Positions 1 to 64,000 of a DNA stretch of 64,000 nucleotides are shown here, in pieces (within the stretch, counting starts at the first letter, position 1; each line of letters starts with the position of its first letter). The DNA is from Rhodoferax koreense (lineage in GTDB: Bacteria; Pseudomonadota; Gammaproteobacteria; Burkholderiales; Burkholderiaceae_C), in NCBI RefSeq assembly GCF_001955695.1, contig NZ_CP019236.1, forward strand, positions 3,844,001 through 3,908,000. Direction: 5' to 3'. A program made the translations under genes and the position numbers. The notes under the pieces are model-generated. The model made no database searches and was not told the origin of the DNA. It was given only the letters and a program-made list of their open reading frames with translations.

Positions 1-435
1 CTGGCCTACAACAAGGACAACCAGGAAGACAAGGAGCCGCTGTTCGACACGGTGGACACCCTGAAGGACACGCTGCGCATCTTCGCCGAGATGATGGGCG
101 GCATCACCACCAAGCCCGAAGCCATGGAAGCCGCGGTGCGCCGCGGTTATGCCACCGCCACCGACCTGGCCGACTACCTGGTGAAGAAGGGCCTGCCCTT
201 CCGCGACGCCCACGAAGTGGTGGCCCACGCCGTGAAGTCGGCGATCTCGCACCAGGTGGATCTGTCCGAACTGCCGCTGGCGGTGCTGCAGGGCTTCCAC
301 CCCTCGATCGAGAAGGACGTGTTCGACGTGATGAGCCTGCGCGGCTCGCTGAACGCGCGCAACGTGCTGGGCGGCACCGCGCCGGCCCAGGTGAAGGCGC
401 AGATTGCGCGGCACCGCACGCGGCTGGCGGGCTGA
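1..435 (+). CDS. argH: Argininosuccinate lyase, C-terminal part (5' truncated by window edge)
   Basis: The reading frame is open from base 1 to the TGA at 433-435 and gives the last 144 residues of an argininosuccinate lyase, which splits argininosuccinate into arginine and fumarate in the last step of arginine synthesis (cytosol). The C-terminal family features are visible: the [11 protein letters not shown] segment right at the start, [34 protein letters not shown] and the closing [13 protein letters not shown] block. The protein ends at the usual place for the family, so only the N-terminal two thirds lie outside the window. Nothing in it looks damaged. The identification rests on recognising the family from its conserved C-terminus. 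Confidence 0.95.
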
Positions 436-769
436 CTTGGTATTGTCCCTTCTCCCACGCGCGGGAGAGGGTCAGGGCGAGCGTCGCCGCGCAGTATTCG
501 AAAACGCAATACTGGCTATCGCCCAATCCGCTTGTCACCATAACCGGTGAGGCAGAAAATCGAATGCATGCGTTATCCAGCGTCATTCACAGCGTCATTC
601 ATTCGGACTCCCGCACCCGCTGCGCCGGCCAGCTTCTGCCCTGAAGTTATCGCTTCGCGCCCGGCAACCCATCGATAGAGGCAGCGATCAACACGCTGTG
701 GAAATCGCTGCCGTTCAGCGCCATGGCCCATCACGGCTCGAATACTCGAACGACATCCAGGAGACATCA
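436..769. other. Intergenic region after argH
   Basis: This 334-base gap contains no convincing gene. Just after the argH stop (451-468) is a short inverted repeat, TCTCCC-ACGCGC-GGGAGA, without a following T run. It could be a transcription end or a copy of a short dispersed palindrome. A ribosome-binding site (AGGAGA at 759-764) at the end of the region belongs to the following pseudogene. I see nothing else that I can name. Confidence 0.5.
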
Positions 770-1769
770 ATGGAGAAGAAATCATGGGCGAGGCGCAGTG
801 CGATCATGGCGATCCTGTCGCCTTTCGCGCTACTGCAGCCCGGCGCCAGCGCCATGGCACAAGGCGCCCAGGACTACCCGAACCGGCCGATACGCATCGT
901 GGTTCCCTATCCGCCGGGCGGTGGCAACGATACGCTGGGACGCCTGGTTGCCCAAAGGCTTTCGTCCGAATTGCATCAGCCGGTGATCGTCGAAAACCGG
1001 GCCGGCGCTGGCGGCAATCTCGGCACGGAACTTGTCGCCAAGGCCAAGCCGGACGGCTACACCCTGACGCTGGGTTTTGTCGCCAACATGGCGATGACGC
1101 CGAGCCTGGGCAAGGTCGGGTACGACCCGCTCAAGGACTTCGCGCCCATCAGCATGGTGGCGCAGGCCCTACCAGATCCTCGTGGTGAACCCCGATGTCC
1201 CGGCGAAGACGGTTCCGGAACTCATCGCATTGGCAAAGGCCCAGCCGAACAAACTCAACTACGCGTCCGGTGGCAACGGCTCGCCGCTTCATCTGGTGGG
1301 CGAGCTGTTCAAGATGGTGACCAAAACAGATATCCAGCATGTCCCGTACAAGGGCAGCAGCCCGGCGGCGGCAGCGGTCATCGGTGGGGAAGCGCAGATG
1401 GTGTTCGGCGGCGTCGTGTCCACCATTCCGTTCGTTCAGTCGGGCCGGTTGAGGGCCCTGGCCGTGACTTCGCCCCGTCGCCTCGATGTGATTCCCGACG
1501 TTCCGACGCTCAGCGAACTCGGTGTCAAAGGCGTCGAAGCAAGTTCCTGGTACGGGCTCTACGCACCAGCCGGTACACCTGCGCCAGTCATCGAGAAGCT
1601 GAACGGTGTCATGGTCAGCCTGGCAGCCGACAAGGATTACCGCGATCAACTGAGCAAACACGGCCAGGAAGCGCTGGCCAGCACGCCGTCCGAACTGTCG
1701 GAGTTCACCCGACAGGAATTCGCGCGGTGGACCAAGGTCATCAAGACGGCAGACATCAAACCGGACTGA
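770..1769 (+). pseudogene. Frameshifted Bug/TctC-type tricarboxylate-family solute receptor
   Basis: Read as one gene this would encode a periplasmic substrate-binding protein of the Bug (TctC) family, which delivers carboxylates or similar solutes to tripartite tricarboxylate transporters. The first part (from ATG 770, with AGGAGA 6 bases upstream) carries a signal peptide ending near AMAQGAQ and then the Bug motifs YPNRPIRIVVPYPPGGGND and ENRAGAGGN. Around 1165-1176 the frame breaks. The rest of the family sequence (YQILVVNPDVPAKTVPEL, then PLHLVGELFK and the C-terminal lobe) continues one frame over and stops at 1769. Removing one base or adding two near 1170 restores a full-length protein of about 330 residues. 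It is either a real pseudogene or a sequencing error. The next gene starts 2 bases after its stop, so the two were probably co-transcribed. Confidence 0.85.
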
Positions 1770-1771
1770 GC

Positions 1772-2770
1772 ATGAATCCACTCTCTCTTACCCTGGCCCT
1801 CGGGCACTATGACCACACCCGTGACGTCACGGACGGCACCGTTCCGGTCGAAGGCGTCGCGTTGCGCACCCTGCATCTTCCGATCGAAGAAATCTTCTAC
1901 CGGTTCACGCTGCACCGTGAGTGGGACATCTCGGAAATGTCCATGGGCAAATACATCGCGCTACGGGCGCAGGACGATCCGACGGTCTGGGCCTTGCCGA
2001 TCTTCATCTCGAGAGCTTTCCGCCACTCCATGTTTTATGTGCGCGACGGCGGCTCGGTGAAACGCCCGGAAGACCTGGTCGGCAAAACCATCGGCGTGCC
2101 GGAATGGGCACAAACCGCAGGCATCTATGGCCGCGGCTGGCTCAGCGATTACCTGGGCATCGACCTGACCAGGATTCGCTGGGTGCAAGCGGGTGTCAAC
2201 CAGGCCGGGCGCAAGGAAAAGGTGGCCCTGCATCTTCCTGACGGCCTGAGCTACACCCCGGTGCCGGACAAGTCGCTGGACCAGATGCTCATGGACGGCG
2301 AAATCGATGCTGTCATGTCGGCCCGGCCACCGACATCGCTCGGCAAAGGCCTATCGCGCCTGATGGACAACTATCAGGAACTCGAGGAGCAGTATTTCAA
2401 GGAAACCAGTATTTTCCCGATCATGCACGGACTCGTCCTGCGCGGCGATGTGATGTCTGCCCACCCCTGGGTCGCCATGAACCTGGTCAAGTCATTCGCC
2501 CTAGCCAAGAAGAACTCGATCGAGCGGCTGTCGGACGTGACGGCCAGCCATGCACCGCTGGCCTGGCTACCGGACTACACGTCGCGGATGGAAAAGGTGT
2601 TCGGGGAAGACTGGTTCCCTTATGGCGTCGACAACAGCCAGGGCGGATCGATCAACCGGGCAACGCTGGCCGCATTCTGCAAGTTCGGCTTCGAGCAGGG
2701 CATCTGCGCCCGCCGCCTGGCCGTCGACGAGCTGTTCCCGAAGAATGTGGCAGGAAGCTTCAAGGTTTGA
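1772..2770 (+). CDS. NMT1/4,5-dihydroxyphthalate decarboxylase-like substrate-binding protein
   Basis: This 332-residue protein has no signal peptide and resembles the group annotated as 4,5-dihydroxyphthalate decarboxylase or ABC-type NMT1/THI5-like binding proteins. Recognisable blocks are LALGHYDHTRDV at the N-terminus, FYRFTLHREWDISEMSMGKYIAL, AFRHSMFYVR, PEDLVGKTIGVPEWAQTA and DGEIDAVMSARPP. The two-lobed periplasmic-binding-protein-like fold is known for the family, but whether a given member is an enzyme or a binding protein is rarely tested. It starts 2 bases after the frameshifted receptor gene, suggesting a shared transcript and possibly an aromatic carboxylate pathway. The start ATG at 1772 is the first one and the N-terminus is family-like. 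The exact function is not known. Confidence 0.75.
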   Translation: MNPLSLTLALGHYDHTRDVTDGTVPVEGVALRTLHLPIEEIFYRFTLHREWDISEMSMGKYIALRAQDDPTVWALPIFISRAFRHSMFYVRDGGSVKRPEDLVGKTIGVPEWAQTAGIYGRGWLSDYLGIDLTRIRWVQAGVNQAGRKEKVALHLPDGLSYTPVPDKSLDQMLMDGEIDAVMSARPPTSLGKGLSRLMDNYQELEEQYFKETSIFPIMHGLVLRGDVMSAHPWVAMNLVKSFALAKKNSIERLSDVTASHAPLAWLPDYTSRMEKVFGEDWFPYGVDNSQGGSINRATLAAFCKFGFEQGICARRLAVDELFPKNVAGSFKV

Positions 2771-2839
2771 CCCTGCCCATCCCTCGTCAGAGAAGCAGCG
2801 TCTGCCGATCCTCAACCGCGAATCCCAGACGCCTCTTGC

Positions 2840-3130
2840 TCAAACCCCTTCGACGATACGAATCTCACGCTCTGCGCCATCGCCCAGCGCAGCCAGCGCG
2901 GCCTGGTATTCAGGGCTGTCGTGCGCGGCCATGGCTTGTTCGACGCTGTCGAACTCGATCAGCACCGTGCGTTGCATCAGGCCTTGTTCGTAGACCTTGG
3001 CCGGTTCGCCACGCGCGAGGAAGCGGGCGCCGTTGGCCGTGAGCGCCGGGCCGGCCAGCTTCGCATAAGCGGCAAGTTTTTCGGCATCGTTGACCGCGCG
3101 ATACGCGCTGACCCAGTAGGCTTTTGGCAT
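2840..3130 (-). CDS. DUF1330 family protein
   Basis: This is a 96-residue protein with the typical layout of DUF1330, a small ferredoxin-fold dimeric domain of unknown role: MPKAYWVSAYRAVNDAEKLAAY at the start, then LARGEPAKVYE, RTVLIEFDSVEQAMAAHDSPEYQAAL, and a short acidic end. The length matches the family (about 95 residues). The ATG at 3130 begins the conserved MPKAYW motif. It lies convergent to the preceding plus-strand gene and 152 bases downstream of the chemoreceptor gene on the same strand; that gap shows no gene. No partner or substrate can be read from context. Confidence 0.88.
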   Translation of the reverse strand: MPKAYWVSAYRAVNDAEKLAAYAKLAGPALTANGARFLARGEPAKVYEQGLMQRTVLIEFDSVEQAMAAHDSPEYQAALAALGDGAEREIRIVEGV

Positions 3131-3282
3131 TTGAATTTTCTCTGTGGTGGGATGGAAGAAGTAGAAGGCGACCATGCCGTCTGACTTGATTTGCAGCCGG
3201 CCTTTGGCCGACAGCGGCCATCCTAGCAGGCGCCGCGCAAGCGCACTCGCCCGCTGCGGGAAAGGGAGCGATATCGGTCCAC

Positions 3283-4833
3283 TCAGCCCTGCCGGAACAC
3301 GTTCACCGCCTCCACCAGCCGTTGCGCCTGCTGCTGCAGGCTCGTGGCCGCGGCGGCGCTCTGCTCCACCAGCGCCGCGTTCTGCTGCGTGATCTGGTCC
3401 AGGTGCGCCACGGCGTCGCCGACCTGGCTCACGCCTTCGCTCTGCTGCTGCGTTGCTTCGCTGATGTCGCCGATCAGCTGGGACACCTGCCGCACCTGGG
3501 TGACGATGTTGTTGATGCTCTCGCCCGCGTCGGCCACCAGCTTGGAGCCCGACTCGACCTTCTCCACGCTGGCACCGATCAGCTGCTTGATCTCCTTGGC
3601 GGCCTCGGCACTGCGTCCGGCGAGCGCCCGCACCTCGCTGGCGACCACGGCGAAGCCGCGGCCCTGTTCGCCGGCGCGCGCGGCTTCCACCGCGGCGTTC
3701 AACGCCAGGATGTTGGTCTGGAAGGCGATGCTGTCGATCACGCCGATGATGTCGGCGATCTTGCGCGAACTCTGCGTGATGTCGCCCATCGTCGAGGTCA
3801 CGCCCGCCATCACCTCCCCCCCCTGGCTGGCCGCGTGGCTGGCCGAGCCCGCGAGACGGGTCGCCTCGCGCGTGGTGTCGGCGTTGTTCTTCACGCTGGC
3901 CGTCATCTGCGTCATCGAGGCCGCCGTCTGCTCCACGCTCGCGGCCGACTGCTCGGTGCGCGAGCTCAGGTCGTTGTTGCCCTGCGCGATCTCGTCGATG
4001 GCGGTCTGCACGTTGCTCACCTGCTGCGCCACGTCGTCGATGAGCCAGCGGAACATCAGACCAAGCTGGTTGATCGAGCGCAGCGTCATGCCGATCTCGT
4101 CGACCCGGCCCAGTTCCAGCCCCTGCTGGCTGCGGCCGGAGGCCACGTCGAGCGCCTGGCGAAGCACCCGCTCCAGCGGTGTGGCGATCTGCACCTCGAG
4201 CCACCAGCTGGCCAGCGCAGCGGTCACCACCAAGCCGCTGATCGATTCGGCCAAGGCGGCGCCGCGCAGACCGAACACCGCCGACAGGCCGGCGCCGACC
4301 GCCGCCAGCGCCGCCAGCGCCAGCCGGATGCGCCAGCGCACCGACATGCGCTGGGTCAACGCGGTCCAGCCCATCAGGCCGGTGCGGATGACCAGACCCT
4401 TGTGGAACGCGCGGTTGCCGGCCTTGCCCTCCCGGAATTCCTTGTAGACCTTTTCGGCGCCGTCGATCTCGCTGCGGCTGGCCTTGGTGCGCACCGACAT
4501 GAAGCCGGCCACTGCGCCGTTGCGCACCACCGGCACGGCGTTGGCCCGCACCCAGTAGTGGTCGCCGTTCTTGCGGCGGTTCTTCACCAGCGCGGTCCAG
4601 GGCTCGCCGCCCTTGAGTGTCTTCCACATGTCGGCGAAGGCCTGGGTCGGCATGTCGGGATGGCGCACGAGGTTGTGGGGCTGGCCCTGGATCTCGTCGC
4701 GCTCGAAACCGCTGACTTCGACGAAGGCCGCGTTCGCGTAGTCGATGTGGCTTTGTGTGTCGGTGGTGGACATCAGGGTTGCGTTGTCCGGGAACTCATA
4801 CTCACGCTGGGTCACAGGCAGGTTGGTGCGCAT
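3283..4833 (-). CDS. PAS-containing methyl-accepting chemotaxis protein (Aer-like)
   Basis: This 516-residue chemoreceptor is laid out like Aer. It has an N-terminal cytoplasmic PAS domain (about residues 8-130, with [30 protein letters not shown] and the [17 protein letters not shown] strand), a hydrophobic hairpin at about 165-215, a HAMP-like stretch, and a signalling domain with the conserved hairpin tip [20 protein letters not shown]. Aer-type PAS domains bind FAD and sense redox state; the sequence alone does not prove FAD here. I chose the ATG at 4833 because it begins the [15 protein letters not shown] motif typical of these proteins and has GAGGGA upstream; the frame continues to 4899 without a better start. 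The gene is divergent from the two-component pair. The C-terminus lacks an obvious NWETF-type methyltransferase tether. Confidence 0.93.
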
Positions 4834-4861
4834 CGGCAATCCCTCATGTAAATGGTTACAA

Positions 4862-4891
4862 ATCTTATGAGATGACTTATAAAGATTACAA
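4862..4891 (-). promoter_or_regulatory. Possible sigma70 promoter of the chemoreceptor gene
   Basis: On the minus strand TTGTAA (4891-4886) is followed after 18 bases by TAAGAT (4867-4862), a plausible but imperfect -35/-10 pair, 29 bases before the chemoreceptor ATG. The surrounding DNA is AT-rich, unlike the coding regions on either side. No flagellar sigma28 pattern was seen. Confidence 0.35.
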
Positions 4892-4950
4892 GAGGTCACA
4901 CCCTGGAATACAGTACCAGATGATGCAGGTCAATCCGCGGCGTCAAACCG

Positions 4951-4983
4951 CTTAAGTCCGATCTAAGCCTGAACTCGCATAAT
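4951..4983 (+). promoter_or_regulatory. PmrA/QseB-like box and promoter of the two-component operon
   Basis: CTTAAG (4951-4956), a 5-base spacer and TCTAAG (4962-4967) form a direct repeat with 11-base periodicity, the known pattern for PmrA/QseB-class OmpR regulators. A -10-like CATAAT lies at 4978-4983, so the distal half of the box would overlap the -35 position, as expected for an activator that controls its own gene. The downstream response regulator starts at 5007. Autoregulation is inferred. Confidence 0.6.
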
Positions 4984-5006
4984 TCGCGAGACCTACAAAA
5001 CGGACC

Positions 5007-5708
5007 ATGCGCATGCGCCTGCTGCTTGTCGAAGACGACGTGATGATCGGAGAAACCCTGCTGGACGTGCTGCGCGCCGAATCCTTCGCGGTCGACTGGG
5101 TGAAGGATGGCGAAATGGCCGATACCGCGCTGCAGTCCGAGCAATACGACATGGTGCTGCTCGACCTGGGCCTGCCCCGGCGCGACGGCTTGGCGGTGCT
5201 GCGTGCCATGCGCGCGCGCAAGGAGATCACGCCGGTGCTGGTGGCCACGGCGCGCGACGCGGTGGCCGAGCGCATCGCGGGGTTGGACGCCGGCGCGGAC
5301 GACTACGTGGTCAAGCCCTACGACATCGACGAACTGCTGGCCCGCATCCGCGCCCTGGTGCGCCGCAGCCTGGGCCGCGCCGATTCGGTGGTCGAATACC
5401 AGGGCTTGCGGCTGAATCCCGTGACCCACGAGGCCACGCGCGAGGTCGTGCGCGATGGGCAGCGCCGCCATGAGGCGATCTCGCTGTCGGCCCGCGAATG
5501 GGCCGTGCTGGAGACGTTGATGGCCCGGCCCGGCGTGGTGTTCTCCCGCGCGCAGATCGAGGAGAAGCTCTACAGCTGGAAGGACGACGTGAGCAGCAAC
5601 GCGGTCGAGGTCTACATCCACGGGCTGCGCAAGAAGCTCGGCGCCGAATTGATCCAGAACGTGCGCGGCCTGGGTTACGTGATGCCGAAGCCCGAGAACC
5701 AGCCATGA
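5007..5708 (+). CDS. OmpR/QseB-family response regulator
   Basis: This 233-residue regulator has an N-terminal receiver domain (LLLVEDD at 6-11, phospho-acceptor Asp53 in MVLLDLGLP, the conserved Lys in VKPYD) and a C-terminal winged-helix DNA-binding domain with the family signature NAVEVYIHGLRKKLG and the end motif VRGLGYVM. It belongs to the QseB/PmrA/TctD branch. Its stop overlaps the ATG of the sensor kinase (ATGA), so the two are translationally coupled. A CTTAAG-type box sits just upstream, consistent with autoregulation. A second possible start lies two codons downstream (MRLLLVEDD), and the choice matters little. The stimulus and regulon are not evident from sequence. Confidence 0.93.
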   Translation: MRMRLLLVEDDVMIGETLLDVLRAESFAVDWVKDGEMADTALQSEQYDMVLLDLGLPRRDGLAVLRAMRARKEITPVLVATARDAVAERIAGLDAGADDYVVKPYDIDELLARIRALVRRSLGRADSVVEYQGLRLNPVTHEATREVVRDGQRRHEAISLSAREWAVLETLMARPGVVFSRAQIEEKLYSWKDDVSSNAVEVYIHGLRKKLGAELIQNVRGLGYVMPKPENQP

Positions 5709-7063
5709 CGCCGTCTCCGGGTTCGGCCACGCATTCTTTGCGCCGGCGGCTGCTGCTGTCGGTGATGACGGCCATCGTGCTCGCGGCGCTGTTCCAGGCC
5801 GTCTCGGCCTACCGTGGCGCGCTCAGGCAGGCCGACGAGATGTTCGACTACCACCTGCAGCAGATGGCGCTGTCGATGCGCGCGCGCATGCCGCAGGCGC
5901 CGAGCAAACCCGCGCCGCCACCCGTGCAGGAACACGATGACGCCACCAGCGCGGACAGCGACATCGACTACCTGGTGCAGATCTGGGGCGCGGACGGCAT
6001 CCAGCTGTTCCGCTCCTCGCGTTCCGCGCTGCCCCCGCGTGCCGTGCTCGGTTTCTCCGACGTGGTGCAGGGCGGCACCACCTACCGCGTGTATTCGATC
6101 CAGACACCGTTCCAGACCATCCAGATCGCGCAGGACATGAGCGCGCGGCAGAGCCGTGCTCGCGCGCTGGCGCTGCGCGCCATGCTGCCGATGGCCCTCA
6201 TCGCGCCGCTGTTGATGCTGGTGATCTGGGCCGTGATCCGGCAGTCGCTGTCGCCGCTGGAGCGCACGCGCCGCCAGGTCGCCGCGCGCACCGCCGAAGA
6301 CTTGTCACCGCTGGCCGACAACGGCCTGCCCGACGAGGTGCGCCCGCTGGTGCAGGAGCTGAACCTGCTGTTCGATCGCATGCACACCGTGCTGCAGGCG
6401 CAGAAGGCCTTCGTCGCCAATGCGGCCCACGAACTGCGCACGCCGCTGACCGCCCTCAAGCTGCAGGCCCAGGCGCTGCACCGCGCGCCCGATGAGGCCA
6501 CCCGCGACGTGGCCATCGGCCGGCTCAACCAGGGCATCGAAAGGTCGATCCGCATGATGAACCAGTTGCTGGCCCTGGCGCGGCAGGAAGGCAACGAGGC
6601 CGCGCCACTGCAGACGGTCGACCTCCGCCCGCTCACCCAGGCGATCGCCACCGAGATGCAAGGCCAGGCCCTGGCCCGCGGCATCGATTTGCGCGCGGCC
6701 GAAGGCCCCGCCGCCCCGGTGCGGGGTGACGCCGAAGCGCTGCGCATCCTGCTGCGCAACCTGCTGGAGAACGCCATCAAGTACACGCCCGAAGGCGGCA
6801 GCGTGCGGGTCGACGCGGCCAGCGAAGCCCGCATGACGCGCCTGGTGGTGGAAGATTCCGGCCCCGGCATCCCCGAGGCCGACCGTGAACGGGTGTTCGA
6901 GCGCTTCTACCGCAGCCCGGACGCCATGGCCGGCACCGGCGGCAGCGGCCTGGGCCTGTCGATCGTGAAGGCGATTGCGATGCAGCACGGCGCCACGACG
7001 GCGCTGGACGCCTCGCCCTCGCTCGGCGGGCTGCGGGCGACGGTGAACTTCGCCGCACCGTAA
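5705..7063 (+). CDS. QseC/TctE-type sensor histidine kinase
   Basis: This 452-residue membrane kinase is the partner of the preceding regulator. After a short cytoplasmic start it has a first membrane helix (about residues 14-35), a periplasmic region of about 120 residues, a second helix near 160-180 (MLPMALIAPLLMLVIWAVI), a HAMP-like linker, the DHp helix with phospho-acceptor His242 in ANAAHELRTPL, and a HATPase domain with N (LLRNLLENAIKYTPEGG), G1 (VEDSGPGIP), F (FERFYR) and G2 (GSGLGLSIVKAI) boxes. All catalytic boxes are intact. The periplasmic part contains a proline/alanine-rich stretch (about residues 60-80). It overlaps the regulator gene by 4 bases. The ligand is unknown; QseC/PmrB names should not be taken as function. 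Confidence 0.93.
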   Translation: MTPSPGSATHSLRRRLLLSVMTAIVLAALFQAVSAYRGALRQADEMFDYHLQQMALSMRARMPQAPSKPAPPPVQEHDDATSADSDIDYLVQIWGADGIQLFRSSRSALPPRAVLGFSDVVQGGTTYRVYSIQTPFQTIQIAQDMSARQSRARALALRAMLPMALIAPLLMLVIWAVIRQSLSPLERTRRQVAARTAEDLSPLADNGLPDEVRPLVQELNLLFDRMHTVLQAQKAFVANAAHELRTPLTALKLQAQALHRAPDEATRDVAIGRLNQGIERSIRMMNQLLALARQEGNEAAPLQTVDLRPLTQAIATEMQGQALARGIDLRAAEGPAAPVRGDAEALRILLRNLLENAIKYTPEGGSVRVDAASEARMTRLVVEDSGPGIPEADRERVFERFYRSPDAMAGTGGSGLGLSIVKAIAMQHGATTALDASPSLGGLRATVNFAAP

Positions 7064-7080
7064 TCCGGGGGAGCCAAGGC

Positions 7081-7107
7081 TTCAGTACTTACTGAAACCT
7101 CTACAAT
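7081..7107 (+). promoter_or_regulatory. Palindromic operator and -10 element of the GbsR-type regulator gene
   Basis: TTCAGTACTTACTGAA (7081-7096) is a perfect palindrome with 7-base arms around CT. It is followed 5 bases later by TACAAT (7102-7107), a good -10 hexamer, so a bound repressor would sit between the -35 and -10 positions. The same palindrome core occurs upstream of cydD (14087-14104). The likely transcription start falls at or next to the ATG at 7114, so the mRNA may be leaderless. Confidence 0.7.
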
Positions 7108-7113
7108 TCCTGT

Positions 7114-7689
7114 ATGCCCACGCCACCCCGCCTGCCCGAACTCAACCGCCAATTCATCGCCCACTTCGGAGAGATGGGCAGTCGCTGGGGCATCAACCGC
7201 ACGGTGGGGCAGATCTATGCGCTGCTGTTCATTGCCCAGAACGCCATGAATGCCGACGAGATCGCGGAGACGCTCGAGTTTTCCCGCTCCAACGTGAGCA
7301 TGGGCCTGAAGGAGTTGCAGTCTTGGCGGCTGGTGCGGCTGCGGCACCAGGCGGGCGACCGGCGCGAGTATTTCGAGGCGCCGCAGGACGTATGGGAAAT
7401 CTTTCGCGTGCTGGCCGAGGAGCGCCGGCGCCGCGAGATCGAGCCCACGCTGTCGATGTTGCGCATGGCCCTGCTCGAGGAACCGACCAGCGAGGCGGAA
7501 CGCCACGCCCAGCAGCGCATGCGCGAGATGCACGACCTGATCGACCGGCTCATGAAGTGGTTCGACGACGTGCAGCGCCTGGCGCCGGAGACCGCGATGC
7601 AGCTCATGGGCATGGGTGCGACGGTTACTAAGGTGCTGACCTTGAAGGACCGGCTGACCGGCGGCAAGGGCAAGAAGCCGGCGGCCTGA
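7114..7689 (+). CDS. GbsR/MarR-family transcriptional regulator, probable repressor of the cyd operon
   Basis: This 191-residue protein has a winged helix-turn-helix (about residues 45-100: EIAETLEFSRSNVSMGLKELQSW, then the wing QAGDRREYFEA) and a charged helical C-terminal half, the layout of the GbsR branch of MarR regulators. It faces the cydDCABX operon; its stop is 18 bases from the cydX stop. A palindrome in its own promoter recurs in the cydD promoter, so autoregulation and control of cytochrome bd synthesis are a strong inference. The ATG at 7114 has no Shine-Dalgarno sequence, fitting a leaderless transcript from the TACAAT at 7102. The effector is unknown; a redox, respiratory or membrane signal is possible but not shown by the sequence. 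Confidence 0.85.
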   Translation: MPTPPRLPELNRQFIAHFGEMGSRWGINRTVGQIYALLFIAQNAMNADEIAETLEFSRSNVSMGLKELQSWRLVRLRHQAGDRREYFEAPQDVWEIFRVLAEERRRREIEPTLSMLRMALLEEPTSEAERHAQQRMREMHDLIDRLMKWFDDVQRLAPETAMQLMGMGATVTKVLTLKDRLTGGKGKKPAA

Positions 7690-7707
7690 CCGCCAGGCCG
7701 GGCCGGC

Positions 7708-7854
7708 CTACAACTGTTCCGAAGTCTCGCCGCTCTGCTTGGCGAGCTTGCCCCGGCGCACCGCCTCGTCGTCCATCAGTTCGTACCACATCGCGTTGAG
7801 CACGGCGAAGGCGGCGGCCAGGGGCAGGCCGAGGATCCAGGAGAAGTACCACAT
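7708..7854 (-). CDS. cydX: Cytochrome bd oxidase small subunit CydX/YbgT-like (48 aa)
   Basis: A 48-residue protein directly after cydB on the same strand, 14 bases downstream. It begins MWYFSWILGLPLAAAFAVLNAMWYE, which is the conserved CydX/CbdX pattern: a single membrane helix, an early Trp-Tyr, and a Glu just after the helix, followed by a short charged tail. CydX is a third subunit that stabilises the haem groups of cytochrome bd oxidase. AGGAAAAATC precedes the ATG. It is the last gene of the cyd operon and ends 18 bases from the stop of the convergent regulator gene. Its small size means automated annotation may miss it. Confidence 0.9.
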   Translation of the reverse strand: MWYFSWILGLPLAAAFAVLNAMWYELMDDEAVRRGKLAKQSGETSEQL

Positions 7855-7868
7855 GATTTTTCCTTTGT

Positions 7869-9023
7869 TCAGTAAGCGTGCGTGGTTTCGTTGCGGATCG
7901 CGTTTTCATCGACCTTGCCCCACAACACCTTGTAGACCCAACTCGTGTAGGCGACGATGATCGGCAGGAAGAAACACGTGACCGCCAGCATGATGAACAG
8001 CGTCAGATGGCTCGACGACGCGTCCCACACCGTGAGGCTGGCGCGCGGGTCGATCGACGAAGGCAGGATGAACGGGAACATGGACGCCCCGACGCTCAGC
8101 ACGATGCCGGCGATGCCGAGCGCACTGCACAGCAGGGCCATGATCTCGCGCCGGAACCACAGGCCGACGAGCGCACCGAAAGCGCCCAGGAGGCCGCCGG
8201 CGGGCGCGGCGATGGTCCAGGCATGGGTCCGGTAGTTGACGAACCAGGCCCCGGCGCGCACCACCGCCGTCTTCAGCAGCGGATTCGAAGGGCCGAGCGG
8301 ATCAACGACGCTGGTGATCGCATAACCCTGCACGCCGGCCCACAACCAGACGCCGGCACAGGCATACAGCACGATGGTCGCCAGCGCGGCGATCAGGCCG
8401 TAGCGGCGCGCGCGTTCGGCCACCGCGCCGCCGGCCTTGAGCAGCAGCCAGCCGCTGCCGTGCATCACCAGCATCGCCACCGACACCAGGCCGCACAACA
8501 CCGCGAAGGGGTTGAGCAGGCCGAAGAAGCTGCCGTCGTAGAAGATGTGCATGTCGCCCGCCAGGCGGAACGGTACGCCCTGCAGCACATTCCCCACGGC
8601 CACGCCGCTGATCAATGCGGGAACGAAGCCGCAGAAGAACAGCACCCAGTCCCAGCGCGCGCGCCAGGCCGGGTCCTCGCGCTTGCTGCGGAACTTGAAA
8701 GCCACCGGGCGCAGGATCAGCGCCGTCAGAATGACGAACATCGCGAGGTAGAAGCCCGAGAACGACACCGCGTAGAGCTGCGGCCAGGCCGCGAAGATGG
8801 CGCCGCCGCCCAGGATCAGCCAGACCTGGTTGCCTTCCCACACCGGACCGACGCTGTTGATGATGACGCGCCGTTCGATGTCGGTGCGGCCGGCGAACGG
8901 CAGCAGCATGCCCGCGCCGAGATCGAAGCCGTCGGTCACGGCGAAAGCCACCAGCAGCACACCGATCAGGGCCCACCAGATGAGGCGCAGGGTGTCGTAG
9001 TTGAGGAGTTGATGCAGGATCAT
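7869..9023 (-). CDS. cydB: Cytochrome bd ubiquinol oxidase subunit II
   Basis: This 384-residue integral membrane protein has eight or nine hydrophobic helices and the recognisable CydB start: LIWWALIGVLLVAFAVTDGFDLGAGMLLPF, then INSVGPVWEGNQVWLILGGGAIFAAWP. Together with CydA it forms the quinol oxidase that reduces oxygen to water with very high affinity in the cytoplasmic membrane without pumping protons. The length is usual. It starts 6 bases after the cydA stop and is followed 14 bases later by cydX. Nothing is missing compared with the family. Confidence 0.97.
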   Translation of the reverse strand: MILHQLLNYDTLRLIWWALIGVLLVAFAVTDGFDLGAGMLLPFAGRTDIERRVIINSVGPVWEGNQVWLILGGGAIFAAWPQLYAVSFSGFYLAMFVILTALILRPVAFKFRSKREDPAWRARWDWVLFFCGFVPALISGVAVGNVLQGVPFRLAGDMHIFYDGSFFGLLNPFAVLCGLVSVAMLVMHGSGWLLLKAGGAVAERARRYGLIAALATIVLYACAGVWLWAGVQGYAITSVVDPLGPSNPLLKTAVVRAGAWFVNYRTHAWTIAAPAGGLLGAFGALVGLWFRREIMALLCSALGIAGIVLSVGASMFPFILPSSIDPRASLTVWDASSSHLTLFIMLAVTCFFLPIIVAYTSWVYKVLWGKVDENAIRNETTHAY

Positions 9024-9029
9024 TTTGTT

Positions 9030-10631
9030 TTACTTCGCTGAAGCCAGTTTGCTCGGATTGAATGGGCGCACATGGCGCTGCTCGACGCCCTCGTCGGGAT
9101 CGTGCTCGGCCGTGGGGCCGGTGCGGATGGCCTTGAGCATCAGCTTCACCTCGATGACCAGCAGCACGGTGTAGAGGGCGACGAAACCGGTCAGCGTGAG
9201 CAGCAGCGTCTTCACGCCCAGATTCGACACGGCCACGGCCGTGGGCAGCACACCTTCGATGACCCAGGGCTGGCGGCCGAATTCGGCCACCAGCCAGCCG
9301 GCCTCGATGGCCAGCCAGGGCAGCGGGATGGCCCAAACGGCCACCTTCAGCAGCCACTGGTAACGGTCGAGCATGCGGCGGGCCGACAGCACGAAGAAGG
9401 TGCCGGTCAGCAGGATCAGCAGCATGCCGATGCCCACCATCACGCGGAACAGCCAGAACAGCGGCGCCACCTGCGGCACCGTGTCCCAGGCCGCCTTGGC
9501 GATCTGCTCCGGCGTGGCCTGGCGCGGGTCGTCCACGTAGCGCTTGAGCAGCAGCGCGTAGCCGAGTTCGTGGCCGTTGTCCTCGAACTCGCCGCGCAGG
9601 TTGTCGGGCAGCTTCTCGCCGGCAGGCAGTGCACGGATCTTCTGCAGCGCGTCGTAGGCCTTGATGCCCTGGCGGATGCGCGCCTCGGCATGCACCACGA
9701 GTTCGTTGATGCCGGGGATCACGGTGTCGAGCGAACGTGTGCCGATCAGGCCCATCAGCGCCGGAATGTGGATGGCGTAATGGGTTTCGCGCGCCTCCTG
9801 GCTCGGAAAGCCGACCAGCGTGAAGGCGGCCGGCGCGGGCTGCGTCTCCCACATGCCCTCGATGGCGGCGAGCTTCATCTTCTGGTGTTCGGTGGAGAGG
9901 TAACCGCTTTCATCACCGAGCACCGCCACCGACAGCGCCGCGGCCAGGCCGAACGAGGCCGCCACCGTCATGGAACGCTTGGCCAGCGCCAGGTGCCTTC
10001 CCTTTAGCACGTACCAGGCCGACACGCCGAGCACGAACACCGACGCGCACACATACCCCGCCGACACGGTGTGCACGAACTTGGCCTGCGCCACGGGGTT
10101 GGTCAACACGGCGGCGAAGTCGGTCACCTCCATGCGCATGGTCTGCGGGTTGAAGGCCGAGCCCACGGGGTTCTGCATCCAACCATTGGCGATCAGGATC
10201 CACAGCGCCGAGAAGTTCGAGCCGATGGCCACGGCCCAGGTGGCGGCCAGGTGGCCGACCTTGCTGAGCTTGTCCCAGCCGAAGAAGAACAGGCCGACGA
10301 AGGTGGCCTCCAGGAAGAAGGCCATCAGCCCTTCGATGGCCAGCGGCGCGCCAAAGATGTCGCCCACGTAGTGGCTGTAGTAGCTCCAGTTCATGCCGAA
10401 CTGGAACTCCATCACCACGCCGGTGGCCACACCCATCGCGAAGTTGATGCCGAAGAGCGTGCCCCAGAACTTCGTCATGTCGCGCCAGATCACGCGGCCG
10501 GTCATCACGTAGACCGTCTCCATGATGGCGATGATGATCGACAGCCCGAGGGTGAGCGGCACGAACAGGAAGTGATACAGCGCCGTGGCGGCGAACTGCA
10601 GCCTTGACAGGGACACGATGTCGAGTTCCAT
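9030..10631 (-). CDS. cydA: Cytochrome bd ubiquinol oxidase subunit I
   Basis: This 533-residue haem-binding subunit carries the conserved residues: His20 in TALYHFLFVPLTLGLS (haem b595 ligand position), the Glu pair in PLAIEGLMAFFLEATF (proton path), His in KFVHTVSAGYV and Met in FRVMVGIGM (the two haem b558 ligands). The quinol-binding Q loop (before PQVAPLFWLFRV) is of the short type. It catalyses quinol oxidation and oxygen reduction at the haem b595/d site. The gene lies 28 bases downstream of cydC, an order (cydDC first, then cydAB-X) that puts the assembly exporter and the oxidase on one transcript from the cydD promoter. Confidence 0.97.
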   Translation of the reverse strand: MELDIVSLSRLQFAATALYHFLFVPLTLGLSIIIAIMETVYVMTGRVIWRDMTKFWGTLFGINFAMGVATGVVMEFQFGMNWSYYSHYVGDIFGAPLAIEGLMAFFLEATFVGLFFFGWDKLSKVGHLAATWAVAIGSNFSALWILIANGWMQNPVGSAFNPQTMRMEVTDFAAVLTNPVAQAKFVHTVSAGYVCASVFVLGVSAWYVLKGRHLALAKRSMTVAASFGLAAALSVAVLGDESGYLSTEHQKMKLAAIEGMWETQPAPAAFTLVGFPSQEARETHYAIHIPALMGLIGTRSLDTVIPGINELVVHAEARIRQGIKAYDALQKIRALPAGEKLPDNLRGEFEDNGHELGYALLLKRYVDDPRQATPEQIAKAAWDTVPQVAPLFWLFRVMVGIGMLLILLTGTFFVLSARRMLDRYQWLLKVAVWAIPLPWLAIEAGWLVAEFGRQPWVIEGVLPTAVAVSNLGVKTLLLTLTGFVALYTVLLVIEVKLMLKAIRTGPTAEHDPDEGVEQRHVRPFNPSKLASAK

Positions 10632-10659
10632 GGGGGGTTTCCTCCGTTTTCCAGAATCT

Positions 10660-12360
10660 TCAGTCCGGCCGCAGCCGGTTCAATGCCGCGTCGAAGCCCG
10701 GCGCGCCGCGGCGCAGGTCGGCCACGATGCGGCCGTGCTGCAGCACGACGAGCCGGTCGGCCAGCGCGGCCTCGCGGCGGATGTGGGTGGCCATCACCAA
10801 GGTGCGGCCATCGATCTGTGCGGCGAGGCGGCGCAACACATCGCGCGCCGTCGCCGCGTCCAGCGCCTCGGTGGGTTCGTCCAGCAGCCACAGCGGCACG
10901 TCGCGCAGCAGCAGCCGGGCCAGGGCGAGGCGGCGCGACTGACCGCCCGACAGGCCGAGCCCGCCCTCACCCAGCCGCGTGGCGAGGCCGGCCGGCAGGC
11001 GCCGCACGTCCTCGGCCAGGCCGGCGGAGCCGAGCGCCCACCACAGCTGGTCGTCGCCGGCCGACGGATCGGCCAGCAACAGGTTGTCGCGCAGGCTGTC
11101 CTGGAACAGCTCGGTGCGCTGGGTCAGCAGGCTGGACAGCGGCACGCGCAGGCTGCCGGACTGGGGCGACAGCTCGCCGGCCAGCAAGGCCAGAAGGGTC
11201 GATTTGCCGGCGCCGCTGGGGCCCACCAGGGCCACACGCTCGCCGGGCGCGATGACCAGGCCGATGTCGCGCAGCAGCGAAGCACCGGCGTCGCGGCCGG
11301 CAGGATGGGCGTGGACCTGGCGCAGCTGCACGTCGGCCGAGGCCGGTTGTACCGGGGCGCGCGCCGGCTTTTTCTCCCAATACGGTGCGAGCCTGCGCGT
11401 GGCAAGTACGCAGCGACCGAGTTCTAGAGCGCCGCGGCGCAAGGCGGCGAAAGGCTCCGCGGCGCTGAGCACCAGCAGCAGGGCCAGCGCCGCGATCGGC
11501 ACACCGATGCGGGCCTGCTCGACCAGCGCGGCCACCACGAGCAGCGTGGCACACAGCGCCAGGCTGCCCACCGCACCGAAGCCGAAGACCGCACGCGCCT
11601 CCAGCCGGTTCAGCGTGTCGTCCGCACGGGCCAGACGGGCGTCGGCCGCAGCCAGCGCCGCACATTGCGCGTCGAGCCGGCCGGCCATGGCCAGCTCGGT
11701 CTGGCCCGCGACCAGGTCCACCGTGCGGGCGCGCAGCGCTTCCATGGCATGGGCACGGCGGCGCGCCGGCCTCTGCGCCGCATGGGCCAGCGCGCAGGCG
11801 ATGCCCAGGCCGGCGACCACGAACCACGCGGCAACGCCCAGGCCGAGCCAGGGATCGACGAAGACGGCGAGCGCGATGCCGGCAGCCGCCGCGGCCACCA
11901 GTGCCGTACCGAGCGGCACCCAGACGCGCAGGTAGAGCGCATCGAGCGCGTCGACGTCGGCGGTGAGGCGGAACAGCAATCTCGCCGGTTGCCGCAGCAG
12001 GCGGCGCGCGGCCTCGGGCTCGGCCCAGCCGCGAAACAGGCGTTCGCGCAGCGCGGTCAGCACGGCCAGCGTGGCATCGTGCGTGACCAGCCGCTCGGCG
12101 TAACGGGATCCGCTGCGCCCCAGCGCCAGCAGGCGGATGCCGGCCGAAGGCATGAATACGTCGAAGGCCCAGGCCGTGGCCGCACTCGCGCCCGCGATCG
12201 CCGTGGCGGCGATGAACCAGCCCGACAGGCCAAGCAGCAGCATGCCGATGAGGGCCGTGGCCGCGGCCAGTGCCGCGCCGCCCAGCAACTGGGCACCGCG
12301 TTCGGCCATGAACAGCCGCAGCAATTGCGACATGGGTGCCCATTGCTGCCACAGCCTCAT
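10660..12360 (-). CDS. cydC: ABC exporter subunit CydC (cytochrome bd assembly)
   Basis: This 566-residue half-transporter fuses a six-helix ABC exporter membrane domain (residues 1-320, with LLGGAALAAATALIGMLLLGLSGWF) to an ATPase domain with Walker A GPSGAGKST, signature GLSGGQSRR and Walker B LPLWLLDEPTE-like. CydC pairs with CydD to make a heterodimeric exporter needed to assemble cytochrome bd; a role in exporting thiols or handling haem has been reported for the E. coli complex. The ATG at 12360 overlaps the cydD stop (ATGA), showing coupling. A longer open frame continues upstream inside cydD but in the wrong frame for that gene, so it is not part of CydC. Confidence 0.94.
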   Translation of the reverse strand: MRLWQQWAPMSQLLRLFMAERGAQLLGGAALAAATALIGMLLLGLSGWFIAATAIAGASAATAWAFDVFMPSAGIRLLALGRSGSRYAERLVTHDATLAVLTALRERLFRGWAEPEAARRLLRQPARLLFRLTADVDALDALYLRVWVPLGTALVAAAAAGIALAVFVDPWLGLGVAAWFVVAGLGIACALAHAAQRPARRRAHAMEALRARTVDLVAGQTELAMAGRLDAQCAALAAADARLARADDTLNRLEARAVFGFGAVGSLALCATLLVVAALVEQARIGVPIAALALLLVLSAAEPFAALRRGALELGRCVLATRRLAPYWEKKPARAPVQPASADVQLRQVHAHPAGRDAGASLLRDIGLVIAPGERVALVGPSGAGKSTLLALLAGELSPQSGSLRVPLSSLLTQRTELFQDSLRDNLLLADPSAGDDQLWWALGSAGLAEDVRRLPAGLATRLGEGGLGLSGGQSRRLALARLLLRDVPLWLLDEPTEALDAATARDVLRRLAAQIDGRTLVMATHIRREAALADRLVVLQHGRIVADLRRGAPGFDAALNRLRPD

Positions 12361-14066
12361 GGCGTCACCTCGCTGGCCTCGATGAGGCCCGCATGCAGGC
12401 GCAGGCTGCGGTCCAGCCGGGCGGCCAGTACCGGGTCGTGCGTGGCCACCAGCATGGTCTTGCCGTGGGCGAGTTGCAGCAGGGCTTCCGTCACGGCTTC
12501 GGCGGTGGCCGCGTCCAGGTGGGCCGTGGGCTCGTCGACCAGCAGCAGATCGGCCTGCGGCCGCACCACCGCACGCGCCAGCGCAAGACGCACGGCTTCG
12601 CCGCCCGACAGGCCGACGCCACCCTCGCCGAGCATCGCGCCCGCATGGGCCTGGGCTGTGGCGCCGAGCGCGGCGAACCACATCGCCGTGCTGACTTCGG
12701 CCGCGCCCACACCGGGCTGCCCCAGCGCCACATTGGCCTGCACCGTGCCCGCGAAAATGTGCGGCTTCTGGCCCAGCCACGCGGTGCGCTGGCGCAGCCT
12801 GGATGCGGTTGCCGCCGACATCGTCTCGTCGCCGATGCGGATGCTGCCGCCCTGCACCGGCACCAGGCCGGCGAGGAGCGACAGCAGCGTGGTCTTGCCG
12901 GCGCCGCTGTCGGCCAGCAGCGCCACGTGTTCGCCCGCGGCGACATCGAAATCCAGGCCGTCGAACACCGCCCCGCCCGTGCCGGCATGGCTGAATTCGA
13001 GCGCACGGACACACAGCGCCGGCGGCCGCGCCGCGCGGGATGCAGCCATCGGCGGCACCGCCGCATCGTTGGCACCGGGCAGCGCCGTGCCGGCCTCGCT
13101 GAGCCGCGCCATCGCCGCCAACGCCGCTTCGCCCGCCGCGCGGTCGTGCCACACCAGGGACAGCTCACGCAGCGGCTCGAAGAAGGCGGGCGCGAGCAGC
13201 AGCACGAACAGGCCCTGCCCCAGGCTCAGGCGCACGCCCCATGCGCCATAGTTCAATTGGCCGAGCAGATGAAAACCCACGTAGGCGGCCACCATGGCCA
13301 CGCCGAGCGCAGCGAAAAGCTCAAGCACGGCGCTGGACAGGAACGCGATGCGCAACACGGCCATGGTGCGCCGGCGCAGCGAATCGCCGGCCGCCCGCAG
13401 GCGCTGCGCGGTGAAGTCCACCGCGCCCAGCGCGCGCAGGCTGGCCAGGCCGCGCAGGCGGTCCAGCAGGAAGGCGTTCATGCCGCCGATCTCCACCATC
13501 TGGGCCTCGCTCGCCGCCTTGGCGCGCCAGCCGACCAGGGCCATGAACACGGGGATCAGCGGCGCGGCCACCAGCAGCACCAGCGCGGCGATCCACGACA
13601 ACGGGAACACCGCGGCCAGGATGGCCAGCGGCACGACCAGGGCCTTGCATCTGGCTGGCTGGTAACGCGTGAGGTAGGGCACGACGGCTTCGGCCTGCTC
13701 GGCCATCACACTGGCCGCCAGGCCGGATGCGGGCCGTGCCGCGTCAAGCGGCGAGCGTGCGGCCAGGGCCCGCGCCACCTGGGCACGCAAGTCGCCGAGG
13801 CGCTCGCACGCCGCGCGGAAGCTGCGGCGCAGACCCCAGGCCTCGAGCCCACCACGCGCCAGGCCCAGCGCCAGGAGCATGGCGGCGGGCCAGACCACCG
13901 CGCGCGCGCCGCCGCCTTCGAGCAGGCTCTGCAACGCATGGGCCAGCAGGCCGGCCTGCGGCAGCCACAGCAGGCTGGCCACGGTCTGGGGCACGCTGCC
14001 AGCGCCCGCGCGCCCTTGCGGATGCGTCGATCCACGGGAACCGGCGGTGTGTTCGGGAGCTTGCAT
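12357..14066 (-). CDS. cydD: ABC exporter subunit CydD (cytochrome bd assembly)
   Basis: This 569-residue partner of CydC is the first gene of the cyd operon. It has six membrane helices, the GLASLRALGAVD coupling region, and an ATPase domain with Walker A ADSGAGKTT, signature GLSGGEAVRLALARA and Walker B ADLLLVDEPTAHLD. The start at 14066 (MQAPEHTAGSRG) lies 20 bases downstream of the palindromic operator; the frame runs on to 14156, but using an earlier start would place the operator inside the coding region. The Walker A Asp in place of the usual Gly-Pro is a mild variation. It functions in the cytoplasmic membrane. Confidence 0.93.
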   Translation of the reverse strand: MQAPEHTAGSRGSTHPQGRAGAGSVPQTVASLLWLPQAGLLAHALQSLLEGGGARAVVWPAAMLLALGLARGGLEAWGLRRSFRAACERLGDLRAQVARALAARSPLDAARPASGLAASVMAEQAEAVVPYLTRYQPARCKALVVPLAILAAVFPLSWIAALVLLVAAPLIPVFMALVGWRAKAASEAQMVEIGGMNAFLLDRLRGLASLRALGAVDFTAQRLRAAGDSLRRRTMAVLRIAFLSSAVLELFAALGVAMVAAYVGFHLLGQLNYGAWGVRLSLGQGLFVLLLAPAFFEPLRELSLVWHDRAAGEAALAAMARLSEAGTALPGANDAAVPPMAASRAARPPALCVRALEFSHAGTGGAVFDGLDFDVAAGEHVALLADSGAGKTTLLSLLAGLVPVQGGSIRIGDETMSAATASRLRQRTAWLGQKPHIFAGTVQANVALGQPGVGAAEVSTAMWFAALGATAQAHAGAMLGEGGVGLSGGEAVRLALARAVVRPQADLLLVDEPTAHLDAATAEAVTEALLQLAHGKTMLVATHDPVLAARLDRSLRLHAGLIEASEVTP

Positions 14067-14086
14067 GGGTCTGTATTTTGCCGTAA

Positions 14087-14104
14087 TTTCAGTAATTACT
14101 GAAA
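14087..14104 (-). promoter_or_regulatory. Palindromic operator upstream of cydD
   Basis: TTTCAGTAATTACTGAAA (14087-14104) is a perfect 18-base palindrome ending 20 bases before the cydD start. It shares the TTCAGTA/TACTGAA arms with the operator in front of the GbsR-type regulator gene at 7081-7096. The spacing between arms is the same (2 bases), so one dimeric regulator can be expected to bind both. The -35/-10 hexamers are not clear here. Confidence 0.75.
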
Positions 14105-14161
14105 ATTCAAGCCGAAAAACCACAGCAAAACCGCAGTGTGCGCCACCTGATCGCAATCCAC

Positions 14162-14175
14162 TTGATCTGGATCAA
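14162..14175. promoter_or_regulatory. FNR/ANR box between cydD and the flagellar-rod-like gene
   Basis: TTGATCTGGATCAA (14162-14175) matches the FNR/CRP-family consensus TTGAT-N4-ATCAA exactly. It is centred about 102 bases upstream of the cydD ATG and about 71 bases upstream of the plus-strand ATG at 14240. Control of cytochrome bd by FNR-type oxygen sensing is well known. Which of the two directions it serves cannot be decided; a GATAAT at 14189-14194 could be the -10 of the plus-strand gene. Confidence 0.65.
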
Positions 14176-14239
14176 GGCAGGGCTGAACGATAATACCCAG
14201 GCTCCGTGCCGATGACCACCGCCCAGCCATGACGACCCC

Positions 14240-14548
14240 ATGACGACCATTTCATCCGTTTCCGCGATCTCGATGTCCGGCATGCAGGCTGCGGAGACAC
14301 GCCTGCAGGCGTCGGCGCACAACATCGCCAACAGCGCCACCGAGGGCTTTCACCGGCAGGAAGTGGTCCAGGCCGCCGAGGCCGGCGGCGGCGTCCAAAC
14401 GCAGGTCGCGCGTGCCCCCTCCCCCGGTGATGCACCCATTGCGGATGCGCTGGACCAGATCGCCGCCAGGCAGGACTTCCTGGCCAACCTGTCCGTCTTC
14501 AAAACCGGCAACCAGATGCTCGGCCGCCTGCTGGACGCCAAAGCCTGA
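14240..14548 (+). CDS. Small flagellar basal-body rod-like protein
   Basis: This 102-residue protein begins with the conserved N-terminal helix of flagellar rod/hook proteins (MQAAETRLQASAHNIANSATEGFHRQ, the ANxxT-type Flg_bb_rod motif) and ends with a helical segment, DFLANLSVFKTGNQMLGRLLDAKA, like the C-terminal helix of FlgB/FlgC. The middle domain of true rod proteins is nearly absent, so it is only the coiled-coil ends. No other flagellar gene is nearby. Its TGA overlaps the ATG of ureD (14548), an unexpected translational coupling. It may be a solitary, repurposed rod-like protein; the actual role is unknown. Confidence 0.75.
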   Translation: MTTISSVSAISMSGMQAAETRLQASAHNIANSATEGFHRQEVVQAAEAGGGVQTQVARAPSPGDAPIADALDQIAARQDFLANLSVFKTGNQMLGRLLDAKA

Positions 14549-15378
14549 TGGCGTGGCACGCCCGGCTGCAGCTGGACTACCTTTTCGAGCGCGAACGCAG
14601 CGTCGCGCGCCACCTGCACAGCGGCCCGCTGCGCATCCTGCAAAGCCTGTACCCCGAAGGTGACGCGGTGTGCCACAACGTGCTGGTGCATCCGCCGGGT
14701 GGCCTGGTCGGCGGCGATCGGCTCGACCTGCAGGTCAGCGCCGGCCCGGGCGCCCATGGCCTGATCACCACCCCCGGGGCCACGCGCTTCTACCGCTCGG
14801 CCGGTGAGCTGGCGCTGCAGCAGACGCAGATCCGGCTTGCCCCCGAGGCCCGGCTCGAATGGCTGCCGGCCGAGGCGCTGTGCTACAACGAATGCCGCGC
14901 CGAGAACCACATTGTGTTCGACCTCGCGCCCGGTGCCGAACTCATTGGCTGGGACGTGACCGCGCTCGGCCTGCCCAATGCCGGCCAGCCGTTCGAACGC
15001 GGCCAGATCGTGCAGCACCTGGAGATGCCCGGCGTCTGGCTGGAACGCGGCCGCATCGATGCTGCGGATCATCGCTTGATGAACAGCCCGCTGGGCCTGA
15101 ACGGCCAGCGCTGCACGGCCTCGCTGTTCTTCCTGGCCGGCAGCCCTTTGGAACGCCACCGCCGCCAGCAGGCGCTGGACATGGCGCGCGAAGTCATCGA
15201 AGCAAGCGCGTTGAAGGACACGGTCGGCGCGACCAGCCCGAATCCCCAGGTGGTGATGGTGCGCGCCCTGGCCCCGCTGGTGGAGCCGGCGATGCAGCTC
15301 ATGCAGCGGGTCTGGGCCGCATGGCGCGGGCACTTCTGGAACAAGCCAGCCGTGAAGCCCCGGATCTGGGCGATGTAG
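14548..15378 (+). CDS. ureD: Urease accessory protein UreD
   Basis: This 276-residue accessory protein belongs to the UreD/UreH scaffold that, with UreF and UreG, delivers nickel to apo-urease. Family features: LDYLFERERSVARHLHSGPLRI, QSLYPEG, HNVLVHPPGGLVGGDRL, TTPGATRFYRS, LEWLPAEALCYNECRAE. Length and end (FWNKPAVKPRIWAM) are normal. It is unusual that it stands alone, about 39 kb from ureABC-ureEFG (54-59 kb) and about 5.5 kb from the urt genes. In related genomes ureD usually lies directly upstream of ureA. It is coupled to the flagellar-rod-like gene by a 1-base overlap (TGATG). Confidence 0.95.
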   Translation: MAWHARLQLDYLFERERSVARHLHSGPLRILQSLYPEGDAVCHNVLVHPPGGLVGGDRLDLQVSAGPGAHGLITTPGATRFYRSAGELALQQTQIRLAPEARLEWLPAEALCYNECRAENHIVFDLAPGAELIGWDVTALGLPNAGQPFERGQIVQHLEMPGVWLERGRIDAADHRLMNSPLGLNGQRCTASLFFLAGSPLERHRRQQALDMAREVIEASALKDTVGATSPNPQVVMVRALAPLVEPAMQLMQRVWAAWRGHFWNKPAVKPRIWAM

Positions 15379-15385
15379 CCCCTGG

Positions 15386-16495
15386 CTACTGGCTTCCGAC
15401 CAGGATCTGCACGAACATCTGAAGCTTGGTGTTGGTCTCCGAACTCAGCGAAGTGAACTCCAGACCGGCCAGCAGCCGCCCGCCTTCGCGCTTGATCTTC
15501 ATCACCTTGGCGAAGATGTCGGTGGCCGGGTAGTCGACCAGCGTCATGTCGAAATTGAGCTTCACCTCGAGCCCGATTTCGATCGGGAAGTCGAGCTCGA
15601 GCAGCACGCCGTGGTAGCCGATGTCGAGGATGTTGGCCTTGAGCGGGCTCGGCAGCACCTCGTTGCCTTCGACCAGTTGCAGGTTGCACGGGATGCGCAC
15701 CTCGGCGCGGTGGCTGCGGCGGAACTCCTGGCGCGGCACCTTGAGGTGGCGTGCCGGTATGGCGATGAGCTCGCGCACCTTCACCGGATGCATCTTGCCG
15801 GCCACGAAGACCTCGCGCGGTTCGGTCACGAGCACCGAGCGTCCGCCGCGCTGGTAGGTGCTTTCGCTGATCAACACCTGGCCGCGCAGGCTGAAGGCCT
15901 CGATGCGCGAGGCCAGGCTGACCTCGTTGCCGATCACCGTGTATTGAGAGAACGACTCGGAACCGAAGCGCCCCGCCATCACCGTGCCGGTGTTGAGCCC
16001 GATGCCCATGTACAGCTCGGGCATGCGGCCGCGCTGGTATTGGTCGTTGAGCTCGCGCATGGCCAGCTGCATCTCCACGGCGCAGACCATGGCGCGCAGC
16101 ACGTCGTCCTCGCGGCTGACCGGCGCGCCGAACAGCACGGTGATCGAGTCGCCGGAGAACTTGTCGACCGTGCCCTGGTTGCGGAAGATCACCTCGCTCA
16201 TGCGCTCCAGGCACAGGTTGAGCATGGTGACGATGGTGCCGGCCGGGTGCGTGGCGGTGAGGGCCACGAAGCCGCGCAGGTCGGCCACCAGGATGGTCAC
16301 CTCGCGCTGCTGCACGCCCAGCGCCCCGCCGCTGGCGGGCACGGCGGGCGAAGCCGGGGCGCCAGCCGTCCCGGCGACCTCGGCCAGCAGCGCCGCGGCC
16401 TCGGCCTCCGCCGCCGAGCCCAGTGGCGCGCCGGTTTCCCGGGCAATCAGCGCTTGCAGGCGGCTCAGCGCCTGTGTCCCATGGTCGTTGTTCAT
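15386..16495 (-). CDS. Adenylate/guanylate cyclase-like protein with PilZ domain
   Basis: This 369-residue protein has a variable Ala-rich N-terminus, a class III nucleotide cyclase domain (about residues 60-240: VTILVADLRGFVALT, KFSGDSITVLFGAP) and a C-terminal PilZ domain (about 258-360: RRSHRAEVRIPCNLQL, ILDIGYHGVLLELD). PilZ domains bind cyclic di-GMP through an RxxxR and a D/NxSxxG motif; here RRSHR is present but the second motif is DIGYHG, so binding is likely altered. In the cyclase the two metal Asp positions are kept, but the usual GDxVNxAxR segment reads GNEVSLASR, replacing the substrate-specifying Asp and the transition-state Asn. Catalysis is therefore doubtful. I chose the ATG at 16495. 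It converges with ureD 7 bases away. Confidence 0.85.
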   Translation of the reverse strand: MNNDHGTQALSRLQALIARETGAPLGSAAEAEAAALLAEVAGTAGAPASPAVPASGGALGVQQREVTILVADLRGFVALTATHPAGTIVTMLNLCLERMSEVIFRNQGTVDKFSGDSITVLFGAPVSREDDVLRAMVCAVEMQLAMRELNDQYQRGRMPELYMGIGLNTGTVMAGRFGSESFSQYTVIGNEVSLASRIEAFSLRGQVLISESTYQRGGRSVLVTEPREVFVAGKMHPVKVRELIAIPARHLKVPRQEFRRSHRAEVRIPCNLQLVEGNEVLPSPLKANILDIGYHGVLLELDFPIEIGLEVKLNFDMTLVDYPATDIFAKVMKIKREGGRLLAGLEFTSLSSETNTKLQMFVQILVGSQ

Positions 16496-16584
16496 GCGTT
16501 CGTGTGTTCTGTGTTGGATGCGACCGTGATTCTGCCGCGAATCGGCTGCTGCCGGGCCGGTAATCGCCCGGCCCGGCAAACAAA

Positions 16585-17793
16585 TCAAGCGGCCACGCCA
16601 TCCGCCTTGAACATGGCCTTGATGCCACGCACGGCCTGGCGGATGCGCGCCTCGTTCTCGATGAGCGCAAACCGCACGTGATCGTCGCCGTGGTCGCCGA
16701 AGCCGATGCCCGGCGACACGCAGACCTTGGCGCGCTCCAGCAGCCGCTTGGCGAATTCGAGCGAGCCCAGCGCCCGGTAGGCTTCGGGGATGCGCGCCCA
16801 GATGTACATCGAGGCCTTGGGGTTTTCCACCATCCAGCCGGCCTCGATCAGGCCCTTGTAGAGCACGTCGCGCCGCGCCTGGTACTGGGCGGCGATGTCC
16901 TTCACACATTGCTGGTCGCCTTCAAGCGCGGCGATGGCCGCCACCTGCAGCGGCGTGAAGGTACCGTAGTCGTGGTAACTCTTGATGCGGGCCAGCGCGG
17001 CCACGAGGTCCGGGTTGCCGACCATGAAGCCGACGCGCCAACCGGCCATGTTGTAGCTCTTGGACAAAGTGAAGAACTCGACCGCGATGTCCTTGGCACC
17101 CGGCACCTGCATGATGCTCGGCGCCTTCCAGCCGTCGAACACGATGTCGGCATAGGCCAGGTCGTGCACCACGAAGATGTCGTGCTTCTTCGCCAGCGCC
17201 ACCACGCGTTCGAAGAAGTCGAGTTCCACGCATTGCGCCGTCGGGTTGCTCGGGAAGCCCAGCACCATCATCTTCGGCTTGGGATAGCTGCCGCGGATGG
17301 CGCGCTCGAGTTCGGCAAAGAAATCGACGCCCGGCACCAGCGGCACGGAGCGGATGTCGGCACCGGCGATCACCGCGCCGTAGATGTGGATCGGGTAGCT
17401 CGGGTCGGGCACGAGCACCGTGTCGCCGCGGTCCAGCGTCGCCAGCATCAGATGCGCCAGGCCTTCCTTGGAGCCGATGGTGACGATGGCCTCGGTGTCC
17501 GGGTCGATGTCCACCGCATACCGATCCTTGTACCACTTGCTGATGGCGCGGCGCAGCCGCGGGATGCCCTTGCTCGCCGAATAGCCGTGGGTGTCGGGCC
17601 GCTGCGCGACCTCGGTGAGCTTGGCCACGATGTGCGCGGGGGTCGCGCCGTCGGGGTTGCCCATGCTCATGTCGATGATGTCCTCGCCACGGCGGCGCGC
17701 GGCCAGCTTGAGTTCGGCCGTGATGTTGAAGACGTAGGGGGGCAGGCGGTCGATGCGCGCGAAACGGCGCTTGCCAGCGGATGATGCTGTCAT
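16585..17793 (-). CDS. alaC: Alanine transaminase (AlaC-type class I aminotransferase)
   Basis: This 402-residue PLP enzyme has the class I/II aminotransferase layout, with the Schiff-base Lys245 in [15 protein letters not shown], the substrate-binding [14 protein letters not shown] region and the C-terminal Arg in [14 protein letters not shown]. The N-terminus [33 protein letters not shown] is the mark of the AlaC/YfdZ group, which makes alanine from pyruvate and glutamate. It is cytosolic. In many Burkholderiales this gene lies next to homoserine dehydrogenase, but here the neighbour is a cyclase-PilZ gene, so no operon is evident. The start at 17793 is the only good one. Confidence 0.93.
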
Positions 17794-17907
17794 GGAAAAC
17801 TTTCACGTAAGCGCCCGGAACCGTCCGAGCGACGTGGCCCGCAGAAAGGCAGGCCCGTGAAGATGTTAACCCGGCCGAGGCGGGCGCCCGGCCGCTTCAA
17901 CGGCTTT

Positions 17908-19263
17908 TCAACGGCTTTTTTCGTTCCCCGCACCGGACTCGCGCAAGGCGTTGGCCGCGGCCCAGGCCCAGGCCTGGTTCGACAACAGCTGCACCCGCTC
18001 GGCACTGACGAAGCCATCGGACACCGCATCGGCGTCCGTCAACGCCCGCGATTCCACCTGGATGGCGGCGCGCAGGAACACGTGCCACGGGCCGGCCTGC
18101 TCCACCAGGGCGGACTCAGCCTCCTCGGGCAGGCCCAGGGCCTGCACCACCTCGGCCGTTTCGGTCTCCAGGATCCCGCCCAACATCGACGCCAGGCCCA
18201 GCATGAAGAAGCGCCCCGGCTCGCGTTCGCCGCGCTCGACGGCGAGCAGTTCGACCGTGCGCGCGCGCCACAGCGCAATTTCCTGCAATGCCGAAGCCAG
18301 CCTGCGCCGCGGCGCGAACTGCATCAGCATCAGTCCGAGCCAACGCTGCAGTTCGTTGCGCCCGAGCATCAGCACCGCCTGGTCGATGCTGGCCACGCCG
18401 CCGAGATGGGCGAAGGCCGGGCTGTTCATGCGTTGCAGCAGTCGGAACGACACCCCGATGTCGCCCTTGATGTCGTCGACGATGACGGCCGTGTCCACCC
18501 CTGCGTTCAATTGGCCGAGCAACTGCGTGAGGCGGCCGGCTTCGGGCGGCAGCCGCCGGGTGGCACGCGACCTGGGTGCCACGATGTTCATGTCACCGGT
18601 GGCGAAATGCACACCGCCCAGCACGGCCAGTTCGAGTTGCTCCAGCTGGACCAGGTCGGTGGCGATGACCGGCGGATGCGATTCCGCGCCCGGCACGACG
18701 CCCGTGGCCGCCAGCACTTCGGCCAAGGGCCGCACGGCGTGGCGGGCCAGCAGATAGTCGGGGGCCATGCCGATGTCCGCCTCCGCGTCCCAGGCCAGCT
18801 GGGCACCGGCCGCACGGAATTGACGCGCCACTTCAACCACGGCCTGCAGGGTCCCGGGCGCCAAGGGCTGTGCCGGGTCGAACTCCAGTCCGATCAGGGT
18901 GCGAGGCTCGGTCTTGGGCACTGCGGCATGCACCAGCCAGGCAGCGGGCAGGCGCGCGAAACCGAGCCGCCCCTCCAGCGCCACGAGCCGGGCCGCCACA
19001 AGCACCGCCGCCACCTGGGCCGCCTGCGACGCAGGGTCGCCGTCGGCCATCAATTCACGCTGCATCTCCGGGTCGATGCGAAATTCGAAGCCGGCGATGT
19101 CTCCGCTTGAGGACAACAAGGGACGCCGCAGTGTCAGCACCATCGGCAGCACGACCTCGGGCGGCTGCAACGGTGCGGCCATGCCGACTCCCTTCCCGCC
19201 CCGCGGATCGCCAGGGTTGGTGGAAACAATGCCTTTGGGCAGGACACGCCGGAGGAATTTCAT
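17908..19263 (-). CDS. HDOD-domain signalling protein with degenerate EAL-like N-terminus (copy 1)
   Basis: This 451-residue protein has an EAL-like region (about residues 40-240) in which the catalytic EAL motif and metal residues are not seen, followed by an HDOD domain (about 240-430) with LTQLLGQLNAGVD, DIKGDIGVSFRLLQRMNSPAF and GGVASIDQAVLMLGRNELQRWL. EAL-HDOD proteins (YuxH type) are signalling adaptors without phosphodiesterase activity. A very similar second copy lies immediately upstream on the same strand (19388-20773). The tandem pair probably arose by duplication. The ATG at 19263 is the first of several; a start at 19182 is also possible. Confidence 0.82.
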   Translation of the reverse strand: MKFLRRVLPKGIVSTNPGDPRGGKGVGMAAPLQPPEVVLPMVLTLRRPLLSSSGDIAGFEFRIDPEMQRELMADGDPASQAAQVAAVLVAARLVALEGRLGFARLPAAWLVHAAVPKTEPRTLIGLEFDPAQPLAPGTLQAVVEVARQFRAAGAQLAWDAEADIGMAPDYLLARHAVRPLAEVLAATGVVPGAESHPPVIATDLVQLEQLELAVLGGVHFATGDMNIVAPRSRATRRLPPEAGRLTQLLGQLNAGVDTAVIVDDIKGDIGVSFRLLQRMNSPAFAHLGGVASIDQAVLMLGRNELQRWLGLMLMQFAPRRRLASALQEIALWRARTVELLAVERGEREPGRFFMLGLASMLGGILETETAEVVQALGLPEEAESALVEQAGPWHVFLRAAIQVESRALTDADAVSDGFVSAERVQLLSNQAWAWAAANALRESGAGNEKSR

Positions 19264-19387
19264 GGCTTGGCTAGGGCAATGGGGTCGCCGGACTTTAGAC
19301 CTTGTGGCGGCTCTTGTGGTGATTTCATCCGTCGGGCGTCACAGTTCGGTCATGGCGGGCGCCGCGCCGGGCACGGCGATCCTGGCA

Positions 19388-20773
19388 TCAGGCCACTCCG
19401 ACCGCGTCGGTTTCGCGCGCCATGTTTTCCGATGCCCAGGTCCAGGCCTGTGCAGACAATTCGTAGACGCGGGCGGCGCTGGCGAAGCCATCGGCCACGG
19501 CGCTGCTCTCGTCGGCGCTCTGGTCTTCCACCTGGGCGGCCGTGCGCAGGTAGACGTACCACGGACCGGCGCCCTCCACCAGGGCCTGGGCGGCCTCGGG
19601 CGGCAGGCTCAGCGTGCTGGCCACTTCCGGCGCATCGATCTGCAGGATGGCGCCGAGCATGGAGGCCAGGCCCAGCGTGAAGAACCGGCCGGGCTCGCGC
19701 TCGCCGCGCTCCACCGCCAGCAGCTCGAGCAGCCGCGCGCGCCACAGCGCGACCTCCTGCAGCCCGGGCGAGAGGGTGCGGGCCTGGGCGAACTGCATCA
19801 TCATCAGCGACAGCCAGCGGTGCAGGTCGTTGCGGCCGAGCAGCGGCACGGCCTGGTCGATGCTGGCCACGCCGCCCAGTTGCGCGAAGCTGGCGCTGTT
19901 CATGCGCTGCAGCAGGCGCACCGAGACGCTGACGTCGCCCTTGATGGCGCGCACGATCACATCGGTATCGGCCCCGGAGGACAGCTGCGCCAGGAGCCGC
20001 GCGATGCGACCGATCTCCGGCGCGAGCACGCCGGTGCGGTCGGCCACCGCCTGCGGCGTGAGCTGGCCGCTGGCAAGATGAGCCCCGCCGCCCAGTGCAG
20101 ACTCAAGCTCCTCCACGCTGGCCAGATCGGTCGCGATCACCGGGTACTGCTGCAGAGTCGCCGGCCGGGCGCCGACCGCCTTGACAAGTTCGGCCAGCGG
20201 CCAGCTCGGCAGCGGCTTCCACAGCAGGAAGTCGGGCTTGGCGTCGAGCGGCTGGCGCACCGCGTCCCAGGCCAGCTTGGCGCCGACCTCGCGAAAACGC
20301 AGCAGCGTGGCCACCACCGCCTGCCGCTCGGCCGCTGAAACCGGCGAGGCCGCGTCGAACTCCACGCCCAGCACCAGGCCGGACTCGTCCCTCGGTACCG
20401 CCGCCCGGGTCAGCCAGGCCGCCGGCAGCCGCGCAAATCCGATGCGGCCGTCCAGTGCCACGAGCCGCGCCGCCACCAGCACCGCGGCCACCTGGGCCGC
20501 CTGTGCGTCGGTGTCGTGCGCGCACTGGCGCATCACCTCTTCGCTCACGCGGAATTCGAAACCTGCCACCTCGCCGTTGGGGGCCATCAGCGGTCGCCTG
20601 GCCGCGAGCGCGGCAGCCCGCACGGGAAGAGGATCTGCCGCTGGCGTGCGCGGCGCCGATGCAGTCGACGGGGAAACAGGTGCCGGCGCGGCGGCTTGCC
20701 GCGCGTGCGCCGGGCGCGGTCCGAAGAATCTGCCGAGCACCCGCTGGAAGAAAGTGGTCATGGAGGTAGGCAT
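19388..20773 (-). CDS. HDOD-domain signalling protein with degenerate EAL-like N-terminus (copy 2)
   Basis: This 461-residue paralogue of the downstream gene shares the blocks ALAARRPLMAPNGEVAGFEFRVS, QAAQVAAVLVAARLVALDGRIGFARLPAAWL, AIKGDVSVSVRLLQRMNSASFAQLGGVASIDQAV and the closing WTWASENMA. The N-terminal 40 residues are proline/alanine-rich and differ from copy 1. As in copy 1, the EAL active-site residues are lacking, so c-di-GMP hydrolysis is unlikely. The gap between the two genes is 124 bases and holds nothing recognisable. The start at 20773 is the most upstream ATG; MTTFF at 20761 is equally possible. Confidence 0.82.
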   Translation of the reverse strand: MPTSMTTFFQRVLGRFFGPRPAHARQAAAPAPVSPSTASAPRTPAADPLPVRAAALAARRPLMAPNGEVAGFEFRVSEEVMRQCAHDTDAQAAQVAAVLVAARLVALDGRIGFARLPAAWLTRAAVPRDESGLVLGVEFDAASPVSAAERQAVVATLLRFREVGAKLAWDAVRQPLDAKPDFLLWKPLPSWPLAELVKAVGARPATLQQYPVIATDLASVEELESALGGGAHLASGQLTPQAVADRTGVLAPEIGRIARLLAQLSSGADTDVIVRAIKGDVSVSVRLLQRMNSASFAQLGGVASIDQAVPLLGRNDLHRWLSLMMMQFAQARTLSPGLQEVALWRARLLELLAVERGEREPGRFFTLGLASMLGAILQIDAPEVASTLSLPPEAAQALVEGAGPWYVYLRTAAQVEDQSADESSAVADGFASAARVYELSAQAWTWASENMARETDAVGVA

Positions 20774-20870
20774 CCGGGAGTTGCGGTCAACACCTCAACT
20801 CTATCCGTAAATGCCACAAGCGTATGAAATTGTTACTTGACTTGATCCTGGACAAGTACGCCCTCTTCCC

Positions 20871-21563
20871 TCAAATGGCCACGAGACTGCGTACCCCATT
20901 GGCTTCCATGTCCTTGCCGAGTCCGCGCGCGATGAATTCGCCGCGCTCCATGACCAGGTAGTCATCGGCCAGTTCCTGCGCGAAGTCGTAGTACTGCTCG
21001 ACCAGCAGGATGGCCATGTCGCCACGGTCGGCGAGCATGCGGATCACGCGGCCGATGTCCTTGATGATGGAAGGCTGGATGCCTTCGGTGGGCTCGTCGA
21101 GGATCAGCAGCTTCGGGCCGGCGGCCAGCGCCCGCGCGATGGCGAGCTGCTGCTGCTGCCCGCCCGAGAGGTCGCCGCCGCGGCGGTGCATCATCTGCTT
21201 CAGCACCGGGAACAGCGTGAAGAGTTCGGCCGGGATGGGTGTGCCGGCGCTCTTGTAGGCCAGGCCCATGCGCAGGTTCTCTTCCACGGTGAGGCGCGCG
21301 AAGATTTCCCGGCCCTGCGGCACGAACCCGACGCCGGCCCGCGCACGCTCATAGGGCGTGGCACTCTGGATCGGTTTGCCGTCGAGCTCGATGGTGCCGG
21401 TCTTGATCGGGATCAGGCCCATCAGGGATTTGAGCAGTGTCGTCTTGCCCACGCCATTGCGGCCCAGCAGGACGGTGACCTTGCCCAGGGTGGCGGTCAG
21501 GCTCACGTCGCGCAGGATGTGCGAACCGCCGTAATACTGGTTGATGTTTTTTGCGTTCAGCAT
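20871..21563 (-). CDS. urtE: Urea ABC transporter ATP-binding protein UrtE
   Basis: This 230-residue ATPase of the branched-chain-amino-acid/urea ABC importer family has Walker A GRNGVGKTT, the Q-loop near FVPQGREIFARLTVEEN, signature GGDLSGGQQQQLAIARALA and Walker B KLLILDEPTEG. The YGGSHILRDVSL start and the GIQPSII sequence after the D-loop are typical of UrtE (LivF-like). It works with UrtD on the cytoplasmic face of the UrtBC channel. It is the last gene of the urtABCDE operon, 2 bases after urtD, and is followed by 97 bases before the HDOD gene on the same strand. Confidence 0.95.
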   Translation of the reverse strand: MLNAKNINQYYGGSHILRDVSLTATLGKVTVLLGRNGVGKTTLLKSLMGLIPIKTGTIELDGKPIQSATPYERARAGVGFVPQGREIFARLTVEENLRMGLAYKSAGTPIPAELFTLFPVLKQMMHRRGGDLSGGQQQQLAIARALAAGPKLLILDEPTEGIQPSIIKDIGRVIRMLADRGDMAILLVEQYYDFAQELADDYLVMERGEFIARGLGKDMEANGVRSLVAI

Positions 21564-21565
21564 GT

Positions 21566-22441
21566 TCAGCGGCCCAGATAGACTTCGATGACGCGTTCGT
21601 CGGCCTGCACCTGGTCCAGCGTGCCTTGCGCCAGCACGCTGCCATCGCACAGCACCGTCACGATCTCGGAGATCGTCTCGATGAAACTCATGTCGTGCTC
21701 CACCACCATCAGCGAATGTTTGCCCTTGAGTGTGAGGAACAACTCGGCGGTGCGCGCCGTCTCCTCGTCCGTCATGCCCGCCACCGGCTCGTCCAGCAGC
21801 AGCAGCTTCGGGTCCTGCATCAGCAACATGCCGATCTCGAGCCACTGCTTCTGCCCGTGGCTCAGGTTGCCCGCCATGCGCGACACGCTGTCCGTCAGGT
21901 GGATCGTGTGCAGCATCTCGGCGAGTTTGTCGCTCTGCGCCGAATCGAGCTTGTGCAGCATCGAAGACTTCACCCGCTTGTCCATCTTCAGCGCCAGTTC
22001 GAGGTTCTCGAACACACTGAGTTTCTCGAACACCGTCGGCTTCTGGAACTTGCGGCCGATGCCGAGCTGGGCGATCTGCGGCTCGTTGTGGCGCAGCAGG
22101 TCGATGGTGCTGCCGAAGAACACCTTGCCCGTGTTGGGCCGCGTCTTGCCGGTGATGATGTCCATCATCGTCGTCTTGCCTGCACCGTTCGGCCCGATGA
22201 TGCAACGCAGCTCACCCGGCGCGATGTCGAGCGACAGGCCGTTGATGGCCTTGAAGCCGTCGAAGCTCACGTGCACGTCTTCGAGGTAGAGGATGCGGCC
22301 GTGCGCCACATCGACTTCGCCGGGCGTGTGCACGCGCGAGAAGCCGGCTTCGCGGCCGCCGGACTCGGTGCTGCCGGTCTTGGCGGCACCGCTCTTCGCT
22401 GCGGCGCGCCGTGCGCCCTCTTCCATCAGATCGGGGGTCAT
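21566..22441 (-). CDS. urtD: Urea ABC transporter ATP-binding protein UrtD
   Basis: This 291-residue ATPase is LivG-like, with Walker A GPNGAGKTT, signature NLSHGQKQWLEIG and Walker B KLLLLDEPVAGMTD. The signature LSHGQ is the usual form in UrtD. An N-terminal extension of about 40 residues, rich in Ala/Gly/Ser (EEGARRAAAKSGAAKTG), precedes the domain and is common in Comamonadaceae. The ATG overlaps the urtC stop (ATGA). Together with UrtE it powers uptake of urea in the cytoplasmic membrane complex. Confidence 0.95.
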   Translation of the reverse strand: MTPDLMEEGARRAAAKSGAAKTGSTESGGREAGFSRVHTPGEVDVAHGRILYLEDVHVSFDGFKAINGLSLDIAPGELRCIIGPNGAGKTTMMDIITGKTRPNTGKVFFGSTIDLLRHNEPQIAQLGIGRKFQKPTVFEKLSVFENLELALKMDKRVKSSMLHKLDSAQSDKLAEMLHTIHLTDSVSRMAGNLSHGQKQWLEIGMLLMQDPKLLLLDEPVAGMTDEETARTAELFLTLKGKHSLMVVEHDMSFIETISEIVTVLCDGSVLAQGTLDQVQADERVIEVYLGR

Positions 22442-23562
22442 GCCCGGCCTCCCTTCAACTTCTTCACCAGGCCCACCACCCCATCGGGCAGGAACAAGGT
22501 CACGGCAATGAACAACGCACCCAGAAAATACAGCCAGAACTCCGGATAGGCCACGGTGAGCCAGCTCTTCGCGCCGTTGACGATGAAGGCGCCGAGGATC
22601 GGCCCGATCAGCGTGGCGCGCCCACCTACCGCCGCCCAGATGGCGATCTCGATCGAGTTCGCCGGGCTCATCTCGCTCGGGTTGATGATGCCGACCTGGG
22701 TCACATACAGCGCCCCGGCCACGCCGCACATCACGGCCGAAATCACCCAGATGCTGAGCTTGTAGCCCAGCGGCGAATAACCCGAGAACATGACCCGCGT
22801 TTCCGCGTCGCGGATGGCCTGCAGCACCCGGCCGTACTTGCTGCCCACCAGCCATTTGGCGAACAGGAAGAAGCCGAGCAGCACCAGGCCGGTGATGACG
22901 AACAGCGTCATGCGCATCGAGGTGGTGGCCATCGGCATGCCGAGGATGCGCTTGAAGTCGGTGAAGCCGTTGTTGCCCCCAAAGCCGGTCTCGTTGCGGA
23001 AGAACAGCAGCATCGCGGCAAACGTCATGGCCTGGGTGATGATGGAGAAGTACACCCCCTTGATGCGCGAGCGGAAGGCGAAGAAGCCGAAGATGCCGGC
23101 CACGATGCCCGGCACCAGCACCACCAGGAACAACGTGGCCGTGAAGCTGCCGCTGAGCATCCAGTGCCAGGGCAGTTCCTTCCAGTCGAGGAACACCATG
23201 AAGTCGGGCAGATCGCTCTTGTAGTTGCCGTCGCGGCCGATCTGGCGCATCAGGTACATGCCCATGGCATAACCGCCGAGCGCGAAGAACAGGCCGTGGC
23301 CGAGGCTGAGGATGCCGGTGTAGCCCCAGATCAGGTCCATGGCGAGCGCGGCGATGGCGTAGCACATGATCTTGCCGACCAGCGCGATGGCGTAGTCGCT
23401 CATGTGGAACGGGCTGCCTGCGGGAATCCACAGGTTCAGCACCGGCACCACGGCGCAGACCACGATCAGTGCCACGAAGAAACTGCTCCAGCCGGTGCGG
23501 GTCAGCAGCGGGCCTTTGGGGGGGAGGGAAACGGTCGGCATAGGGGTGGTTGGGTTTCGCAT
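22438..23562 (-). CDS. urtC: Urea ABC transporter permease UrtC
   Basis: This 374-residue LivM-like permease has about ten hydrophobic helices and the recognisable ALAMDLIWGYTGILSLGHGLFFALGGYAMGMYLM block (written here only as a description of the loop between helices 3 and 4), then RVMFSGYSPLGYKLSIWVISA. It pairs with UrtB to form the urea channel. The start is ambiguous between ATG 23562 and ATG 23541 (MPTVSLPPKG); the first has a weak GGAAG upstream and lies 1 base from the urtB stop. Length is near the family mean. Confidence 0.94.
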   Translation of the reverse strand: MRNPTTPMPTVSLPPKGPLLTRTGWSSFFVALIVVCAVVPVLNLWIPAGSPFHMSDYAIALVGKIMCYAIAALAMDLIWGYTGILSLGHGLFFALGGYAMGMYLMRQIGRDGNYKSDLPDFMVFLDWKELPWHWMLSGSFTATLFLVVLVPGIVAGIFGFFAFRSRIKGVYFSIITQAMTFAAMLLFFRNETGFGGNNGFTDFKRILGMPMATTSMRMTLFVITGLVLLGFFLFAKWLVGSKYGRVLQAIRDAETRVMFSGYSPLGYKLSIWVISAVMCGVAGALYVTQVGIINPSEMSPANSIEIAIWAAVGGRATLIGPILGAFIVNGAKSWLTVAYPEFWLYFLGALFIAVTLFLPDGVVGLVKKLKGGRA

Positions 23563-23563
23563 G

Positions 23564-25138
23564 TCAGGCTTCCGCAGAGCGGCCTTTCATGGCGAAGATG
23601 CCTTGCGGACGCTTCTGGATGAAGATAATGATGAACGCCAGCACGGCGATCTTGGCCAACACGGCCCCGGTCCAGCCCTCGAGGAACTTGTTGAGGATGC
23701 CCAGGCCCATGGCGGCGTAGACGGTGCCGGCCAGTTGGCCCACGCCGCCGAGCACCACCACCATGAACGCGTCCACGATGTAGCCCTGGCCGAGGTCGGG
23801 GCCGACGTTGCCGACCTGGCTCAGCGCGCAACCGGCCAGGCCGGCGATGCCCGAGCCGAGCGCGAAGGCATAGGTGTCGATGCGCGCGGTGTTCACGCCC
23901 ATGCAGGAGGCGATCGGCCGGTTTTGCGTGACGCCGCGCACGAACAGGCCGAGCCGCGTCCGGCCGATCAGCCAGCCCACGCCCAGCAGCACGGCCACGG
24001 CGAAGGCGATGATCACCAGGCGGTTGTAGGGCAGCGAAAGATTGGCCAGCACCTGCACGCCGCCGCTCATCCACACCGGGTTTTCCACGCCGACGTTCTG
24101 CGCGCCGAACAGGCTGCGCACGCCTTGCTGCAGCATCAGGCTGATGCCCCAGGTGGCGAGCAGGGTCTCCAGCGGGCGGCCGTAGAGGAAACGCAGCACG
24201 CTGCGCTCCAGCGCCGCGCCGACCAGGGCCGAGGCCAGGAACGACACCGGCACAGCGGCCAGCAGGTACCAGTCGAAGGCACCCGGAAAGTATTTGATGA
24301 ACACGGTCTGCACCACATAGGTGGCGTAGGCACCGATCATCATGAGCTCGCCGTGGGCCATGTTGATCACGCCCATCAGCCCGTAGGTGATGGCCAGGCC
24401 AAGTGCCACCAGCAGCAGGATCGAGCCCAGGCTGATGCCGCTGAAGACGGCGCCGAGCTTGTCGCCCCAGGCCAGCGCGGCGTCGACCTTGTCGAGCGCG
24501 GCCTGCAGCGCCACCTTGACGTCGGCCTCGGGTTCGTTCTGCAGCCGGGCCAGCAGCACGGTCTTGGTGGCCGGGTTGCTGCTTTCGGCCAGGGTCTTGA
24601 TGGCGTCGAGGCGCTTGGCCTTGTCTTCGCTGTTGACCAGCAAGGCGCCGCGCAGCAGGCCGAGCTGGGCCTTGATGGCCGGCACGGTCTCGGCGGCGAA
24701 GGCTTTCTCGACGATCGGCAGCTTGTTCTCGTCCGGCTCGGCGAGCAGGGTCTTGACGGAGGCGGCACGCACCGCGTCGTCCTTGGAGAACAGCTTGGCG
24801 GCGGCGAGCGCATTGTCGAGCTCGCCGCGCATCTGGTTGTTGTTGATCACGTCTTCCGCATCGGCGGGCAGCGTCAACGCGGCGCCAGTGACCGGATCGA
24901 CAGCCTTGTCACCCTGCACGACGAATACCTTGTCGCCCTGGGTCTTGACCTGGTCGTCCGAGAGCGCCTGGATGAAGGCCACCGTCTTTTCGTCGGCATT
25001 GACCACGGCCTTGGCCAGGGCGGTCATGCGGTCTTCGGTTTCGCCGATGGCGATGCTCTTGGCTTCATCGGCGGTCAGCGCATGCGCATGGCCGGCGATC
25101 ACCAGCAGCAGTATCAGGAATGTGTTTCGTATCGACAT
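23564..25138 (-). CDS. urtB: Urea ABC transporter permease UrtB with N-terminal periplasmic domain
   Basis: This 524-residue protein has a signal peptide (MSIRNTFLILLL..AHA), a helical periplasmic domain of about 200 residues with repeated LAxxxxPxxK units, and a LivH-like permease domain from about residue 225 (ALGLAITYGLMGVINMAHGE). The N-terminal domain is a known UrtB feature. The ATG at 25138 was preferred because it gives a proper signal peptide; the open frame extends to 25309 through a repeat element, which would encode AELVEAPARP, a typical translation of the dispersed repeat. The 261-base gap to urtA is filled by repeats. Confidence 0.94.
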   Translation of the reverse strand: MSIRNTFLILLLVIAGHAHALTADEAKSIAIGETEDRMTALAKAVVNADEKTVAFIQALSDDQVKTQGDKVFVVQGDKAVDPVTGAALTLPADAEDVINNNQMRGELDNALAAAKLFSKDDAVRAASVKTLLAEPDENKLPIVEKAFAAETVPAIKAQLGLLRGALLVNSEDKAKRLDAIKTLAESSNPATKTVLLARLQNEPEADVKVALQAALDKVDAALAWGDKLGAVFSGISLGSILLLVALGLAITYGLMGVINMAHGELMMIGAYATYVVQTVFIKYFPGAFDWYLLAAVPVSFLASALVGAALERSVLRFLYGRPLETLLATWGISLMLQQGVRSLFGAQNVGVENPVWMSGGVQVLANLSLPYNRLVIIAFAVAVLLGVGWLIGRTRLGLFVRGVTQNRPIASCMGVNTARIDTYAFALGSGIAGLAGCALSQVGNVGPDLGQGYIVDAFMVVVLGGVGQLAGTVYAAMGLGILNKFLEGWTGAVLAKIAVLAFIIIFIQKRPQGIFAMKGRSAEA

Positions 25139-25159
25139 GAGGCGCCTGGTGGGTCGTGC

Positions 25160-25392
25160 AGGTGCTTCGACAAGCTCAGCACGAAGGGGTGGCAGAAAAT
25201 CAGCACGAACGGGAATTGGAATCGGCACGAGCAGCGTAATCCCCACGAACGGGCCGCAAGAACGTGCCTGCCTTATTCCAGAGACACCGCGGAACTGGCC
25301 CTTCGACAAGCTCAGGAGAGCCTCCGCCAGGCCGCTGGTGTCGCCCCCTGCAAGGGGGGAGGAGCTACACGAAGTGAGCGACTTGGGGGTGT
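25160..25392. repeat. Dispersed repeat elements between urtA and urtB
   Basis: The gap between urtA and urtB holds two copies of the CTTCGACAAGCTCAG core (about 25164-25178 and 25301-25315) and a copy of a second repeat with the CCCCCTGCAAGGGGG palindrome (about 25345-25359) plus the flanking GGTGTCGC and GACTTGGGGGTG sequences. The same second repeat, or variants, occurs at about 39950-40056 and 55310-55421. They are non-coding, and they may form mRNA hairpins that separate expression of the binding protein from the permease. Confidence 0.75.
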
Positions 25393-25399
25393 GCCAAGT

Positions 25400-26677
25400 T
25401 CATTTCTTGACAGGTTCGTCAGGCTTGCCGGCATTGCCTTCGATGTACGGGCTCCATGGCTTGGCCTTGACCGGGCCAGGCGTCTTCCACACCACGTTGA
25501 ACTGGCCGTCGGCCTTGATTTCGCCGATGAACACCGATTTGTGCAGGTGGTGGTTCTTCGCGTCCATTTCGGAGACGATGCCCGAAGGTGCGTTGAACTT
25601 CTGGCCGGCCATCGCGGCGATGACCTTGTCGGTGTCGGTGGACTTGGCCTTCTCCACAGCCTGCTTCCACATGTTGATGCCGATGTAGGTGGCTTCCATC
25701 GGGTCGTTGGTCAGAGGCTTGTCCGAGCCGGGCAGCTTCTTGGCCTTGGCGTAGTCGCTCCACTTCTTGATGAACTCGGTGTTGGCCGGGCTCTTGATGC
25801 TCATGAAGTAGTTCCAGGCGGCCAGGTGACCGACGAGTGGCTTGGTGTCCACGCCGCGCAGTTCTTCCTCACCCACGGAGAAGGCGACGACCGGCACGTC
25901 CTTGGCCTTCAGGCCGGCATTGCCGAGTTCTTTATAGAACGGCACGTTGGAGTCACCGTTGATGGTGGAGACCACGGCCGTCTTGCCGCCAGCGGAGAAC
26001 TTCTTGATGTCAGCCACGATGGTCTGGTAATCGCTGTGGCCGAACGGGGTGTACTTCTCGTCGATGTCCGATTCCTTCACGCCCTTGCTCTTCAGGTAGG
26101 CGCGCAGGATCTTGTTGGTGGTGCGGGGGTACACATAGTCGGTACCCAGCAGCACCCAGCGCTTGGCGCCGCCGCCGGCCTTGCTCATCAGGTAGTCGAC
26201 GGCGGGGATGGCTTGCTGGTTGGGCGCTGCGCCGGTGTAGAACACGTTCTTCGACAGCTCTTCACCTTCGTACTGCACGGGGTAGAACAGCAGGCCGTTC
26301 ATTTCCTCGACCACCGGCAGCACCGACTTGCGCGACACGGAAGTCCAGCAGCCGAAGATCACGGCGACCTTGTCCTGGCCGAGCAGTTGCTTGGTCTTCT
26401 CGGCGAACAGCGGCCAGTTGGAGGCCGGGTCGACGATCACGGGCTCGAGCTTCTTGCCCAGCACACCGCCCTTGGCGTTGATCTCGTCGATGGCCATCAG
26501 CACGGTGTCTTTCAACACGGTTTCCGAAATGGCCATCGTGCCCGACAGGCTGTGCAGCACGCCGACCTTGATGGTGTCCTGCGCATAGGCAGGCAAGGCG
26601 GACAAACCCGTCATGGCCGCAACGGCGGTAACGGCGGTGGCGGCACTGAGGGCCTTGAGGGTGAAACGACGTTGCAT
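25400..26677 (-). CDS. urtA: Urea ABC transporter substrate-binding protein UrtA
   Basis: This 425-residue periplasmic protein has a signal peptide with twin Arg near the start (MQRRFTLKALSAATAV...AYA) and the UrtA hallmarks: IKVGVLHSLSGTMAISE, ASNWPLFAEKTKQLL, FGCWTSVSRKSVLPVVE, LLFYPVQYEGEELSKNVFYTGAAPNQQ, and MEATYIGINMWKQAVEKA. It captures urea (and possibly short amides) for the UrtBCDE complex. GGAGAAG is 5 bases from the ATG. It is the first gene of the operon; a perfect palindrome lies about 105 bases upstream. Confidence 0.96.
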   Translation of the reverse strand: MQRRFTLKALSAATAVTAVAAMTGLSALPAYAQDTIKVGVLHSLSGTMAISETVLKDTVLMAIDEINAKGGVLGKKLEPVIVDPASNWPLFAEKTKQLLGQDKVAVIFGCWTSVSRKSVLPVVEEMNGLLFYPVQYEGEELSKNVFYTGAAPNQQAIPAVDYLMSKAGGGAKRWVLLGTDYVYPRTTNKILRAYLKSKGVKESDIDEKYTPFGHSDYQTIVADIKKFSAGGKTAVVSTINGDSNVPFYKELGNAGLKAKDVPVVAFSVGEEELRGVDTKPLVGHLAAWNYFMSIKSPANTEFIKKWSDYAKAKKLPGSDKPLTNDPMEATYIGINMWKQAVEKAKSTDTDKVIAAMAGQKFNAPSGIVSEMDAKNHHLHKSVFIGEIKADGQFNVVWKTPGPVKAKPWSPYIEGNAGKPDEPVKK

Positions 26678-26781
26678 CTGAGCTTCTCCAAAGTTGATTG
26701 AATCCTCGCCGCGATGGCCCCGTGTCTTTCGGGACTGTCGCGTCGATGGACCAACTTTAGGGAAGCGGGTCGGAATCGGAA

Positions 26782-26799
26782 ATACGCCGGGTGGCGTAT
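26782..26799. promoter_or_regulatory. Palindrome upstream of urtA
   Basis: ATACGCC-GGGT-GGCGTAT (26782-26799) is a perfect inverted repeat with 7-base arms. It lies 105 bases before the urtA ATG and 12 bases after the stop of the small gene upstream. It lacks a T run, so it is more like an operator or leader structure than a terminator. No sigma54 promoter pattern was found in the urtA upstream region. Confidence 0.5.
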
Positions 26800-26811
26800 C
26801 CCGCCGCCCGG

Positions 26812-27042
26812 TCAGTGGGCCAGCGCGGCCACCATGTGCTCGGCCGCCTGCGCGGCTTCGTCGCGCGTAGACCAGCTCTGGCCATTGCCGGCCAGGGGCG
26901 CCAGGCCTTCCACGTGCACCACGTCAATGGTCCACGGCCCGTCGCCGACGCGGCACAGCCGGGCCATGAAGTTGCGGCCATTGGCCATGCCGGGGACATA
27001 GGCCTCGATCGTTTCGGGCTCGGGTGTTTGCTCGTGTTCCAT
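26812..27042 (-). CDS. Small hypothetical protein (76 aa)
   Basis: This 76-residue protein begins MEHEQTPEPETIEAYVPG. It contains NGRNFMARLCRVGDGPWTIDVVHVEGL and ends in a helix, SWSTRDEAAQAAEHMVAALAH, so it looks like a small alpha/beta domain. I do not recognise the family. A GTG at 27063 would add seven residues, but the ATG at 27042 is preferred. It lies between the secreted hypothetical protein (27 bases upstream) and urtA on the same strand, so it may share a transcript with the former. Confidence 0.65.
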   Translation of the reverse strand: MEHEQTPEPETIEAYVPGMANGRNFMARLCRVGDGPWTIDVVHVEGLAPLAGNGQSWSTRDEAAQAAEHMVAALAH

Positions 27043-27069
27043 CGGGCGCTCTGAAAAAAGCACGGATTA

Positions 27070-27669
27070 TCAGGGCGCCGACACCCGCACCTGGATCAAT
27101 TGCCGCACGTTCGCCGCCGCGCGGCTGCTGTAGACGCCCTTTTGCGCCTGCTCACCGCCGGTGGACGCCAGCGTCACCCACTGCCCGAGCGGCGCACTGA
27201 CCGTGGTGCTGAACTGGCTGCGCTGCTGGTTGGGCAATTCGGCGCCGGTGGAAGCATCGACGCTGGCCGAAGTCACATCGATCTGCAGGCTCACCGGCTG
27301 CTTGCCGCCGGGCCAGCGCGGCGTCACCGTGAAGCCCTGGCCGGCCTCCATCCACACCAGGCCGTAGCTCACGCCCGCCCCTTCGTTGTAGCCCCCTTGC
27401 GACACCGACTGCGTCCACTTCACCGGCAGCGACTGGCCCATGCGCAGCACGGCCTTCTCGCCGTTGCGCACCTGCACCTGCTGCGGCGCCAGTGGCGGCG
27501 TGCGCGGCCGGGTGCCGACCACGTAGCCGGCTTGCTCGTCGATCTGGCGCAGTTCGACCGTGAGGTCGCCACGCAGCGCCTTGGCCGACCCCTTGGCGGG
27601 CGTCTGCGCCCATGCCGGCACGGTGAGGGCCAGCAGGGCTACAAGACGGAATGGAAAATGGGGGCGCAT
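27070..27669 (-). CDS. Secreted hypothetical protein (199 aa)
   Basis: The protein has a clear signal peptide (MRPHFPFRLVALLALTVPAWAQ) followed by a mature region of about 177 residues, predominantly beta by its alternating pattern. Recognisable stretches are GDLTVELRQIDEQAGYVVGT, PQQVQVRNGEKAVLRMG, GLVWMEAGQGFTVTPRWPGG and the C-terminal RQLIQVRVSAP. It resembles short secretin-associated or uncharacterised periplasmic proteins of Comamonadaceae, but the relationship is not certain. The start at 27669 begins the signal peptide; an earlier ATG at 27681 exists. No function can be assigned. Confidence 0.75.
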   Translation of the reverse strand: MRPHFPFRLVALLALTVPAWAQTPAKGSAKALRGDLTVELRQIDEQAGYVVGTRPRTPPLAPQQVQVRNGEKAVLRMGQSLPVKWTQSVSQGGYNEGAGVSYGLVWMEAGQGFTVTPRWPGGKQPVSLQIDVTSASVDASTGAELPNQQRSQFSTTVSAPLGQWVTLASTGGEQAQKGVYSSRAAANVRQLIQVRVSAP

Positions 27670-27704
27670 GGTGCAGGCCATTCTTCCACGAAGGCAGGCG
27701 CCGA

Positions 27705-28343
27705 TCAAACCCTGGGCCGCCACATCTTGAACAAGGCCTCGGGCCCGATCTCGAAGTAATCCGCCGGCCCGCCGCCGCGCAGGATCGGCCGGGCCGCGGC
27801 CGTGTCGTAGATGCCCTCCTTCAGCAGCGTTTTGGCGATGTGCACCGCCACCACCTCGCCGAGGACCAGCCAGGTCGGCACCTTGGTGCCGTCCGCGCCC
27901 TGCAGTTGCAGGATCTGGGAAACCTTGCATTCGAACGACACCGGGCTCTCAAGCACACGCGGCACCTGGATGATTTTCGAGGCGACAGGCGTCAGGCCGG
28001 CCAGCGCGAACTCGTCCACCTCCGGCGGCACTGCCGCGCAACTCTGGTTCATCGGCTCGGCCAGCGCCCGCGTGGCCAGGTTCCAGCCGAATTCGCGGGT
28101 CTGCTCGATGTTGCGCAGGCTGTCCTTGGCGCCGATGCTGGCGAAACCGACGATGGGCGGGATGTAGTTGAAGGCGTTGAAGAAGCTGTAAGGCGCGAGG
28201 TTCAGCCGGCCCTCGGCGTCGTGCGACGAGATCCACCCGATCGGCCGCGGGCCGACGATGGCGTTGAACGGATCGTGCGGCAGGCCGTGGCCGTTTTTGG
28301 GTTCGTAGAAGTGGGTGGTTTCGGTGGTGGGGGTGTCTGGCAA
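27705..28343 (-). CDS. Flavin reductase-like FMN-binding split-barrel protein
   Basis: This protein of about 212 residues has the flavin reductase-like split-barrel fold: FNAIVGPRPIGWISSHDAEGRLNLAPYSFFNAFNYIPPIVGFAS, then NLATRALAEPMNQS and SPVSFECKVSQIL. Proteins of this type bind FMN and either reduce it with NAD(P)H or serve unknown oxidoreductase roles. The start is uncertain: TTG at 28343 (GGGAG upstream) gives a family-like N-terminus (PDTPTTETTHFYEP), while the ATG at 28400 adds 19 unusual residues. It is distantly like the flavin reductase in the catabolic operon at 43552. The flank toward 28.6 kb is the edge of the cassette island. Confidence 0.85.
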   Translation of the reverse strand: MPDTPTTETTHFYEPKNGHGLPHDPFNAIVGPRPIGWISSHDAEGRLNLAPYSFFNAFNYIPPIVGFASIGAKDSLRNIEQTREFGWNLATRALAEPMNQSCAAVPPEVDEFALAGLTPVASKIIQVPRVLESPVSFECKVSQILQLQGADGTKVPTWLVLGEVVAVHIAKTLLKEGIYDTAAARPILRGGGPADYFEIGPEALFKMWRPRV

Positions 28344-28593
28344 GAGGGGCTCCCAGGAGGTGGTCGGTGCAGATGGTGGCTGTCGCCGCTGGCATAGCAT
28401 GCGGGACCGAACGCGGGAAGGCCGACGGCCATTCCTGCAACACGCCCACCCCACACGCCCTGTCGGTTATACCCGCATCGGCTTCGCCACAATCGCCGGA
28501 AGTGGCGTCAGGACTGGATCTCCCGCGCGCTGCAGGCACATGGACAGCGTGAACGTTTTAACGGATATATTTCGAAAACGGAAACGAAATCAC

Positions 28594-28978
28594 GTTAGCC
28601 CTATGGATGCCCAGTCCACTCTCGCGGTAATCGAATACCTGGTGTCCCAATCTGCCGCTCGCGTTGGGAAGGTTGACGGCGAGCGTTCCGGGGTGGCTGA
28701 GGAGTACGTTGCAATCTTTGACGAGTTGGATTCGCTTACCGCAGACGAGTTCTCCGAGGTGCTTGCGATGTACCTGGTTGGCTCCAGTCGAGTGAAAGAC
28801 TTCGAGCAGGCGCGTGAGGTTGCAGTAGCTGCCAAGTTTTCTCCTTTGGAAGCCATGGCTCACGACATCAATCTTCACGTTGTGCTTGCCCGCGGCCTTG
28901 AAGCGTATCGTGATCATGTCCACAAGGGCTAACCCATCCTTGCAGCGGACCGCCTTTGGCAACCGCTGAAGTCAGACG
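28594..28978 (+). other. Integron gene cassette 1 (GTTAGCC core to attC)
   Basis: A core site G^TTAGCC at 28594-28600 is followed 2 bases later by the cassette gene ATG (28603). The gene's stop codon TAA lies inside the R'' core GGCTAAC (28927-28933), and GGCTAAC is the exact reverse complement of GTTAGCC, as required for a circularisable cassette. The cassette would span 28595-28978 (384 bases). The 50 bases left of the core are AT-rich and carry no attC-like hairpin, so they could be an attI remnant. No integrase gene is present in the window. Confidence 0.75.
28603..28932 (+). CDS. Gene-cassette protein of unknown function (109 aa)
   Basis: This 109-residue acidic, helical protein starts MDAQSTLAVIEYLV and includes FDELDSLTADEFSEVLAMYLVGSSRVKDFEQAREVA and HVVLARGLEAYRDHVHKG. 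The pattern faintly recalls DUF3775-type small domains, but I cannot confirm it. Base composition is clearly lower in GC than its neighbours. The ATG at 28603 is chosen because it lies 2 bases after the GTTAGCC cassette core and the stop codon is inside the attC R'' core; the frame is open further upstream (ATG 28540), but that would read through the core site. Cassette position suggests horizontally acquired accessory function. Confidence 0.7.
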   Translation: MDAQSTLAVIEYLVSQSAARVGKVDGERSGVAEEYVAIFDELDSLTADEFSEVLAMYLVGSSRVKDFEQAREVAVAAKFSPLEAMAHDINLHVVLARGLEAYRDHVHKG

Positions 28979-28984
28979 TTGAGG
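28927..28984 (+). repeat. attC site of cassette 1 (interrupted by IS at its 3' core)
   Basis: The order is R'' GGCTAAC (28927-28933), L'' TTGCAGCGG (28940-28948), a 14-base terminal region, L' CCGCTGAA (28963-28970) and R' GTTGAGG (28978-28984). L'' and L' are perfectly complementary if the G at 28942 is left out as an extrahelical base, the defining structural mark of attC sites. Length is 58 bases. The IS1182-family element begins at 28982, inside R', so R' is now formed partly by IS sequence. Confidence 0.85.
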
Positions 28985-30727
28985 CTGTAAAAAAACCTCC
29001 TGCGCCGTGCTGATCCAGTTGAATTGGCATCGCGCTTGCATGTTCATAAGCATGCCGCGCTACAAACCCCAAGAACGCCATAGCCTGCTGCTGCCGGTGG
29101 TGCTCAGTGAGCAGATCGTCCCAGGCACATTTGCCTTCGCACTGGACTACCTGGTCGATCACGAACTGGATCTGTCAGAGCTCGATGCCCGCTTCAGGAA
29201 CGACGAGGTGGGCGCCAGCGCCTACGACCCGCGCGTGATGCTCAAGGTTGTGCTGCTGGCCTACAGCCAGGGCGTGATCTCCAGCCGTGCCATCGAACGG
29301 GTTTGCCAGCGCGATGTGCAGTTCATCGCCATCGGAGGTGACAGCCAGCCCAGCCACGCGCACATCGCCAAGTTCGTCAGCACCCTGGGCGAGCAGATCA
29401 AGCCCTTGTTCGCGCAAGTGCTGATAACCTGCGACGCCCAGGGCCTGATCGGGCGCGAGATGTTCGCCATCGACGGCGTGAAGCTGCCAAGCAACGCCAG
29501 CAAGGAGCGCAGCGGCACCCACGAAGAACTGCGCCACCGCGCACAACGCCTGGACGAGGCCGCCGATCGCATCGTGGAGCTTCACCAGAGCCATGACAAC
29601 AGCACGTCGGAGCAACCCTTGGAGGCCAAACGCCAGGCCCGTATCGACGCTCTGCGCAAAGAGGCAGCGCGCACGCGGGAGTTTGTTGCCACCAGCGAGC
29701 CGCGCACCAACGCCAAGGGACAGGAACTCAAGGCCAACGTCACCGACCCCGAAAGCGCCAAGATGGCCACCAACAAGGGTGTGGTCCAGGGTTACGCCGC
29801 GCAGGCCGCTGTGGACAGTGCCCACCAGGTGATAGTGGCTGCCGATGTGATCGGCGCGGGCTCGGAGCAATCGATGCTGCTGCCCATGATCGAACAGAGT
29901 GCGCCGTACCGCGACGACACCACCCTGGTCACAGCCGATGCGGGCTACCACAGCGATGCCAACATGCAAGCGCTGATGCAACAGAACATCCCGGCGTTGA
30001 TCGCCGACCACCAGATGCGCCAACGCGATGAACGCTTCAAGGACCAAGGCAAACACAAAGCCAAGGGGGACGCGCTGTACGACAAGCAGCCTACGGGCAA
30101 TGGCAAGCCGATCCAACGTTTCAGGCCGCAGGACTTCGAGTTCCATGACGACAACACCGCGACCTGCCCGGCGGGAATGGCGCTCAGGAGCAACGGCAGC
30201 AAATACACCACGGCAACCGGCCAGCGATATCAGCTATATAACGCGCAGGCTGCGGACTGCCAGGAATGCGCTCTGCGCCATCAGTGCCTGAAAGACCCCA
30301 AGAGGGCACGCGGCAGACAGGTCACCCGGTTCGAGCCCAAAGCCAGAGACCCCAACCACCCCAGCGAGCGGATGAAAGGAGCCATCGACTCGGCCAAGGG
30401 GCGGCGCCTGTACAGCCAGCGCATAGGCACCGTGGAGCCGGTGTTCGGCAATATCCGGCACAACAAGTGGCTTACGCGGCTGAATCTGCGCGGGCGCGAG
30501 AAGGTCAACACGCAGTGGCATCTGTACTGCATGGTGCACAACATTGAGAAGCTGGCCAACCGTGGGTGGAGGCAGTGAGAAAGAGGCCGCGGGAAGCGGC
30601 TGCCAAGGGCACAATGGCGGTTCCGAAGGCTTCGGAACTCAGAGACAGTGCAGCTATGAAATTTCCGATCTTACAACGCGATGAATGCCCCGGCCAAAGC
30701 GCGCGGATTGGGGTTTTTGGTCAGCCT
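28982..30727 (+). mobile_element. IS1182-family insertion sequence with 5-bp target duplication
   Basis: Imperfect terminal inverted repeats start AGGCTGTAAAAAAACCTC at 28982 and, read inward from the right end, AGGCTGACCAAAAACCCC ending at 30727 (14 of 18 match). CGTTG directly precedes the left end (28977-28981) and directly follows the right end (30728-30732), consistent with a 5-base target duplication. The 1746-base length fits the IS1182 family. The transposase fills the interior. The insertion point is inside the R' core of the attC site. The exact ends are proposed from sequence alone. Confidence 0.75.
29052..30578 (+). CDS. IS1182-family transposase
   Basis: This 508-residue DDE transposase begins MPRYKPQERHSLLLPV and carries the family features: SEQIVPGTFAFALDYLVDHELDL, YDPRVMLKVVLLAYSQGV, DFAIDGVKLPSNASKE-like first Asp region, LVTADAGYHSD with the second Asp, Cys-rich DCQECALRHQCL, and the C-terminal YSQRIGTVEPVFGNIRHNK with the catalytic Glu. 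It appears full length and intact, so the element may still be active. An ATG at 29040 (MFIS) in frame is an alternative start. Coding strand is the same as the cassettes. Confidence 0.92.
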   Translation: MPRYKPQERHSLLLPVVLSEQIVPGTFAFALDYLVDHELDLSELDARFRNDEVGASAYDPRVMLKVVLLAYSQGVISSRAIERVCQRDVQFIAIGGDSQPSHAHIAKFVSTLGEQIKPLFAQVLITCDAQGLIGREMFAIDGVKLPSNASKERSGTHEELRHRAQRLDEAADRIVELHQSHDNSTSEQPLEAKRQARIDALRKEAARTREFVATSEPRTNAKGQELKANVTDPESAKMATNKGVVQGYAAQAAVDSAHQVIVAADVIGAGSEQSMLLPMIEQSAPYRDDTTLVTADAGYHSDANMQALMQQNIPALIADHQMRQRDERFKDQGKHKAKGDALYDKQPTGNGKPIQRFRPQDFEFHDDNTATCPAGMALRSNGSKYTTATGQRYQLYNAQAADCQECALRHQCLKDPKRARGRQVTRFEPKARDPNHPSERMKGAIDSAKGRRLYSQRIGTVEPVFGNIRHNKWLTRLNLRGREKVNTQWHLYCMVHNIEKLANRGWRQ

Positions 30728-30745
30728 CGTTGAGGCCGTTCAGAA

Positions 30746-31267
30746 ATGACCGAAACCGAGATTGATTCGCTAACACAAGTTCTGCTCCCAAACCCTGGGC
30801 GTGAACTCCTTCGGCATATGCACCATGCAGCGCAGGTCTCGGACTCGACACTGGCCATCTTGTACATAGACATTGATAACTTCAAACGATTTAATGGTCA
30901 CAACGGGCATTTACTAGGCGATGAAGTGTTAAAAGAACTTGCTACCCTTTTAAAGTCACAGCTAGACCCTAAACAAATAGTATTCCGTATAGCCGGTGAT
31001 GAGTTCGTTGTTATTCTTCCTGAAATTACGACGGAAGATGCAAAGTATTTAGCACAAACAATTTGTGATATCGCAAGAAGAAAATTAACCCCACCGCAAC
31101 CCACGCACTGTGGTGACAAACCCTGTCAGGGGCCAATCAAACTAACAGTTTCAATTGGTATTGCCACCATGCGACCCGATGAACGTAGTCATCTGCAGCT
31201 ATTGCAAGAAGCAGAGGACAAAATGTATGAGGCCAAAGAAGCTGGTCGTGGTCGTTATGTAATATGA
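30746..31267 (+). CDS. Minimal GGDEF-domain protein (probable diguanylate cyclase), cassette-borne
   Basis: This 173-residue protein is a single GGDEF domain with almost no N-terminal sensor: LYIDIDNFKRFNGHNGHLLGDEVL, FRIAGDEFVVILPE (AGDEF at 83-87, a variant still active in known cyclases), and GIATMRPDE. A typical inhibitory RxxD site is absent. The product would make cyclic di-GMP from two GTP, if active. GC content is far below the neighbourhood (AT-rich codons such as AAA, TTA). The ATG lies 11 bases after the restored attC core GTTGAGG, and an attC-like sequence follows the stop, so it reads as gene cassette 2, separated from cassette 1 by the insertion sequence. Confidence 0.88.
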   Translation: MTETEIDSLTQVLLPNPGRELLRHMHHAAQVSDSTLAILYIDIDNFKRFNGHNGHLLGDEVLKELATLLKSQLDPKQIVFRIAGDEFVVILPEITTEDAKYLAQTICDIARRKLTPPQPTHCGDKPCQGPIKLTVSIGIATMRPDERSHLQLLQEAEDKMYEAKEAGRGRYVI

Positions 31268-31271
31268 GAAC

Positions 31272-31335
31272 GTATAACTTTACGTTCAAGAGTGACGCCG
31301 CAGAGGCGCATCGCCCCTTGACTCCACGGTCTATA
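31272..31335 (+). repeat. attC-like site after the GGDEF cassette (degenerate)
   Basis: R''-like GTATAAC (31272-31278) lies 5 bases after the GGDEF stop, then an L''-like TTCAAGAG (31285-31292) that pairs with CCTTGA (31316-31321) when one A is left out, then GTCTATA (31329-31335) in the R' position, 6 bases before the next ATG. The invariant GTT of R' is GTC here, so recombination is probably impaired. Placement relative to both genes is exactly that of an attC. Confidence 0.5.
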
Positions 31336-31340
31336 GAATC

Positions 31341-31675
31341 ATGCGCTTCGCTCTTGCCACGTTAATTCTTGCAATAGCTCTGCCCGTTTGGGCGGCGGCC
31401 ACAGAGATTCCAATCATATTTCAGGGAAGTACAGCAAGACCTACCAGGTGCGAGATTACAGTGAGGATTGCTCTCGCACCGATGACGATCAATGCGGCCT
31501 GTTCGATGTCAGCGATGAAGTCGAGATTACCCCGTTGTCAAAATTTTCCGCAGCAGTTCGGATATTTATCGCTGCCGAAAATGAGCACAGTTGCACCCTG
31601 GTCGGTGTAGGAAAGTGGCAGCGCGATCGGCTCGTAGTCGAGCAACCGGCGGAACCCGGGGAGCTTGGTGTTTGA
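31341..31675 (+). pseudogene. Frameshifted small secreted-protein gene (cassette 3)
   Basis: A start ATG at 31341 opens a signal peptide (MRFALATLILAIALPVWAAA) in one frame. From about 31425 the conserved-looking remainder lies in a second frame: KTYQVRDYSEDCSRTDDDQCGLFDVSDEVEI and AENEHSCTLVGVGKWQRDRLVVEQPAE, ending at the TGA at 31673-31675. One frameshift near 31410-31425 separates them. Repaired, it gives a secreted protein of about 110 residues with paired Cys, a pattern like small lysozyme-inhibitor-like or other periplasmic proteins. I do not recognise the family. It follows the degenerate attC directly, as a cassette gene would. Confidence 0.65.
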
Positions 31676-31811
31676 ACCGTGTCAATTGAGTTTTCATCCG
31701 CCGGAATTTCCAGTCTTGACGGCGCACCTATGCAAATATGCGTGAGAAATTGCGGAGCGCGTGCATCGCTCGCAACCTATGACCTAAAACACATACGCGA
31801 GTCGCCATGAT

Positions 31812-31888
31812 GAGTGACCTTATATCGAGCGGACCGCTTCTGGCAGGCTCCGCCCGCGTCCAGCGGCCTCTCATCTCATGAGTTGAGC
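31812..31888 (+). repeat. attC-like remnant at the right end of the cassette island
   Basis: The block AGCGGACCGCTTCTGGCA (31828-31845) matches the left half of attC1 (AGCGGACCGCCTTTGGCA) at 16 of 18 positions, and GTTGAGC (31882-31888) fits the R' consensus GTTRRRY. The right half between them no longer pairs well with the left, so this is a remnant rather than a working site. The region 31676-31811 shows no gene I can support. Confidence 0.4.
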
Positions 31889-31931
31889 ATCACCACCTCC
31901 CTACCATCGCCAAGCCAGACAGGAAACGCCC

Positions 31932-32357
31932 ATGCCTCCCACCGAAATCCAAGCCGGCCAGCTTCGCATCCGTTACCTCATCGACGGCTCGCCAACCGCG
32001 AGCCTAGGCATGTTCGAGCTCTCCGTCCCGCCGGGCTCCAACGTCCCGCCGCACCACAGCCACACCCACAACGAAGAAATCGTCTACGTGCTCGAAGGCA
32101 CGTTGCGCTACTCGGTGGGCGACGAAACGCGCGACCTCACACCCGGCGAAACCATGCAAACCCCCAAGGGCTCCGTGCACGGCTTCTCTAACCCGTTCGA
32201 GAGCGTCGCACGCGCGCTGATCACCCTGGCGCCCGACATCGGTCCCAAGTATTTCGAAGACGTCGCCGCCGTCATCAACGCGGGTGGTCCCCCAGACAAG
32301 GCGGCGCTGGTCGCCGTCATGGCGCGATACGGCCTGGTGCCGGCCGCCCCGAAGTAA
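31932..32357 (+). CDS. Cupin-domain protein
   Basis: This 141-residue single-cupin protein has the metal-binding motif PPHHSHTHNEEIVYVLEG and the second motif PGETMQTPKGSVHGFSN, forming the usual beta-barrel with three His and a Glu. Cupins of this type are often small dioxygenases, isomerases or sensors; none is specified. GGAAACGCCC precedes the ATG. It lies 33 bases upstream of the maleate-isomerase-like gene and may be co-transcribed with it. It is the first ordinary chromosomal gene after the cassette island. Confidence 0.88.
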   Translation: MPPTEIQAGQLRIRYLIDGSPTASLGMFELSVPPGSNVPPHHSHTHNEEIVYVLEGTLRYSVGDETRDLTPGETMQTPKGSVHGFSNPFESVARALITLAPDIGPKYFEDVAAVINAGGPPDKAALVAVMARYGLVPAAPK

Positions 32358-32390
32358 CCATCCGTCGCACACTCCCCGAAAAGGAACCCC

Positions 32391-33152
32391 ATGCCAGTCC
32401 CCGGCGCCAGCCCTTCCCCGCGCGAATTGATCGCCGCCCCGACGAAGTTCGTCGGCTTCATCACCCCCTCGGCCAACACCGTGGTCGAACGTGTCACGCT
32501 GGCCATCCTGCGCGATTTCCCCGAGGTGTCGCCGCATTTCTCGCGCACGGCGGTGGTGGGTGCGGTCGATCCGTTCCCGACGAGTTACGACTACGACAGC
32601 ATGCTGGCCGCGGCCAAGCTGCTCGGCGATGCGCACCTGGACGCGATCGTCTGGAACGGCAGCAAGGGTGGCAACGTGGGCTTCGCGCTCGACCATGACC
32701 TCATCGCGCGCATCACGGCGCTGACGGGTGCGCCGGCCACCACCACCACGCTGGCCATCGAGTCGGTTTTCAAGGCCGATGGCGTCACGCGTTTCGGGCT
32801 GGTCTCGCCGTATGTCGATGCCTATGCGCAGCGCATCCAGGACACCTTCGGCCGCGAGGGCTACACCTGCGTGGCCTCGGCCAATTCAGGGCTGAAAGAC
32901 AACTTTTCGTTCTCCACCGTGCCGGAGGACGACATCGTGGCCATGCTGCGTCAGGTCGCGCGCGCCAAGCCAGAGGCCGTCATCACCTTCTGCACCAACT
33001 TCGCCGCCGCGCCGCTGGTGGCCGAGATGGAGGCTGAACTCGGCATCCCGATCTACGACAGCGTGAGCATGGCCGTGTGGCACGCGCTCAAGCTGGTGGG
33101 CGTGGACACCGCGCGCGGCAAGGCCTGGGGCCGGGTCTTCGAGAGGAGATGA
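32391..33152 (+). CDS. Maleate isomerase / arylmalonate decarboxylase-like protein
   Basis: This 253-residue protein belongs to the Asp/Glu racemase superfamily branch with maleate cis-trans isomerase and arylmalonate decarboxylase: GFITPSANTVVERVTLAIL at the start, RFGLVSPYVDAYAQRI in the middle and ITFCTNFAAAP with Cys201. Racemases and maleate isomerases use two Cys; here the first position reads VWNGSKGG (residues 88-94), without Cys, so only the second remains. That arrangement is like arylmalonate decarboxylase, which has one Cys, and points to a decarboxylase or another reaction rather than isomerisation. The neighbours are a cupin and, convergent, a Bug receptor that may import the carboxylate substrate. 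Confidence 0.8.
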   Translation: MPVPGASPSPRELIAAPTKFVGFITPSANTVVERVTLAILRDFPEVSPHFSRTAVVGAVDPFPTSYDYDSMLAAAKLLGDAHLDAIVWNGSKGGNVGFALDHDLIARITALTGAPATTTTLAIESVFKADGVTRFGLVSPYVDAYAQRIQDTFGREGYTCVASANSGLKDNFSFSTVPEDDIVAMLRQVARAKPEAVITFCTNFAAAPLVAEMEAELGIPIYDSVSMAVWHALKLVGVDTARGKAWGRVFERR

Positions 33153-34175
33153 CTATGTATCGGCGGTGAAGCCGATCTGCTTGACGATAGGCGCCCAGCG
33201 CGCCGTGTCCTTGCGCAACAGTTCGGCGAGTTCGCCTGGCGACGACGGCATCACCTCCAGGCCGAAGGTGGCCAGGCCGTCGGCCACGTCGGTCGCGGCC
33301 AGCGCGGTGCGGATGCTGGCGTTGAGCCGCGCCACCAGTTCCGGCGGCGCCTTGGGCGGCAGGAACATCGCAAACCATTCGCTGAACGCCATGTCCTTCA
33401 GGCCCTGCTCCAGCAGGGTCGGCACGTCGGGCGCGAAGCGGCTGCGCTTGGCACCCGAGACACCGAGGATGCGCACCTTGCCCGTGGGCAGGTGCTGCGT
33501 GATGTCGCCCACCGGGCCGGAAACGGCCGAGATGTTGCCGCCGAGCAGGTCCAGCATGGCCGGCTGGGTGCCGCGGTAGGCGGCGTGCTGCAGTTCCACA
33601 CCCGCGCTCTTGCCGAGCAGCGCGCCGATGAAATGCGGCGTGGAGCCGGCCGCGGGCGAGCCGAAGTTGGCCTTGGCCGGATTCGCCTTGGCCCAGGCCA
33701 GGAAGTCGGGCACGGTCTTCACGTCCAGGGGCACGGCCGGCCCCACGGCGAAACCGAAATCGAACACGCAGGCCACCGAGACCGGCGTGAGATCGGCCAC
33801 CGGGTCGTAGGGCAGCTTCTTGTAGATGTGCGGGTAGATGGTGAGCATCGAGGTCGGTGTCTGCAGCAGCGTCGCGCCGTCGGCCGGCTGGGCCTTGACG
33901 TACTGGATCGCGATCTGCCCGCCGGCACCGGTGCGGTTTTCCACCACGGCCGTGCGCGCGAACTCGGGCGCGAGTTTGGTCGCCAGACGGCGGCACAAGG
34001 TGTCGGAGGTGCCACCGGCCGCAAAGCCGGTGACGATCTTCAGGGTTTCGATCTGGCCGGCCTGGGCGAAGGCAGTCTCGCCGATGCCGGCCAGAACAGC
34101 GGCCAGCGCGGCGGCGGCGCCGGCCTGCAGTGTGGTTCGCCGGTTCGGCAAGGCGTTGACGGAATGGGAATGCAT
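33153..34175 (-). CDS. Bug/TctC-family solute receptor
   Basis: This 340-residue periplasmic protein is an intact member of the Bug family. It has a signal peptide (MHSHSVNALPNRRTTLQAGAAAALA... ending near AFAQA), LKIVTGFAAGGTSDTLCRRLA, VENRTGAGGQIAIQYVK, and the second-lobe SPAAGSTPHFIGALLG and DVPTLLEQGLKDMAFSEWF. Bug proteins bind carboxylates, amides or nicotinate-like acids. GGAGA precedes the ATG at 34175; the frame extends upstream to 34250 without a good start. Its stop touches the stop of the convergent maleate-isomerase-like gene. A carboxylate for that enzyme would be a sensible cargo, but this is inference. Confidence 0.92.
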   Translation of the reverse strand: MHSHSVNALPNRRTTLQAGAAAALAAVLAGIGETAFAQAGQIETLKIVTGFAAGGTSDTLCRRLATKLAPEFARTAVVENRTGAGGQIAIQYVKAQPADGATLLQTPTSMLTIYPHIYKKLPYDPVADLTPVSVACVFDFGFAVGPAVPLDVKTVPDFLAWAKANPAKANFGSPAAGSTPHFIGALLGKSAGVELQHAAYRGTQPAMLDLLGGNISAVSGPVGDITQHLPTGKVRILGVSGAKRSRFAPDVPTLLEQGLKDMAFSEWFAMFLPPKAPPELVARLNASIRTALAATDVADGLATFGLEVMPSSPGELAELLRKDTARWAPIVKQIGFTADT

Positions 34176-34358
34176 GGATTTGTCTCCGAAAGTCTGTTGT
34201 TGATGACGCGTCGTTGTGGTGATCGCAGCCAGCGCGCATTGTTTGTGCAAATCGGCACGGGTGCAACCGTTGCAACCCCGAGCCTGCTGCCCGGGTGACT
34301 AAACTCTCGGCCTTGTTCGGCCCGTTCGAATCCCTCTGTCAGGTCTTTGCGGAAAGTT

Positions 34359-34964
34359 ATGGAAATCTTCATCCTCGTGGCGCTGATCGCCTTCGGCGTC
34401 TACCTGCTCAAATCCAGGGAGCAGCGCCAGCGCATCGCCCTGCTCGGCAGCCACCTCAGCCGCTTCCAGATCGAGAAACTGATGGAGACCCTGACCCAGG
34501 GTTATCTGCGCGCGCTCGGCGAGAACGATGCCGAGCGCCGCGAGCAGATCTGGCGGCTGCTGCGCAGCAACGAGGTCCAGCTCAGCGAGCAGTTCAACCG
34601 TTTCGCCGCCGAATTCGCCCAGGTGCCGGCGGAGGAAGCCCGCGTGAGCCGGCTGCCAGTCGCCGTGCCCTATGCGAATGTGCTGTTGCCCCACGCCACC
34701 TTCGACCTGCGCAAGGCGTTTGCGATCCACGCCCAGGGCATTGCGGCCGCCGCCGATGAAACGGCTGGCCGCAGCAACCGGGACAAGGCCTTCACCATGT
34801 CGGCCGAGCTGTTCCTGATGCAGCACACCTGCCATTGGTTCTGCAAGTCCAAGGCCGTGGCCTCGGCGCGCATGCTGGCCCGGCACCAGACGGCGTATGG
34901 CCAGCTGGTGGCCTCCGTCGCGCCGGCCACGCGCCGCGCCTACACCGCCCTCGTCGGCGACTGA
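34359..34964 (+). CDS. Membrane-anchored hypothetical protein
   Basis: This 201-residue protein has a single N-terminal helix (MEIFILVALIAFGVYLL) and a mostly helical cytoplasmic body rich in Arg/Glu, with GSHLSRFQIEKLMETLTQGYLRALGENDAERREQIW and, later, TCHWFCKSKAVASARMLAR. A GGAAAG precedes the ATG at 34359; the frame opens earlier but with only a TTG at 34347. It looks like a conserved hypothetical of Burkholderiales. I do not recognise a domain and assign no function. The gene is alone between the receptor and the regulator locus. Confidence 0.75.
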   Translation: MEIFILVALIAFGVYLLKSREQRQRIALLGSHLSRFQIEKLMETLTQGYLRALGENDAERREQIWRLLRSNEVQLSEQFNRFAAEFAQVPAEEARVSRLPVAVPYANVLLPHATFDLRKAFAIHAQGIAAAADETAGRSNRDKAFTMSAELFLMQHTCHWFCKSKAVASARMLARHQTAYGQLVASVAPATRRAYTALVGD

Positions 34965-35067
34965 AGTCCCTGCCACCGGTTTGCACCGGCGGCACACCTC
35001 CCCATCCATTTGTTTCGGTGGCGCCGCCCTTCTGGCGCGCCTCAGGATGGCGCGCGCCCGTGCACCA

Positions 35068-35081
35068 TTTTGTTAACAAAA
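35068..35081. promoter_or_regulatory. GntR-type operator 1 (TTTTGTTAACAAAA)
   Basis: A perfect 14-base palindrome, TTTTGTTAACAAAA, 233 bases upstream of the regulator ATG. FCD-type GntR regulators bind TGT-N-ACA-like palindromes, and the core TTGTTAACAA fits. It is centred 150 bases from operator 2, far enough for DNA looping. Confidence 0.7.
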
Positions 35082-35217
35082 ACTCGACCATGCGTCGAAT
35101 TTTGCAAACTTATGGTGCGCATGCCTGCCGTTTCCGCGCCTCTGCCATCCCCCAAGCGGCCAATCCGCAGGCATGGCTCTTGCAGTGAAGCCGTTGATCG
35201 TCAACACACGCACTATT

Positions 35218-35263
35218 TTTTGTTAACAAAATTATTTAATTAATCTGTTTTTTGTTGACAAAA
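35218..35263. promoter_or_regulatory. GntR-type operators 2 and 3 in the regulator promoter
   Basis: TTTTGTTAACAAAA (35218-35231) is identical to operator 1. TTTTGTTGACAAAA (35250-35263) differs at one base. Their centres are 32 bases apart (about three helical turns), so both face the same side of the DNA. They lie in an AT-rich stretch 51 bases before the regulator ATG. Autoregulation is the natural reading. Confidence 0.75.
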
Positions 35264-35313
35264 TTTTCAGGCATCGCAAAATCCGACCCCAATCCACAGA
35301 TCACCGCCACGCC

Positions 35314-36168
35314 ATGCCCAAGTCCACCGCCACCGCCCGCCAAGCCATCGAGTCCGGCATGGACCTGTTCGACAGTACCGACACCAGCGAAGAGGCCCGC
35401 GTGCAGCGCCGCCTCGCCGAGGCCATCTTCGAGCACCGCATTCCACCAGGCACCAAGCTGCCAGAGGTCGATCTCTGCCGCATCCTCGGCACCTCGCGCG
35501 GCACGTTGCGCAAGGTGCTGGACCGCCTGGCCAGCGAGCAGCTCGTCGAGCAGATTCCCAACCGCGGCGCCTTCGTGGCCAAGCCGTCGGTGGAGGTGAC
35601 GCGCGACGTCTACGCGCTGCGCCGCATCCTGGAAGCCGGCGTGGTGCGCACGCTGGCGCGCTGCGAATGCGGCCCGTGGATCGACGCGGTGCGCCTGCAG
35701 GTGGGCGAGGAACGCGAAGCCAACCGCGTGGGCGATACCGGACGCTACATCCGGCTGGCCGGCAAGTTCCACCTCGATCTGGCCGCCGCCACCAAAAACA
35801 CCGCGCTGAACCAGCACCTGAAGCGGGTGGTGGCTCAGACTTCGCTCATGACCGCGCTGTACGACGAGCCCGGTACCAACACCTGCTCGGTGCACGAACA
35901 CCTCGAAATCCTCGACGCCATCCAGGCCGGCAACCACGCCGAGGCCGAACGCCTGATGGAAGAACACCTGATCGGCTGTGAGCGCCAACTGAAGCTGGAC
36001 GACGAACCCAAGCCGGTCGATCTCTCGCAAGCGCTCGGCGGTCCCGCGCCCGAAGCAGCCCCGGCAAAGAAGCCCGCAAAAGCAGCCACGCCCCAAACCG
36101 CCAAGCCCGCCGCCAAGCCCGCCGCAAAACCGGCCACCAGGCCACGGCGCGCGGCCGGCGCGATCTGA
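35314..36168 (+). CDS. GntR-family regulator with FCD domain and basic C-terminal tail
   Basis: This 284-residue regulator has a GntR winged helix (about residues 28-95: RRLAEAIFEHRIPPGTKLPEVDLCRILGTSRGTLRKVLDRL) and an FCD ligand domain (about 100-235) whose metal-binding positions include the His in KFHLDLAAATKN and in SVHEHLEILDAI. FCD domains sense carboxylates and sugar acids. Odd is a 50-residue Ala/Lys/Pro-rich tail (KKPAKAATPQTAKPAAKPAAK) like histone H1 tails, which could bind DNA non-specifically. It is directly upstream of the ABC importer operon (38 bases) and has three matching palindromes upstream, so it most likely controls this locus. Confidence 0.9.
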   Translation: MPKSTATARQAIESGMDLFDSTDTSEEARVQRRLAEAIFEHRIPPGTKLPEVDLCRILGTSRGTLRKVLDRLASEQLVEQIPNRGAFVAKPSVEVTRDVYALRRILEAGVVRTLARCECGPWIDAVRLQVGEEREANRVGDTGRYIRLAGKFHLDLAAATKNTALNQHLKRVVAQTSLMTALYDEPGTNTCSVHEHLEILDAIQAGNHAEAERLMEEHLIGCERQLKLDDEPKPVDLSQALGGPAPEAAPAKKPAKAATPQTAKPAAKPAAKPATRPRRAAGAI

Positions 36169-36205
36169 CCATTCCCCACCTGATTCACCCCTAGGAGCGA
36201 TACCG

Positions 36206-37780
36206 ATGAAGAAGCATTTGATGACGCTTGGCTTGGCCGTGGCCATGGGCCTCGGCGCGGGCGGCCTGCAGGCCAAGACCTTCACCTGGACGGCCTCGGC
36301 CGACGCCTTGTCAATGGACCCGTACTCGACGAACAACTCGTTCACGACCTCGTTCATGAACAACATCTACGAAGGCCTGGTGCGTTTCAACGAGAAGGTC
36401 GAGATCGAGCCCGCGCTGGCCGAATCCTGGTCCTCCGTTTCGCCCACGGTGTGGCGCTTCAAGCTGCGCCACGGCGTGAAATTCCACGGCGGCGAGCCCT
36501 TCACCGCCGACGACGTGGTCTTCAGCTGGCAGCGCGTGATGACGCCCGGCTCCATCTCCAAGCTGAACCTGGCGGATGTGAAGGACGTGCGCAAGGTCGA
36601 CGCCTTTACCGTGGACGTGGAGACCAAGGCCCCGTTCCCGCTGCTGCTGAACCAGTTGCTCAACCTCACCATCATGAGCAAGACCTGGAGCGAGGCCAAC
36701 AACGCCAAGGAGGCCAGCGACCTGCAACAGAAGAAGGAAAACTTCGCCAACCGCAACACCAACGGGACCGGCCCCTTCATGCTGAAGTCGCGCGAGGTCG
36801 ACGTGAAGACCGTGCTGGTGGCCAACCCGACCTGGTGGGACAAGCCGAAACACAACCTCACCGACGTGGTGTTCACGCCGATCCAGTCCGACGCCACGCG
36901 CACTTCGTCGCTGCTGTCGGGCGCGCTCGACGCCACCGTCAACGTGCCGCTGCAGGACGTGCAACGCATCAACAGCTCGGGCGCCTTTACCGTGGTGCAG
37001 GGGCCTGAGTTGCGCACCATCTTCCTCGGCATGGACCAGTTCCGCGACGAACTGCTCTACGCCGACGTGAAGGGCAAGAACCCATTCAAGGACGTGCGCG
37101 TGAGAAAGGCGCTGTACCAGGCGATCGACGTGGAGGCCATCAAGCGCTCGGTGATGCGCGGCGTCTCCTGGCCCGCCGGCATGGTGCTGTCGCCGCAGCT
37201 CAACGGCGCGCCCAAGGCCTTGAACACCCGCCTGCCGTTCAATGTCGAAGCCTCGAAGAAGCTGCTGGCCGAAGCCGGTTACCCCGAAGGCTTCACCGTG
37301 GGCATGCAGTGCCCGAACAACCGTTACGTGTACGACGAGCAGATCTGCCTGGCCATCATCTCCATGCTGGGCCGCGTGGGTATCAAGATCACGCCGCAGA
37401 TCGAGCCCGTGGCCAAGTGGAACGTGCGCCTCAACACCATGGACGTGTCGCTGTACATGGTCGGCCACGCCGGCCTGCCGATGGCCGACTCCTACGCCCT
37501 TCTCTACGACGTGGCCGCCACGCGCACCGCCACCGCCGGCGGCCTGAACGCCGGCCGCTACTCGAACCCGGCCTTCGACGCCGTGCTGCCGAAGATCGCC
37601 TCCGAACTCGACACCACCAAGCGCAATGCGCTGCTGGCCGACGCGGTGACCATCCTGCGCGACGACGTGGCCTACATCCCGCTGCACCAGCAGCCGATCA
37701 CCTGGGCCGCGCGCAAGGGCGTGGAGCTGAAGCAGGCGCCGGACAACCAGCTGCGGCTCTGGCTGATCACCGCGCCTTGA
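36206..37780 (+). CDS. ABC transporter substrate-binding protein, Dpp/Opp type (SBP_bac_5)
   Basis: This 524-residue periplasmic protein has a signal peptide (MKKHLMTLGLAVAMGLGAGG..QA) and the family 5 pattern: DALSMDPYSTNN, NNIYEGLVRFNEKVEIEPALAESW, WRFKLRHGVKFHGGEPFTADDVVFSWQRV, the GTGPF motif, and the C-terminal PLHQQPITWAARKG. Such proteins carry peptides, nickel, opines or other small polar molecules. AGGAG is 6 bases before the ATG. It opens the importer operon; permeases and ATPases follow. The 250-base gap after it holds two hairpin-forming repeat pairs. Confidence 0.93.
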   Translation: MKKHLMTLGLAVAMGLGAGGLQAKTFTWTASADALSMDPYSTNNSFTTSFMNNIYEGLVRFNEKVEIEPALAESWSSVSPTVWRFKLRHGVKFHGGEPFTADDVVFSWQRVMTPGSISKLNLADVKDVRKVDAFTVDVETKAPFPLLLNQLLNLTIMSKTWSEANNAKEASDLQQKKENFANRNTNGTGPFMLKSREVDVKTVLVANPTWWDKPKHNLTDVVFTPIQSDATRTSSLLSGALDATVNVPLQDVQRINSSGAFTVVQGPELRTIFLGMDQFRDELLYADVKGKNPFKDVRVRKALYQAIDVEAIKRSVMRGVSWPAGMVLSPQLNGAPKALNTRLPFNVEASKKLLAEAGYPEGFTVGMQCPNNRYVYDEQICLAIISMLGRVGIKITPQIEPVAKWNVRLNTMDVSLYMVGHAGLPMADSYALLYDVAATRTATAGGLNAGRYSNPAFDAVLPKIASELDTTKRNALLADAVTILRDDVAYIPLHQQPITWAARKGVELKQAPDNQLRLWLITAP

Positions 37781-37814
37781 AACCGCCCATCCGTTCGTCT
37801 TGAGCCCCTACCCC

Positions 37815-37966
37815 CCGTTCGTGCTGAGCCTGTCGAAGCACCTGGACCAGACCCTTCGACAGGCTCAGGGCGAACGGAAGAAGACCCAACCGTTCGCGAC
37901 ATCCCGTTCGTCCTGAGCCTGTCGCAGGACCCGAACCAGACCCTTCGACAAGCTCAGGGCGAACGG
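37815..37966. repeat. Two hairpin-forming pairs of the CTTCGACAGGCTCAG repeat
   Basis: Two facing copies (about 37816-37838 and 37853-37877, cores CTGAGCCTGTCGAAG and CTTCGACAGGCTCAG) form one hairpin; a second pair (37903-37927 and 37942-37966) forms another. They lie in the gap between the binding-protein gene and the permeases. They could reduce readthrough so that the binding protein is made in excess, as REP-type hairpins do, but this is inference. Confidence 0.8.
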
Positions 37967-38030
37967 CACTAGAACAAAAGACCCGCAAACGAGCGGGCGA
38001 AGTCCCACCACCAACCCGAGGGCACTACCC

Positions 38031-38996
38031 ATGCTCCGCTTCCTCTCAACCCGCCTGTGGAATGGCCTGCTGGTGATGACCGGCGTGTCGTTCATCTCGT
38101 TCCTGCTGTTCAGCTACATCGGCGACCCGGTCAACAACCTGCTCGGCGAGACGGCCACGCTGGCCCAGAAGGAAGCCCTGCGTGCGTCGCTCGGGCTGGA
38201 CCAGTCGCTGATCGTGCGCTTCTTCAAGTACCTTGGCCTCGCCGTGCGCGGCGAGTTCGGCATCTCCTACCGCAACCTCGAGCCGGTGGGCCAGCTGCTG
38301 ATGTCGCGCGTGCCGGCCACGCTGGAACTGAGCCTGTGCGCCGCGGTGCTGGCACTCGGGTTCGGCATTCCGATGGGGGTGTATGCGGGCATCAAGCGCA
38401 ATTCCTGGCTGGCGCAGACGATGCAGGTGGTGTCGCTGGTCGGCATCTCGATCCCGTCGTTTCTCACCGGCATCATCCTGATCCTGGTGTTCTCGGTGGA
38501 ACTCAACTGGCTGCCGGCCTACGGCCGCGGGGACGTGGTGGCCCTGGGCGGCTGGACCACGGGCTTCCTCACCACCAGCGGCTGGAAGTCGCTGGTGATG
38601 CCGTCGATCACGCTGGCGCTGTTCCAGCTCACGCTGTTCATGCGCCTGGTGCGCTCGGAGATGATGGAGGTGCTGCGCACCGACTACATCAAGTTCGCCC
38701 GCGCCCGCGGCGTGGCCGACCGTTCCATCCACTTCCACCATGCGCTGAAGAACACGCTGATCCCGGTGATCACCGTGGCCGGCCTGCAGCTCGGCTCGCT
38801 GATCGCGTTCTCCATCATCACCGAGACGGTGTTCCAGTGGCCGGGCATGGGCCTGTTGATCATCCAGGCCATCACCTTCGGCGACATCCCGGTGATCGCG
38901 GCCTACCTGATGCTGATCGCACTGCTGTTCGTGCTGATCAATGCGGTGGTGGACCTCCTGTATTTCCAAGTCGATCCGAGAGTGAGAATCGCATGA
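38031..38996 (+). CDS. ABC transporter permease, DppB type
   Basis: This 321-residue permease has six helices and the DppB features: FLSTRLWNGLLVMTGVSFISFLLFSYIGDPV at the start, LGLDQSLIVRFFKYL, and the EAA loop ALKNTLIPVITVAGLQLGSLIAFSIITETVFQWPG described only by position (about residues 240-275). It forms half of the channel of the importer in the cytoplasmic membrane. CGAGGG precedes the ATG. Its stop overlaps the ATG of the next permease (ATGA). Confidence 0.94.
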   Translation: MLRFLSTRLWNGLLVMTGVSFISFLLFSYIGDPVNNLLGETATLAQKEALRASLGLDQSLIVRFFKYLGLAVRGEFGISYRNLEPVGQLLMSRVPATLELSLCAAVLALGFGIPMGVYAGIKRNSWLAQTMQVVSLVGISIPSFLTGIILILVFSVELNWLPAYGRGDVVALGGWTTGFLTTSGWKSLVMPSITLALFQLTLFMRLVRSEMMEVLRTDYIKFARARGVADRSIHFHHALKNTLIPVITVAGLQLGSLIAFSIITETVFQWPGMGLLIIQAITFGDIPVIAAYLMLIALLFVLINAVVDLLYFQVDPRVRIA

Positions 38997-39943
38997 ACAC
39001 GACCGTCGTCTCCCTGCCCGAAGCTGCGCCGCCCTCGGCCTGGCACCGTTTCCTCGACAGCGATTTCGTCTACGCCTACAAGCGTTCGCCCACGGCCATC
39101 GTGTCGTCGCTCACGCTGCTGCTGTTCGTGCTGGTGGCCTTGTTCGCCCCCTGGCTCGCGCCGCAGAACCCGTTCGACCCGGCTGCACTGGACCTGATGA
39201 ACGCCCGCATCCCGCCGGCCTGGCTCGAGGGCGGGCAGTGGCAGTTTCCGCTCGGCACCGACGGCCAGGGCCGCGACCTGCTCTCCACGCTGATGTACGG
39301 CCTGCGCATCTCGCTGATGGTGAGCTTCTGCGCCACGCTGTTCTCGCTGGTGGTGGGCGTGACGCTCGGCCTCGTCAGCGGCTACGCGGGTGGCCGCATC
39401 GACAACCTCATCATGCGGCTGGCCGACATGCAGCTCAGCTTCCCGACCATCCTGGTGGCGCTGCTGATCGACGGCCTGTCGCGTTCGCTGCTGCCGCGCT
39501 CGGTGCATGAGCAGCTCGCGCTGTTCGTGGTGATCTTTGCCATCGGCATCTCGACCTGGGTGCAATACGCCCGCACGGTGCGCGGCGCCACGCTGGTGGA
39601 GAAGTCGAAAGACTACGTGCATGCCGCCAAGCTCATCGGCATGGGGCCGATGCGCATCCTGTTCCATCACGTGTTGCCCAACGTGCTCGGCCCGGTGCTG
39701 GTGATCGCCACGCTGTCGCTCGGCCTGGGCATCCTCACCGAGGCCACGCTGAGCTTCCTCGGCCTCGGCGTGCCGCCGACCTCGCCGTCCCTGGGCACGC
39801 TGATCCGCGTGGGCAACGAGGTGCTGTTCTCCGGCGAATGGTGGGTCACCGTGGTGCCGGGCGTGTGCCTGGTGATCCTGGTGCTGGCCATCAACCTGCT
39901 CGGTGACTGGCTGCGCGATGTGTTCAACCCCAAGCTGAAGTGA
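38993..39943 (+). CDS. ABC transporter permease, DppC type
   Basis: This 316-residue second permease starts with a cytoplasmic N-terminal segment (SAWHRFLDSDFVYAYKRSP) and then the OppC_N and BPD_transp_1 blocks: PNPFDPAALDLMN-like, FPLGTDGQGRDLLSTLMYGLRIS, EEA loop around YVHAAKLIGMGPMRILFHHVLPNVLGP. It overlaps the DppB-type gene by 4 bases. It forms the channel with its partner. The 133-base gap downstream contains a repeat element. Confidence 0.94.
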   Translation: MNTTVVSLPEAAPPSAWHRFLDSDFVYAYKRSPTAIVSSLTLLLFVLVALFAPWLAPQNPFDPAALDLMNARIPPAWLEGGQWQFPLGTDGQGRDLLSTLMYGLRISLMVSFCATLFSLVVGVTLGLVSGYAGGRIDNLIMRLADMQLSFPTILVALLIDGLSRSLLPRSVHEQLALFVVIFAIGISTWVQYARTVRGATLVEKSKDYVHAAKLIGMGPMRILFHHVLPNVLGPVLVIATLSLGLGILTEATLSFLGLGVPPTSPSLGTLIRVGNEVLFSGEWWVTVVPGVCLVILVLAINLLGDWLRDVFNPKLK

Positions 39944-39949
39944 GAAAAC

Positions 39950-40056
39950 TTGGAACACCCCCATGGCTGCGCGCACTGCGTGTCGCGGAGCCTCCCCCTT
40001 GCAGGGGGCAACACGGGCGGCCCGGCAAAGCCGGTTCCGCGGTGTTCTGGAAAAGT
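39950..40056. repeat. Dispersed repeat (CCCCCTTGCAGGGGG family) between permease and ATPase genes
   Basis: The gap holds a copy of the repeat seen near urtB and in front of ureC, here in reverse orientation: GCCTCCCCCTTGCAGGGGGC (about 39990-40009) with the flanking GGCCCGGCAAAGCCGG (about 40020-40035) palindromic part. It is non-coding. The ATPase gene that follows has its own GGAG ribosome-binding site, so it is a separate translation unit. Confidence 0.7.
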
Positions 40057-40076
40057 CAGATGAAATGGAGTTTGTC

Positions 40077-41078
40077 ATGAGCATCCCTCCTGTACTCACG
40101 GTGCAGAACCTGCGCGTCGAGATTCCCACGCGCCGCGGCACGCTGCTGGCGCTCGACGACATCAGCTTCAGCATCGCGCCCGGCGAAATCCTTGGCTTCG
40201 TCGGCGAGTCCGGCGCGGGCAAGTCGCTCACCGGCATGGCCATCCTCGGCCTGCTCGACCCGCCAGGCCGCGTGGCCAGTGGCGAGATTCGCCTGGGCGA
40301 GCGCCGCATCGACCAACTCTCGCAACGCGAGATGCGCAAGGTGCGCGGCAAGGAGATCGGCGCGGTGTTCCAGGACCCGCTGATGAGCCTGAACCCGCTG
40401 CTGCAGATCGGCGACCAGCTCGTCGAAACTATCCGCACCCACCTGCCGGTCACGCAGGAGGAAGCCGTGCGGCGTGCTCTCGGCCTGATGCGCGCGGTAG
40501 GCATTCCGGCGCCCGAGGCGCGCTTCACCGCCTACCCGCACCAGTTCTCAGGCGGCATGCGCCAGCGCATCGTGATCGCGCTGGCCCTGTGCGCCGAGCC
40601 GCGCCTGGTGGTGGCCGACGAACCCACCACCGCGCTCGACGTGTCGATCCAGGCCCAGGTACTGCAGCTGCTGCGCCAGCTGTGCCGTGACAAGGGCACC
40701 TCGATGCTGCTGGTCACCCACGACATGGGCGTGATCGCCGAAACCGCCGACCGCGTGGCCGTGATGTATGCGGGCCGCATCGTCGAGATCGGGCCGGTGG
40801 CGGACGTGATCCGCAACCCGGTCCATCCTTACACCCGTGGCCTGATGGGCGCGATTCCCACGCTCAAGCCCGTCACCGGGCCGCTGGCGCAGATCGACGG
40901 TGCGATGCCGCGGCTCAATGCGCGGCCCGTGGGCTGCGCCTTCAACCCGCGCTGCCCGAGTGCCACCGACCAATGCCGCAACGAAAGCCCGCGGGTCACC
41001 AGCCATGGCCCACGCCAGGTCGCTTGCTGGCTGGCGTCTGCGGAGTTCGCTGATCACAAAGAACTGGAGACCGCATGA
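40077..41078 (+). CDS. ABC transporter ATP-binding protein, DppD type
   Basis: This 333-residue ATPase has Walker A GESGAGKS (about residue 42), the Q-loop near FQDPLMSLNPLL, signature FSGGMRQRIVIALAL and Walker B LVVADEPTTALD, followed by the oligopeptide-transporter C-terminal domain with HPYTRGLMGAIPTL and the Cys pair in GCAFNPRCPSATDQC (an iron-sulfur-like motif known from OppD/F-type subunits). It works with the next gene. I chose the ATG at 40077 because GGAG lies 7 bases upstream; earlier in-frame starts fall in a repeat. Its stop overlaps the next ATG. Confidence 0.93.
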   Translation: MSIPPVLTVQNLRVEIPTRRGTLLALDDISFSIAPGEILGFVGESGAGKSLTGMAILGLLDPPGRVASGEIRLGERRIDQLSQREMRKVRGKEIGAVFQDPLMSLNPLLQIGDQLVETIRTHLPVTQEEAVRRALGLMRAVGIPAPEARFTAYPHQFSGGMRQRIVIALALCAEPRLVVADEPTTALDVSIQAQVLQLLRQLCRDKGTSMLLVTHDMGVIAETADRVAVMYAGRIVEIGPVADVIRNPVHPYTRGLMGAIPTLKPVTGPLAQIDGAMPRLNARPVGCAFNPRCPSATDQCRNESPRVTSHGPRQVACWLASAEFADHKELETA

Positions 41079-42082
41079 ACGCCGTCTTGAAGGAAGCCAT
41101 CGTGGAAAAAGACATCGCCCTTTCCGCCACCGACCTGGGCCGGCACTTCCCGGTCGGCGCCGGCCTGCTCGCCGGCAAACTCGGCGCGGGCCGCTCGGTG
41201 AAGGCCGTGGACGGCGTGAGCTTCGACATCCGCCGTGGCGAAACCTTCAGCCTGGTCGGCGAATCGGGCTGCGGCAAGTCCACCCTGGCGCGACTCGTGG
41301 CAGGACTGGATGCGCCGAGCGCGGGTTCGATCAAGTTTGCCGATGCGGGCCAGAAGGACCACCGCATCCAGATGATCTTCCAGGACCCGTACGCGTCCCT
41401 GAACCCGCGCTACCGCATCGGCACGGCCATCGCCGAGCCGATCCGTTTCCAGAAGCTGCTGCCCGAGGCGCAGGTGATGCCGCGGGTGCACGAGCTGTTG
41501 CGCCAGGTGGGCCTGGCACCGGCCGATGCGCTCAAGTTTCCGCACGAATTCTCGGGCGGGCAGCGGCAACGCGTGTCGATCGCGCGCGCGCTGGCCGGCA
41601 ACCCGAGCTTCCTGGTGTGCGACGAGCCGACCTCGGCGCTCGACGTTTCGGTGCAGGCGCAAATTTTGAATCTGCTGCGCCGCCTGCAGGAGCAGCTCGG
41701 CCTGACCTGCCTGTTCATCAGCCACAACCTCGCGGTGATCAACTACGTCTCGCACGACGTGGGTGTGATGTACCTGGGCCGGCTGGCCGAGGTGGCGCCG
41801 ACGCGCACGCTGTTCGAAGCGCCCAAGCATCCGTACACGCAGCTGCTGCTGGCGGCGCTGCCGCAACTCGACACGCGCGGGCGCGACAAGTCGCCGATCA
41901 CCGGCGAGATCCCGAGCCCGCTGAATCCGCCCTCCGGCTGCGCCTTCCACCCGCGCTGCCCGCACGCCAACGACCGCTGCAAGGCCGAGAAACCCGAGCT
42001 CACCGCCCAGCCCGACGGGTCGCAGGTCGCCTGCCACGCGGTGCAGGAGCGCCGCATCCCCGTCATGTTCCATTCCGCCTGA
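41075..42082 (+). CDS. ABC transporter ATP-binding protein, DppF type
   Basis: This 335-residue ATPase has Walker [10 protein letters not shown], signature [15 protein letters not shown] and Walker [13 protein letters not shown], then the OppF-like end with [15 protein letters not shown] and [15 protein letters not shown]. An insert of about 20 residues ([17 protein letters not shown]) before the first strand is typical of this group. It pairs with the DppD-type protein. The ATG overlaps the previous stop (ATGA). Confidence 0.93.
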
Positions 42083-42092
42083 GAAACCAGCC

Positions 42093-43541
42093 ATGCAAGA
42101 CAAGACCAACATCGACCTGCTGATCGTGCGCGGCACCGTCATCACCGTGGACCCCGAGCGCCGCGTCATCGAGGACGGCGCCTTGGCCGTGCTGGCCGAC
42201 CGCATCGTCGCCGTGGGCACCACCGCCGAACTGCAGGCGCGCTACACCGCGAAGAAGACCATCGATGCCTTCCGCCAGGCCGTGTTGCCCGGCCTGATCG
42301 ACAGCCACGCCCATGCGGGCCACGGCCTGCTCAAGACCATGGGCGGCGGCGATGGCGAGGCCTGGTCCGCCGCCTGCGAACAGATCTATACCGTGGGCTC
42401 GGACGAAGACTTCTGGTACGCCGAAGCCCGGCTCGCTGCGCTGGAACGTGTGCGTTGCGGCACCACCACCGGCGTCTGCCTGTTCGGCGGCGGCGACAGC
42501 ATCATGCGTGTGGACGAGCCGGCCTATGCCATCCGCCATTGCGACGCCATCGCCGAGACCGGCACACGTTCCTTCCTCGCCGTCGGCCCGTCGCGCCCGC
42601 CCGCGCCGCGCGTCTACGCCAGGTGGGACGGCGACCGGCGCACCGACCGCGAAGTTTCTTTCGAGCAGATGTTCGAGACCTGCGAAGAAGTCATCCGCAC
42701 GCAGCACGGCCGTGCCGATGGCCGGGTCAACATCTGCGTGACGCTGCCGGTCTACCACCCCGACCAGACACCCGAACAGCTGGCCTATGCCGACCTGTTC
42801 GGCGTGCAGGCGCAGCAGTACATGGGCCTGGCCCAGGGCTACGGCCTGGCCTTCACGCAGGACGGCCACCGCGCCGGCAGCCTGCAGCTCGCCGAGGAGA
42901 TGGGCCTGCTCGGCGAGGGCTCGTTCATGTCGCATGCGATCGACCTCACGCCAGGGGACATCGCCGCCTGCGTGGCCACCGGCACGCGCATCGTGCACAA
43001 CCCGAGCGCCATCATGTCGATCCGCGGCCGCTGTCCGGTGCCCGAGCTGCTTGACGCGGGCGTGACCGTGGCGCTGGGCTCAGACGGCATCGCCCCGGAC
43101 CGCAGCTACGACATGTTCCGCCACATGTTCCAGGCGATGCACTACCACCGCCGCCACTTCCGCGACGCCGGTGTGCTGCCGCACGGCAAGGTGCTGGAGA
43201 TGGTGAGCATCGACGCCGCGCGCACCATCGGCCTGGCGCACGAGATCGGCTCGCTCGAAGTCGGCAAGAAGGCCGACATCATCCTCGTCGACCTGTTCAA
43301 GCCGCACCTGATGCCGCTGAACATGCCGGTGTACCGCGTCACGGCCTTCGCCAACGGCGCCGACGTGACCACCACCATCGTCGACGGCAAGGTGGTGATG
43401 GAGTCCGGCCGAGTGACCACCGTGGACGAAGCCGAGGTGATGGAAGCCGCGCAGCGCGCCACCGACCGCATGCTTGAACGCACCGGGCTGCGGCACCTGC
43501 TGGACGCGCCGGAAAAGCTCTGGCGTGCCAGCCACTATTGA
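42093..43541 (+). CDS. Amidohydrolase (TRZ/ATZ-like deaminase family)
   Basis: This 482-residue metal hydrolase has the amidohydrolase marks: [15 protein letters not shown] with the HxH metal motif, the [14 protein letters not shown] region, the [23 protein letters not shown] turn and the late Asp in [11 protein letters not shown]. It groups with the TRZ/ATZ/chlorohydrolase and 5'-deoxyadenosine-deaminase-like proteins, which remove amino groups from N-heterocycles. It lies 10 bases after the ATPase gene, so it belongs to the importer operon. The substrate is unknown; an N-heterocycle or an aromatic amine is likely. Confidence 0.9.
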
Positions 43542-43551
43542 AAAGGCCACC

Positions 43552-44187
43552 ATGCAAATCGACTTCGCCACCCTCACCGCTTACCAGCGCTACAAGCTGA
43601 TGGCCAGCCTCATCGTGCCGCGGCCGATCGCGCTGGTCACCACGCAGAACGCGGACGGGGTGGTCAACGCGGCGCCGTTCAGCATGTTCAACATGCTCGG
43701 CGAAGACCCGCCGATCCTGATGATCAGCATCAACAAGCTGCAGGACCACCACCTGAAGGACACCTCGGCGAACATCCTGGCCAACGGTGAATTCGTGGTG
43801 CACATCGCCGACGAACCCATGGCCGAGCAGATGCACCGCTGCGGCGAAACCCTGCCATCGACGCACAGCGAACTCGACCACGTGGGCCTGACCACGGCGC
43901 CCTGCATGGCCGTGCGCCCGCCGCGCATCAAGGAGTCGCCGGTGGCCTTCGAATGCCGGCTCAGCGAGACGCTGGAGACCACGAGCCGGCACATCTTCAT
44001 CGGCGAAGTGCTGTGGCTGCACGCGCGCGAAGACCTGATCGACATCGAGCGCCACCGCGTGAAGCTGCAGAACTATTTTCCCGTGGCGCGTTTCGGCGCG
44101 AGTTATTACATCCGCACGCGCGACCGCTTCGCGATGGAACCCGAGAAGCCCGGCGTGGAATCCAACCCCATCGACCAACTGGAATAG
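43552..44187 (+). CDS. Flavin reductase-like FMN-binding protein
   Basis: This 211-residue split-barrel protein has LIVPRPIALVTTQNADGVVNAAPFSMFNMLGEDPPIL, ANGEFVVHIADEPMAEQM and SPVAFECRLSETL, the flavin reductase domain. Such proteins supply reduced FMN to two-component monooxygenases or act on their own. No monooxygenase gene is next to it. It lies 10 bases after the amidohydrolase stop and 3 bases before the next gene, clearly in the operon. The start ATG at 43552 begins a family-like N-terminus; the open frame upstream is a shadow. Confidence 0.9.
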   Translation: MQIDFATLTAYQRYKLMASLIVPRPIALVTTQNADGVVNAAPFSMFNMLGEDPPILMISINKLQDHHLKDTSANILANGEFVVHIADEPMAEQMHRCGETLPSTHSELDHVGLTTAPCMAVRPPRIKESPVAFECRLSETLETTSRHIFIGEVLWLHAREDLIDIERHRVKLQNYFPVARFGASYYIRTRDRFAMEPEKPGVESNPIDQLE

Positions 44188-44190
44188 AAC

Positions 44191-45384
44191 ATGCCTTCCA
44201 CTGTGATTCGAAACGTGCGCCCGCTGGGGCGCGAGGCCGTCGACGTCGTGCTCGACAGCGGCAAGGTTTCCGCCCTGCTGCCGGCGGGCGGTGCACCGGC
44301 CGAGATGTCCACACTGGTTGATGGCCAGGGCCAGCTGCTGCTGCCAGCCCTGGTGGAGAGCCATGTGCATTTCGACAAGTCGCTCTGGGCCACACCCTGG
44401 CGGCCGAACAGCGCCGGCCCCACGCGCAACCACCGCATCACCAACGAACACACGGTGCTGAAGGACTTCAAGGTGCCGATGGCCGAGCGCGCCGGCCCGC
44501 TGATCGAGCACTGCATCGCGCGCGGTTCGCTGTACTTCCGCAGCCACCTGGACGTGCAGACCGTGTGGGGCATCCAGCACGTCGAAGCCATGCTGGCGCT
44601 GCGCGAAAAATACAAGCACCTCATCGAGCTGCAGCTCGTGGCCTTTCCGCAGGGCGGCCTGCTGATCGCCCCCGGCACGCATGCGCTGATGGAGCAAGCG
44701 CTGGAACTCGGCTGCGACGTGGTCGGCGGCATCGACCCGGCGGGCATCGACCTCGACCCGATCCGCCACCTGGAACAGATCTTCGCGCTGGCCGTGAAGT
44801 ACGGCCGCGGCATCGACATCCACCTGCACGACCTCGGCGAGATGGGCCGCTGGGAAGTGGAGCGCATCGCCGACATGACCGAGGCCATGGGCCTGCAGGG
44901 CCAGGTGGTGATCAGCCATGCGTATTCGCTGGGCGCGTTTCCGCCGGCCGACCTCTGCGCGCTGGCCGACCGGCTGGCCGCGCTGCGCATCTCCATCATG
45001 ACCTGCGCGCCGCCGCACGTGACCGTGCCACCGGTTGCGATGCTGCGCAGCCGCGGTGTGAACGTGTGCTCGGGCTCCGACGGCATCCGCGACGCCTGGA
45101 GCCCGATGGGCAACGGCGACATGCTGGAGCGCGCCATGCTGATGGCGCTGCGCTTCAACTGGGGCAAGGACGAAGACCTGGCCGCCGCCTTCGACGTGGT
45201 GAGCCAGGGCGGCGCCCGGGCGCTGGGCATCGCCGACTATGGGCTCGACGTCGGTTGCCAGGCGAATCTGGTGCTGCTGCCGGCGGAGAACCTCCCCGAG
45301 GCGGTGGTCAACCGCAGCCAGCAGCGCACGGTGATCAGCCGGGGCCGGGTGGTGGCGCGGGATGGGGTGTTCCTGGCGGGCTGA
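44191..45384 (+). CDS. Amidohydrolase, cytosine-deaminase-like
   Basis: This 397-residue enzyme resembles CodA-type cytosine deaminases. The metal-binding motifs are LVESHVHFDKSLW, FRSHLDVQ, DIHLHDLGEMG, ISHAYSLGAFP and CSGSDGIRDAWSPMGNGDMLE. CodA-like proteins deaminate cytosine, isoguanine or related rings. It is the sixth enzyme or transport gene of the operon, 3 bases after the flavin reductase gene. With the importer it suggests uptake and hydrolysis of a cyclic nitrogen compound. The exact substrate cannot be read from the motifs. Confidence 0.88.
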   Translation: MPSTVIRNVRPLGREAVDVVLDSGKVSALLPAGGAPAEMSTLVDGQGQLLLPALVESHVHFDKSLWATPWRPNSAGPTRNHRITNEHTVLKDFKVPMAERAGPLIEHCIARGSLYFRSHLDVQTVWGIQHVEAMLALREKYKHLIELQLVAFPQGGLLIAPGTHALMEQALELGCDVVGGIDPAGIDLDPIRHLEQIFALAVKYGRGIDIHLHDLGEMGRWEVERIADMTEAMGLQGQVVISHAYSLGAFPPADLCALADRLAALRISIMTCAPPHVTVPPVAMLRSRGVNVCSGSDGIRDAWSPMGNGDMLERAMLMALRFNWGKDEDLAAAFDVVSQGGARALGIADYGLDVGCQANLVLLPAENLPEAVVNRSQQRTVISRGRVVARDGVFLAG

Positions 45385-45407
45385 ACCAGCCATAACGATT
45401 CAACCAA

Positions 45408-45603
45408 GCCCTTCGACAGGCTCAGGGCGAACGGAAATATCCCCCGCTCGCCCTGAGCCTGTCGAAGGGCATCCGATCATCCTGAGCCTGTCGAAGGGCA
45501 TTCGATCATCCCGAGCCTGACGAAGGGCCTAAACCTGTCGAAGGGCCCCGGCTCCCCCAAACCTATCCACCCACCCCGTTCGCACTGAGCCTGTCGAAGT
45601 GCC
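45408..45603. repeat. Cluster of CTTCGACAGGCTCAG repeats between two amidohydrolase genes
   Basis: At least six copies, several degenerate: one in forward orientation (core at 45410-45424) and the others inverted (CTGAGCCTGTCGAAG near 45451, 45481, a variant GAGCCTGACGAAG near 45512, a half copy near 45532, and one near 45586). The first and second form a hairpin. The cluster separates the last amidohydrolase gene from the earlier genes; a transcript from upstream may continue through it. Confidence 0.85.
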
Positions 45604-45637
45604 CTCGTCGCACACCACGAACTTGGACGATCCCACC

Positions 45638-47107
45638 ATGCGCACCCTCCTCAAAGCCTCCTGCGTCGTCGGCTTCGACGGCACTTCCCACGTCTTCTGG
45701 CGCAATGGCGAAGTTGTGTTCTCCGGCGACCGCATCGAATTCGTCGGCCACAACTTCCCAGGCCACGTGGACCGCACCGTGGACTACGGCCAGGCGGTCA
45801 TCTGCCCCGGCTTCATCGACCTGGACGCGCTCGGCGACATCGACTCCGGCGTGCTCGGCGTGGACAACGGCAGCAAGTTCGAGAACGGCCGGCTCTGGTC
45901 GGAAGACTACATCCGCCGCGGCCCGCAGGACGCCTACACGCCGGAGGAACAGCTGTTCAAATACCGCTATGCCTTCACGCACCTGATCCGCAACGGCATC
46001 ACCACCGCGCTGCCGATCACCTCGATGTACTACCGCGCATGGGCCGAAGGCTACGACGAGTTCACCGGGGTGGCGGCCCTGGCGGGCGAGCTCGGCCTGC
46101 GCGCCTACCTCGGCCCGGCCTACATGAGCGGCACCACCTACGCGCGCGCCGACCGCACGGCCGGCCAGTTGTGGGACGAGCCGCGCGGCCTGGCCGGGCT
46201 GGACGAGGCGCTGCGTTTCTTCAAGGACTTCGATGGCGCGCACGGCGGCCTGGTGCGTGGCATGTTCGCGCCCGACCGCATCGAGACCTGCACACCCGAA
46301 CTGCTGGTCCGCACCGCCGCCGCGAGCCGTGAGCTCGATGCCCCCGTGCGTCTGCACTGCTGCCAGTCGGCCTATGAATTCGAAACCGTGCTGCGCCTGC
46401 GCGGCACGACGCCGCTGGGCTGGCTCGAAGGGCTCGGCCTGCTCAACACACGCGCGGTCCTGCCGCACGGTATCTACCTCAGCGGCCACCCCCAGGTGGC
46501 CGAAAAGGGGGACGCGGACTGGCAACGGCTGATCGCTTGCGGCGCCAGCGTCGCGCACTGCCCCGAGGTCTTCATCCGCAGCGGCGAAGCGCTCGATTCG
46601 TTCGGCCGCTACCGCGCCGCCGGCATCAACCTCGGCCTGGGCACCGACACCTGGCCGCCGGATTTGCTGCAGAACATGCGCACCGGCCTCTACGCCGCGC
46701 GGCTGCTGGAAAAAAGCGCCGGCCAGACCAGCATGGCCGACCTGTTCAACGCCGCCACGCTCGGCGGTGCCAAGGCCCTGCGCCGCGACGACCTGGGCCG
46801 GCTCGCACCGGGTGCGCAGGCCGACATCGTGGTCTTCGACCTCACGGCGCCCCACCTCGGGCCGGTCTTCGATCCGCTGAAGAACCTGTTCCTCGCCGGC
46901 CGGGGCACGGACTGCCGCGCCAGCTACATCGCCGGGCGCTGCGTGATGGAAGACCTCGCGGTGGTCGGCGTCGACATACCGGCATTGCAGGCCCAGGCCG
47001 ACCGGCAGTTCGAGAAGCTGCTGGCGAACCAGCGCGCCCGGCGCTTCGACGATACTCAACAGCAACGGTTGGTGCGGCCGGTGTTTCCCTGGGCGGGCGA
47101 GATCTGA
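45638..47107 (+). CDS. Amidohydrolase-family protein lacking the HxH metal motif
   Basis: This 489-residue protein has the amidohydrolase TIM-barrel layout, but the usual GFIDxHxH segment reads CPGFIDLDALGDID, so both His ligands of the first metal-binding strand are missing. The later His positions are kept (VRLHCCQ, VLPHGIYL, VAHCPEVF) as is the final Asp region (LGLGTDTWPPDLLQNM). Enzymes of this superfamily can work with a single metal bound by the later ligands, so it may still be active. It follows the repeat cluster and has its own ATG at 45638 (a GTG at 45599 is less likely). Substrate unknown. Confidence 0.85.
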   Translation: MRTLLKASCVVGFDGTSHVFWRNGEVVFSGDRIEFVGHNFPGHVDRTVDYGQAVICPGFIDLDALGDIDSGVLGVDNGSKFENGRLWSEDYIRRGPQDAYTPEEQLFKYRYAFTHLIRNGITTALPITSMYYRAWAEGYDEFTGVAALAGELGLRAYLGPAYMSGTTYARADRTAGQLWDEPRGLAGLDEALRFFKDFDGAHGGLVRGMFAPDRIETCTPELLVRTAAASRELDAPVRLHCCQSAYEFETVLRLRGTTPLGWLEGLGLLNTRAVLPHGIYLSGHPQVAEKGDADWQRLIACGASVAHCPEVFIRSGEALDSFGRYRAAGINLGLGTDTWPPDLLQNMRTGLYAARLLEKSAGQTSMADLFNAATLGGAKALRRDDLGRLAPGAQADIVVFDLTAPHLGPVFDPLKNLFLAGRGTDCRASYIAGRCVMEDLAVVGVDIPALQAQADRQFEKLLANQRARRFDDTQQQRLVRPVFPWAGEI

Positions 47108-47188
47108 GTTTCGGGACGCGTATCGCCACCCTCACTTGAAAACGGTGGCCCGCTGCCTATAGTTGCTCTGTCGCTCCAGGAGATCGCC

Positions 47189-48244
47189 ATGGCTCTCGAC
47201 GAAGCAAAGCTCAACGCCTTCATGGGCAGGTTCGTGAACGACATCGGTGCCGTGATGCACGCGGCCACGGTGGTGGTGGGCGACCAGCTCGGCCTGTACA
47301 AGGCGATGGCCGCGGGGGCGGCGGATGTGGCCACTCTGGCGCAGCGTACCGGCACGGACCCGCGTTACCTGCTCGAATGGCTCAGCGCCCAGGCCGCGAG
47401 CGGCTATGTGGACTACGACCCGGCCACCCAGCAATTCCGACTCAGCGAGGAACAGGCGTTCGCGCTGGCCGAGGAAGGCAGCCCGGCCTTCATCCCTGGT
47501 GCATTCCAGATTGCCGTGGCCCAGTTCAAGGCCATTCCGAAAATCGCCAGTGCGCTGCGCACCGGCCTTGGCCTGGGCTGGCACGAACACGATACCTCGC
47601 TGTTCCGCGGCACGGAGCGCTTCTTCCGCCCCGGCTACGCCGCCAATCTGGTGGCAAGCTGGCTGCCGGCGCTGGACGGCATCGAGGCACGGCTGCAGGC
47701 GGGTGCGGAAGTGGCCGACGTGGGTTGCGGCCACGGCGCCTCGACCACCATCATGGCCCAGGCCTATCCGCGCTCGCGCTTCACCGGCTTCGACTACCAC
47801 GGCCCATCCCTCGAAGTGGCACGGGCCTCGGCCGAGGCGGCCGGCGTGGCCGGCAACACCGGGTTCGAGATCGCCAGCGCCAAGGATTTCCCGGGCCGCG
47901 GCTATGCGCTGGTGACGATGTTCGACTGCCTGCACGACATGGGCGACCCGGCCGGTGCCGCCGCGCATGTGCGAGAGAGTCTGGCGCCCGACGGCAGCTG
48001 GATGATCGTCGAACCGTTTGCGGGCGATCGATTGGAAGACAACCTGAACCCGGTCGGCCGCGTGTTCTATTCGGCCTCGACCTTCATCTGCACGCCGGCT
48101 TCGCGCGCGCAGGACGTCGGCGCCTGCCTTGGCGCCCAGGCCGGCGAGGCACGTCTGCGCGGCGTCGTCACCGGCGCCGGTTTCTCGCGTTTCCGGCGCG
48201 TGGCGGAAACGCCGTTCAACCTCGTGTTCGAGGCCAGGCCGTAG
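47189..48244 (+). CDS. Class I SAM-dependent methyltransferase with N-terminal winged helix
   Basis: This 351-residue protein has an N-terminal winged-helix-like domain (KAMAAGAADVATLAQRTGTDPRYLLEWLSA), as in O-methyltransferases and related enzymes, and a Rossmann SAM-binding domain with AEVADVGCGHGASTTIMAQAYP and the acidic loop FTGFDYHGPSLEVARASA. The CxH...DMGDP segment (FDCLHDMGDP) suits the substrate side. An AGGAGATCGCC precedes the ATG. Proteins of this type occur as poorly characterised methyltransferases in many proteobacteria. It converges with the binding protein gene 12 bases away. The substrate is unknown. Confidence 0.88.
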   Translation: MALDEAKLNAFMGRFVNDIGAVMHAATVVVGDQLGLYKAMAAGAADVATLAQRTGTDPRYLLEWLSAQAASGYVDYDPATQQFRLSEEQAFALAEEGSPAFIPGAFQIAVAQFKAIPKIASALRTGLGLGWHEHDTSLFRGTERFFRPGYAANLVASWLPALDGIEARLQAGAEVADVGCGHGASTTIMAQAYPRSRFTGFDYHGPSLEVARASAEAAGVAGNTGFEIASAKDFPGRGYALVTMFDCLHDMGDPAGAAAHVRESLAPDGSWMIVEPFAGDRLEDNLNPVGRVFYSASTFICTPASRAQDVGACLGAQAGEARLRGVVTGAGFSRFRRVAETPFNLVFEARP

Positions 48245-48256
48245 CCTGTCCCGCGG

Positions 48257-49060
48257 CTACTTGAGCCAGCGGTCCATGGTGCGCTGGAAGTCGCCGCCGG
48301 CCTGGTTCAGGTGCAGCCACTGGTCCACGTAGGCCTTGAAGGCCACGTCGTCGCGCGGCAGCATCCAGCCCATCTCGCCGTATTGCAGTGGCTTGTCGGG
48401 GTTGACGGCGCACAGCCCCGGCTTGAGTTTCTGCTGCGTCAGCGCCTCGGCCGCCTCAGTGACGAATACATCGGCACGGCCGGCGAGGATCTCGTCGAAG
48501 ATGGTGATGTTCTCGCCATGCAGCGTCATCTGCGCCCGCTTGAAGTTGGCGCGTGCGAAGCGCTCGTTGCTGCCACCAGGGTTGAAGATCACACGCGTGC
48601 CGGGCTGGTCGATGGCGGCCACGCTGGTGTACTTGGCCACGTCGGCGCAGCGCGCGATCGGCGTCTTGCCGTTGACCATGTAGGGTGCGCTGAAGAAGGC
48701 TTTCTTCTGCCGGTCGGTCGTGACGGACACGCCACCCACGGCCATGTCGCACTTGCCCGCGGCCAGGTCCGGCAACAGGTTGGCCCAGGTGGTCTTGACC
48801 CAGGCCGGCTTGGCGCCCAGGCTGGCGGCGAAGCCGTTCATCAGATCCACGTCGATGCCCTCGTAGCTGCCGTCGGCTTTCTGGAAGCTGAAGGGCTTGT
48901 AGTCGCCGGGGGTGCAGATGCGCAGCGTGGCAGCGGCCTGGACGGTGTCGAGGTGGGACGGCGCGACCGGTGCCGTTGCCGACGTGGACGCAGGCGCCGT
49001 GACGCAGCCCGCCAGCATGGCGGCGATGAGGGTGAAACCGACCGTGGATACCAAACGCAT
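48257..49060 (-). CDS. PheC/family 3-like periplasmic binding protein (lipoprotein)
   Basis: This 267-residue protein has a lipoprotein signal peptide (LIAAMLAGC, lipobox LAGC) and a bilobed binding domain close to the periplasmic cyclohexadienyl dehydratase PheC group: ICTPGDYKPFSFQKADGSYEGIDVDLMNG, LPDLAAGKCDMAVGGVSVT, APYMVNGKTPIARC, GTRVIFNPGGSNERFARANF and FVTEAAEA. PheC converts prephenate to phenylpyruvate, but family relatives are simple binding proteins. Here it is the last gene of a minus-strand set with a sensor kinase fusion and a response regulator, which favours a sensory or uptake role. The ATG at 49060 begins the signal peptide. Confidence 0.82.
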   Translation of the reverse strand: MRLVSTVGFTLIAAMLAGCVTAPASTSATAPVAPSHLDTVQAAATLRICTPGDYKPFSFQKADGSYEGIDVDLMNGFAASLGAKPAWVKTTWANLLPDLAAGKCDMAVGGVSVTTDRQKKAFFSAPYMVNGKTPIARCADVAKYTSVAAIDQPGTRVIFNPGGSNERFARANFKRAQMTLHGENITIFDEILAGRADVFVTEAAEALTQQKLKPGLCAVNPDKPLQYGEMGWMLPRDDVAFKAYVDQWLHLNQAGGDFQRTMDRWLK

Positions 49061-49117
49061 GTGCGCCTCCCGTTGGATTGAAAAAGAAACTGCCATTCTG
49101 CGGCCAATGCCGCCCGC

Positions 49118-50179
49118 TCAACCTTCGAACTGCGGATGCAGCTGCCGGATCTTGCCCATCGCCATGCCGGCCGCCGCGGTGCGCGTCTCCACGCCCATTT
49201 TCACGTAGACGCGCTCCAGGTGCTTCTTCACCGTGGCCGGGCTGGAGCCGAGGATCTCGCCGATGTCGCGGTTGGTCTTGCCCTTGACCACCCAGTACAG
49301 CACCTCGGCTTCGCGGCCGGTGAGCTTGAAGCTCAGGCTCATGGCTTCGATCACGGCGGCGTCGGACACCTCGCGCATGATGATCAGCCAGTCGTGGCCC
49401 TCCCCGCTGCCGCCTTCGTCGTCGCCGGTCTGCTGGTGCAGCCGGAAACTGAGGCTGCGCGCACCCTGCGCCACGCTCAGCCGCGGCGGCTCGAGCTGCT
49501 GTGCGGCCAGCACGTCGAGCATCGGCAGGTGCAGCCGCAGCCAGTCGATCACCGGCTGCGGTGCCAGGTTCGCCTGGTGCGGCGCGGGCGGGCCGAAGTA
49601 CCGGGTGAGCAGGTCGCGCGCCAGCGGCGTCTGCCACATCAGCCGGCCGTCACTGGCGCGCACGGTGATGCTGGCGTAGCCGAACGCGTCCAACGCATTG
49701 CGCGCCTGCCCCGCCTCGCGCACCTCCTGGCGCGCACGCCGGGCGCCCTGCAGGTGCACGTTCATGCGGGCCAGCACTTCCTTGGGCTTGATCGGCTTGG
49801 TGACGTAGTCCACGCCGCCGGCTTCCAGCGCGGCCACCAGGTGTTCGGTCTCGGTCAGGCCGGTCATGAAGATGATCGGGATATGGGCCGTGGCCGGCAG
49901 CGCCTTGAGCCGGCGCGCCACCTCGAAGCCGTCCATGCCGGGCATCATGGCGTCGAGCAGCACGATGTCGGGCCGCGCCTGGGCCGCGCGCTGCAACGCG
50001 GATTCGCCGCTGGTGGCCACCAGCACGGTGTAGCCGGATTCGTCGAGCGCGTCGTGCAGCATGGCCAGGTTGTCGGGCACGTCGTCGACGATCAGCACCA
50101 CGTCGCTGTTCGCGCGGTCCAGCGGGCCGGCATCGGCAGGGTGCCTTTCGACGGGTGAATCAACGGGAGCTGGGGACAT
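49118..50179 (-). CDS. Response regulator with LuxR-type DNA-binding domain
   Basis: This 353-residue regulator has a receiver domain (SDVVLIVDDVPDN; phospho-acceptor Asp76 in DIVLLDAMMPG; conserved Lys in VTKPIKP), a middle region of about 140 residues without a clear domain, and a C-terminal LuxR helix-turn-helix (SLSFKLTGREAEVLYWVVKGKTNRDIGEIL, then SPATVKKHLERVYVKMGV). It overlaps the transporter-kinase gene by 20 bases, so it is the partner of that kinase. The middle region (about 150-280) could sense something of its own. The ATG at 50179 is the first in-frame ATG after a weak context. Confidence 0.9.
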   Translation of the reverse strand: MSPAPVDSPVERHPADAGPLDRANSDVVLIVDDVPDNLAMLHDALDESGYTVLVATSGESALQRAAQARPDIVLLDAMMPGMDGFEVARRLKALPATAHIPIIFMTGLTETEHLVAALEAGGVDYVTKPIKPKEVLARMNVHLQGARRARQEVREAGQARNALDAFGYASITVRASDGRLMWQTPLARDLLTRYFGPPAPHQANLAPQPVIDWLRLHLPMLDVLAAQQLEPPRLSVAQGARSLSFRLHQQTGDDEGGSGEGHDWLIIMREVSDAAVIEAMSLSFKLTGREAEVLYWVVKGKTNRDIGEILGSSPATVKKHLERVYVKMGVETRTAAAGMAMGKIRQLHPQFEG

Positions 50180-53100
50180 CTTTGGCGGTGAGCGATGAAG
50201 GGGCTTCGGCCAGCAGGCGGCCAATGGTTTCGAACTGGAATTGTCGCGCCAGACCGCGGATCTCGTTCACCAGCCCCGCGCAGGCGGGTTCCTCGGCCTC
50301 GATATGGCCGAGATGGTTCAGCACGCCACGGTAGTAGCCGAGCTGCACGGCCTCGGCCAGGGCCTGCAGGCGCTCGGCACTCGGCCAGACGCGCGCCGCG
50401 ACCGGCGCGGGCTCGGCGATGGCCACCGGCGTGTCGGTCCACTGCAGCGCCAGCCGCCGCTCCAGCCAGTCGAGCAGCTCGCTGTGCCGCACGGGCTTGA
50501 CGATGAAGTCCTCGGGGCGGATGCCGACGTCGTTCTCCAGCGCCTTGTCGAAGGCATTGGCCGAGACGATGGCCACCCGGATGCCGGCATGGCCGCCAGC
50601 CCGCATCCTTCGAATCGTTTCCCAGCCGTCGATGCCGGGCATGGCCAGGTCCATCAGCACCACGTCGGGCCGGTAGCCGGTGGCCAGCAGGTCCAGCGCG
50701 TCGTGGCCGCTGGCGGCGGTGCGCAGCTCGAAGCCCAGCGGGGTGAGCAGCTGCACCAGCAGTTCGCGGTCGGCCTCTTCGTTGTCGACCACCAGCAGGG
50801 TCCGGCGCGGGCCGAGGTAGCCGCGGCGCTGCGGCCGGGGCGCGGCGGAGAGGGCACGCGGCCCGATGGTGGAAGGATGCAGTTCGGGCAGGAAGAGCTT
50901 GATCCGGAAGACCGCACCAACGCCCAGCGTACTGGCCACCGTCATCTCGCCGCCCATGAGGTCGGTCAGCATCTTCGCAATGGTCAGGCCCAGGCCCGCG
51001 CCTGGCGTCGCCTGGCTGCTGGCGGCGCCGCGTGCGAACGGCTCGAAAATGCTGGCGAGTTCGGGCGCGGCCAGGCCCGGGCCGGTGTCCTCGATCTCGA
51101 TCATCGCCAGCTCGCGTGCATACCGCACGCGCAGGCAGACATGGCCCTGGGCAGTGAACTTGATGGCATTGCCGAGCAGGTTGATGAGGATCTGCCGCAC
51201 GCGTTTCTCGTCGGCGCGCACCACCTCGGGCAACACGCCTTCGGGCGCGAAGCGGAACGCCAGCCCCTTGGCCCGCGCCTGGGGTTCGAACATCTCGCAC
51301 ATCTCGTGCATGGCATCGGCGAAGCGCATCGGCTTGACGTTGAGCGTGAGCTTGCCGCTTTCGATCTGCGCGATGTCGAGCGTGCCTTCGATCAGCGACA
51401 GCAGATGCTCGCCGCCGCGCTTGATCACGCTCACCGCCTGCTGGCGGTGCGGCGGCACGGCCGTGTCCTCGCCCATGAGCTGCGCGTAGCCCAGGATGCT
51501 GTTGAGCGGCGTGCGCAGTTCGTGGCTGATCGCGCTGATGTAGCGGCTCTTGGCCTGGTTGGCCTGGTCGGCGGCCTGGCGCGCGCGCTCGGCCACGAGG
51601 CGCGCGTCCTGCAGGGCCTGGTCGGTCTGGCGGTGCAGCTCGATCTCGCGCTGCAGCAGGTGCGTCTGGCGGTTCGACTCCTCCTGCGCCACCTGCCGGC
51701 TCTTGTGCGCCAGCACCAGCCACCAGGCGACGATGCCGGCCGTGACCAGCAGCGCCATGTAGGCCTTGAGGAAGCCCGAGCGCAACGCGGCTTCCATCGC
51801 GCCGAGGATGTCGGCATTGGTCACCACCAGCGCCAGCGCGCGCAGTTCCTGGTAATACAGCAGGCCGAACACCGTGGCCAGGAGCGGCACCACCACCAGC
51901 ATCAGCAGGATGAAATGGCCGAGGCCGGTGTCCAGGTAGGGCCAGATGCGGCGCGGCAACAGCCAGCGCAGCGCGGCCGACCACTGCACGGCCAGCGCCG
52001 CATGCGGCTTGCACAGGTCGCCGCAGCGCGCGTCGAGCGTGCAGCACAGCGAACAGATCGGCCCCTGGTAGGCCGGGCAGTGCGCCATGTCGGGCCCTTC
52101 GTAGGGCCGTTCGCAGATCACGCAGTGCTGCAGGGCATAGGGTTTTGAGCTGCCGCTGGCCTGCGGGCTTGCCTGGACGCTGCTCGGCCTGCGGACATCC
52201 GTTCGGGCTGAGCTGGTCGTTGCCTGGCGGTGCTGCACTGGCACTTCGACAGGCTCAGTGCGAACGGTTTGCTTCTGAAGCGTGTCGGACCTCTGGTCCT
52301 GCCAATCGGCTTGCGGACCACGCGCGATGTAGTACTGGCCTTTCGTCCACCAGGCCAGGAGCGGCGAGGTGACGAAGGCCGTGCCGAGCGCGATCACCGC
52401 CGAAAAGGCCTGTGCCATCGGGCCGAACATGCCGAGATAGGCCGACACCGACAGCGCCGACGCCAGCCCCATCGCCCCCACGCCCACCGGGTTGATGTCG
52501 TAGAGGTAGGCGCGCTTGAACTCGATGCCCGGCGGCGACAGCCCCAGCGGCTTGTTGACCACCAGGTCGGCCACCACGGCCATCATCCAGGCGATGGCGA
52601 TGTTGGAATACAGCCCGAGCACGTCGCCCAGGGCCTCGAACACGTTCATCTCCATCAGCATGAAGGCGATGAGGGTGTTGAACACCACCCAGACCACGCG
52701 CCCCGGGTGGCTGTGCGTGATGCGCGAGAAGAAGTTCGACCAGGCCAGCGAACCCGCATAGGCGTTGGTCACGTTGATCTTGAGCTGCGACAGCACGACG
52801 AAGAAGGCCGTGGCCGCCACGGCCCAGCCGTAGTTGGGGAAGACGTATTCATAGGCCGCCAGGTACATCTGGTTCGGATCGACCGCGCGCTCGGTCGGCA
52901 CCATGTGGCTGATGGCCAGGTAGGCCAGCAGTGCGCCGCCGAGCATCTTCAGCACGCCGAGGATCACCCAGCCCGGCCCGCCGGCCAGCACGCCGAACCA
53001 CCAGCGGCGCTTGCCCGCCTCGGTACGCACCGGCATGAAGCGCAGATAGTCGGCCTGTTCGCCCATTTGGGTGATCAGGGCGATCCCGACCGTGAGGGAT

Positions 53101-53813
53101 GCACCAAATGAGAGCATGTCGAACTTGGCTTCGCCCCCGGAATCACCACCATAGTGCATGACCGCCGCAAACACGCCCGGTTCGCGCCAGGCGACATAGA
53201 TGAAAGGCACCACCAGCATCACCAGCCACAGCGGCTGCGTCCACACCTGCAGCCGGCTGATGACGGACACGCCGTGCGTGACCAGCGGGATCACCACCAG
53301 CGCGCAGATGAGGTAGCCCCAGGCCGGCGGTATGCCGAGCGCCAGGTCGAGCGCATAGGCCATGACCGCCGCCTCGAGCGCGAAGAAGATGAAGGTGAAG
53401 GTCGCGTAGATCAGCGAGGTGAGCGTGGAGCCGATGTAGCCGAACCCGGCGCCGCGGGTGAGCAGGTCCATGTCCACGCCGTGGCGCGCCGCGTAGATGC
53501 TGATCGGCAGGCCGGCCAGGAAGATGATCAGGCCGGTGGCGATGATGGCCCAGAAGGCGTTGACGAAGCCGTGCTGCACCAGCAGCGTGGCGCCGACGGC
53601 CTCGAGGATCAGGAACGAGGCCGCGCCGAAGGCCGTGTTGGCCACGCGCCATTCGGACCACTTGCGAAAGCGCTGCGGCGTGAAGCGCAACGCGTAGTCT
53701 TCCATGGTCTCGCTGACCACCCAGCTGTTGTAGTCGCGCCGCACCTTCACCACGTGTTGTGGCGCATCGACGAGCACCTGGCGCTCGGGCGGAGAAATGG
53801 GGAGGTCTTGCAC
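50160..53813 (-). CDS. NCS1 transporter - Cys-rich linker - histidine kinase - receiver fusion (1217 aa)
   Basis: Residues about 30-490 form a complete 12-helix NCS1 (cytosine/purine/allantoin permease) domain with AVGATLLVQHGF, the GAGFGYIGSTLTSLIYATFTF segment and PNYGWAVAATAFFVVLSQLKINVTNAYAGSLAWSNFF. A repeat-derived linker (about 515-530) and a Cys-rich knuckle (about 561-600, CVICERPYEG...CPAY...CSLCC...CGDLC) follow, then two more helices, a coiled coil, a kinase core with His764 in ISHELRTPLNS, HATPase boxes (LLGNAIKFTA, EDTGPGLA, GAGLGLTIAKML), a receiver with Asp1055 (VVLMDLAMPG) and a short C-terminal helical part. It probably senses a nucleobase or cyclic amide by transport and signals to the adjacent LuxR regulator. 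The start is GTG 53813, since an in-frame TGA lies just upstream. Confidence 0.92.
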   Translation of the reverse strand: MQDLPISPPERQVLVDAPQHVVKVRRDYNSWVVSETMEDYALRFTPQRFRKWSEWRVANTAFGAASFLILEAVGATLLVQHGFVNAFWAIIATGLIIFLAGLPISIYAARHGVDMDLLTRGAGFGYIGSTLTSLIYATFTFIFFALEAAVMAYALDLALGIPPAWGYLICALVVIPLVTHGVSVISRLQVWTQPLWLVMLVVPFIYVAWREPGVFAAVMHYGGDSGGEAKFDMLSFGASLTVGIALITQMGEQADYLRFMPVRTEAGKRRWWFGVLAGGPGWVILGVLKMLGGALLAYLAISHMVPTERAVDPNQMYLAAYEYVFPNYGWAVAATAFFVVLSQLKINVTNAYAGSLAWSNFFSRITHSHPGRVVWVVFNTLIAFMLMEMNVFEALGDVLGLYSNIAIAWMMAVVADLVVNKPLGLSPPGIEFKRAYLYDINPVGVGAMGLASALSVSAYLGMFGPMAQAFSAVIALGTAFVTSPLLAWWTKGQYYIARGPQADWQDQRSDTLQKQTVRTEPVEVPVQHRQATTSSARTDVRRPSSVQASPQASGSSKPYALQHCVICERPYEGPDMAHCPAYQGPICSLCCTLDARCGDLCKPHAALAVQWSAALRWLLPRRIWPYLDTGLGHFILLMLVVVPLLATVFGLLYYQELRALALVVTNADILGAMEAALRSGFLKAYMALLVTAGIVAWWLVLAHKSRQVAQEESNRQTHLLQREIELHRQTDQALQDARLVAERARQAADQANQAKSRYISAISHELRTPLNSILGYAQLMGEDTAVPPHRQQAVSVIKRGGEHLLSLIEGTLDIAQIESGKLTLNVKPMRFADAMHEMCEMFEPQARAKGLAFRFAPEGVLPEVVRADEKRVRQILINLLGNAIKFTAQGHVCLRVRYARELAMIEIEDTGPGLAAPELASIFEPFARGAASSQATPGAGLGLTIAKMLTDLMGGEMTVASTLGVGAVFRIKLFLPELHPSTIGPRALSAAPRPQRRGYLGPRRTLLVVDNEEADRELLVQLLTPLGFELRTAASGHDALDLLATGYRPDVVLMDLAMPGIDGWETIRRMRAGGHAGIRVAIVSANAFDKALENDVGIRPEDFIVKPVRHSELLDWLERRLALQWTDTPVAIAEPAPVAARVWPSAERLQALAEAVQLGYYRGVLNHLGHIEAEEPACAGLVNEIRGLARQFQFETIGRLLAEAPSSLTAKDVPSSR
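52242..52267. repeat. CTTCGACAGGCTCAG repeat inside the transporter-kinase coding region
   Basis: A copy of the dispersed repeat (core CTTCGACAGGCTCAG at 52244-52258, then TGCGAACGG) lies in frame inside the linker between the permease and the kinase. On the coding strand it is translated as TVRTEPVEVPVQ, the peptide that the repeat encodes in one frame. Its presence in a tolerant linker shows that these elements can expand a protein coding sequence. Confidence 0.85.
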
Positions 53814-53958
53814 GAAGCGATTGAGCAGCTTTCATGCCCGAAGGGTGCGGCAACCTGCTTCGGGCCCACGGCCGGGCATAAGTATTGCGTCAAAATCCTT
53901 CGACGGGTGCGGCCGATGCGTCGCTCCGAATCCTCTTCACCGAACCGACACCAAAGAC

Positions 53959-54015
53959 ATGGAACTCACGCCTCGTGTTCGGCCGGCATTTGCGGCCGCA
54001 CGATCTAACTATTGA
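53959..54015 (+). other. 18-codon ORF duplicating the start of UreA
   Basis: ATGGAACTCACGCCTCGTG at 53959 and ATGGAACTGACTCCTCGTG at 54028 are 69 bases apart, in the same frame, and both encode MELTPR; the two differences are silent. The upstream one runs on as VRPAFAAARSNY and stops at 54015. It could be a partial duplication of the ureA 5' end or a short leader peptide. A GTGCGGCCG (53907-53915) that can pair with CGGCCGCAC (53993-54001) spans it. No function is claimed. Confidence 0.45.
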
Positions 54016-54027
54016 GTGAAACGAAAA

Positions 54028-54330
54028 ATGGAACTGACTCCTCGTGAAAAAGACAAGCTGTTGATCTTCACAGCCGGCCTGCTGGCCGAGCGGCGCAAGG
54101 CCCGCGGCCTGAAGCTCAACTATCCCGAAGCCGTGGCGCTGATCTCGGCCGCCGTCATGGAGGGCGCGCGCGACGGCAAAAGCGTGGCCCAGCTCATGAG
54201 CGAAGGCCGCAGCGTGCTGACCCGCGCCGACGTGATGGACGGTATCGCCGAGATGATCCCGGACATCCAGGTCGAAGCGACCTTTCCGGACGGCACCAAG
54301 CTCGTCACAGTGCACCAACCGATTGTTTAA
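54028..54330 (+). CDS. ureA: Urease gamma subunit
   Basis: This 100-residue subunit is full length and typical: [56 protein letters not shown], and the end [14 protein letters not shown]. It packs with UreB and UreC in the nickel enzyme that hydrolyses urea to ammonia and carbamate in the cytoplasm. The ATG at 54028 is the family start; a GTG 12 bases earlier would add VKRK. It opens the structural gene set ureA-hupE-ureB-ureC. A short ORF duplicating its first six codons lies just upstream. It is divergent from the transporter-kinase gene across 214 bases. Confidence 0.97.
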
Positions 54331-54355
54331 CTTCATTCCGCCGGAGAAACAGAAC

Positions 54356-54958
54356 ATGCGTCCATCGATCGCCAAGATCCTCACCCTCGCCGCCCTTGGC
54401 ACCGCATCCGCTGCCGCGCTGGCCCATCCGGGCAGCGACGGTGGCCTGCACGACGTCGTTTTCATGGACGGCCTGCTGCACCCGCTCACCGGCGCCGACC
54501 ACATGGCCGCGATGCTGGCTGTGGGCCTATGGAGCGCGATGACCGCGACCTCTGCGCGGCGCGTCTGGTTCGCGCCGCTCGCTTTTGCCGGCATGCTGCT
54601 GGTCGGCGCCCTGCTCGGCCTGGACGGCGTCGCGCTGCCGGCGGTGGAGCCGATGATCGCCGCTTCGCTGCTGGTGCTGGGCCTGCTGGTGGCCAGCCAG
54701 GCCAGGCTGCCGGCCATGCTGGCCGCGGGCATCGTCGGTGTGTTCGCCATCTTCCACGGCATCGCGCACGGCACCGAACTGGCCGGCGGCACGAACGGCT
54801 TCACCCCGCTGCTGGGCATGTTGATCGCCACCCTGGGCCTGCACCTGGCCGGCGTCGGTCTCGGCCTGGCCCTGCGCCGACACAGCGCCTGGTGGCCGCG
54901 CGTGGTGGGCGGCCTGGTGACACTGCTCGGCGGCGCCTTCCTGCTGCAACTGGTCTGA
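54356..54958 (+). CDS. hupE: HupE/UreJ family nickel transporter
   Basis: This 200-residue membrane protein has a signal-like first helix ([18 protein letters not shown]) and six hydrophobic helices. The family motif is [38 protein letters not shown], with His and Asp that are likely nickel ligands, and a second one, [14 protein letters not shown], in the middle. HupE/UreJ proteins bring nickel into the cell for hydrogenases or urease. Its place between ureA and ureB indicates urease service. It starts 25 bases after ureA and ends 10 bases before ureB. Confidence 0.95.
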
Positions 54959-54968
54959 AGGAGGCCCC

Positions 54969-55274
54969 ATGACACCCGGCGAATTGCTCATCGACGACGG
55001 CGACCACGACCTCAACCCCGGCCGCATCGGCCTGACCCTGGTGGTTCAGAACACCGCCGACCGGCCGATCCAGGTCGGCTCGCACTACCACTTCGCCGAG
55101 ACCAATGCGGCGCTCGGCTTCGACCGCGACGCGGCGCGCGGCAAACGGCTCAACATCCCGTCCGGCTCGGCCGTGCGCTTCGAGCCGGGGCAGCAACGTA
55201 CCGTCGAACTCGTCGACTATTCAGGCGACCGCACCGTCTACGGCTTTCGCGGCCTCGTACAAGGAAAGCTCTAA
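54969..55274 (+). CDS. ureB: Urease beta subunit
   Basis: This 101-residue subunit has the standard sequence: [90 protein letters not shown] is 6 bases from the ATG. It assembles with UreA and UreC into the (abg)3 trimer. The 148-base gap to ureC contains a repeat element, longer than the usual few bases between these two genes. Confidence 0.97.
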
Positions 55275-55309
55275 ATGCAGACAACGAAGTACCACGCGGT
55301 GTCCAACGG

Positions 55310-55421
55310 AACGCGCCCCTTCCAGGGATGCCGTGGAACCGGCTTTGCCGGGCCACTGGCATCGCCCCCGGCAAGGGGGTTGGCGAAGAGTGCGCAGCAC
55401 CGCAGCCTGGGGGTGAACTGA
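55310..55421. repeat. Dispersed repeat between ureB and ureC
   Basis: This 148-base gap contains the same repeat family as the ones near urtB and before the dppD-like gene: GGAACCGGCTTTGCCGGGCC (about 55334-55353), a GCCCCCGGCAAGGGGG palindrome (about 55364-55379) and GCAGCACCGCAGCCTGGGGGTG (ending about 55418), written here in parts. It sits inside the urease operon without interrupting any gene; the GGGGGTG at its end may serve as the ureC ribosome-binding site. Confidence 0.8.
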
Positions 55422-55422
55422 T

Positions 55423-57141
55423 ATGGCAACCATCGGACGCCGCGCCTATGCGGAAATTTTCGGCCCCACCGTGGGCGACCGGGTGCGCCTGGCCGACACC
55501 GACCTGCTGATCGAGGTCGAGCAGGACTACACCCTGCGCGCGGGCGGCTACGGCGAAGAAGTGAAGTTCGGCGGCGGCAAGACCATCCGCGACGGCATGG
55601 CGCAAAGCCAGCGCATGAACGCAGAAGGCGCGGTCGACTGCGTGATGACCAACGCGCTCATCATCGACCACTGGGGCATCGTCAAGGCCGACATCGGCCT
55701 GAAGGGCGGGCGTATCGTGGCCATCGGCAAGGCCGGCAACCCCGACGTGCAGCCGGGCGTGGACATCATCATCGGCCCGGGTACGGAGGTGATCAGCTGC
55801 GAAGGCAACATCGTCACCGCCGGCGGCATCGATTCGCACATTCACTTTATCGCGCCGCAGCAGATCGAGGAGGCGCTGGCCTCGGGCGTCACCACCATGC
55901 TCGGCGGTGGCACCGGCCCCGCCACCGGCACCTTCGCCACCACCTGCACACCCGGCCCATGGAACATCGAACGCATGTTGCAGGCGGCGGATGGTTTCCC
56001 GATGAACCTCGGCTTCCTCGGCAAGGGCAATGCCAGCCTGCCGGCCGCGCTCTACGAACAGGTGAGCGCCGGCGTGATCGGCCTGAAGCTGCACGAAGAC
56101 TGGGGCACGACGCCCGCGGCCATCAGCAACTGCCTGGACGTGGCCGAAGGCGCCGACGTGCAGGTGGCGATCCACTCCGACACGCTGAACGAATCCGGCT
56201 TCGTCGAGAACACCATCGCCGCCACCAAGGGCCGCGGCCTGTGCGCCTTCCACACCGAAGGCGCGGGCGGCGGCCATGCACCCGACATCCTGCGCGTGGT
56301 GGGCGAGGCCAACTTCCTGCCTTCGAGCACCAACCCGACCATGCCCTACACCGTCAACACGCTCGACGAACACGTCGACATGCTGATGGTCTGCCACCAC
56401 CTAGACCCCGCCATCGCCGAAGACCTGGCCTTCGCCGAAAGCCGCATCCGCAAGGAAACCATTGCCGCCGAAGACATCCTGCACGACATGGGTGCGATCA
56501 GCATGATGAGCTCCGACAGCCAGGCCATGGGCCGCGTCGGCGAGGTCATCCTGCGCACCTGGCAGACGGCGCACAAGATGAAGCAGCAGCGCGGCAGCCT
56601 GCCCGAAGATTCCAGCCGCAACGACAACTTCCGCGCCAAGCGCTACATCGCCAAATACACCATCAACCCGGCCATCGCCCACGGCATCAGCCACGAGGTG
56701 GGCAGCATCGAGGTCGGCAAATGGGCCGACCTGGTGGTGTGGAAGCCGGCGTTCTTCGGCGTGAAGCCGGCGCTGATCTTGAAGGGCGGCTTCATCGCAC
56801 TCGCGGCCATGGGCGACCCGAACGCGTCCATCCCCACGCCGCAGCCGGTGCACTACCGGCCGATGTTCGGCGCGTTCGGCGGTGCGCTCGCACGCGGTTC
56901 GCTGACCTTCGTCTCCAAGTCGGCGCTCGACGCGGGCATCCACGAAACCTATGGGCTCAAGAAGACGCTGAGTGCAGTGAAGAACATCCGCCAGGTGCGC
57001 AAGCACCACATGGTGCACAACCACTACCTGCCGAAGATGGAAATCGACGCGCAGACCTACACCGTGCGGGCCGATGGGCAATTGCTGACCTGCGATCCGG
57101 CGAAGAGCCTGCCCATGGCGCAGCGCTACTTCCTGTTTTAA
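55423..57141 (+). CDS. ureC: Urease alpha (catalytic) subunit
   Basis: This 572-residue catalytic subunit is complete. The carbamylated Lys is Lys222 in GLKLHEDWG. The first metal motif is [13 protein letters not shown], and the flap segment is [22 protein letters not shown], with the active-site Cys replaced neither by insertion nor deletion. The end motif is [15 protein letters not shown] ([11 protein letters not shown]). It holds two nickel ions and splits urea. Its start at 55423 has GGGGGTG upstream. It is 148 bases from ureB and overlaps ureE at its stop. Confidence 0.97.
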
Positions 57142-57148
57142 TGTGCCG

Positions 57149-57808
57149 ATGCTCCAGACTTCCAAACTCATCGCCCAGGGCCTCGGCCTGGCCCCCGTGC
57201 TGCTCAAGCGTGCCGCCACCGTCGAACTCGACTGGGACGTTCGCCAGAAGAGCCGCTTCGACGCCACCGACTCGCTCGGCCGCCAGCTCGGCGTGTTCCT
57301 GCCGCGCGGCACGCTGGTGCGCGGCGGCGACGTGCTGGTCACCGAAGACGGCTCGCTGGTGAAGGTCATCGCCGCACCGCAGCCGGTGCTGGTGATCACC
57401 CCCTGCGCCGATCACGGTTCGCCGTTCGATCTGACGCGCGCCGCCTACCATCTGGGCAACCGCCATGTGCCGATCGAACTTCAGCCCGACCATTTGAAGA
57501 TCGAACCCGACCACGTCCTGGCCGACATGCTGCGCGCCATGCACCTCACCGTCGTTGCACAGGATGCGGCCTTCGAGCCCGAAGGCGGCGCCTATGCGGC
57601 CGGCGGTCACAGCCATGGCGGACATGGGCACGGGCATGACCATGACCACGCGGACCACGACCACGACCACGACCACGGGCACAGCCATGAGGCAGCAAAG
57701 CCCGCGGCCCAACGTGTCGCGATCCCGGTCGTGGCAGCTTCGGCGCCACACGTGCACGGCCCGGGCTGCGGCCACGACCATGATCACGGGCACGGCCACT
57801 CGCATTGA
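57149..57808 (+). CDS. ureE: Urease accessory nickel chaperone UreE with long His-rich tail
   Basis: This 219-residue protein has the UreE N-terminal beta-domain ([44 protein letters not shown]) and the metal-binding peptide-binding domain with [12 protein letters not shown] and [13 protein letters not shown]. The C-terminal tail (about 155-219) is extremely rich in His, Asp and Gly, with many [14 protein letters not shown] repeats, and binds many nickel ions in known homologues. The longest stretch of such repeats is near 57621-57690. It starts 7 bases after ureC. It delivers nickel to the UreDFG complex. Confidence 0.95.
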
Positions 57809-58494
57809 TGCAGGACCCTTCCGGCGCCAGCCTGCTGCAGCTCATCTGGCTCGCCTCCCCGGCCCTGCCCGTGGGCGGGTTTTCATACTCCGAAGGCCTG
57901 GAAGCGGCCGTGGATCGGGCGGGTGTAGCTACGGAAAGCATAGCATCCGATTGGCTCGTCGACCAGCTGCAACTCAGCCTCGCGCGCAGCGACCTGGCCG
58001 TGATCGCCCAGGCCATTCCCGCCTGGCGCAGGGCCGACACCGAACGCGTCGATGCACTCAATGCCTGGATCCTGCACACCCGCGAGACCAGCGAGTTGCG
58101 CGCCCAGACCGAACAGATGGGCCGCTCCCTGCTCGAATGGCTGCGCAACCACCACACCGCTACGCCCGAACAGATCGCCGCCTGCGCCGCCATGCAGCCC
58201 ACCTACCCCATCGCCTATGCGCTGGCCGTGGCCGCCACGCAAGCCGGCGTGCGCGACGGCCTGCTGGCGTTCGCGTTCGGCTGGGCCGAGAACATGACCC
58301 AGAGCGCCATCAAGGCCGTGCCGCTGGGCCAGAGCGCCGGCCAGCGTATCCTGGCGCGCATGGCCGCCGAAATCCCGGCGGCCGTCGACCAGGCCATGGC
58401 CATGCCCGACGAGGACCGCCAGGCCTTCTCGCCGATGCTGGCCATCCTGTCGGCCCAGCACGAAACCCAATATTCACGCCTCTTCCGATCCTGA
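57808..58494 (+). CDS. ureF: Urease accessory protein UreF
   Basis: This 228-residue helical protein has the UreF pattern: [68 protein letters not shown], and [26 protein letters not shown]. It acts as a checkpoint between UreD and UreG during nickel insertion. Its ATG overlaps the ureE stop (TGATG at 57806-57810), so the two are coupled. It ends 7 bases before ureG. Confidence 0.96.
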
Positions 58495-58501
58495 GACCAC
58501 C

Positions 58502-59161
<660 letters not shown>

Positions 59162-59192
59162 TCACCAAGTCACGGTTAGAATGGCGACCGCT

Positions 59193-59280
59193 GGAAGCGT
59201 GGCAGAGTGGTCGATTGCACCGGTCTTGAAAACCGGCGGCTCGCAAGGGCCCGTGAGTTCGAATCTCACCGCTTCCGCCA
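59193..59280 (+). tRNA. tRNA-Ser (anticodon UGA)
   Basis: The 88-base sequence begins GGAAGCGTGGCAGAGTGG and ends with the acceptor stem match CGCTTCC plus GCCA, including the encoded CCA. The anticodon loop reads CTTGAAA, giving anticodon TGA (UGA in RNA), which reads UCA and other UCN codons. It has the long variable arm typical of serine tRNAs (GGCTCGCAAGGGCC region) and the GTTCGAATC T-loop. Confidence 0.95.
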
Positions 59281-59373
59281 TCTTTTGGCGCCCCTCCGCG
59301 AGAGGCCTCTCCGGCAAAGTTCGAAAGACGCCATCGCCAGCGGCTCGTGTCCAGGAAATCCCGGGCGATGCAC

Positions 59374-61872
59374 TTACGCCGGTTTTGGCAACAATTGCCC
59401 CACGGTAGAGGTCGACGTCGACGGCTCGCTGGCCGGCGCGGCATCGGCACAAGACTCGCTCCAAGCGACGGCGCTGGCGTGAAGCGCTGCCATCAGGTCG
59501 TCGGCCATCGCTTCGAGCAACCGCACCTCGCGCCGACTGAGGGTTCGCGGCGTGTCGTCGAGCAGGCACAGCGTCCCGAGGACGTAGCCTTGGGCGTCAC
59601 GCAAGGGCGCACCGGCATAGAAGTGAAATCCTTGATCGACCAGGAGCTGGTTGCCAGCGAAGCGGAGGTCCCGCGCGATGTCCGGCACCACCAAGGTCCT
59701 GTTGCCAGCCACCACGTGCCCGCACACGGAGAGTTCGCGCGGCAGCCTTGAATCCTGGAACCTGGATCCCGGGTCATTCGCGGAAAGGCTGCCGAAGGCG
59801 CCGCGAACGTCCTGCGTATGCTCGTCGATCAGCGCAACCAATGCCATCGGGACGTCGAAAATATCGGCAGCGCGTTTCGCGGCGACATCGAAGATCGGCT
59901 TGGCGCGCGCATCGAGTGCCCCACTGCCGCGAAGTGCCGCAAGACGTTCCTCGTCGTCGGATGGTGTCAGCGCCGCGGCGAAGCTGGCTCCGAGTGCGGC
60001 GCCCGAGAGTTGCGCCGTGCGCAACACCGCTTCGCCGACCGAGGTCACGAACGCGGCGGCGCCGAGCGCGTCGCCGCTGTCCTCGGCTTGCAATGCCGGT
60101 GTGGCGTTCCACAGCGCGAGCACGATCCGGACTTCCGGCCAGCGGCGATGCAAGCGATGGCAAAAGCGCCGCGCCTGAACTTGCGGCTCCGGGCTGAAGT
60201 AAGAGATACAGACAGTGTGCACGTCATCGAGGTCGAGCCCGGCGACGTAGTCGGCGCTGACCGCGCCAGCCGGCCTGAAGGCCGCGGCGTGACCCGACAG
60301 GGACATGGCATGGGTCAGCATGCGGGCAGCCAGGTTGTCGACCTCCCATTTGCCGCCAATGCAAACCACCCTGGGCCGTCCCGCCGGCTCGGCCGCGGGG
60401 TGCTGCTCTTCGATCGCGTCCAGCAGGGTTTCCATGCCCTTCAGCACGCGATGGCGATGCTCGGCCGTGGAGGCGCTCGTGTGGTCGTTCGTGGCCATCC
60501 GGAGAATCCCGACACCGAGTTCGTCGTAGCAGGCGATCACATTACCGTCTTCCACGCTGGCGCTGGCGAGTTCAATCGCTTCTTCGACATCCCCCGCCAG
60601 CAGGCGCTGGTAGATCCGGGTCGGCGTGTCGAACGCCGGCCGGCTGCCGAGCAGCACATCGAGGAATCCGAGCCGAGGCAGATGGCGACCGATGACGAGC
60701 AGGCACACGGTCAGGGGCGTGGACATGATCAGCCCCAAGGGGCCCCATAACGCGGTCCAGAATGTCGCGGCCACCATCAGCGAGATGGCCGAGAGACCGG
60801 TGCTGTTGCCGTACAGCCAGGGCTCGATCAGGTTGTTGCTGAGAAGCTCCAGCGCCACGATCAGACTGATGGTCCACAGCAGCATCGACCAGCCCGGATC
60901 GACCGCGAACGCCAGCGCGATGGGGAATACCGACGAGATCATCGGTCCGATGTACGGCACGAAGCGCATCAGCGCGGCCAGCGCGCCCCACAGGAAAGCG
61001 CCCGGTACACCGATCAGCCACAAGCCCACGCCCATCGGCAGGCCGTAACTCAGGTTCACCACGAGTTGCAGGGCCAGATACCGTGTGATGCGTCGGCCGG
61101 CTTCGTCCATGGCATCGGTCGACTGTTGCAGGCTGCCCCCCCATAGCCGCAGCAGCCGGTCGCGCAAGTCCAGCCGGTCCAGCAGCACCAGCACGACGAA
61201 GATGAAGGCGATGCCGGCGCTGGCGAGTGGCCCGCTGGCGGCTTCGAACCAGTCGATGGCCCTGCGCATGGGCGACGGTGGCGTGTCTTCGACCTGAACG
61301 CGCATGGCCGCGGCCCGCGCCGTACCTTTGGTCGCCGGGGCTGCGTTATCGCGGGCACCGGTCTCGACCTCGGTCCTGACGACATCGAAGGTTTTCAGGA
61401 CGCCATCGAACATGCCTGGCGCCCGCAGGCTTGCGCTGGCCGAGTGCAATTTCGCACGGATGTTGCTCTGGTAGGTCGGCAGTTCGGCGCTCAGTGAGCT
61501 GACCTGTTGGCCCAGGAACAGCCCCGTCAAGCCGAGTGCCATGAGTGCAACGGCCATCACGACAACGACCGCAGCGCCGCGTGGCAAGCCCCATCGCTTG
61601 AGCTTCCCCACCAGCGGGTCGAGCACGAAGCCCAGAAGGAACGCAAACGTCAACGGCATCAAGATGTCCCGACCGAAGTAAAGGCCGGCGATGAGTACCG
61701 CGGACGCGACCAATCCGACCATCAACCTGATTTCGGGCACCAGTTTGAGCAAGGTCTCCCAGGGCGCGACGACGTCAGCGCGTGCGCCGGGTTGAGAATC
61801 AGGATCGGATGCGCGGTTTCGCGAAGCGCCAGGGGCGTGAAGTGTTCGCTCGAAGTCGTTTGGTTTTTCCAT
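59374..61872 (-). CDS. AI-2E-type transporter fused to a B12-like and a GAF domain
   Basis: Residues about 45-415 form an eight-helix AI-2E/PerM transporter domain with PEIRLMVGLVASAVLIAGLYFGRDILMPLTFAFLLGFVLDPLV, FVPYIGPMISSVFPIALAF and ISLMVAATFWTALWGPLGLIMSTPLTVCLL. Residues about 520-625 look like a Rossmann B12-binding-type domain (RVVCIGGKWEVDNLAARMLTHAM, HTVCISYFSPEP) without a DxHxxG motif. Residues about 660-820 are a GAF domain (DVPMALVALIDEHTQ, PRELSVCGHVVAGNRTLVVPDI, FYAGAPLRDAQGYVLGTLCLLD). The function is unknown; the attached domains suggest a sensory or regulated transporter. ATG 61872 is chosen; a GTG at 61917 would overlap the upstream gene. Confidence 0.85.
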   Translation of the reverse strand: MEKPNDFERTLHAPGASRNRASDPDSQPGARADVVAPWETLLKLVPEIRLMVGLVASAVLIAGLYFGRDILMPLTFAFLLGFVLDPLVGKLKRWGLPRGAAVVVVMAVALMALGLTGLFLGQQVSSLSAELPTYQSNIRAKLHSASASLRAPGMFDGVLKTFDVVRTEVETGARDNAAPATKGTARAAAMRVQVEDTPPSPMRRAIDWFEAASGPLASAGIAFIFVVLVLLDRLDLRDRLLRLWGGSLQQSTDAMDEAGRRITRYLALQLVVNLSYGLPMGVGLWLIGVPGAFLWGALAALMRFVPYIGPMISSVFPIALAFAVDPGWSMLLWTISLIVALELLSNNLIEPWLYGNSTGLSAISLMVAATFWTALWGPLGLIMSTPLTVCLLVIGRHLPRLGFLDVLLGSRPAFDTPTRIYQRLLAGDVEEAIELASASVEDGNVIACYDELGVGILRMATNDHTSASTAEHRHRVLKGMETLLDAIEEQHPAAEPAGRPRVVCIGGKWEVDNLAARMLTHAMSLSGHAAAFRPAGAVSADYVAGLDLDDVHTVCISYFSPEPQVQARRFCHRLHRRWPEVRIVLALWNATPALQAEDSGDALGAAAFVTSVGEAVLRTAQLSGAALGASFAAALTPSDDEERLAALRGSGALDARAKPIFDVAAKRAADIFDVPMALVALIDEHTQDVRGAFGSLSANDPGSRFQDSRLPRELSVCGHVVAGNRTLVVPDIARDLRFAGNQLLVDQGFHFYAGAPLRDAQGYVLGTLCLLDDTPRTLSRREVRLLEAMADDLMAALHASAVAWSESCADAAPASEPSTSTSTVGQLLPKPA

Positions 61873-61907
61873 GGCCTTGTCTGTTTCCACGCCGGAGGTC
61901 CCGGTGC

Positions 61908-62132
61908 TCAGCTGCACCGTGATTCAGACAACTCGGTCGCGGTTTGCATCTCTTGGAACAGGAATAGGACAGGTTCGGCAGGTTGCGCTGATCCGGGTGC
62001 AGCCTCGTCGGGGCGAGCCTGAGCCTTGTAGTAGAAATTCCTGCCGTTGTGCTGCCAAATCCAATCGTTGCGCGGTCGTGCTGCCTTGAGCACGACCCCA
62101 TCGCCAGGGCCACCGACCAGTTTGATGTTCAT
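61908..62132 (-). CDS. Small hypothetical protein (74 aa)
   Basis: This 74-residue protein starts MNIKLVGGPGDGVVLKAARPRNDWIWQ and has HNGRNFYYKAQARP; it ends in an acidic, polar tail. A strong GGAGGAG ribosome-binding site precedes the ATG at 62132, supporting it as a gene. It lies 35 bases upstream of the transporter-GAF fusion on the same strand and may be co-transcribed. The VGGPGDG start resembles small uncharacterised beta-rich proteins, but I cannot assign a family. Confidence 0.75.
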   Translation of the reverse strand: MNIKLVGGPGDGVVLKAARPRNDWIWQHNGRNFYYKAQARPDEAAPGSAQPAEPVLFLFQEMQTATELSESRCS

Positions 62133-62226
62133 CACTCCTCCTTCGAAATCCGGCAAATGAGAGAGGTGGGCCAATCCACCTCGGCGCCACGCTCCGACCA
62201 TTGTTCATGACCGGAGAAAAACCAGG

Positions 62227-62283
62227 CTTAAGCTTTCTTAAGGCTGGCGACGTCGGCGCGAGGACCTACAAGGACTTGTCCTT
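62227..62283. promoter_or_regulatory. CTTAAG direct repeat and AAGGAC palindrome in the divergent gap
   Basis: CTTAAG-CTTT-CTTAAG (62227-62242) is a direct repeat with 10-base periodicity, one base shorter than the standard PmrA/QseB box. AAGGAC-TT-GTCCTT (62270-62283) is a perfect inverted repeat. Both lie between the small hypothetical gene (minus strand) and the GDSL hydrolase gene (plus strand) and may regulate either. Weak evidence. Confidence 0.3.
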
Positions 62284-62366
62284 CAAAGGGACACGAATGT
62301 AGGACGGACCAAGCAAATATTGCTGGCGCGCAAATGGCGCGAGAACATCAACACCGGGAGGTTTCA

Positions 62367-63356
62367 ATGAACCAGATGAAGCACTTATTCAGCGGCATGC
62401 TCGTCGCATTGTTCGCAGTCGTGATGTCCCCCATGGCCATGGCCGGCCAGGTGAACTATGCGGCCATGTACGTGTTCGGCGACAGCCTGTCGGACACGGG
62501 CAACGACTTCGCAGCAACCACGACGCAGCAAATGGTGCCTGCGGTGCCGCCCTCGGTCACGCCCTACGCCACCTACTGGCAGGGCCGGTTTTCGAACGGA
62601 CCGGTGGCTGTCGAATACCTGTGGCAACTGGCATCCCGAAAGAACAGCGCAGCGCTGACGCCGTTTGTGGTCGCTGGCGGCCTGGACAAGAAGGCCAGCG
62701 TGAACTTCGCGTTCGGTGGCGCAGGCTCAGGCATTCAGAATCCAACGCCGAACGGTTTCCTCGTGCCGGGCTTGGTCGGGCAAGTGGGGCTCTACACGAC
62801 GGCCCTCGGCGGCAAGAAGTCCGCGCCCAATGCGCTGTATGTCGTCTGGTCCGGATCCAATGATTACCTGCAGAACATCACCCATGATCCGTATGTCGTG
62901 GTGAACAACGTGGCGAAGTCGATCCGCGCGCTGTACGACACCGGCGCGCGAGATTTCCTGGTGCCGAACCTGCCCGATCTTGGCGGCACGCCGCTGGTCA
63001 AGGCGCAAGGCGCAAGCGCAACATTCACGGCACTGGCCAAGACACACAATGCGCTGCTCGCCACCTCATTGAATTCGCTGAGCCTGCTTCCGGGCATCAA
63101 GATCGTTCGTGTCGATGTCTTCACGCTGGGCGAGACGTTGGTGAACAGCGGACTTGTCAATGCCGATGTGCCTGCGCTGGCGTTCCTGTCTCCCGGCACC
63201 GGTGCGGTGGATTGCCTGTTCCGCAATCCATCGACCTGCGTGGATGTATCGCAGGCCGGATTGATCGCACCTTTCCTTTACTGGGACGTTCTCCACCCAA
63301 CGACGCAGGTCCACGGCATCATCGGCACGGCCATGTACAACGCCTTGCTTAAATGA
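62367..63356 (+). CDS. Secreted GDSL/SGNH-family hydrolase
   Basis: This 329-residue protein has a signal peptide (LFSGMLVALFAVVMSPMAMA) and the SGNH hydrolase motifs: block I MYVFGDSLSDTGND (nucleophile Ser40), block III WSGSNDYL (Asn), and block V DVLHPTTQVH (Asp and His). Such esterases/lipases act on lipids, carbohydrates or polymers outside the cytoplasm. GGGAGG is 7 bases before the ATG at 62367; the frame opens earlier at 62334 without a better start. It is a separate transcription unit. Confidence 0.93.
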   Translation: MNQMKHLFSGMLVALFAVVMSPMAMAGQVNYAAMYVFGDSLSDTGNDFAATTTQQMVPAVPPSVTPYATYWQGRFSNGPVAVEYLWQLASRKNSAALTPFVVAGGLDKKASVNFAFGGAGSGIQNPTPNGFLVPGLVGQVGLYTTALGGKKSAPNALYVVWSGSNDYLQNITHDPYVVVNNVAKSIRALYDTGARDFLVPNLPDLGGTPLVKAQGASATFTALAKTHNALLATSLNSLSLLPGIKIVRVDVFTLGETLVNSGLVNADVPALAFLSPGTGAVDCLFRNPSTCVDVSQAGLIAPFLYWDVLHPTTQVHGIIGTAMYNALLK

Positions 63357-63562
63357 CGTTGACGAGCGGAGGCGGTTCGCGGCAACTTTGAGGGGCGCAT
63401 GCGGGGACTGCCGCATGAGTTCGTCCGCGGCCAGTCGGCCAGTTCGCATCAGCCATGAGCCGGCCGGAACCTCCCGCGCAAGCTGCCACGAGCCAGCCCC
63501 TGCAAAGAACCAGCCAACAGTGAACAATGGCGTCTCCTCCACCGCTCCAGGAACACCGCACC
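63357..63562. other. Intergenic region before the aldo/keto reductase
   Basis: This 206-base stretch shows no gene. It is moderately GC-rich and contains no terminator with a T run that I can see. A promoter for the aldo/keto reductase gene is expected near its end, but no clear -35/-10 pair is visible. Confidence 0.4.
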
Positions 63563-64000
63563 ATGAATCTCCGCCCCCTCGGCCGCAGCGGCCTGCAGGT
63601 CTCGCCACTCTGCTTCGGCGGTAACGTCTTCGGCTGGACCGTCGACGCCGCCACCTCGTTCAACCTGCTCGACGCCTGGCTCGACGCGGGCTTCAACTTC
63701 ATCGACACCGCCGACGTGTATTCGGCCTGGGCGCCGGGCCATGTGGGCGGCGAGTCCGAGACGCTGATCGGCCAGTGGCTCAAAAAGAGCGGCAAACGCG
63801 ACCAGGTGGTGCTGGCCACCAAGGTGGGCAAGCCCATGGGGCCGGACAAGCAAGGACTGAAGCCGGCTTACATCCGCGAGGCCGTCGAAGCCTCGCTGCG
63901 TCGCCTGCAGACCGACCACATCGACCTCTACCAGTCGCACGACGACGATGCCCAGACGCCTTTCGAAGACACGCTCGGCGCCTATGCCGATTTGATCCGC
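63563..64000 (+). CDS. Aldo/keto reductase, N-terminal part (3' truncated by window edge)
   Basis: The frame is open from the ATG at 63563 to the window end and gives 146 residues of an aldo/keto reductase: MNLRPLGRSGLQVSPLCFGGNVFGWTVD, FIDTADVYSAW, LIGQWLKKSGKRDQVVLATKVGKPMG and HIDLYQSHDDDAQTPFEDTLGAYADLIR. Visible catalytic residues include the Asp/Tyr pair in DTADVYS, the Lys in TKVG and the His/Gln region near QSHDDD. These NADPH enzymes reduce aldehydes and ketones; the substrate is unknown. A weak ribosome-binding site (AGGAACACC) precedes the start. Confidence 0.9.
   Translation, partial: MNLRPLGRSGLQVSPLCFGGNVFGWTVDAATSFNLLDAWLDAGFNFIDTADVYSAWAPGHVGGESETLIGQWLKKSGKRDQVVLATKVGKPMGPDKQGLKPAYIREAVEASLRRLQTDHIDLYQSHDDDAQTPFEDTLGAYADLIR

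Follow-up and report, generated by a model that had tools for sequence, protein, structure and literature searches.

Probable integron remains in Rhodoferax koreense, with an IS1182-family element of a likely attC-targeting lineage at the core of the first attC site

The island described here, in a 64,000-nucleotide stretch of Rhodoferax koreense DNA (the window), is likely what remains of an integron that lost its integrase, its first attC site (attC1) interrupted at the core GTT by an insertion sequence (IS) of the IS1182 family whose lineage likely targets attC sites. That targeting is proposed from the positions of the copies: most readable ones sit at the same three-base spot, many of them in an attC, so the lineage likely specialises in integrons. 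The features run as follows.

28547..28597, +, attI-like sequence (left part, up to the crossover core), no intI beside it, recognised by DNA identity
28594..28600, +, core GTTAGCC at the attI/cassette 1 junction, read directly and aligned with the attI of another locus
28603..28932, +, cassette 1 gene, an open reading frame (ORF) of 109 aa
28927..28984, +, attC1 (covariance model R1, 47 bits, E 1.5e-9; best of an independent scan)
28978..28980, +, GTT at the core of R', the target triplet's left copy, read directly
28981..30728, +, IS1182-family insertion sequence, 1748 bp, ends GAGGCTGT...TCAGCCTC, placed by comparison of copies
29052..30578, +, transposase, 508 aa, DDE type (NF033551, 293.1 bits, cut-off 270; PF13751, PF05598, PF01609)
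30729..30731, +, GTT, the target triplet's right copy, opening the core GTTGAGG ahead of cassette 2, read directly
30746..31267, +, cassette 2 gene, a stand-alone GGDEF domain, 173 aa (PF00990, E 3e-33)
about 31272..31334, +, possible decayed attC2, seen by eye
31341..31675, +, cassette 3 gene with an apparent frameshift (ORFs 31341-31610 and 31388-31675 overlap)
31812..31888, +, a weakened attC3 that likely bounds the array on the right (model R1, 21.4 bits, E 0.0039)

The array and its attI-like head

Direct reading bore out much of what a preliminary description of this DNA had said of the left end: GTTAGCC is followed by CT and the ATG at 28603, the cassette 1 gene stops at a TAA contained in GGCTAAC (28927-28933), and the L''/L' arms of attC1 pair around one extra G. 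The covariance-model search it had proposed as a check returned 28927-28984 at the 47 bits listed above. Model R1 was made from 23 attC sites of other genomes (23 of 28 scanner finds), none of them, by coordinates, at an IS junction; the scanner demands paired arms, so covariation in the model is partly built in. In the window (E<=10, default filters) R1 matched only 28927-28984 and 31812-31888, and an independent scan for attC-like patterns over the 64 kb, both strands, ranks 28927-28984 first. For attC3 the E value is 0.0039 in 64 kb and 0.354 in a whole-genome search, which covered 150 of 9750 candidates and overlooked a known 30.3-bit site, its counts being lower bounds. Three attC sites had been claimed; the first is secure and the last moderately so, but the middle one, after the GGDEF gene, is unproven, with no R1 match even with filters off and, by eye, an R''-like GTATAAC, arms GTTCAAG and CTTGAC, and a spoiled R'. 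Folded simply as DNA, the attC stretches did not stand out (z -1.9 to 0.1), so support comes from the attC pattern, not from stability. A search of 26-34 kb against Rfam found no attC family, its single match being at chance level.

Two or more attC sites within about 4 kb of each other, with no intI nearby, make a CALIN. Here two model-matched sites, the second of moderate strength, lie 2.8 kb apart with no intI in the window; unlike a CALIN, the array is still headed by an attI-like sequence. That head (28547-28597) matches G000:C1:1116476-1116526 at 90% identity across 51 bp; the matched segment lies directly upstream of a broken intI in another integron locus 2.75 Mb away. The attI DNA was found in its own genome only (120 genomes), and the attI pattern had 0 matches in genome contigs. 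No intI turned up in the window, and the genome-wide search that the preliminary description had called for gave 0 matches over the TIGR02249 cut-off, the sole trace being the broken N-terminal piece at 1.116 Mb; the intact integrase that stands beside attI in a complete integron is thus missing here. With an attI copy heading the array and the intI of the other locus broken, the locus is most simply read as a decayed integron that lost its own intI. It is conceivable, though we think it unlikely, that attI copy and array moved together from the ruvA locus by rearrangement: one genome does hold two loci with near-identical attI sequences, both absent from the nearest relative, G001, yet in a DNA search the attI copies match over 51 bp and no further, and the cassettes differ. 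The earlier picture of a stranded cassette array, partly decayed and without a neighbouring intI, is thus upheld by the attC matches and the want of an intI in the window, but it said too little, leaving out the attI-like head and the IS at the attC1 core.

In G001 (a draft of 73% completeness) the two neighbour genes lie less than 200 bp apart and the island is absent. In the window, a flavin reductase gene precedes the attI-like head at 28547. The right border of the insert gives a suggestive alignment with G001, but one equalled by 39 of 500 shuffles; the cupin protein, found in its own genome only (60 genomes, E<=1e-20), was no help in setting that border. Against about 66% around it, the island is low in G+C, as first described, at the GGDEF cassette (45.7%) and in the attI stretch (38.3%), and less markedly so in cassette 1 (56.5%), in cassette 3 (53.7%) and over the IS (62.0%).

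Neither cassette 1 nor cassette 3 encodes a protein of a Pfam or NCBIfam family. The cassette 1 protein is predicted to be all-helical (model pLDDT 85), and its structure model has no PDB match at E<=0.001. Six relatives, 41-76% identical, lie on contigs of 603-2475 bases; a search in plasmids found nothing, and 128 pattern matches in genome contigs yielded 0 confirmed.

The element at the attC1 core

The IS lies between cassettes 1 and 2, inside the core GTT of attC1; the GAGG that closes attC1 already belongs to the element, as its left end. Its transposase lies inside the interval covered by the preliminary description and went unmentioned there. Only one copy was found in the genome (40 of 153 candidates scored), and plasmids held no near match to its DNA.

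The NF033551 score places the transposase in the IS1182 family (IS1272, ISKpn6 and others), and the end GAGGCTGT is shared with two outgroup members; four of the six clade members tested pass the cut-off and two fall just under it. Unlike the rest of the family, these elements form a separate clade near the NF033551 edge, at 265-308 bits against 431-448. The tree behind that clade leaves out the near-copies L117, L124, L163, L168 and L169 and proteins under 430 aa, and two of its outgroup branches are very long. As for terminal inverted repeats, the window's ends share 7 leading letters and then agree partly; in relatives 13-16 of 16 letters agree.

According to PMC5678879, some IS1182-family members select palindromes or inverted repeats as targets, and IS1272 replaces its target repeat without duplication. 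The window's element, unlike IS1272 as described there, doubles GTT and keeps its attC in place: the attC is complete on one side, and GTT stands on both. Cassette attC sites are also the target of the IS1111-attC group (ISPst6, ISKpn4; IS110 superfamily), whose transposase is reported to be of the DEDD type (PMC11187229). Our element differs from that group in its DDE-type domains (PF13751, PF05598 and PF01609 are its only Pfam matches), its terminal repeats and its GTT duplication. Group IIC-attC introns are likewise mobile elements associated with integrons (PMC7923331); here there is no reverse transcriptase or intron, the transposase being the sole large gene between cassettes 1 and 2.

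Where related copies have landed

Our survey took in 76 copies, the window's included, found through IS DNA or transposase and never through attC, with IS ends located without use of the flanking sequence. Genome searches scored few candidates per genome, which makes the copy counts lower bounds. L124 (the same copy as L106) was excluded from the junction counts, and for the right end of L119 our own reading replaced the automatic call.

The left flank, readable in 54 copies, was GTT in 47, AAC in 5 and something else in 2 (GTT or AAC in 52/54); the right flank, readable in 47, was GTT in 39, AAC in 4 and other in 4. Where both ends could be read the triplet was the same in 33 of 37 (30 GTT, 3 AAC). 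An attC called by the model sat exactly at the junction in 35 of the 51 copies with a readable attC-side end. Thirty of the 51 scored at least 19 bits, for a chance of about 0.0009 per junction; five of the 35 matches were weak, at 13.7-16 bits. The other 16 junctions had no model match, and at seven of them (L106, L116, L132, L147, L163, L166 and L172, which include two of the four G1027 copies) no attC was visible by eye either. Of 112 attC matches listed for the loci, two lie in the window's locus (L095) and ten others were not counted, eight of these at 15 bits or less (among them L160, at a junction, 10 bits) and two truncated at contig ends (22.7 and 19.5 bits). A model-free attC score reached 6 or more in 16 of 51 junction rows, compared with 0.17% of the window's 1203 GTT sites that lie outside the island and 1.1% of 5745 GTT sites across the same loci; since several model-called sites escape this score, we relied on the covariance model. 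Six IS1182 elements outside the clade (22-26% identity or similar) served as a control, with no attC match in 25,377 bases; where their ends were clear (two of six loci), they carried the same GAGGCTGT end, flanked by AGTC/AGTC or a palindrome.

The copies mostly face one way, 47 against 5, with the transposase reading in the cassette direction. The left junction (GTTGAGG), which resembles a cassette boundary, and the position of the unit in line with the cassettes might suggest that the transposase gene travels as a cassette of its own, shifted at G^TT by an integron integrase and not by its own transposase. We consider this highly improbable. A transposase-bearing cassette would have its own 3' attC, and R1 finds none near 30728 with filters off, nor is one listed for copies in orientation A. 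Moreover, the reverse copies L130, L131 and L132 retain the same ends and a matching triplet on both sides, the GAGGCTGT end recurs in IS1182 elements outside integrons, and two G1027 copies lie outside any recognisable attC.

Near-identical copies (99.9-100%) occur within one genome, two in G310 and four in G1027, and have nothing in common within 400 bp on either side. GTT is preceded by C in 43 of 45 cases and followed by A or G in 38 of 39; all IS ends show an enrichment of RCGTTR, and the preference is thus partly one of sequence. In 20 copies, right-flank letters showed no more pairing with R'' than permuted letters did (p 0.45). One could go further and suppose that the element targets the short RCGTTR by itself, arrays merely tolerating the insertions and attC structure being irrelevant; the flanking bases fit this, as do the two G1027 copies in ACGTT sites that are not attC. 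We judge it improbable, if less so than a cassette origin. RCGTTR occurs 93 times in 64 kb (both strands), and still no fewer than 30 of 51 junctions fall within attC; other intergenic sites should be tolerant as well; and known IS1182 members are reported to choose inverted repeats (PMC5678879).

A proposed route and its consequences

On the reading we prefer, that of an attC-targeting lineage, the DDE transposase would recognise attC, probably through its hairpin or palindromic form together with an RCGTTRRRY core, cut around GTT with a three-base stagger and insert the element, mostly so that the transposase is read in the cassette direction; gap repair would then duplicate GTT. The upstream attC, through the IS start GAGG, would regain a near-consensus R', GTTGAGG. 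An attC ending in IS letters would probably still serve an integrase, and the IS and the next cassette could then move as one cassette. Our most ambitious version is tentative, and we would not yet bet on it: an undescribed, class-wide IS1182-attC lineage, specialised on folded attC sites and landing on the crossover triplet that the integrase itself uses, whose GAGG end rebuilds R' and so keeps the attC usable, whose IS and following cassette form an integrase-mobile composite, and which travels both by its transposase and by the host's integron.

Among the titles and abstracts that searches of CC-licensed PMC papers listed, none concerns IS1182 elements that target attC, though full texts may mention them in passing. 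Known invaders of integrons include IS1111-attC elements and group II introns, and an IS1182-type element would add another family. If the proposal is true, a DDE family landing on unrelated attC crossover triplets across Gammaproteobacteria would mean that attC targeting has arisen independently in this family. It could account for part of the transposases often recorded among cassette genes, would offer a clean case for testing if a folded hairpin can be read by a DDE transposase, and would give integrons a second route by which cassette arrays may be broken or carried along.

Attachment sites and passengers of the array

The preliminary description saw integron cassettes here, and much of what it read is present in the sequence: a core GTTAGCC at 28594-28600 ahead of an ATG at 28603, the stop codon of cassette 1 within GGCTAAC, and a 58-base attC whose arms surround one extra G. 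Our covariance model of attC was trained on 23 attC-like sites from stretches adjoining integron integrases in other genomes; arms pair in 88% of cells among these sites, a figure partly built in because the scanner itself requires pairing. The model matched that attC (attC1, 28927-28984) with 47 bits and the supposed third remnant (31812-31888) with 21.4 bits, and found no other match in the whole window. The attC-like site proposed after the GGDEF gene gave no match, even with filters off. The cassette 1 protein (28603-28932) matched no known family or fold, and its six relatives all come from short contigs (603-2475 bases). Cassette 2 (30746-31267; low G+C, 45.7%) encodes a stand-alone GGDEF domain with an AGDEF motif and may thus carry a c-di-GMP synthase within a cassette.

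An IS1182-family element (transposase 29052-30578; NF033551, 293.1 bits) interrupts the array, its left end abutting attC1 exactly. To test whether this contact was chance, we sought relatives by the DNA or transposase of the element only. They were found in at least 22 of the 399 family genomes searched, 16 of 399 at the level of the order and 19 of 369 at that of the class (own genome in each count), and in three plasmid records at E<=1e-30, giving 75 copies besides that of the window after removal of one duplicate. Ends were set by two patterns on either side of the transposase, GA..CTGT before it and ACAG..TC after it, the flank not being used. In a tree with two very long outgroup branches, 39 members of this clade separate from five outgroup proteins with support of 99; the NF033551 IS1182 model gives 265-308 bits for the seven clade members tested, while two ordinary members reach 431 and 448.

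Flanks of the clade and its proposed attC target

The element acts as an insertion sequence, not a cassette. Two copies in one genome (G310) and four in another (G1027) are 99.9-100% identical and share no sequence within 400 bp on either side, and the reverse copies L130, L131 and L132 have the same ends with a matching triplet on both sides. A gene-cassette reading is unlikely; no attC was matched at the right end in the window with filters off.

With the window included, the readable left flank is GTT in 47 of 54 copies (AAC in 5, other in 2) and the right flank GTT in 39 of 47 (AAC in 4, other in 4); where both ends are readable, 30 of 37 copies have GTT/GTT, three AAC/AAC and four something else. 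C precedes GTT in 43/45, and A or G follows the right GTT in 38/39. Among the 51 copies with a readable attC-side end, 35 have an attC match terminating at the junction, 30 with at least 19 bits and five weak (13.7-16 bits). Chance would give about 0.0009 per junction, and none of the 23 training sites lies at an IS junction. The attC sequences to the left vary between copies, 34 of 75 loci hold an additional attC of at least 19 bits, and in three genomes (G013, G020, G099) an intI is located within 1.7-3.2 kb of copies. Forward copies outnumber reverse ones 47 to 5. Reverse orientation, with AAC on at least one side, is seen at L114, L121, L130, L131, L132 and L172; L121, L130, L131 and L132 group together on a single branch. 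Searches of CC-licensed literature listed no paper on IS1182 elements in an attC-targeting role, so their novelty is provisional.

Sixteen of the 51 junctions had no entered match, a result that speaks against a strict attC target. Contig ends truncate L146 and L157; L111, L137, L149, L156, L160, L168 and L170 look attC-like by eye, unlike L106, L116, L132, L147, L163, L166 and L172. The four near-identical G1027 copies (L147, L163, L168, L169), two at attC-like sites and two apparently not, offer a natural comparison of target choice; the latter two indicate that a bare ACGTT-like sequence can also serve as a target. Yet with 93 occurrences of RCGTTR in 64 kb, the core by itself can hardly account for the preference. 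We infer that the clade element may recognize a hairpin, in line with the selection of inverted repeats reported for IS1272 of the same family (PMC5678879). Letters right of the element paired with R'' no better than permuted letters.

Ordinary IS1182 elements gave no attC match at any of six outgroup loci. In the two of these six with clear ends, the same GAGGCTGT appears as in the clade, whereas the flanks differ: AGTC/AGTC in Variovorax, a palindrome in Phocaeicola. The ends therefore look like a trait of the family, and the target like one of the clade.

A second integron locus and the fate of the array

A whole-genome attC search (150 of 9750 candidates scored) returned the window site and a locus at 1.117 Mb, where direct search gave two attC sites (56.5 and 30.3 bits). 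Its order is ruvA, a broken intI piece, attI, cassettes and pabB, the outer genes being what we take to be ruvA and pabB from their translations.

G000:C1:1116035-1116526 (L007:8036-8530), broken intI and its attI, second locus

The broken intI covers roughly the first 109 profile positions, in two frames; the remainder was not found. By eye, a LexA-box-like CTGTATTTAAAAAACAG lies between it and attI, one base longer than the consensus. Over 51 bp, this attI shares 90% identity with window 28547-28597, at the first core, so the window array begins with its own attI. The array is most simply read as another integron, one that has lost its intI.

The nearest relative is G001, a draft genome 73% complete whose flavin reductase is 87% identical. 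There, less than 200 bp separate the flavin reductase gene from the counterpart of the gene next after cupin in the window. That draft has no attI, cassettes, IS or cupin gene at this locus, and its ruvA is not followed by an integron. The other six genus members align only to the flavin reductase gene, and so are uninformative on the border. The cupin gene (31932-32357), which separates the array from the gene that comes next, had no match at E<=1e-20 when 59 other genomes were searched.

No intact integrase was found in the genome, so the array here is probably frozen. The element begins with GAGG, and an attC on its left therefore ends in GTTGAGG, close to GTTRRRY; such sites retain good model scores, up to 63.1 bits. 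An integrase might still use such an attC, carrying the insertion sequence together with the next cassette.
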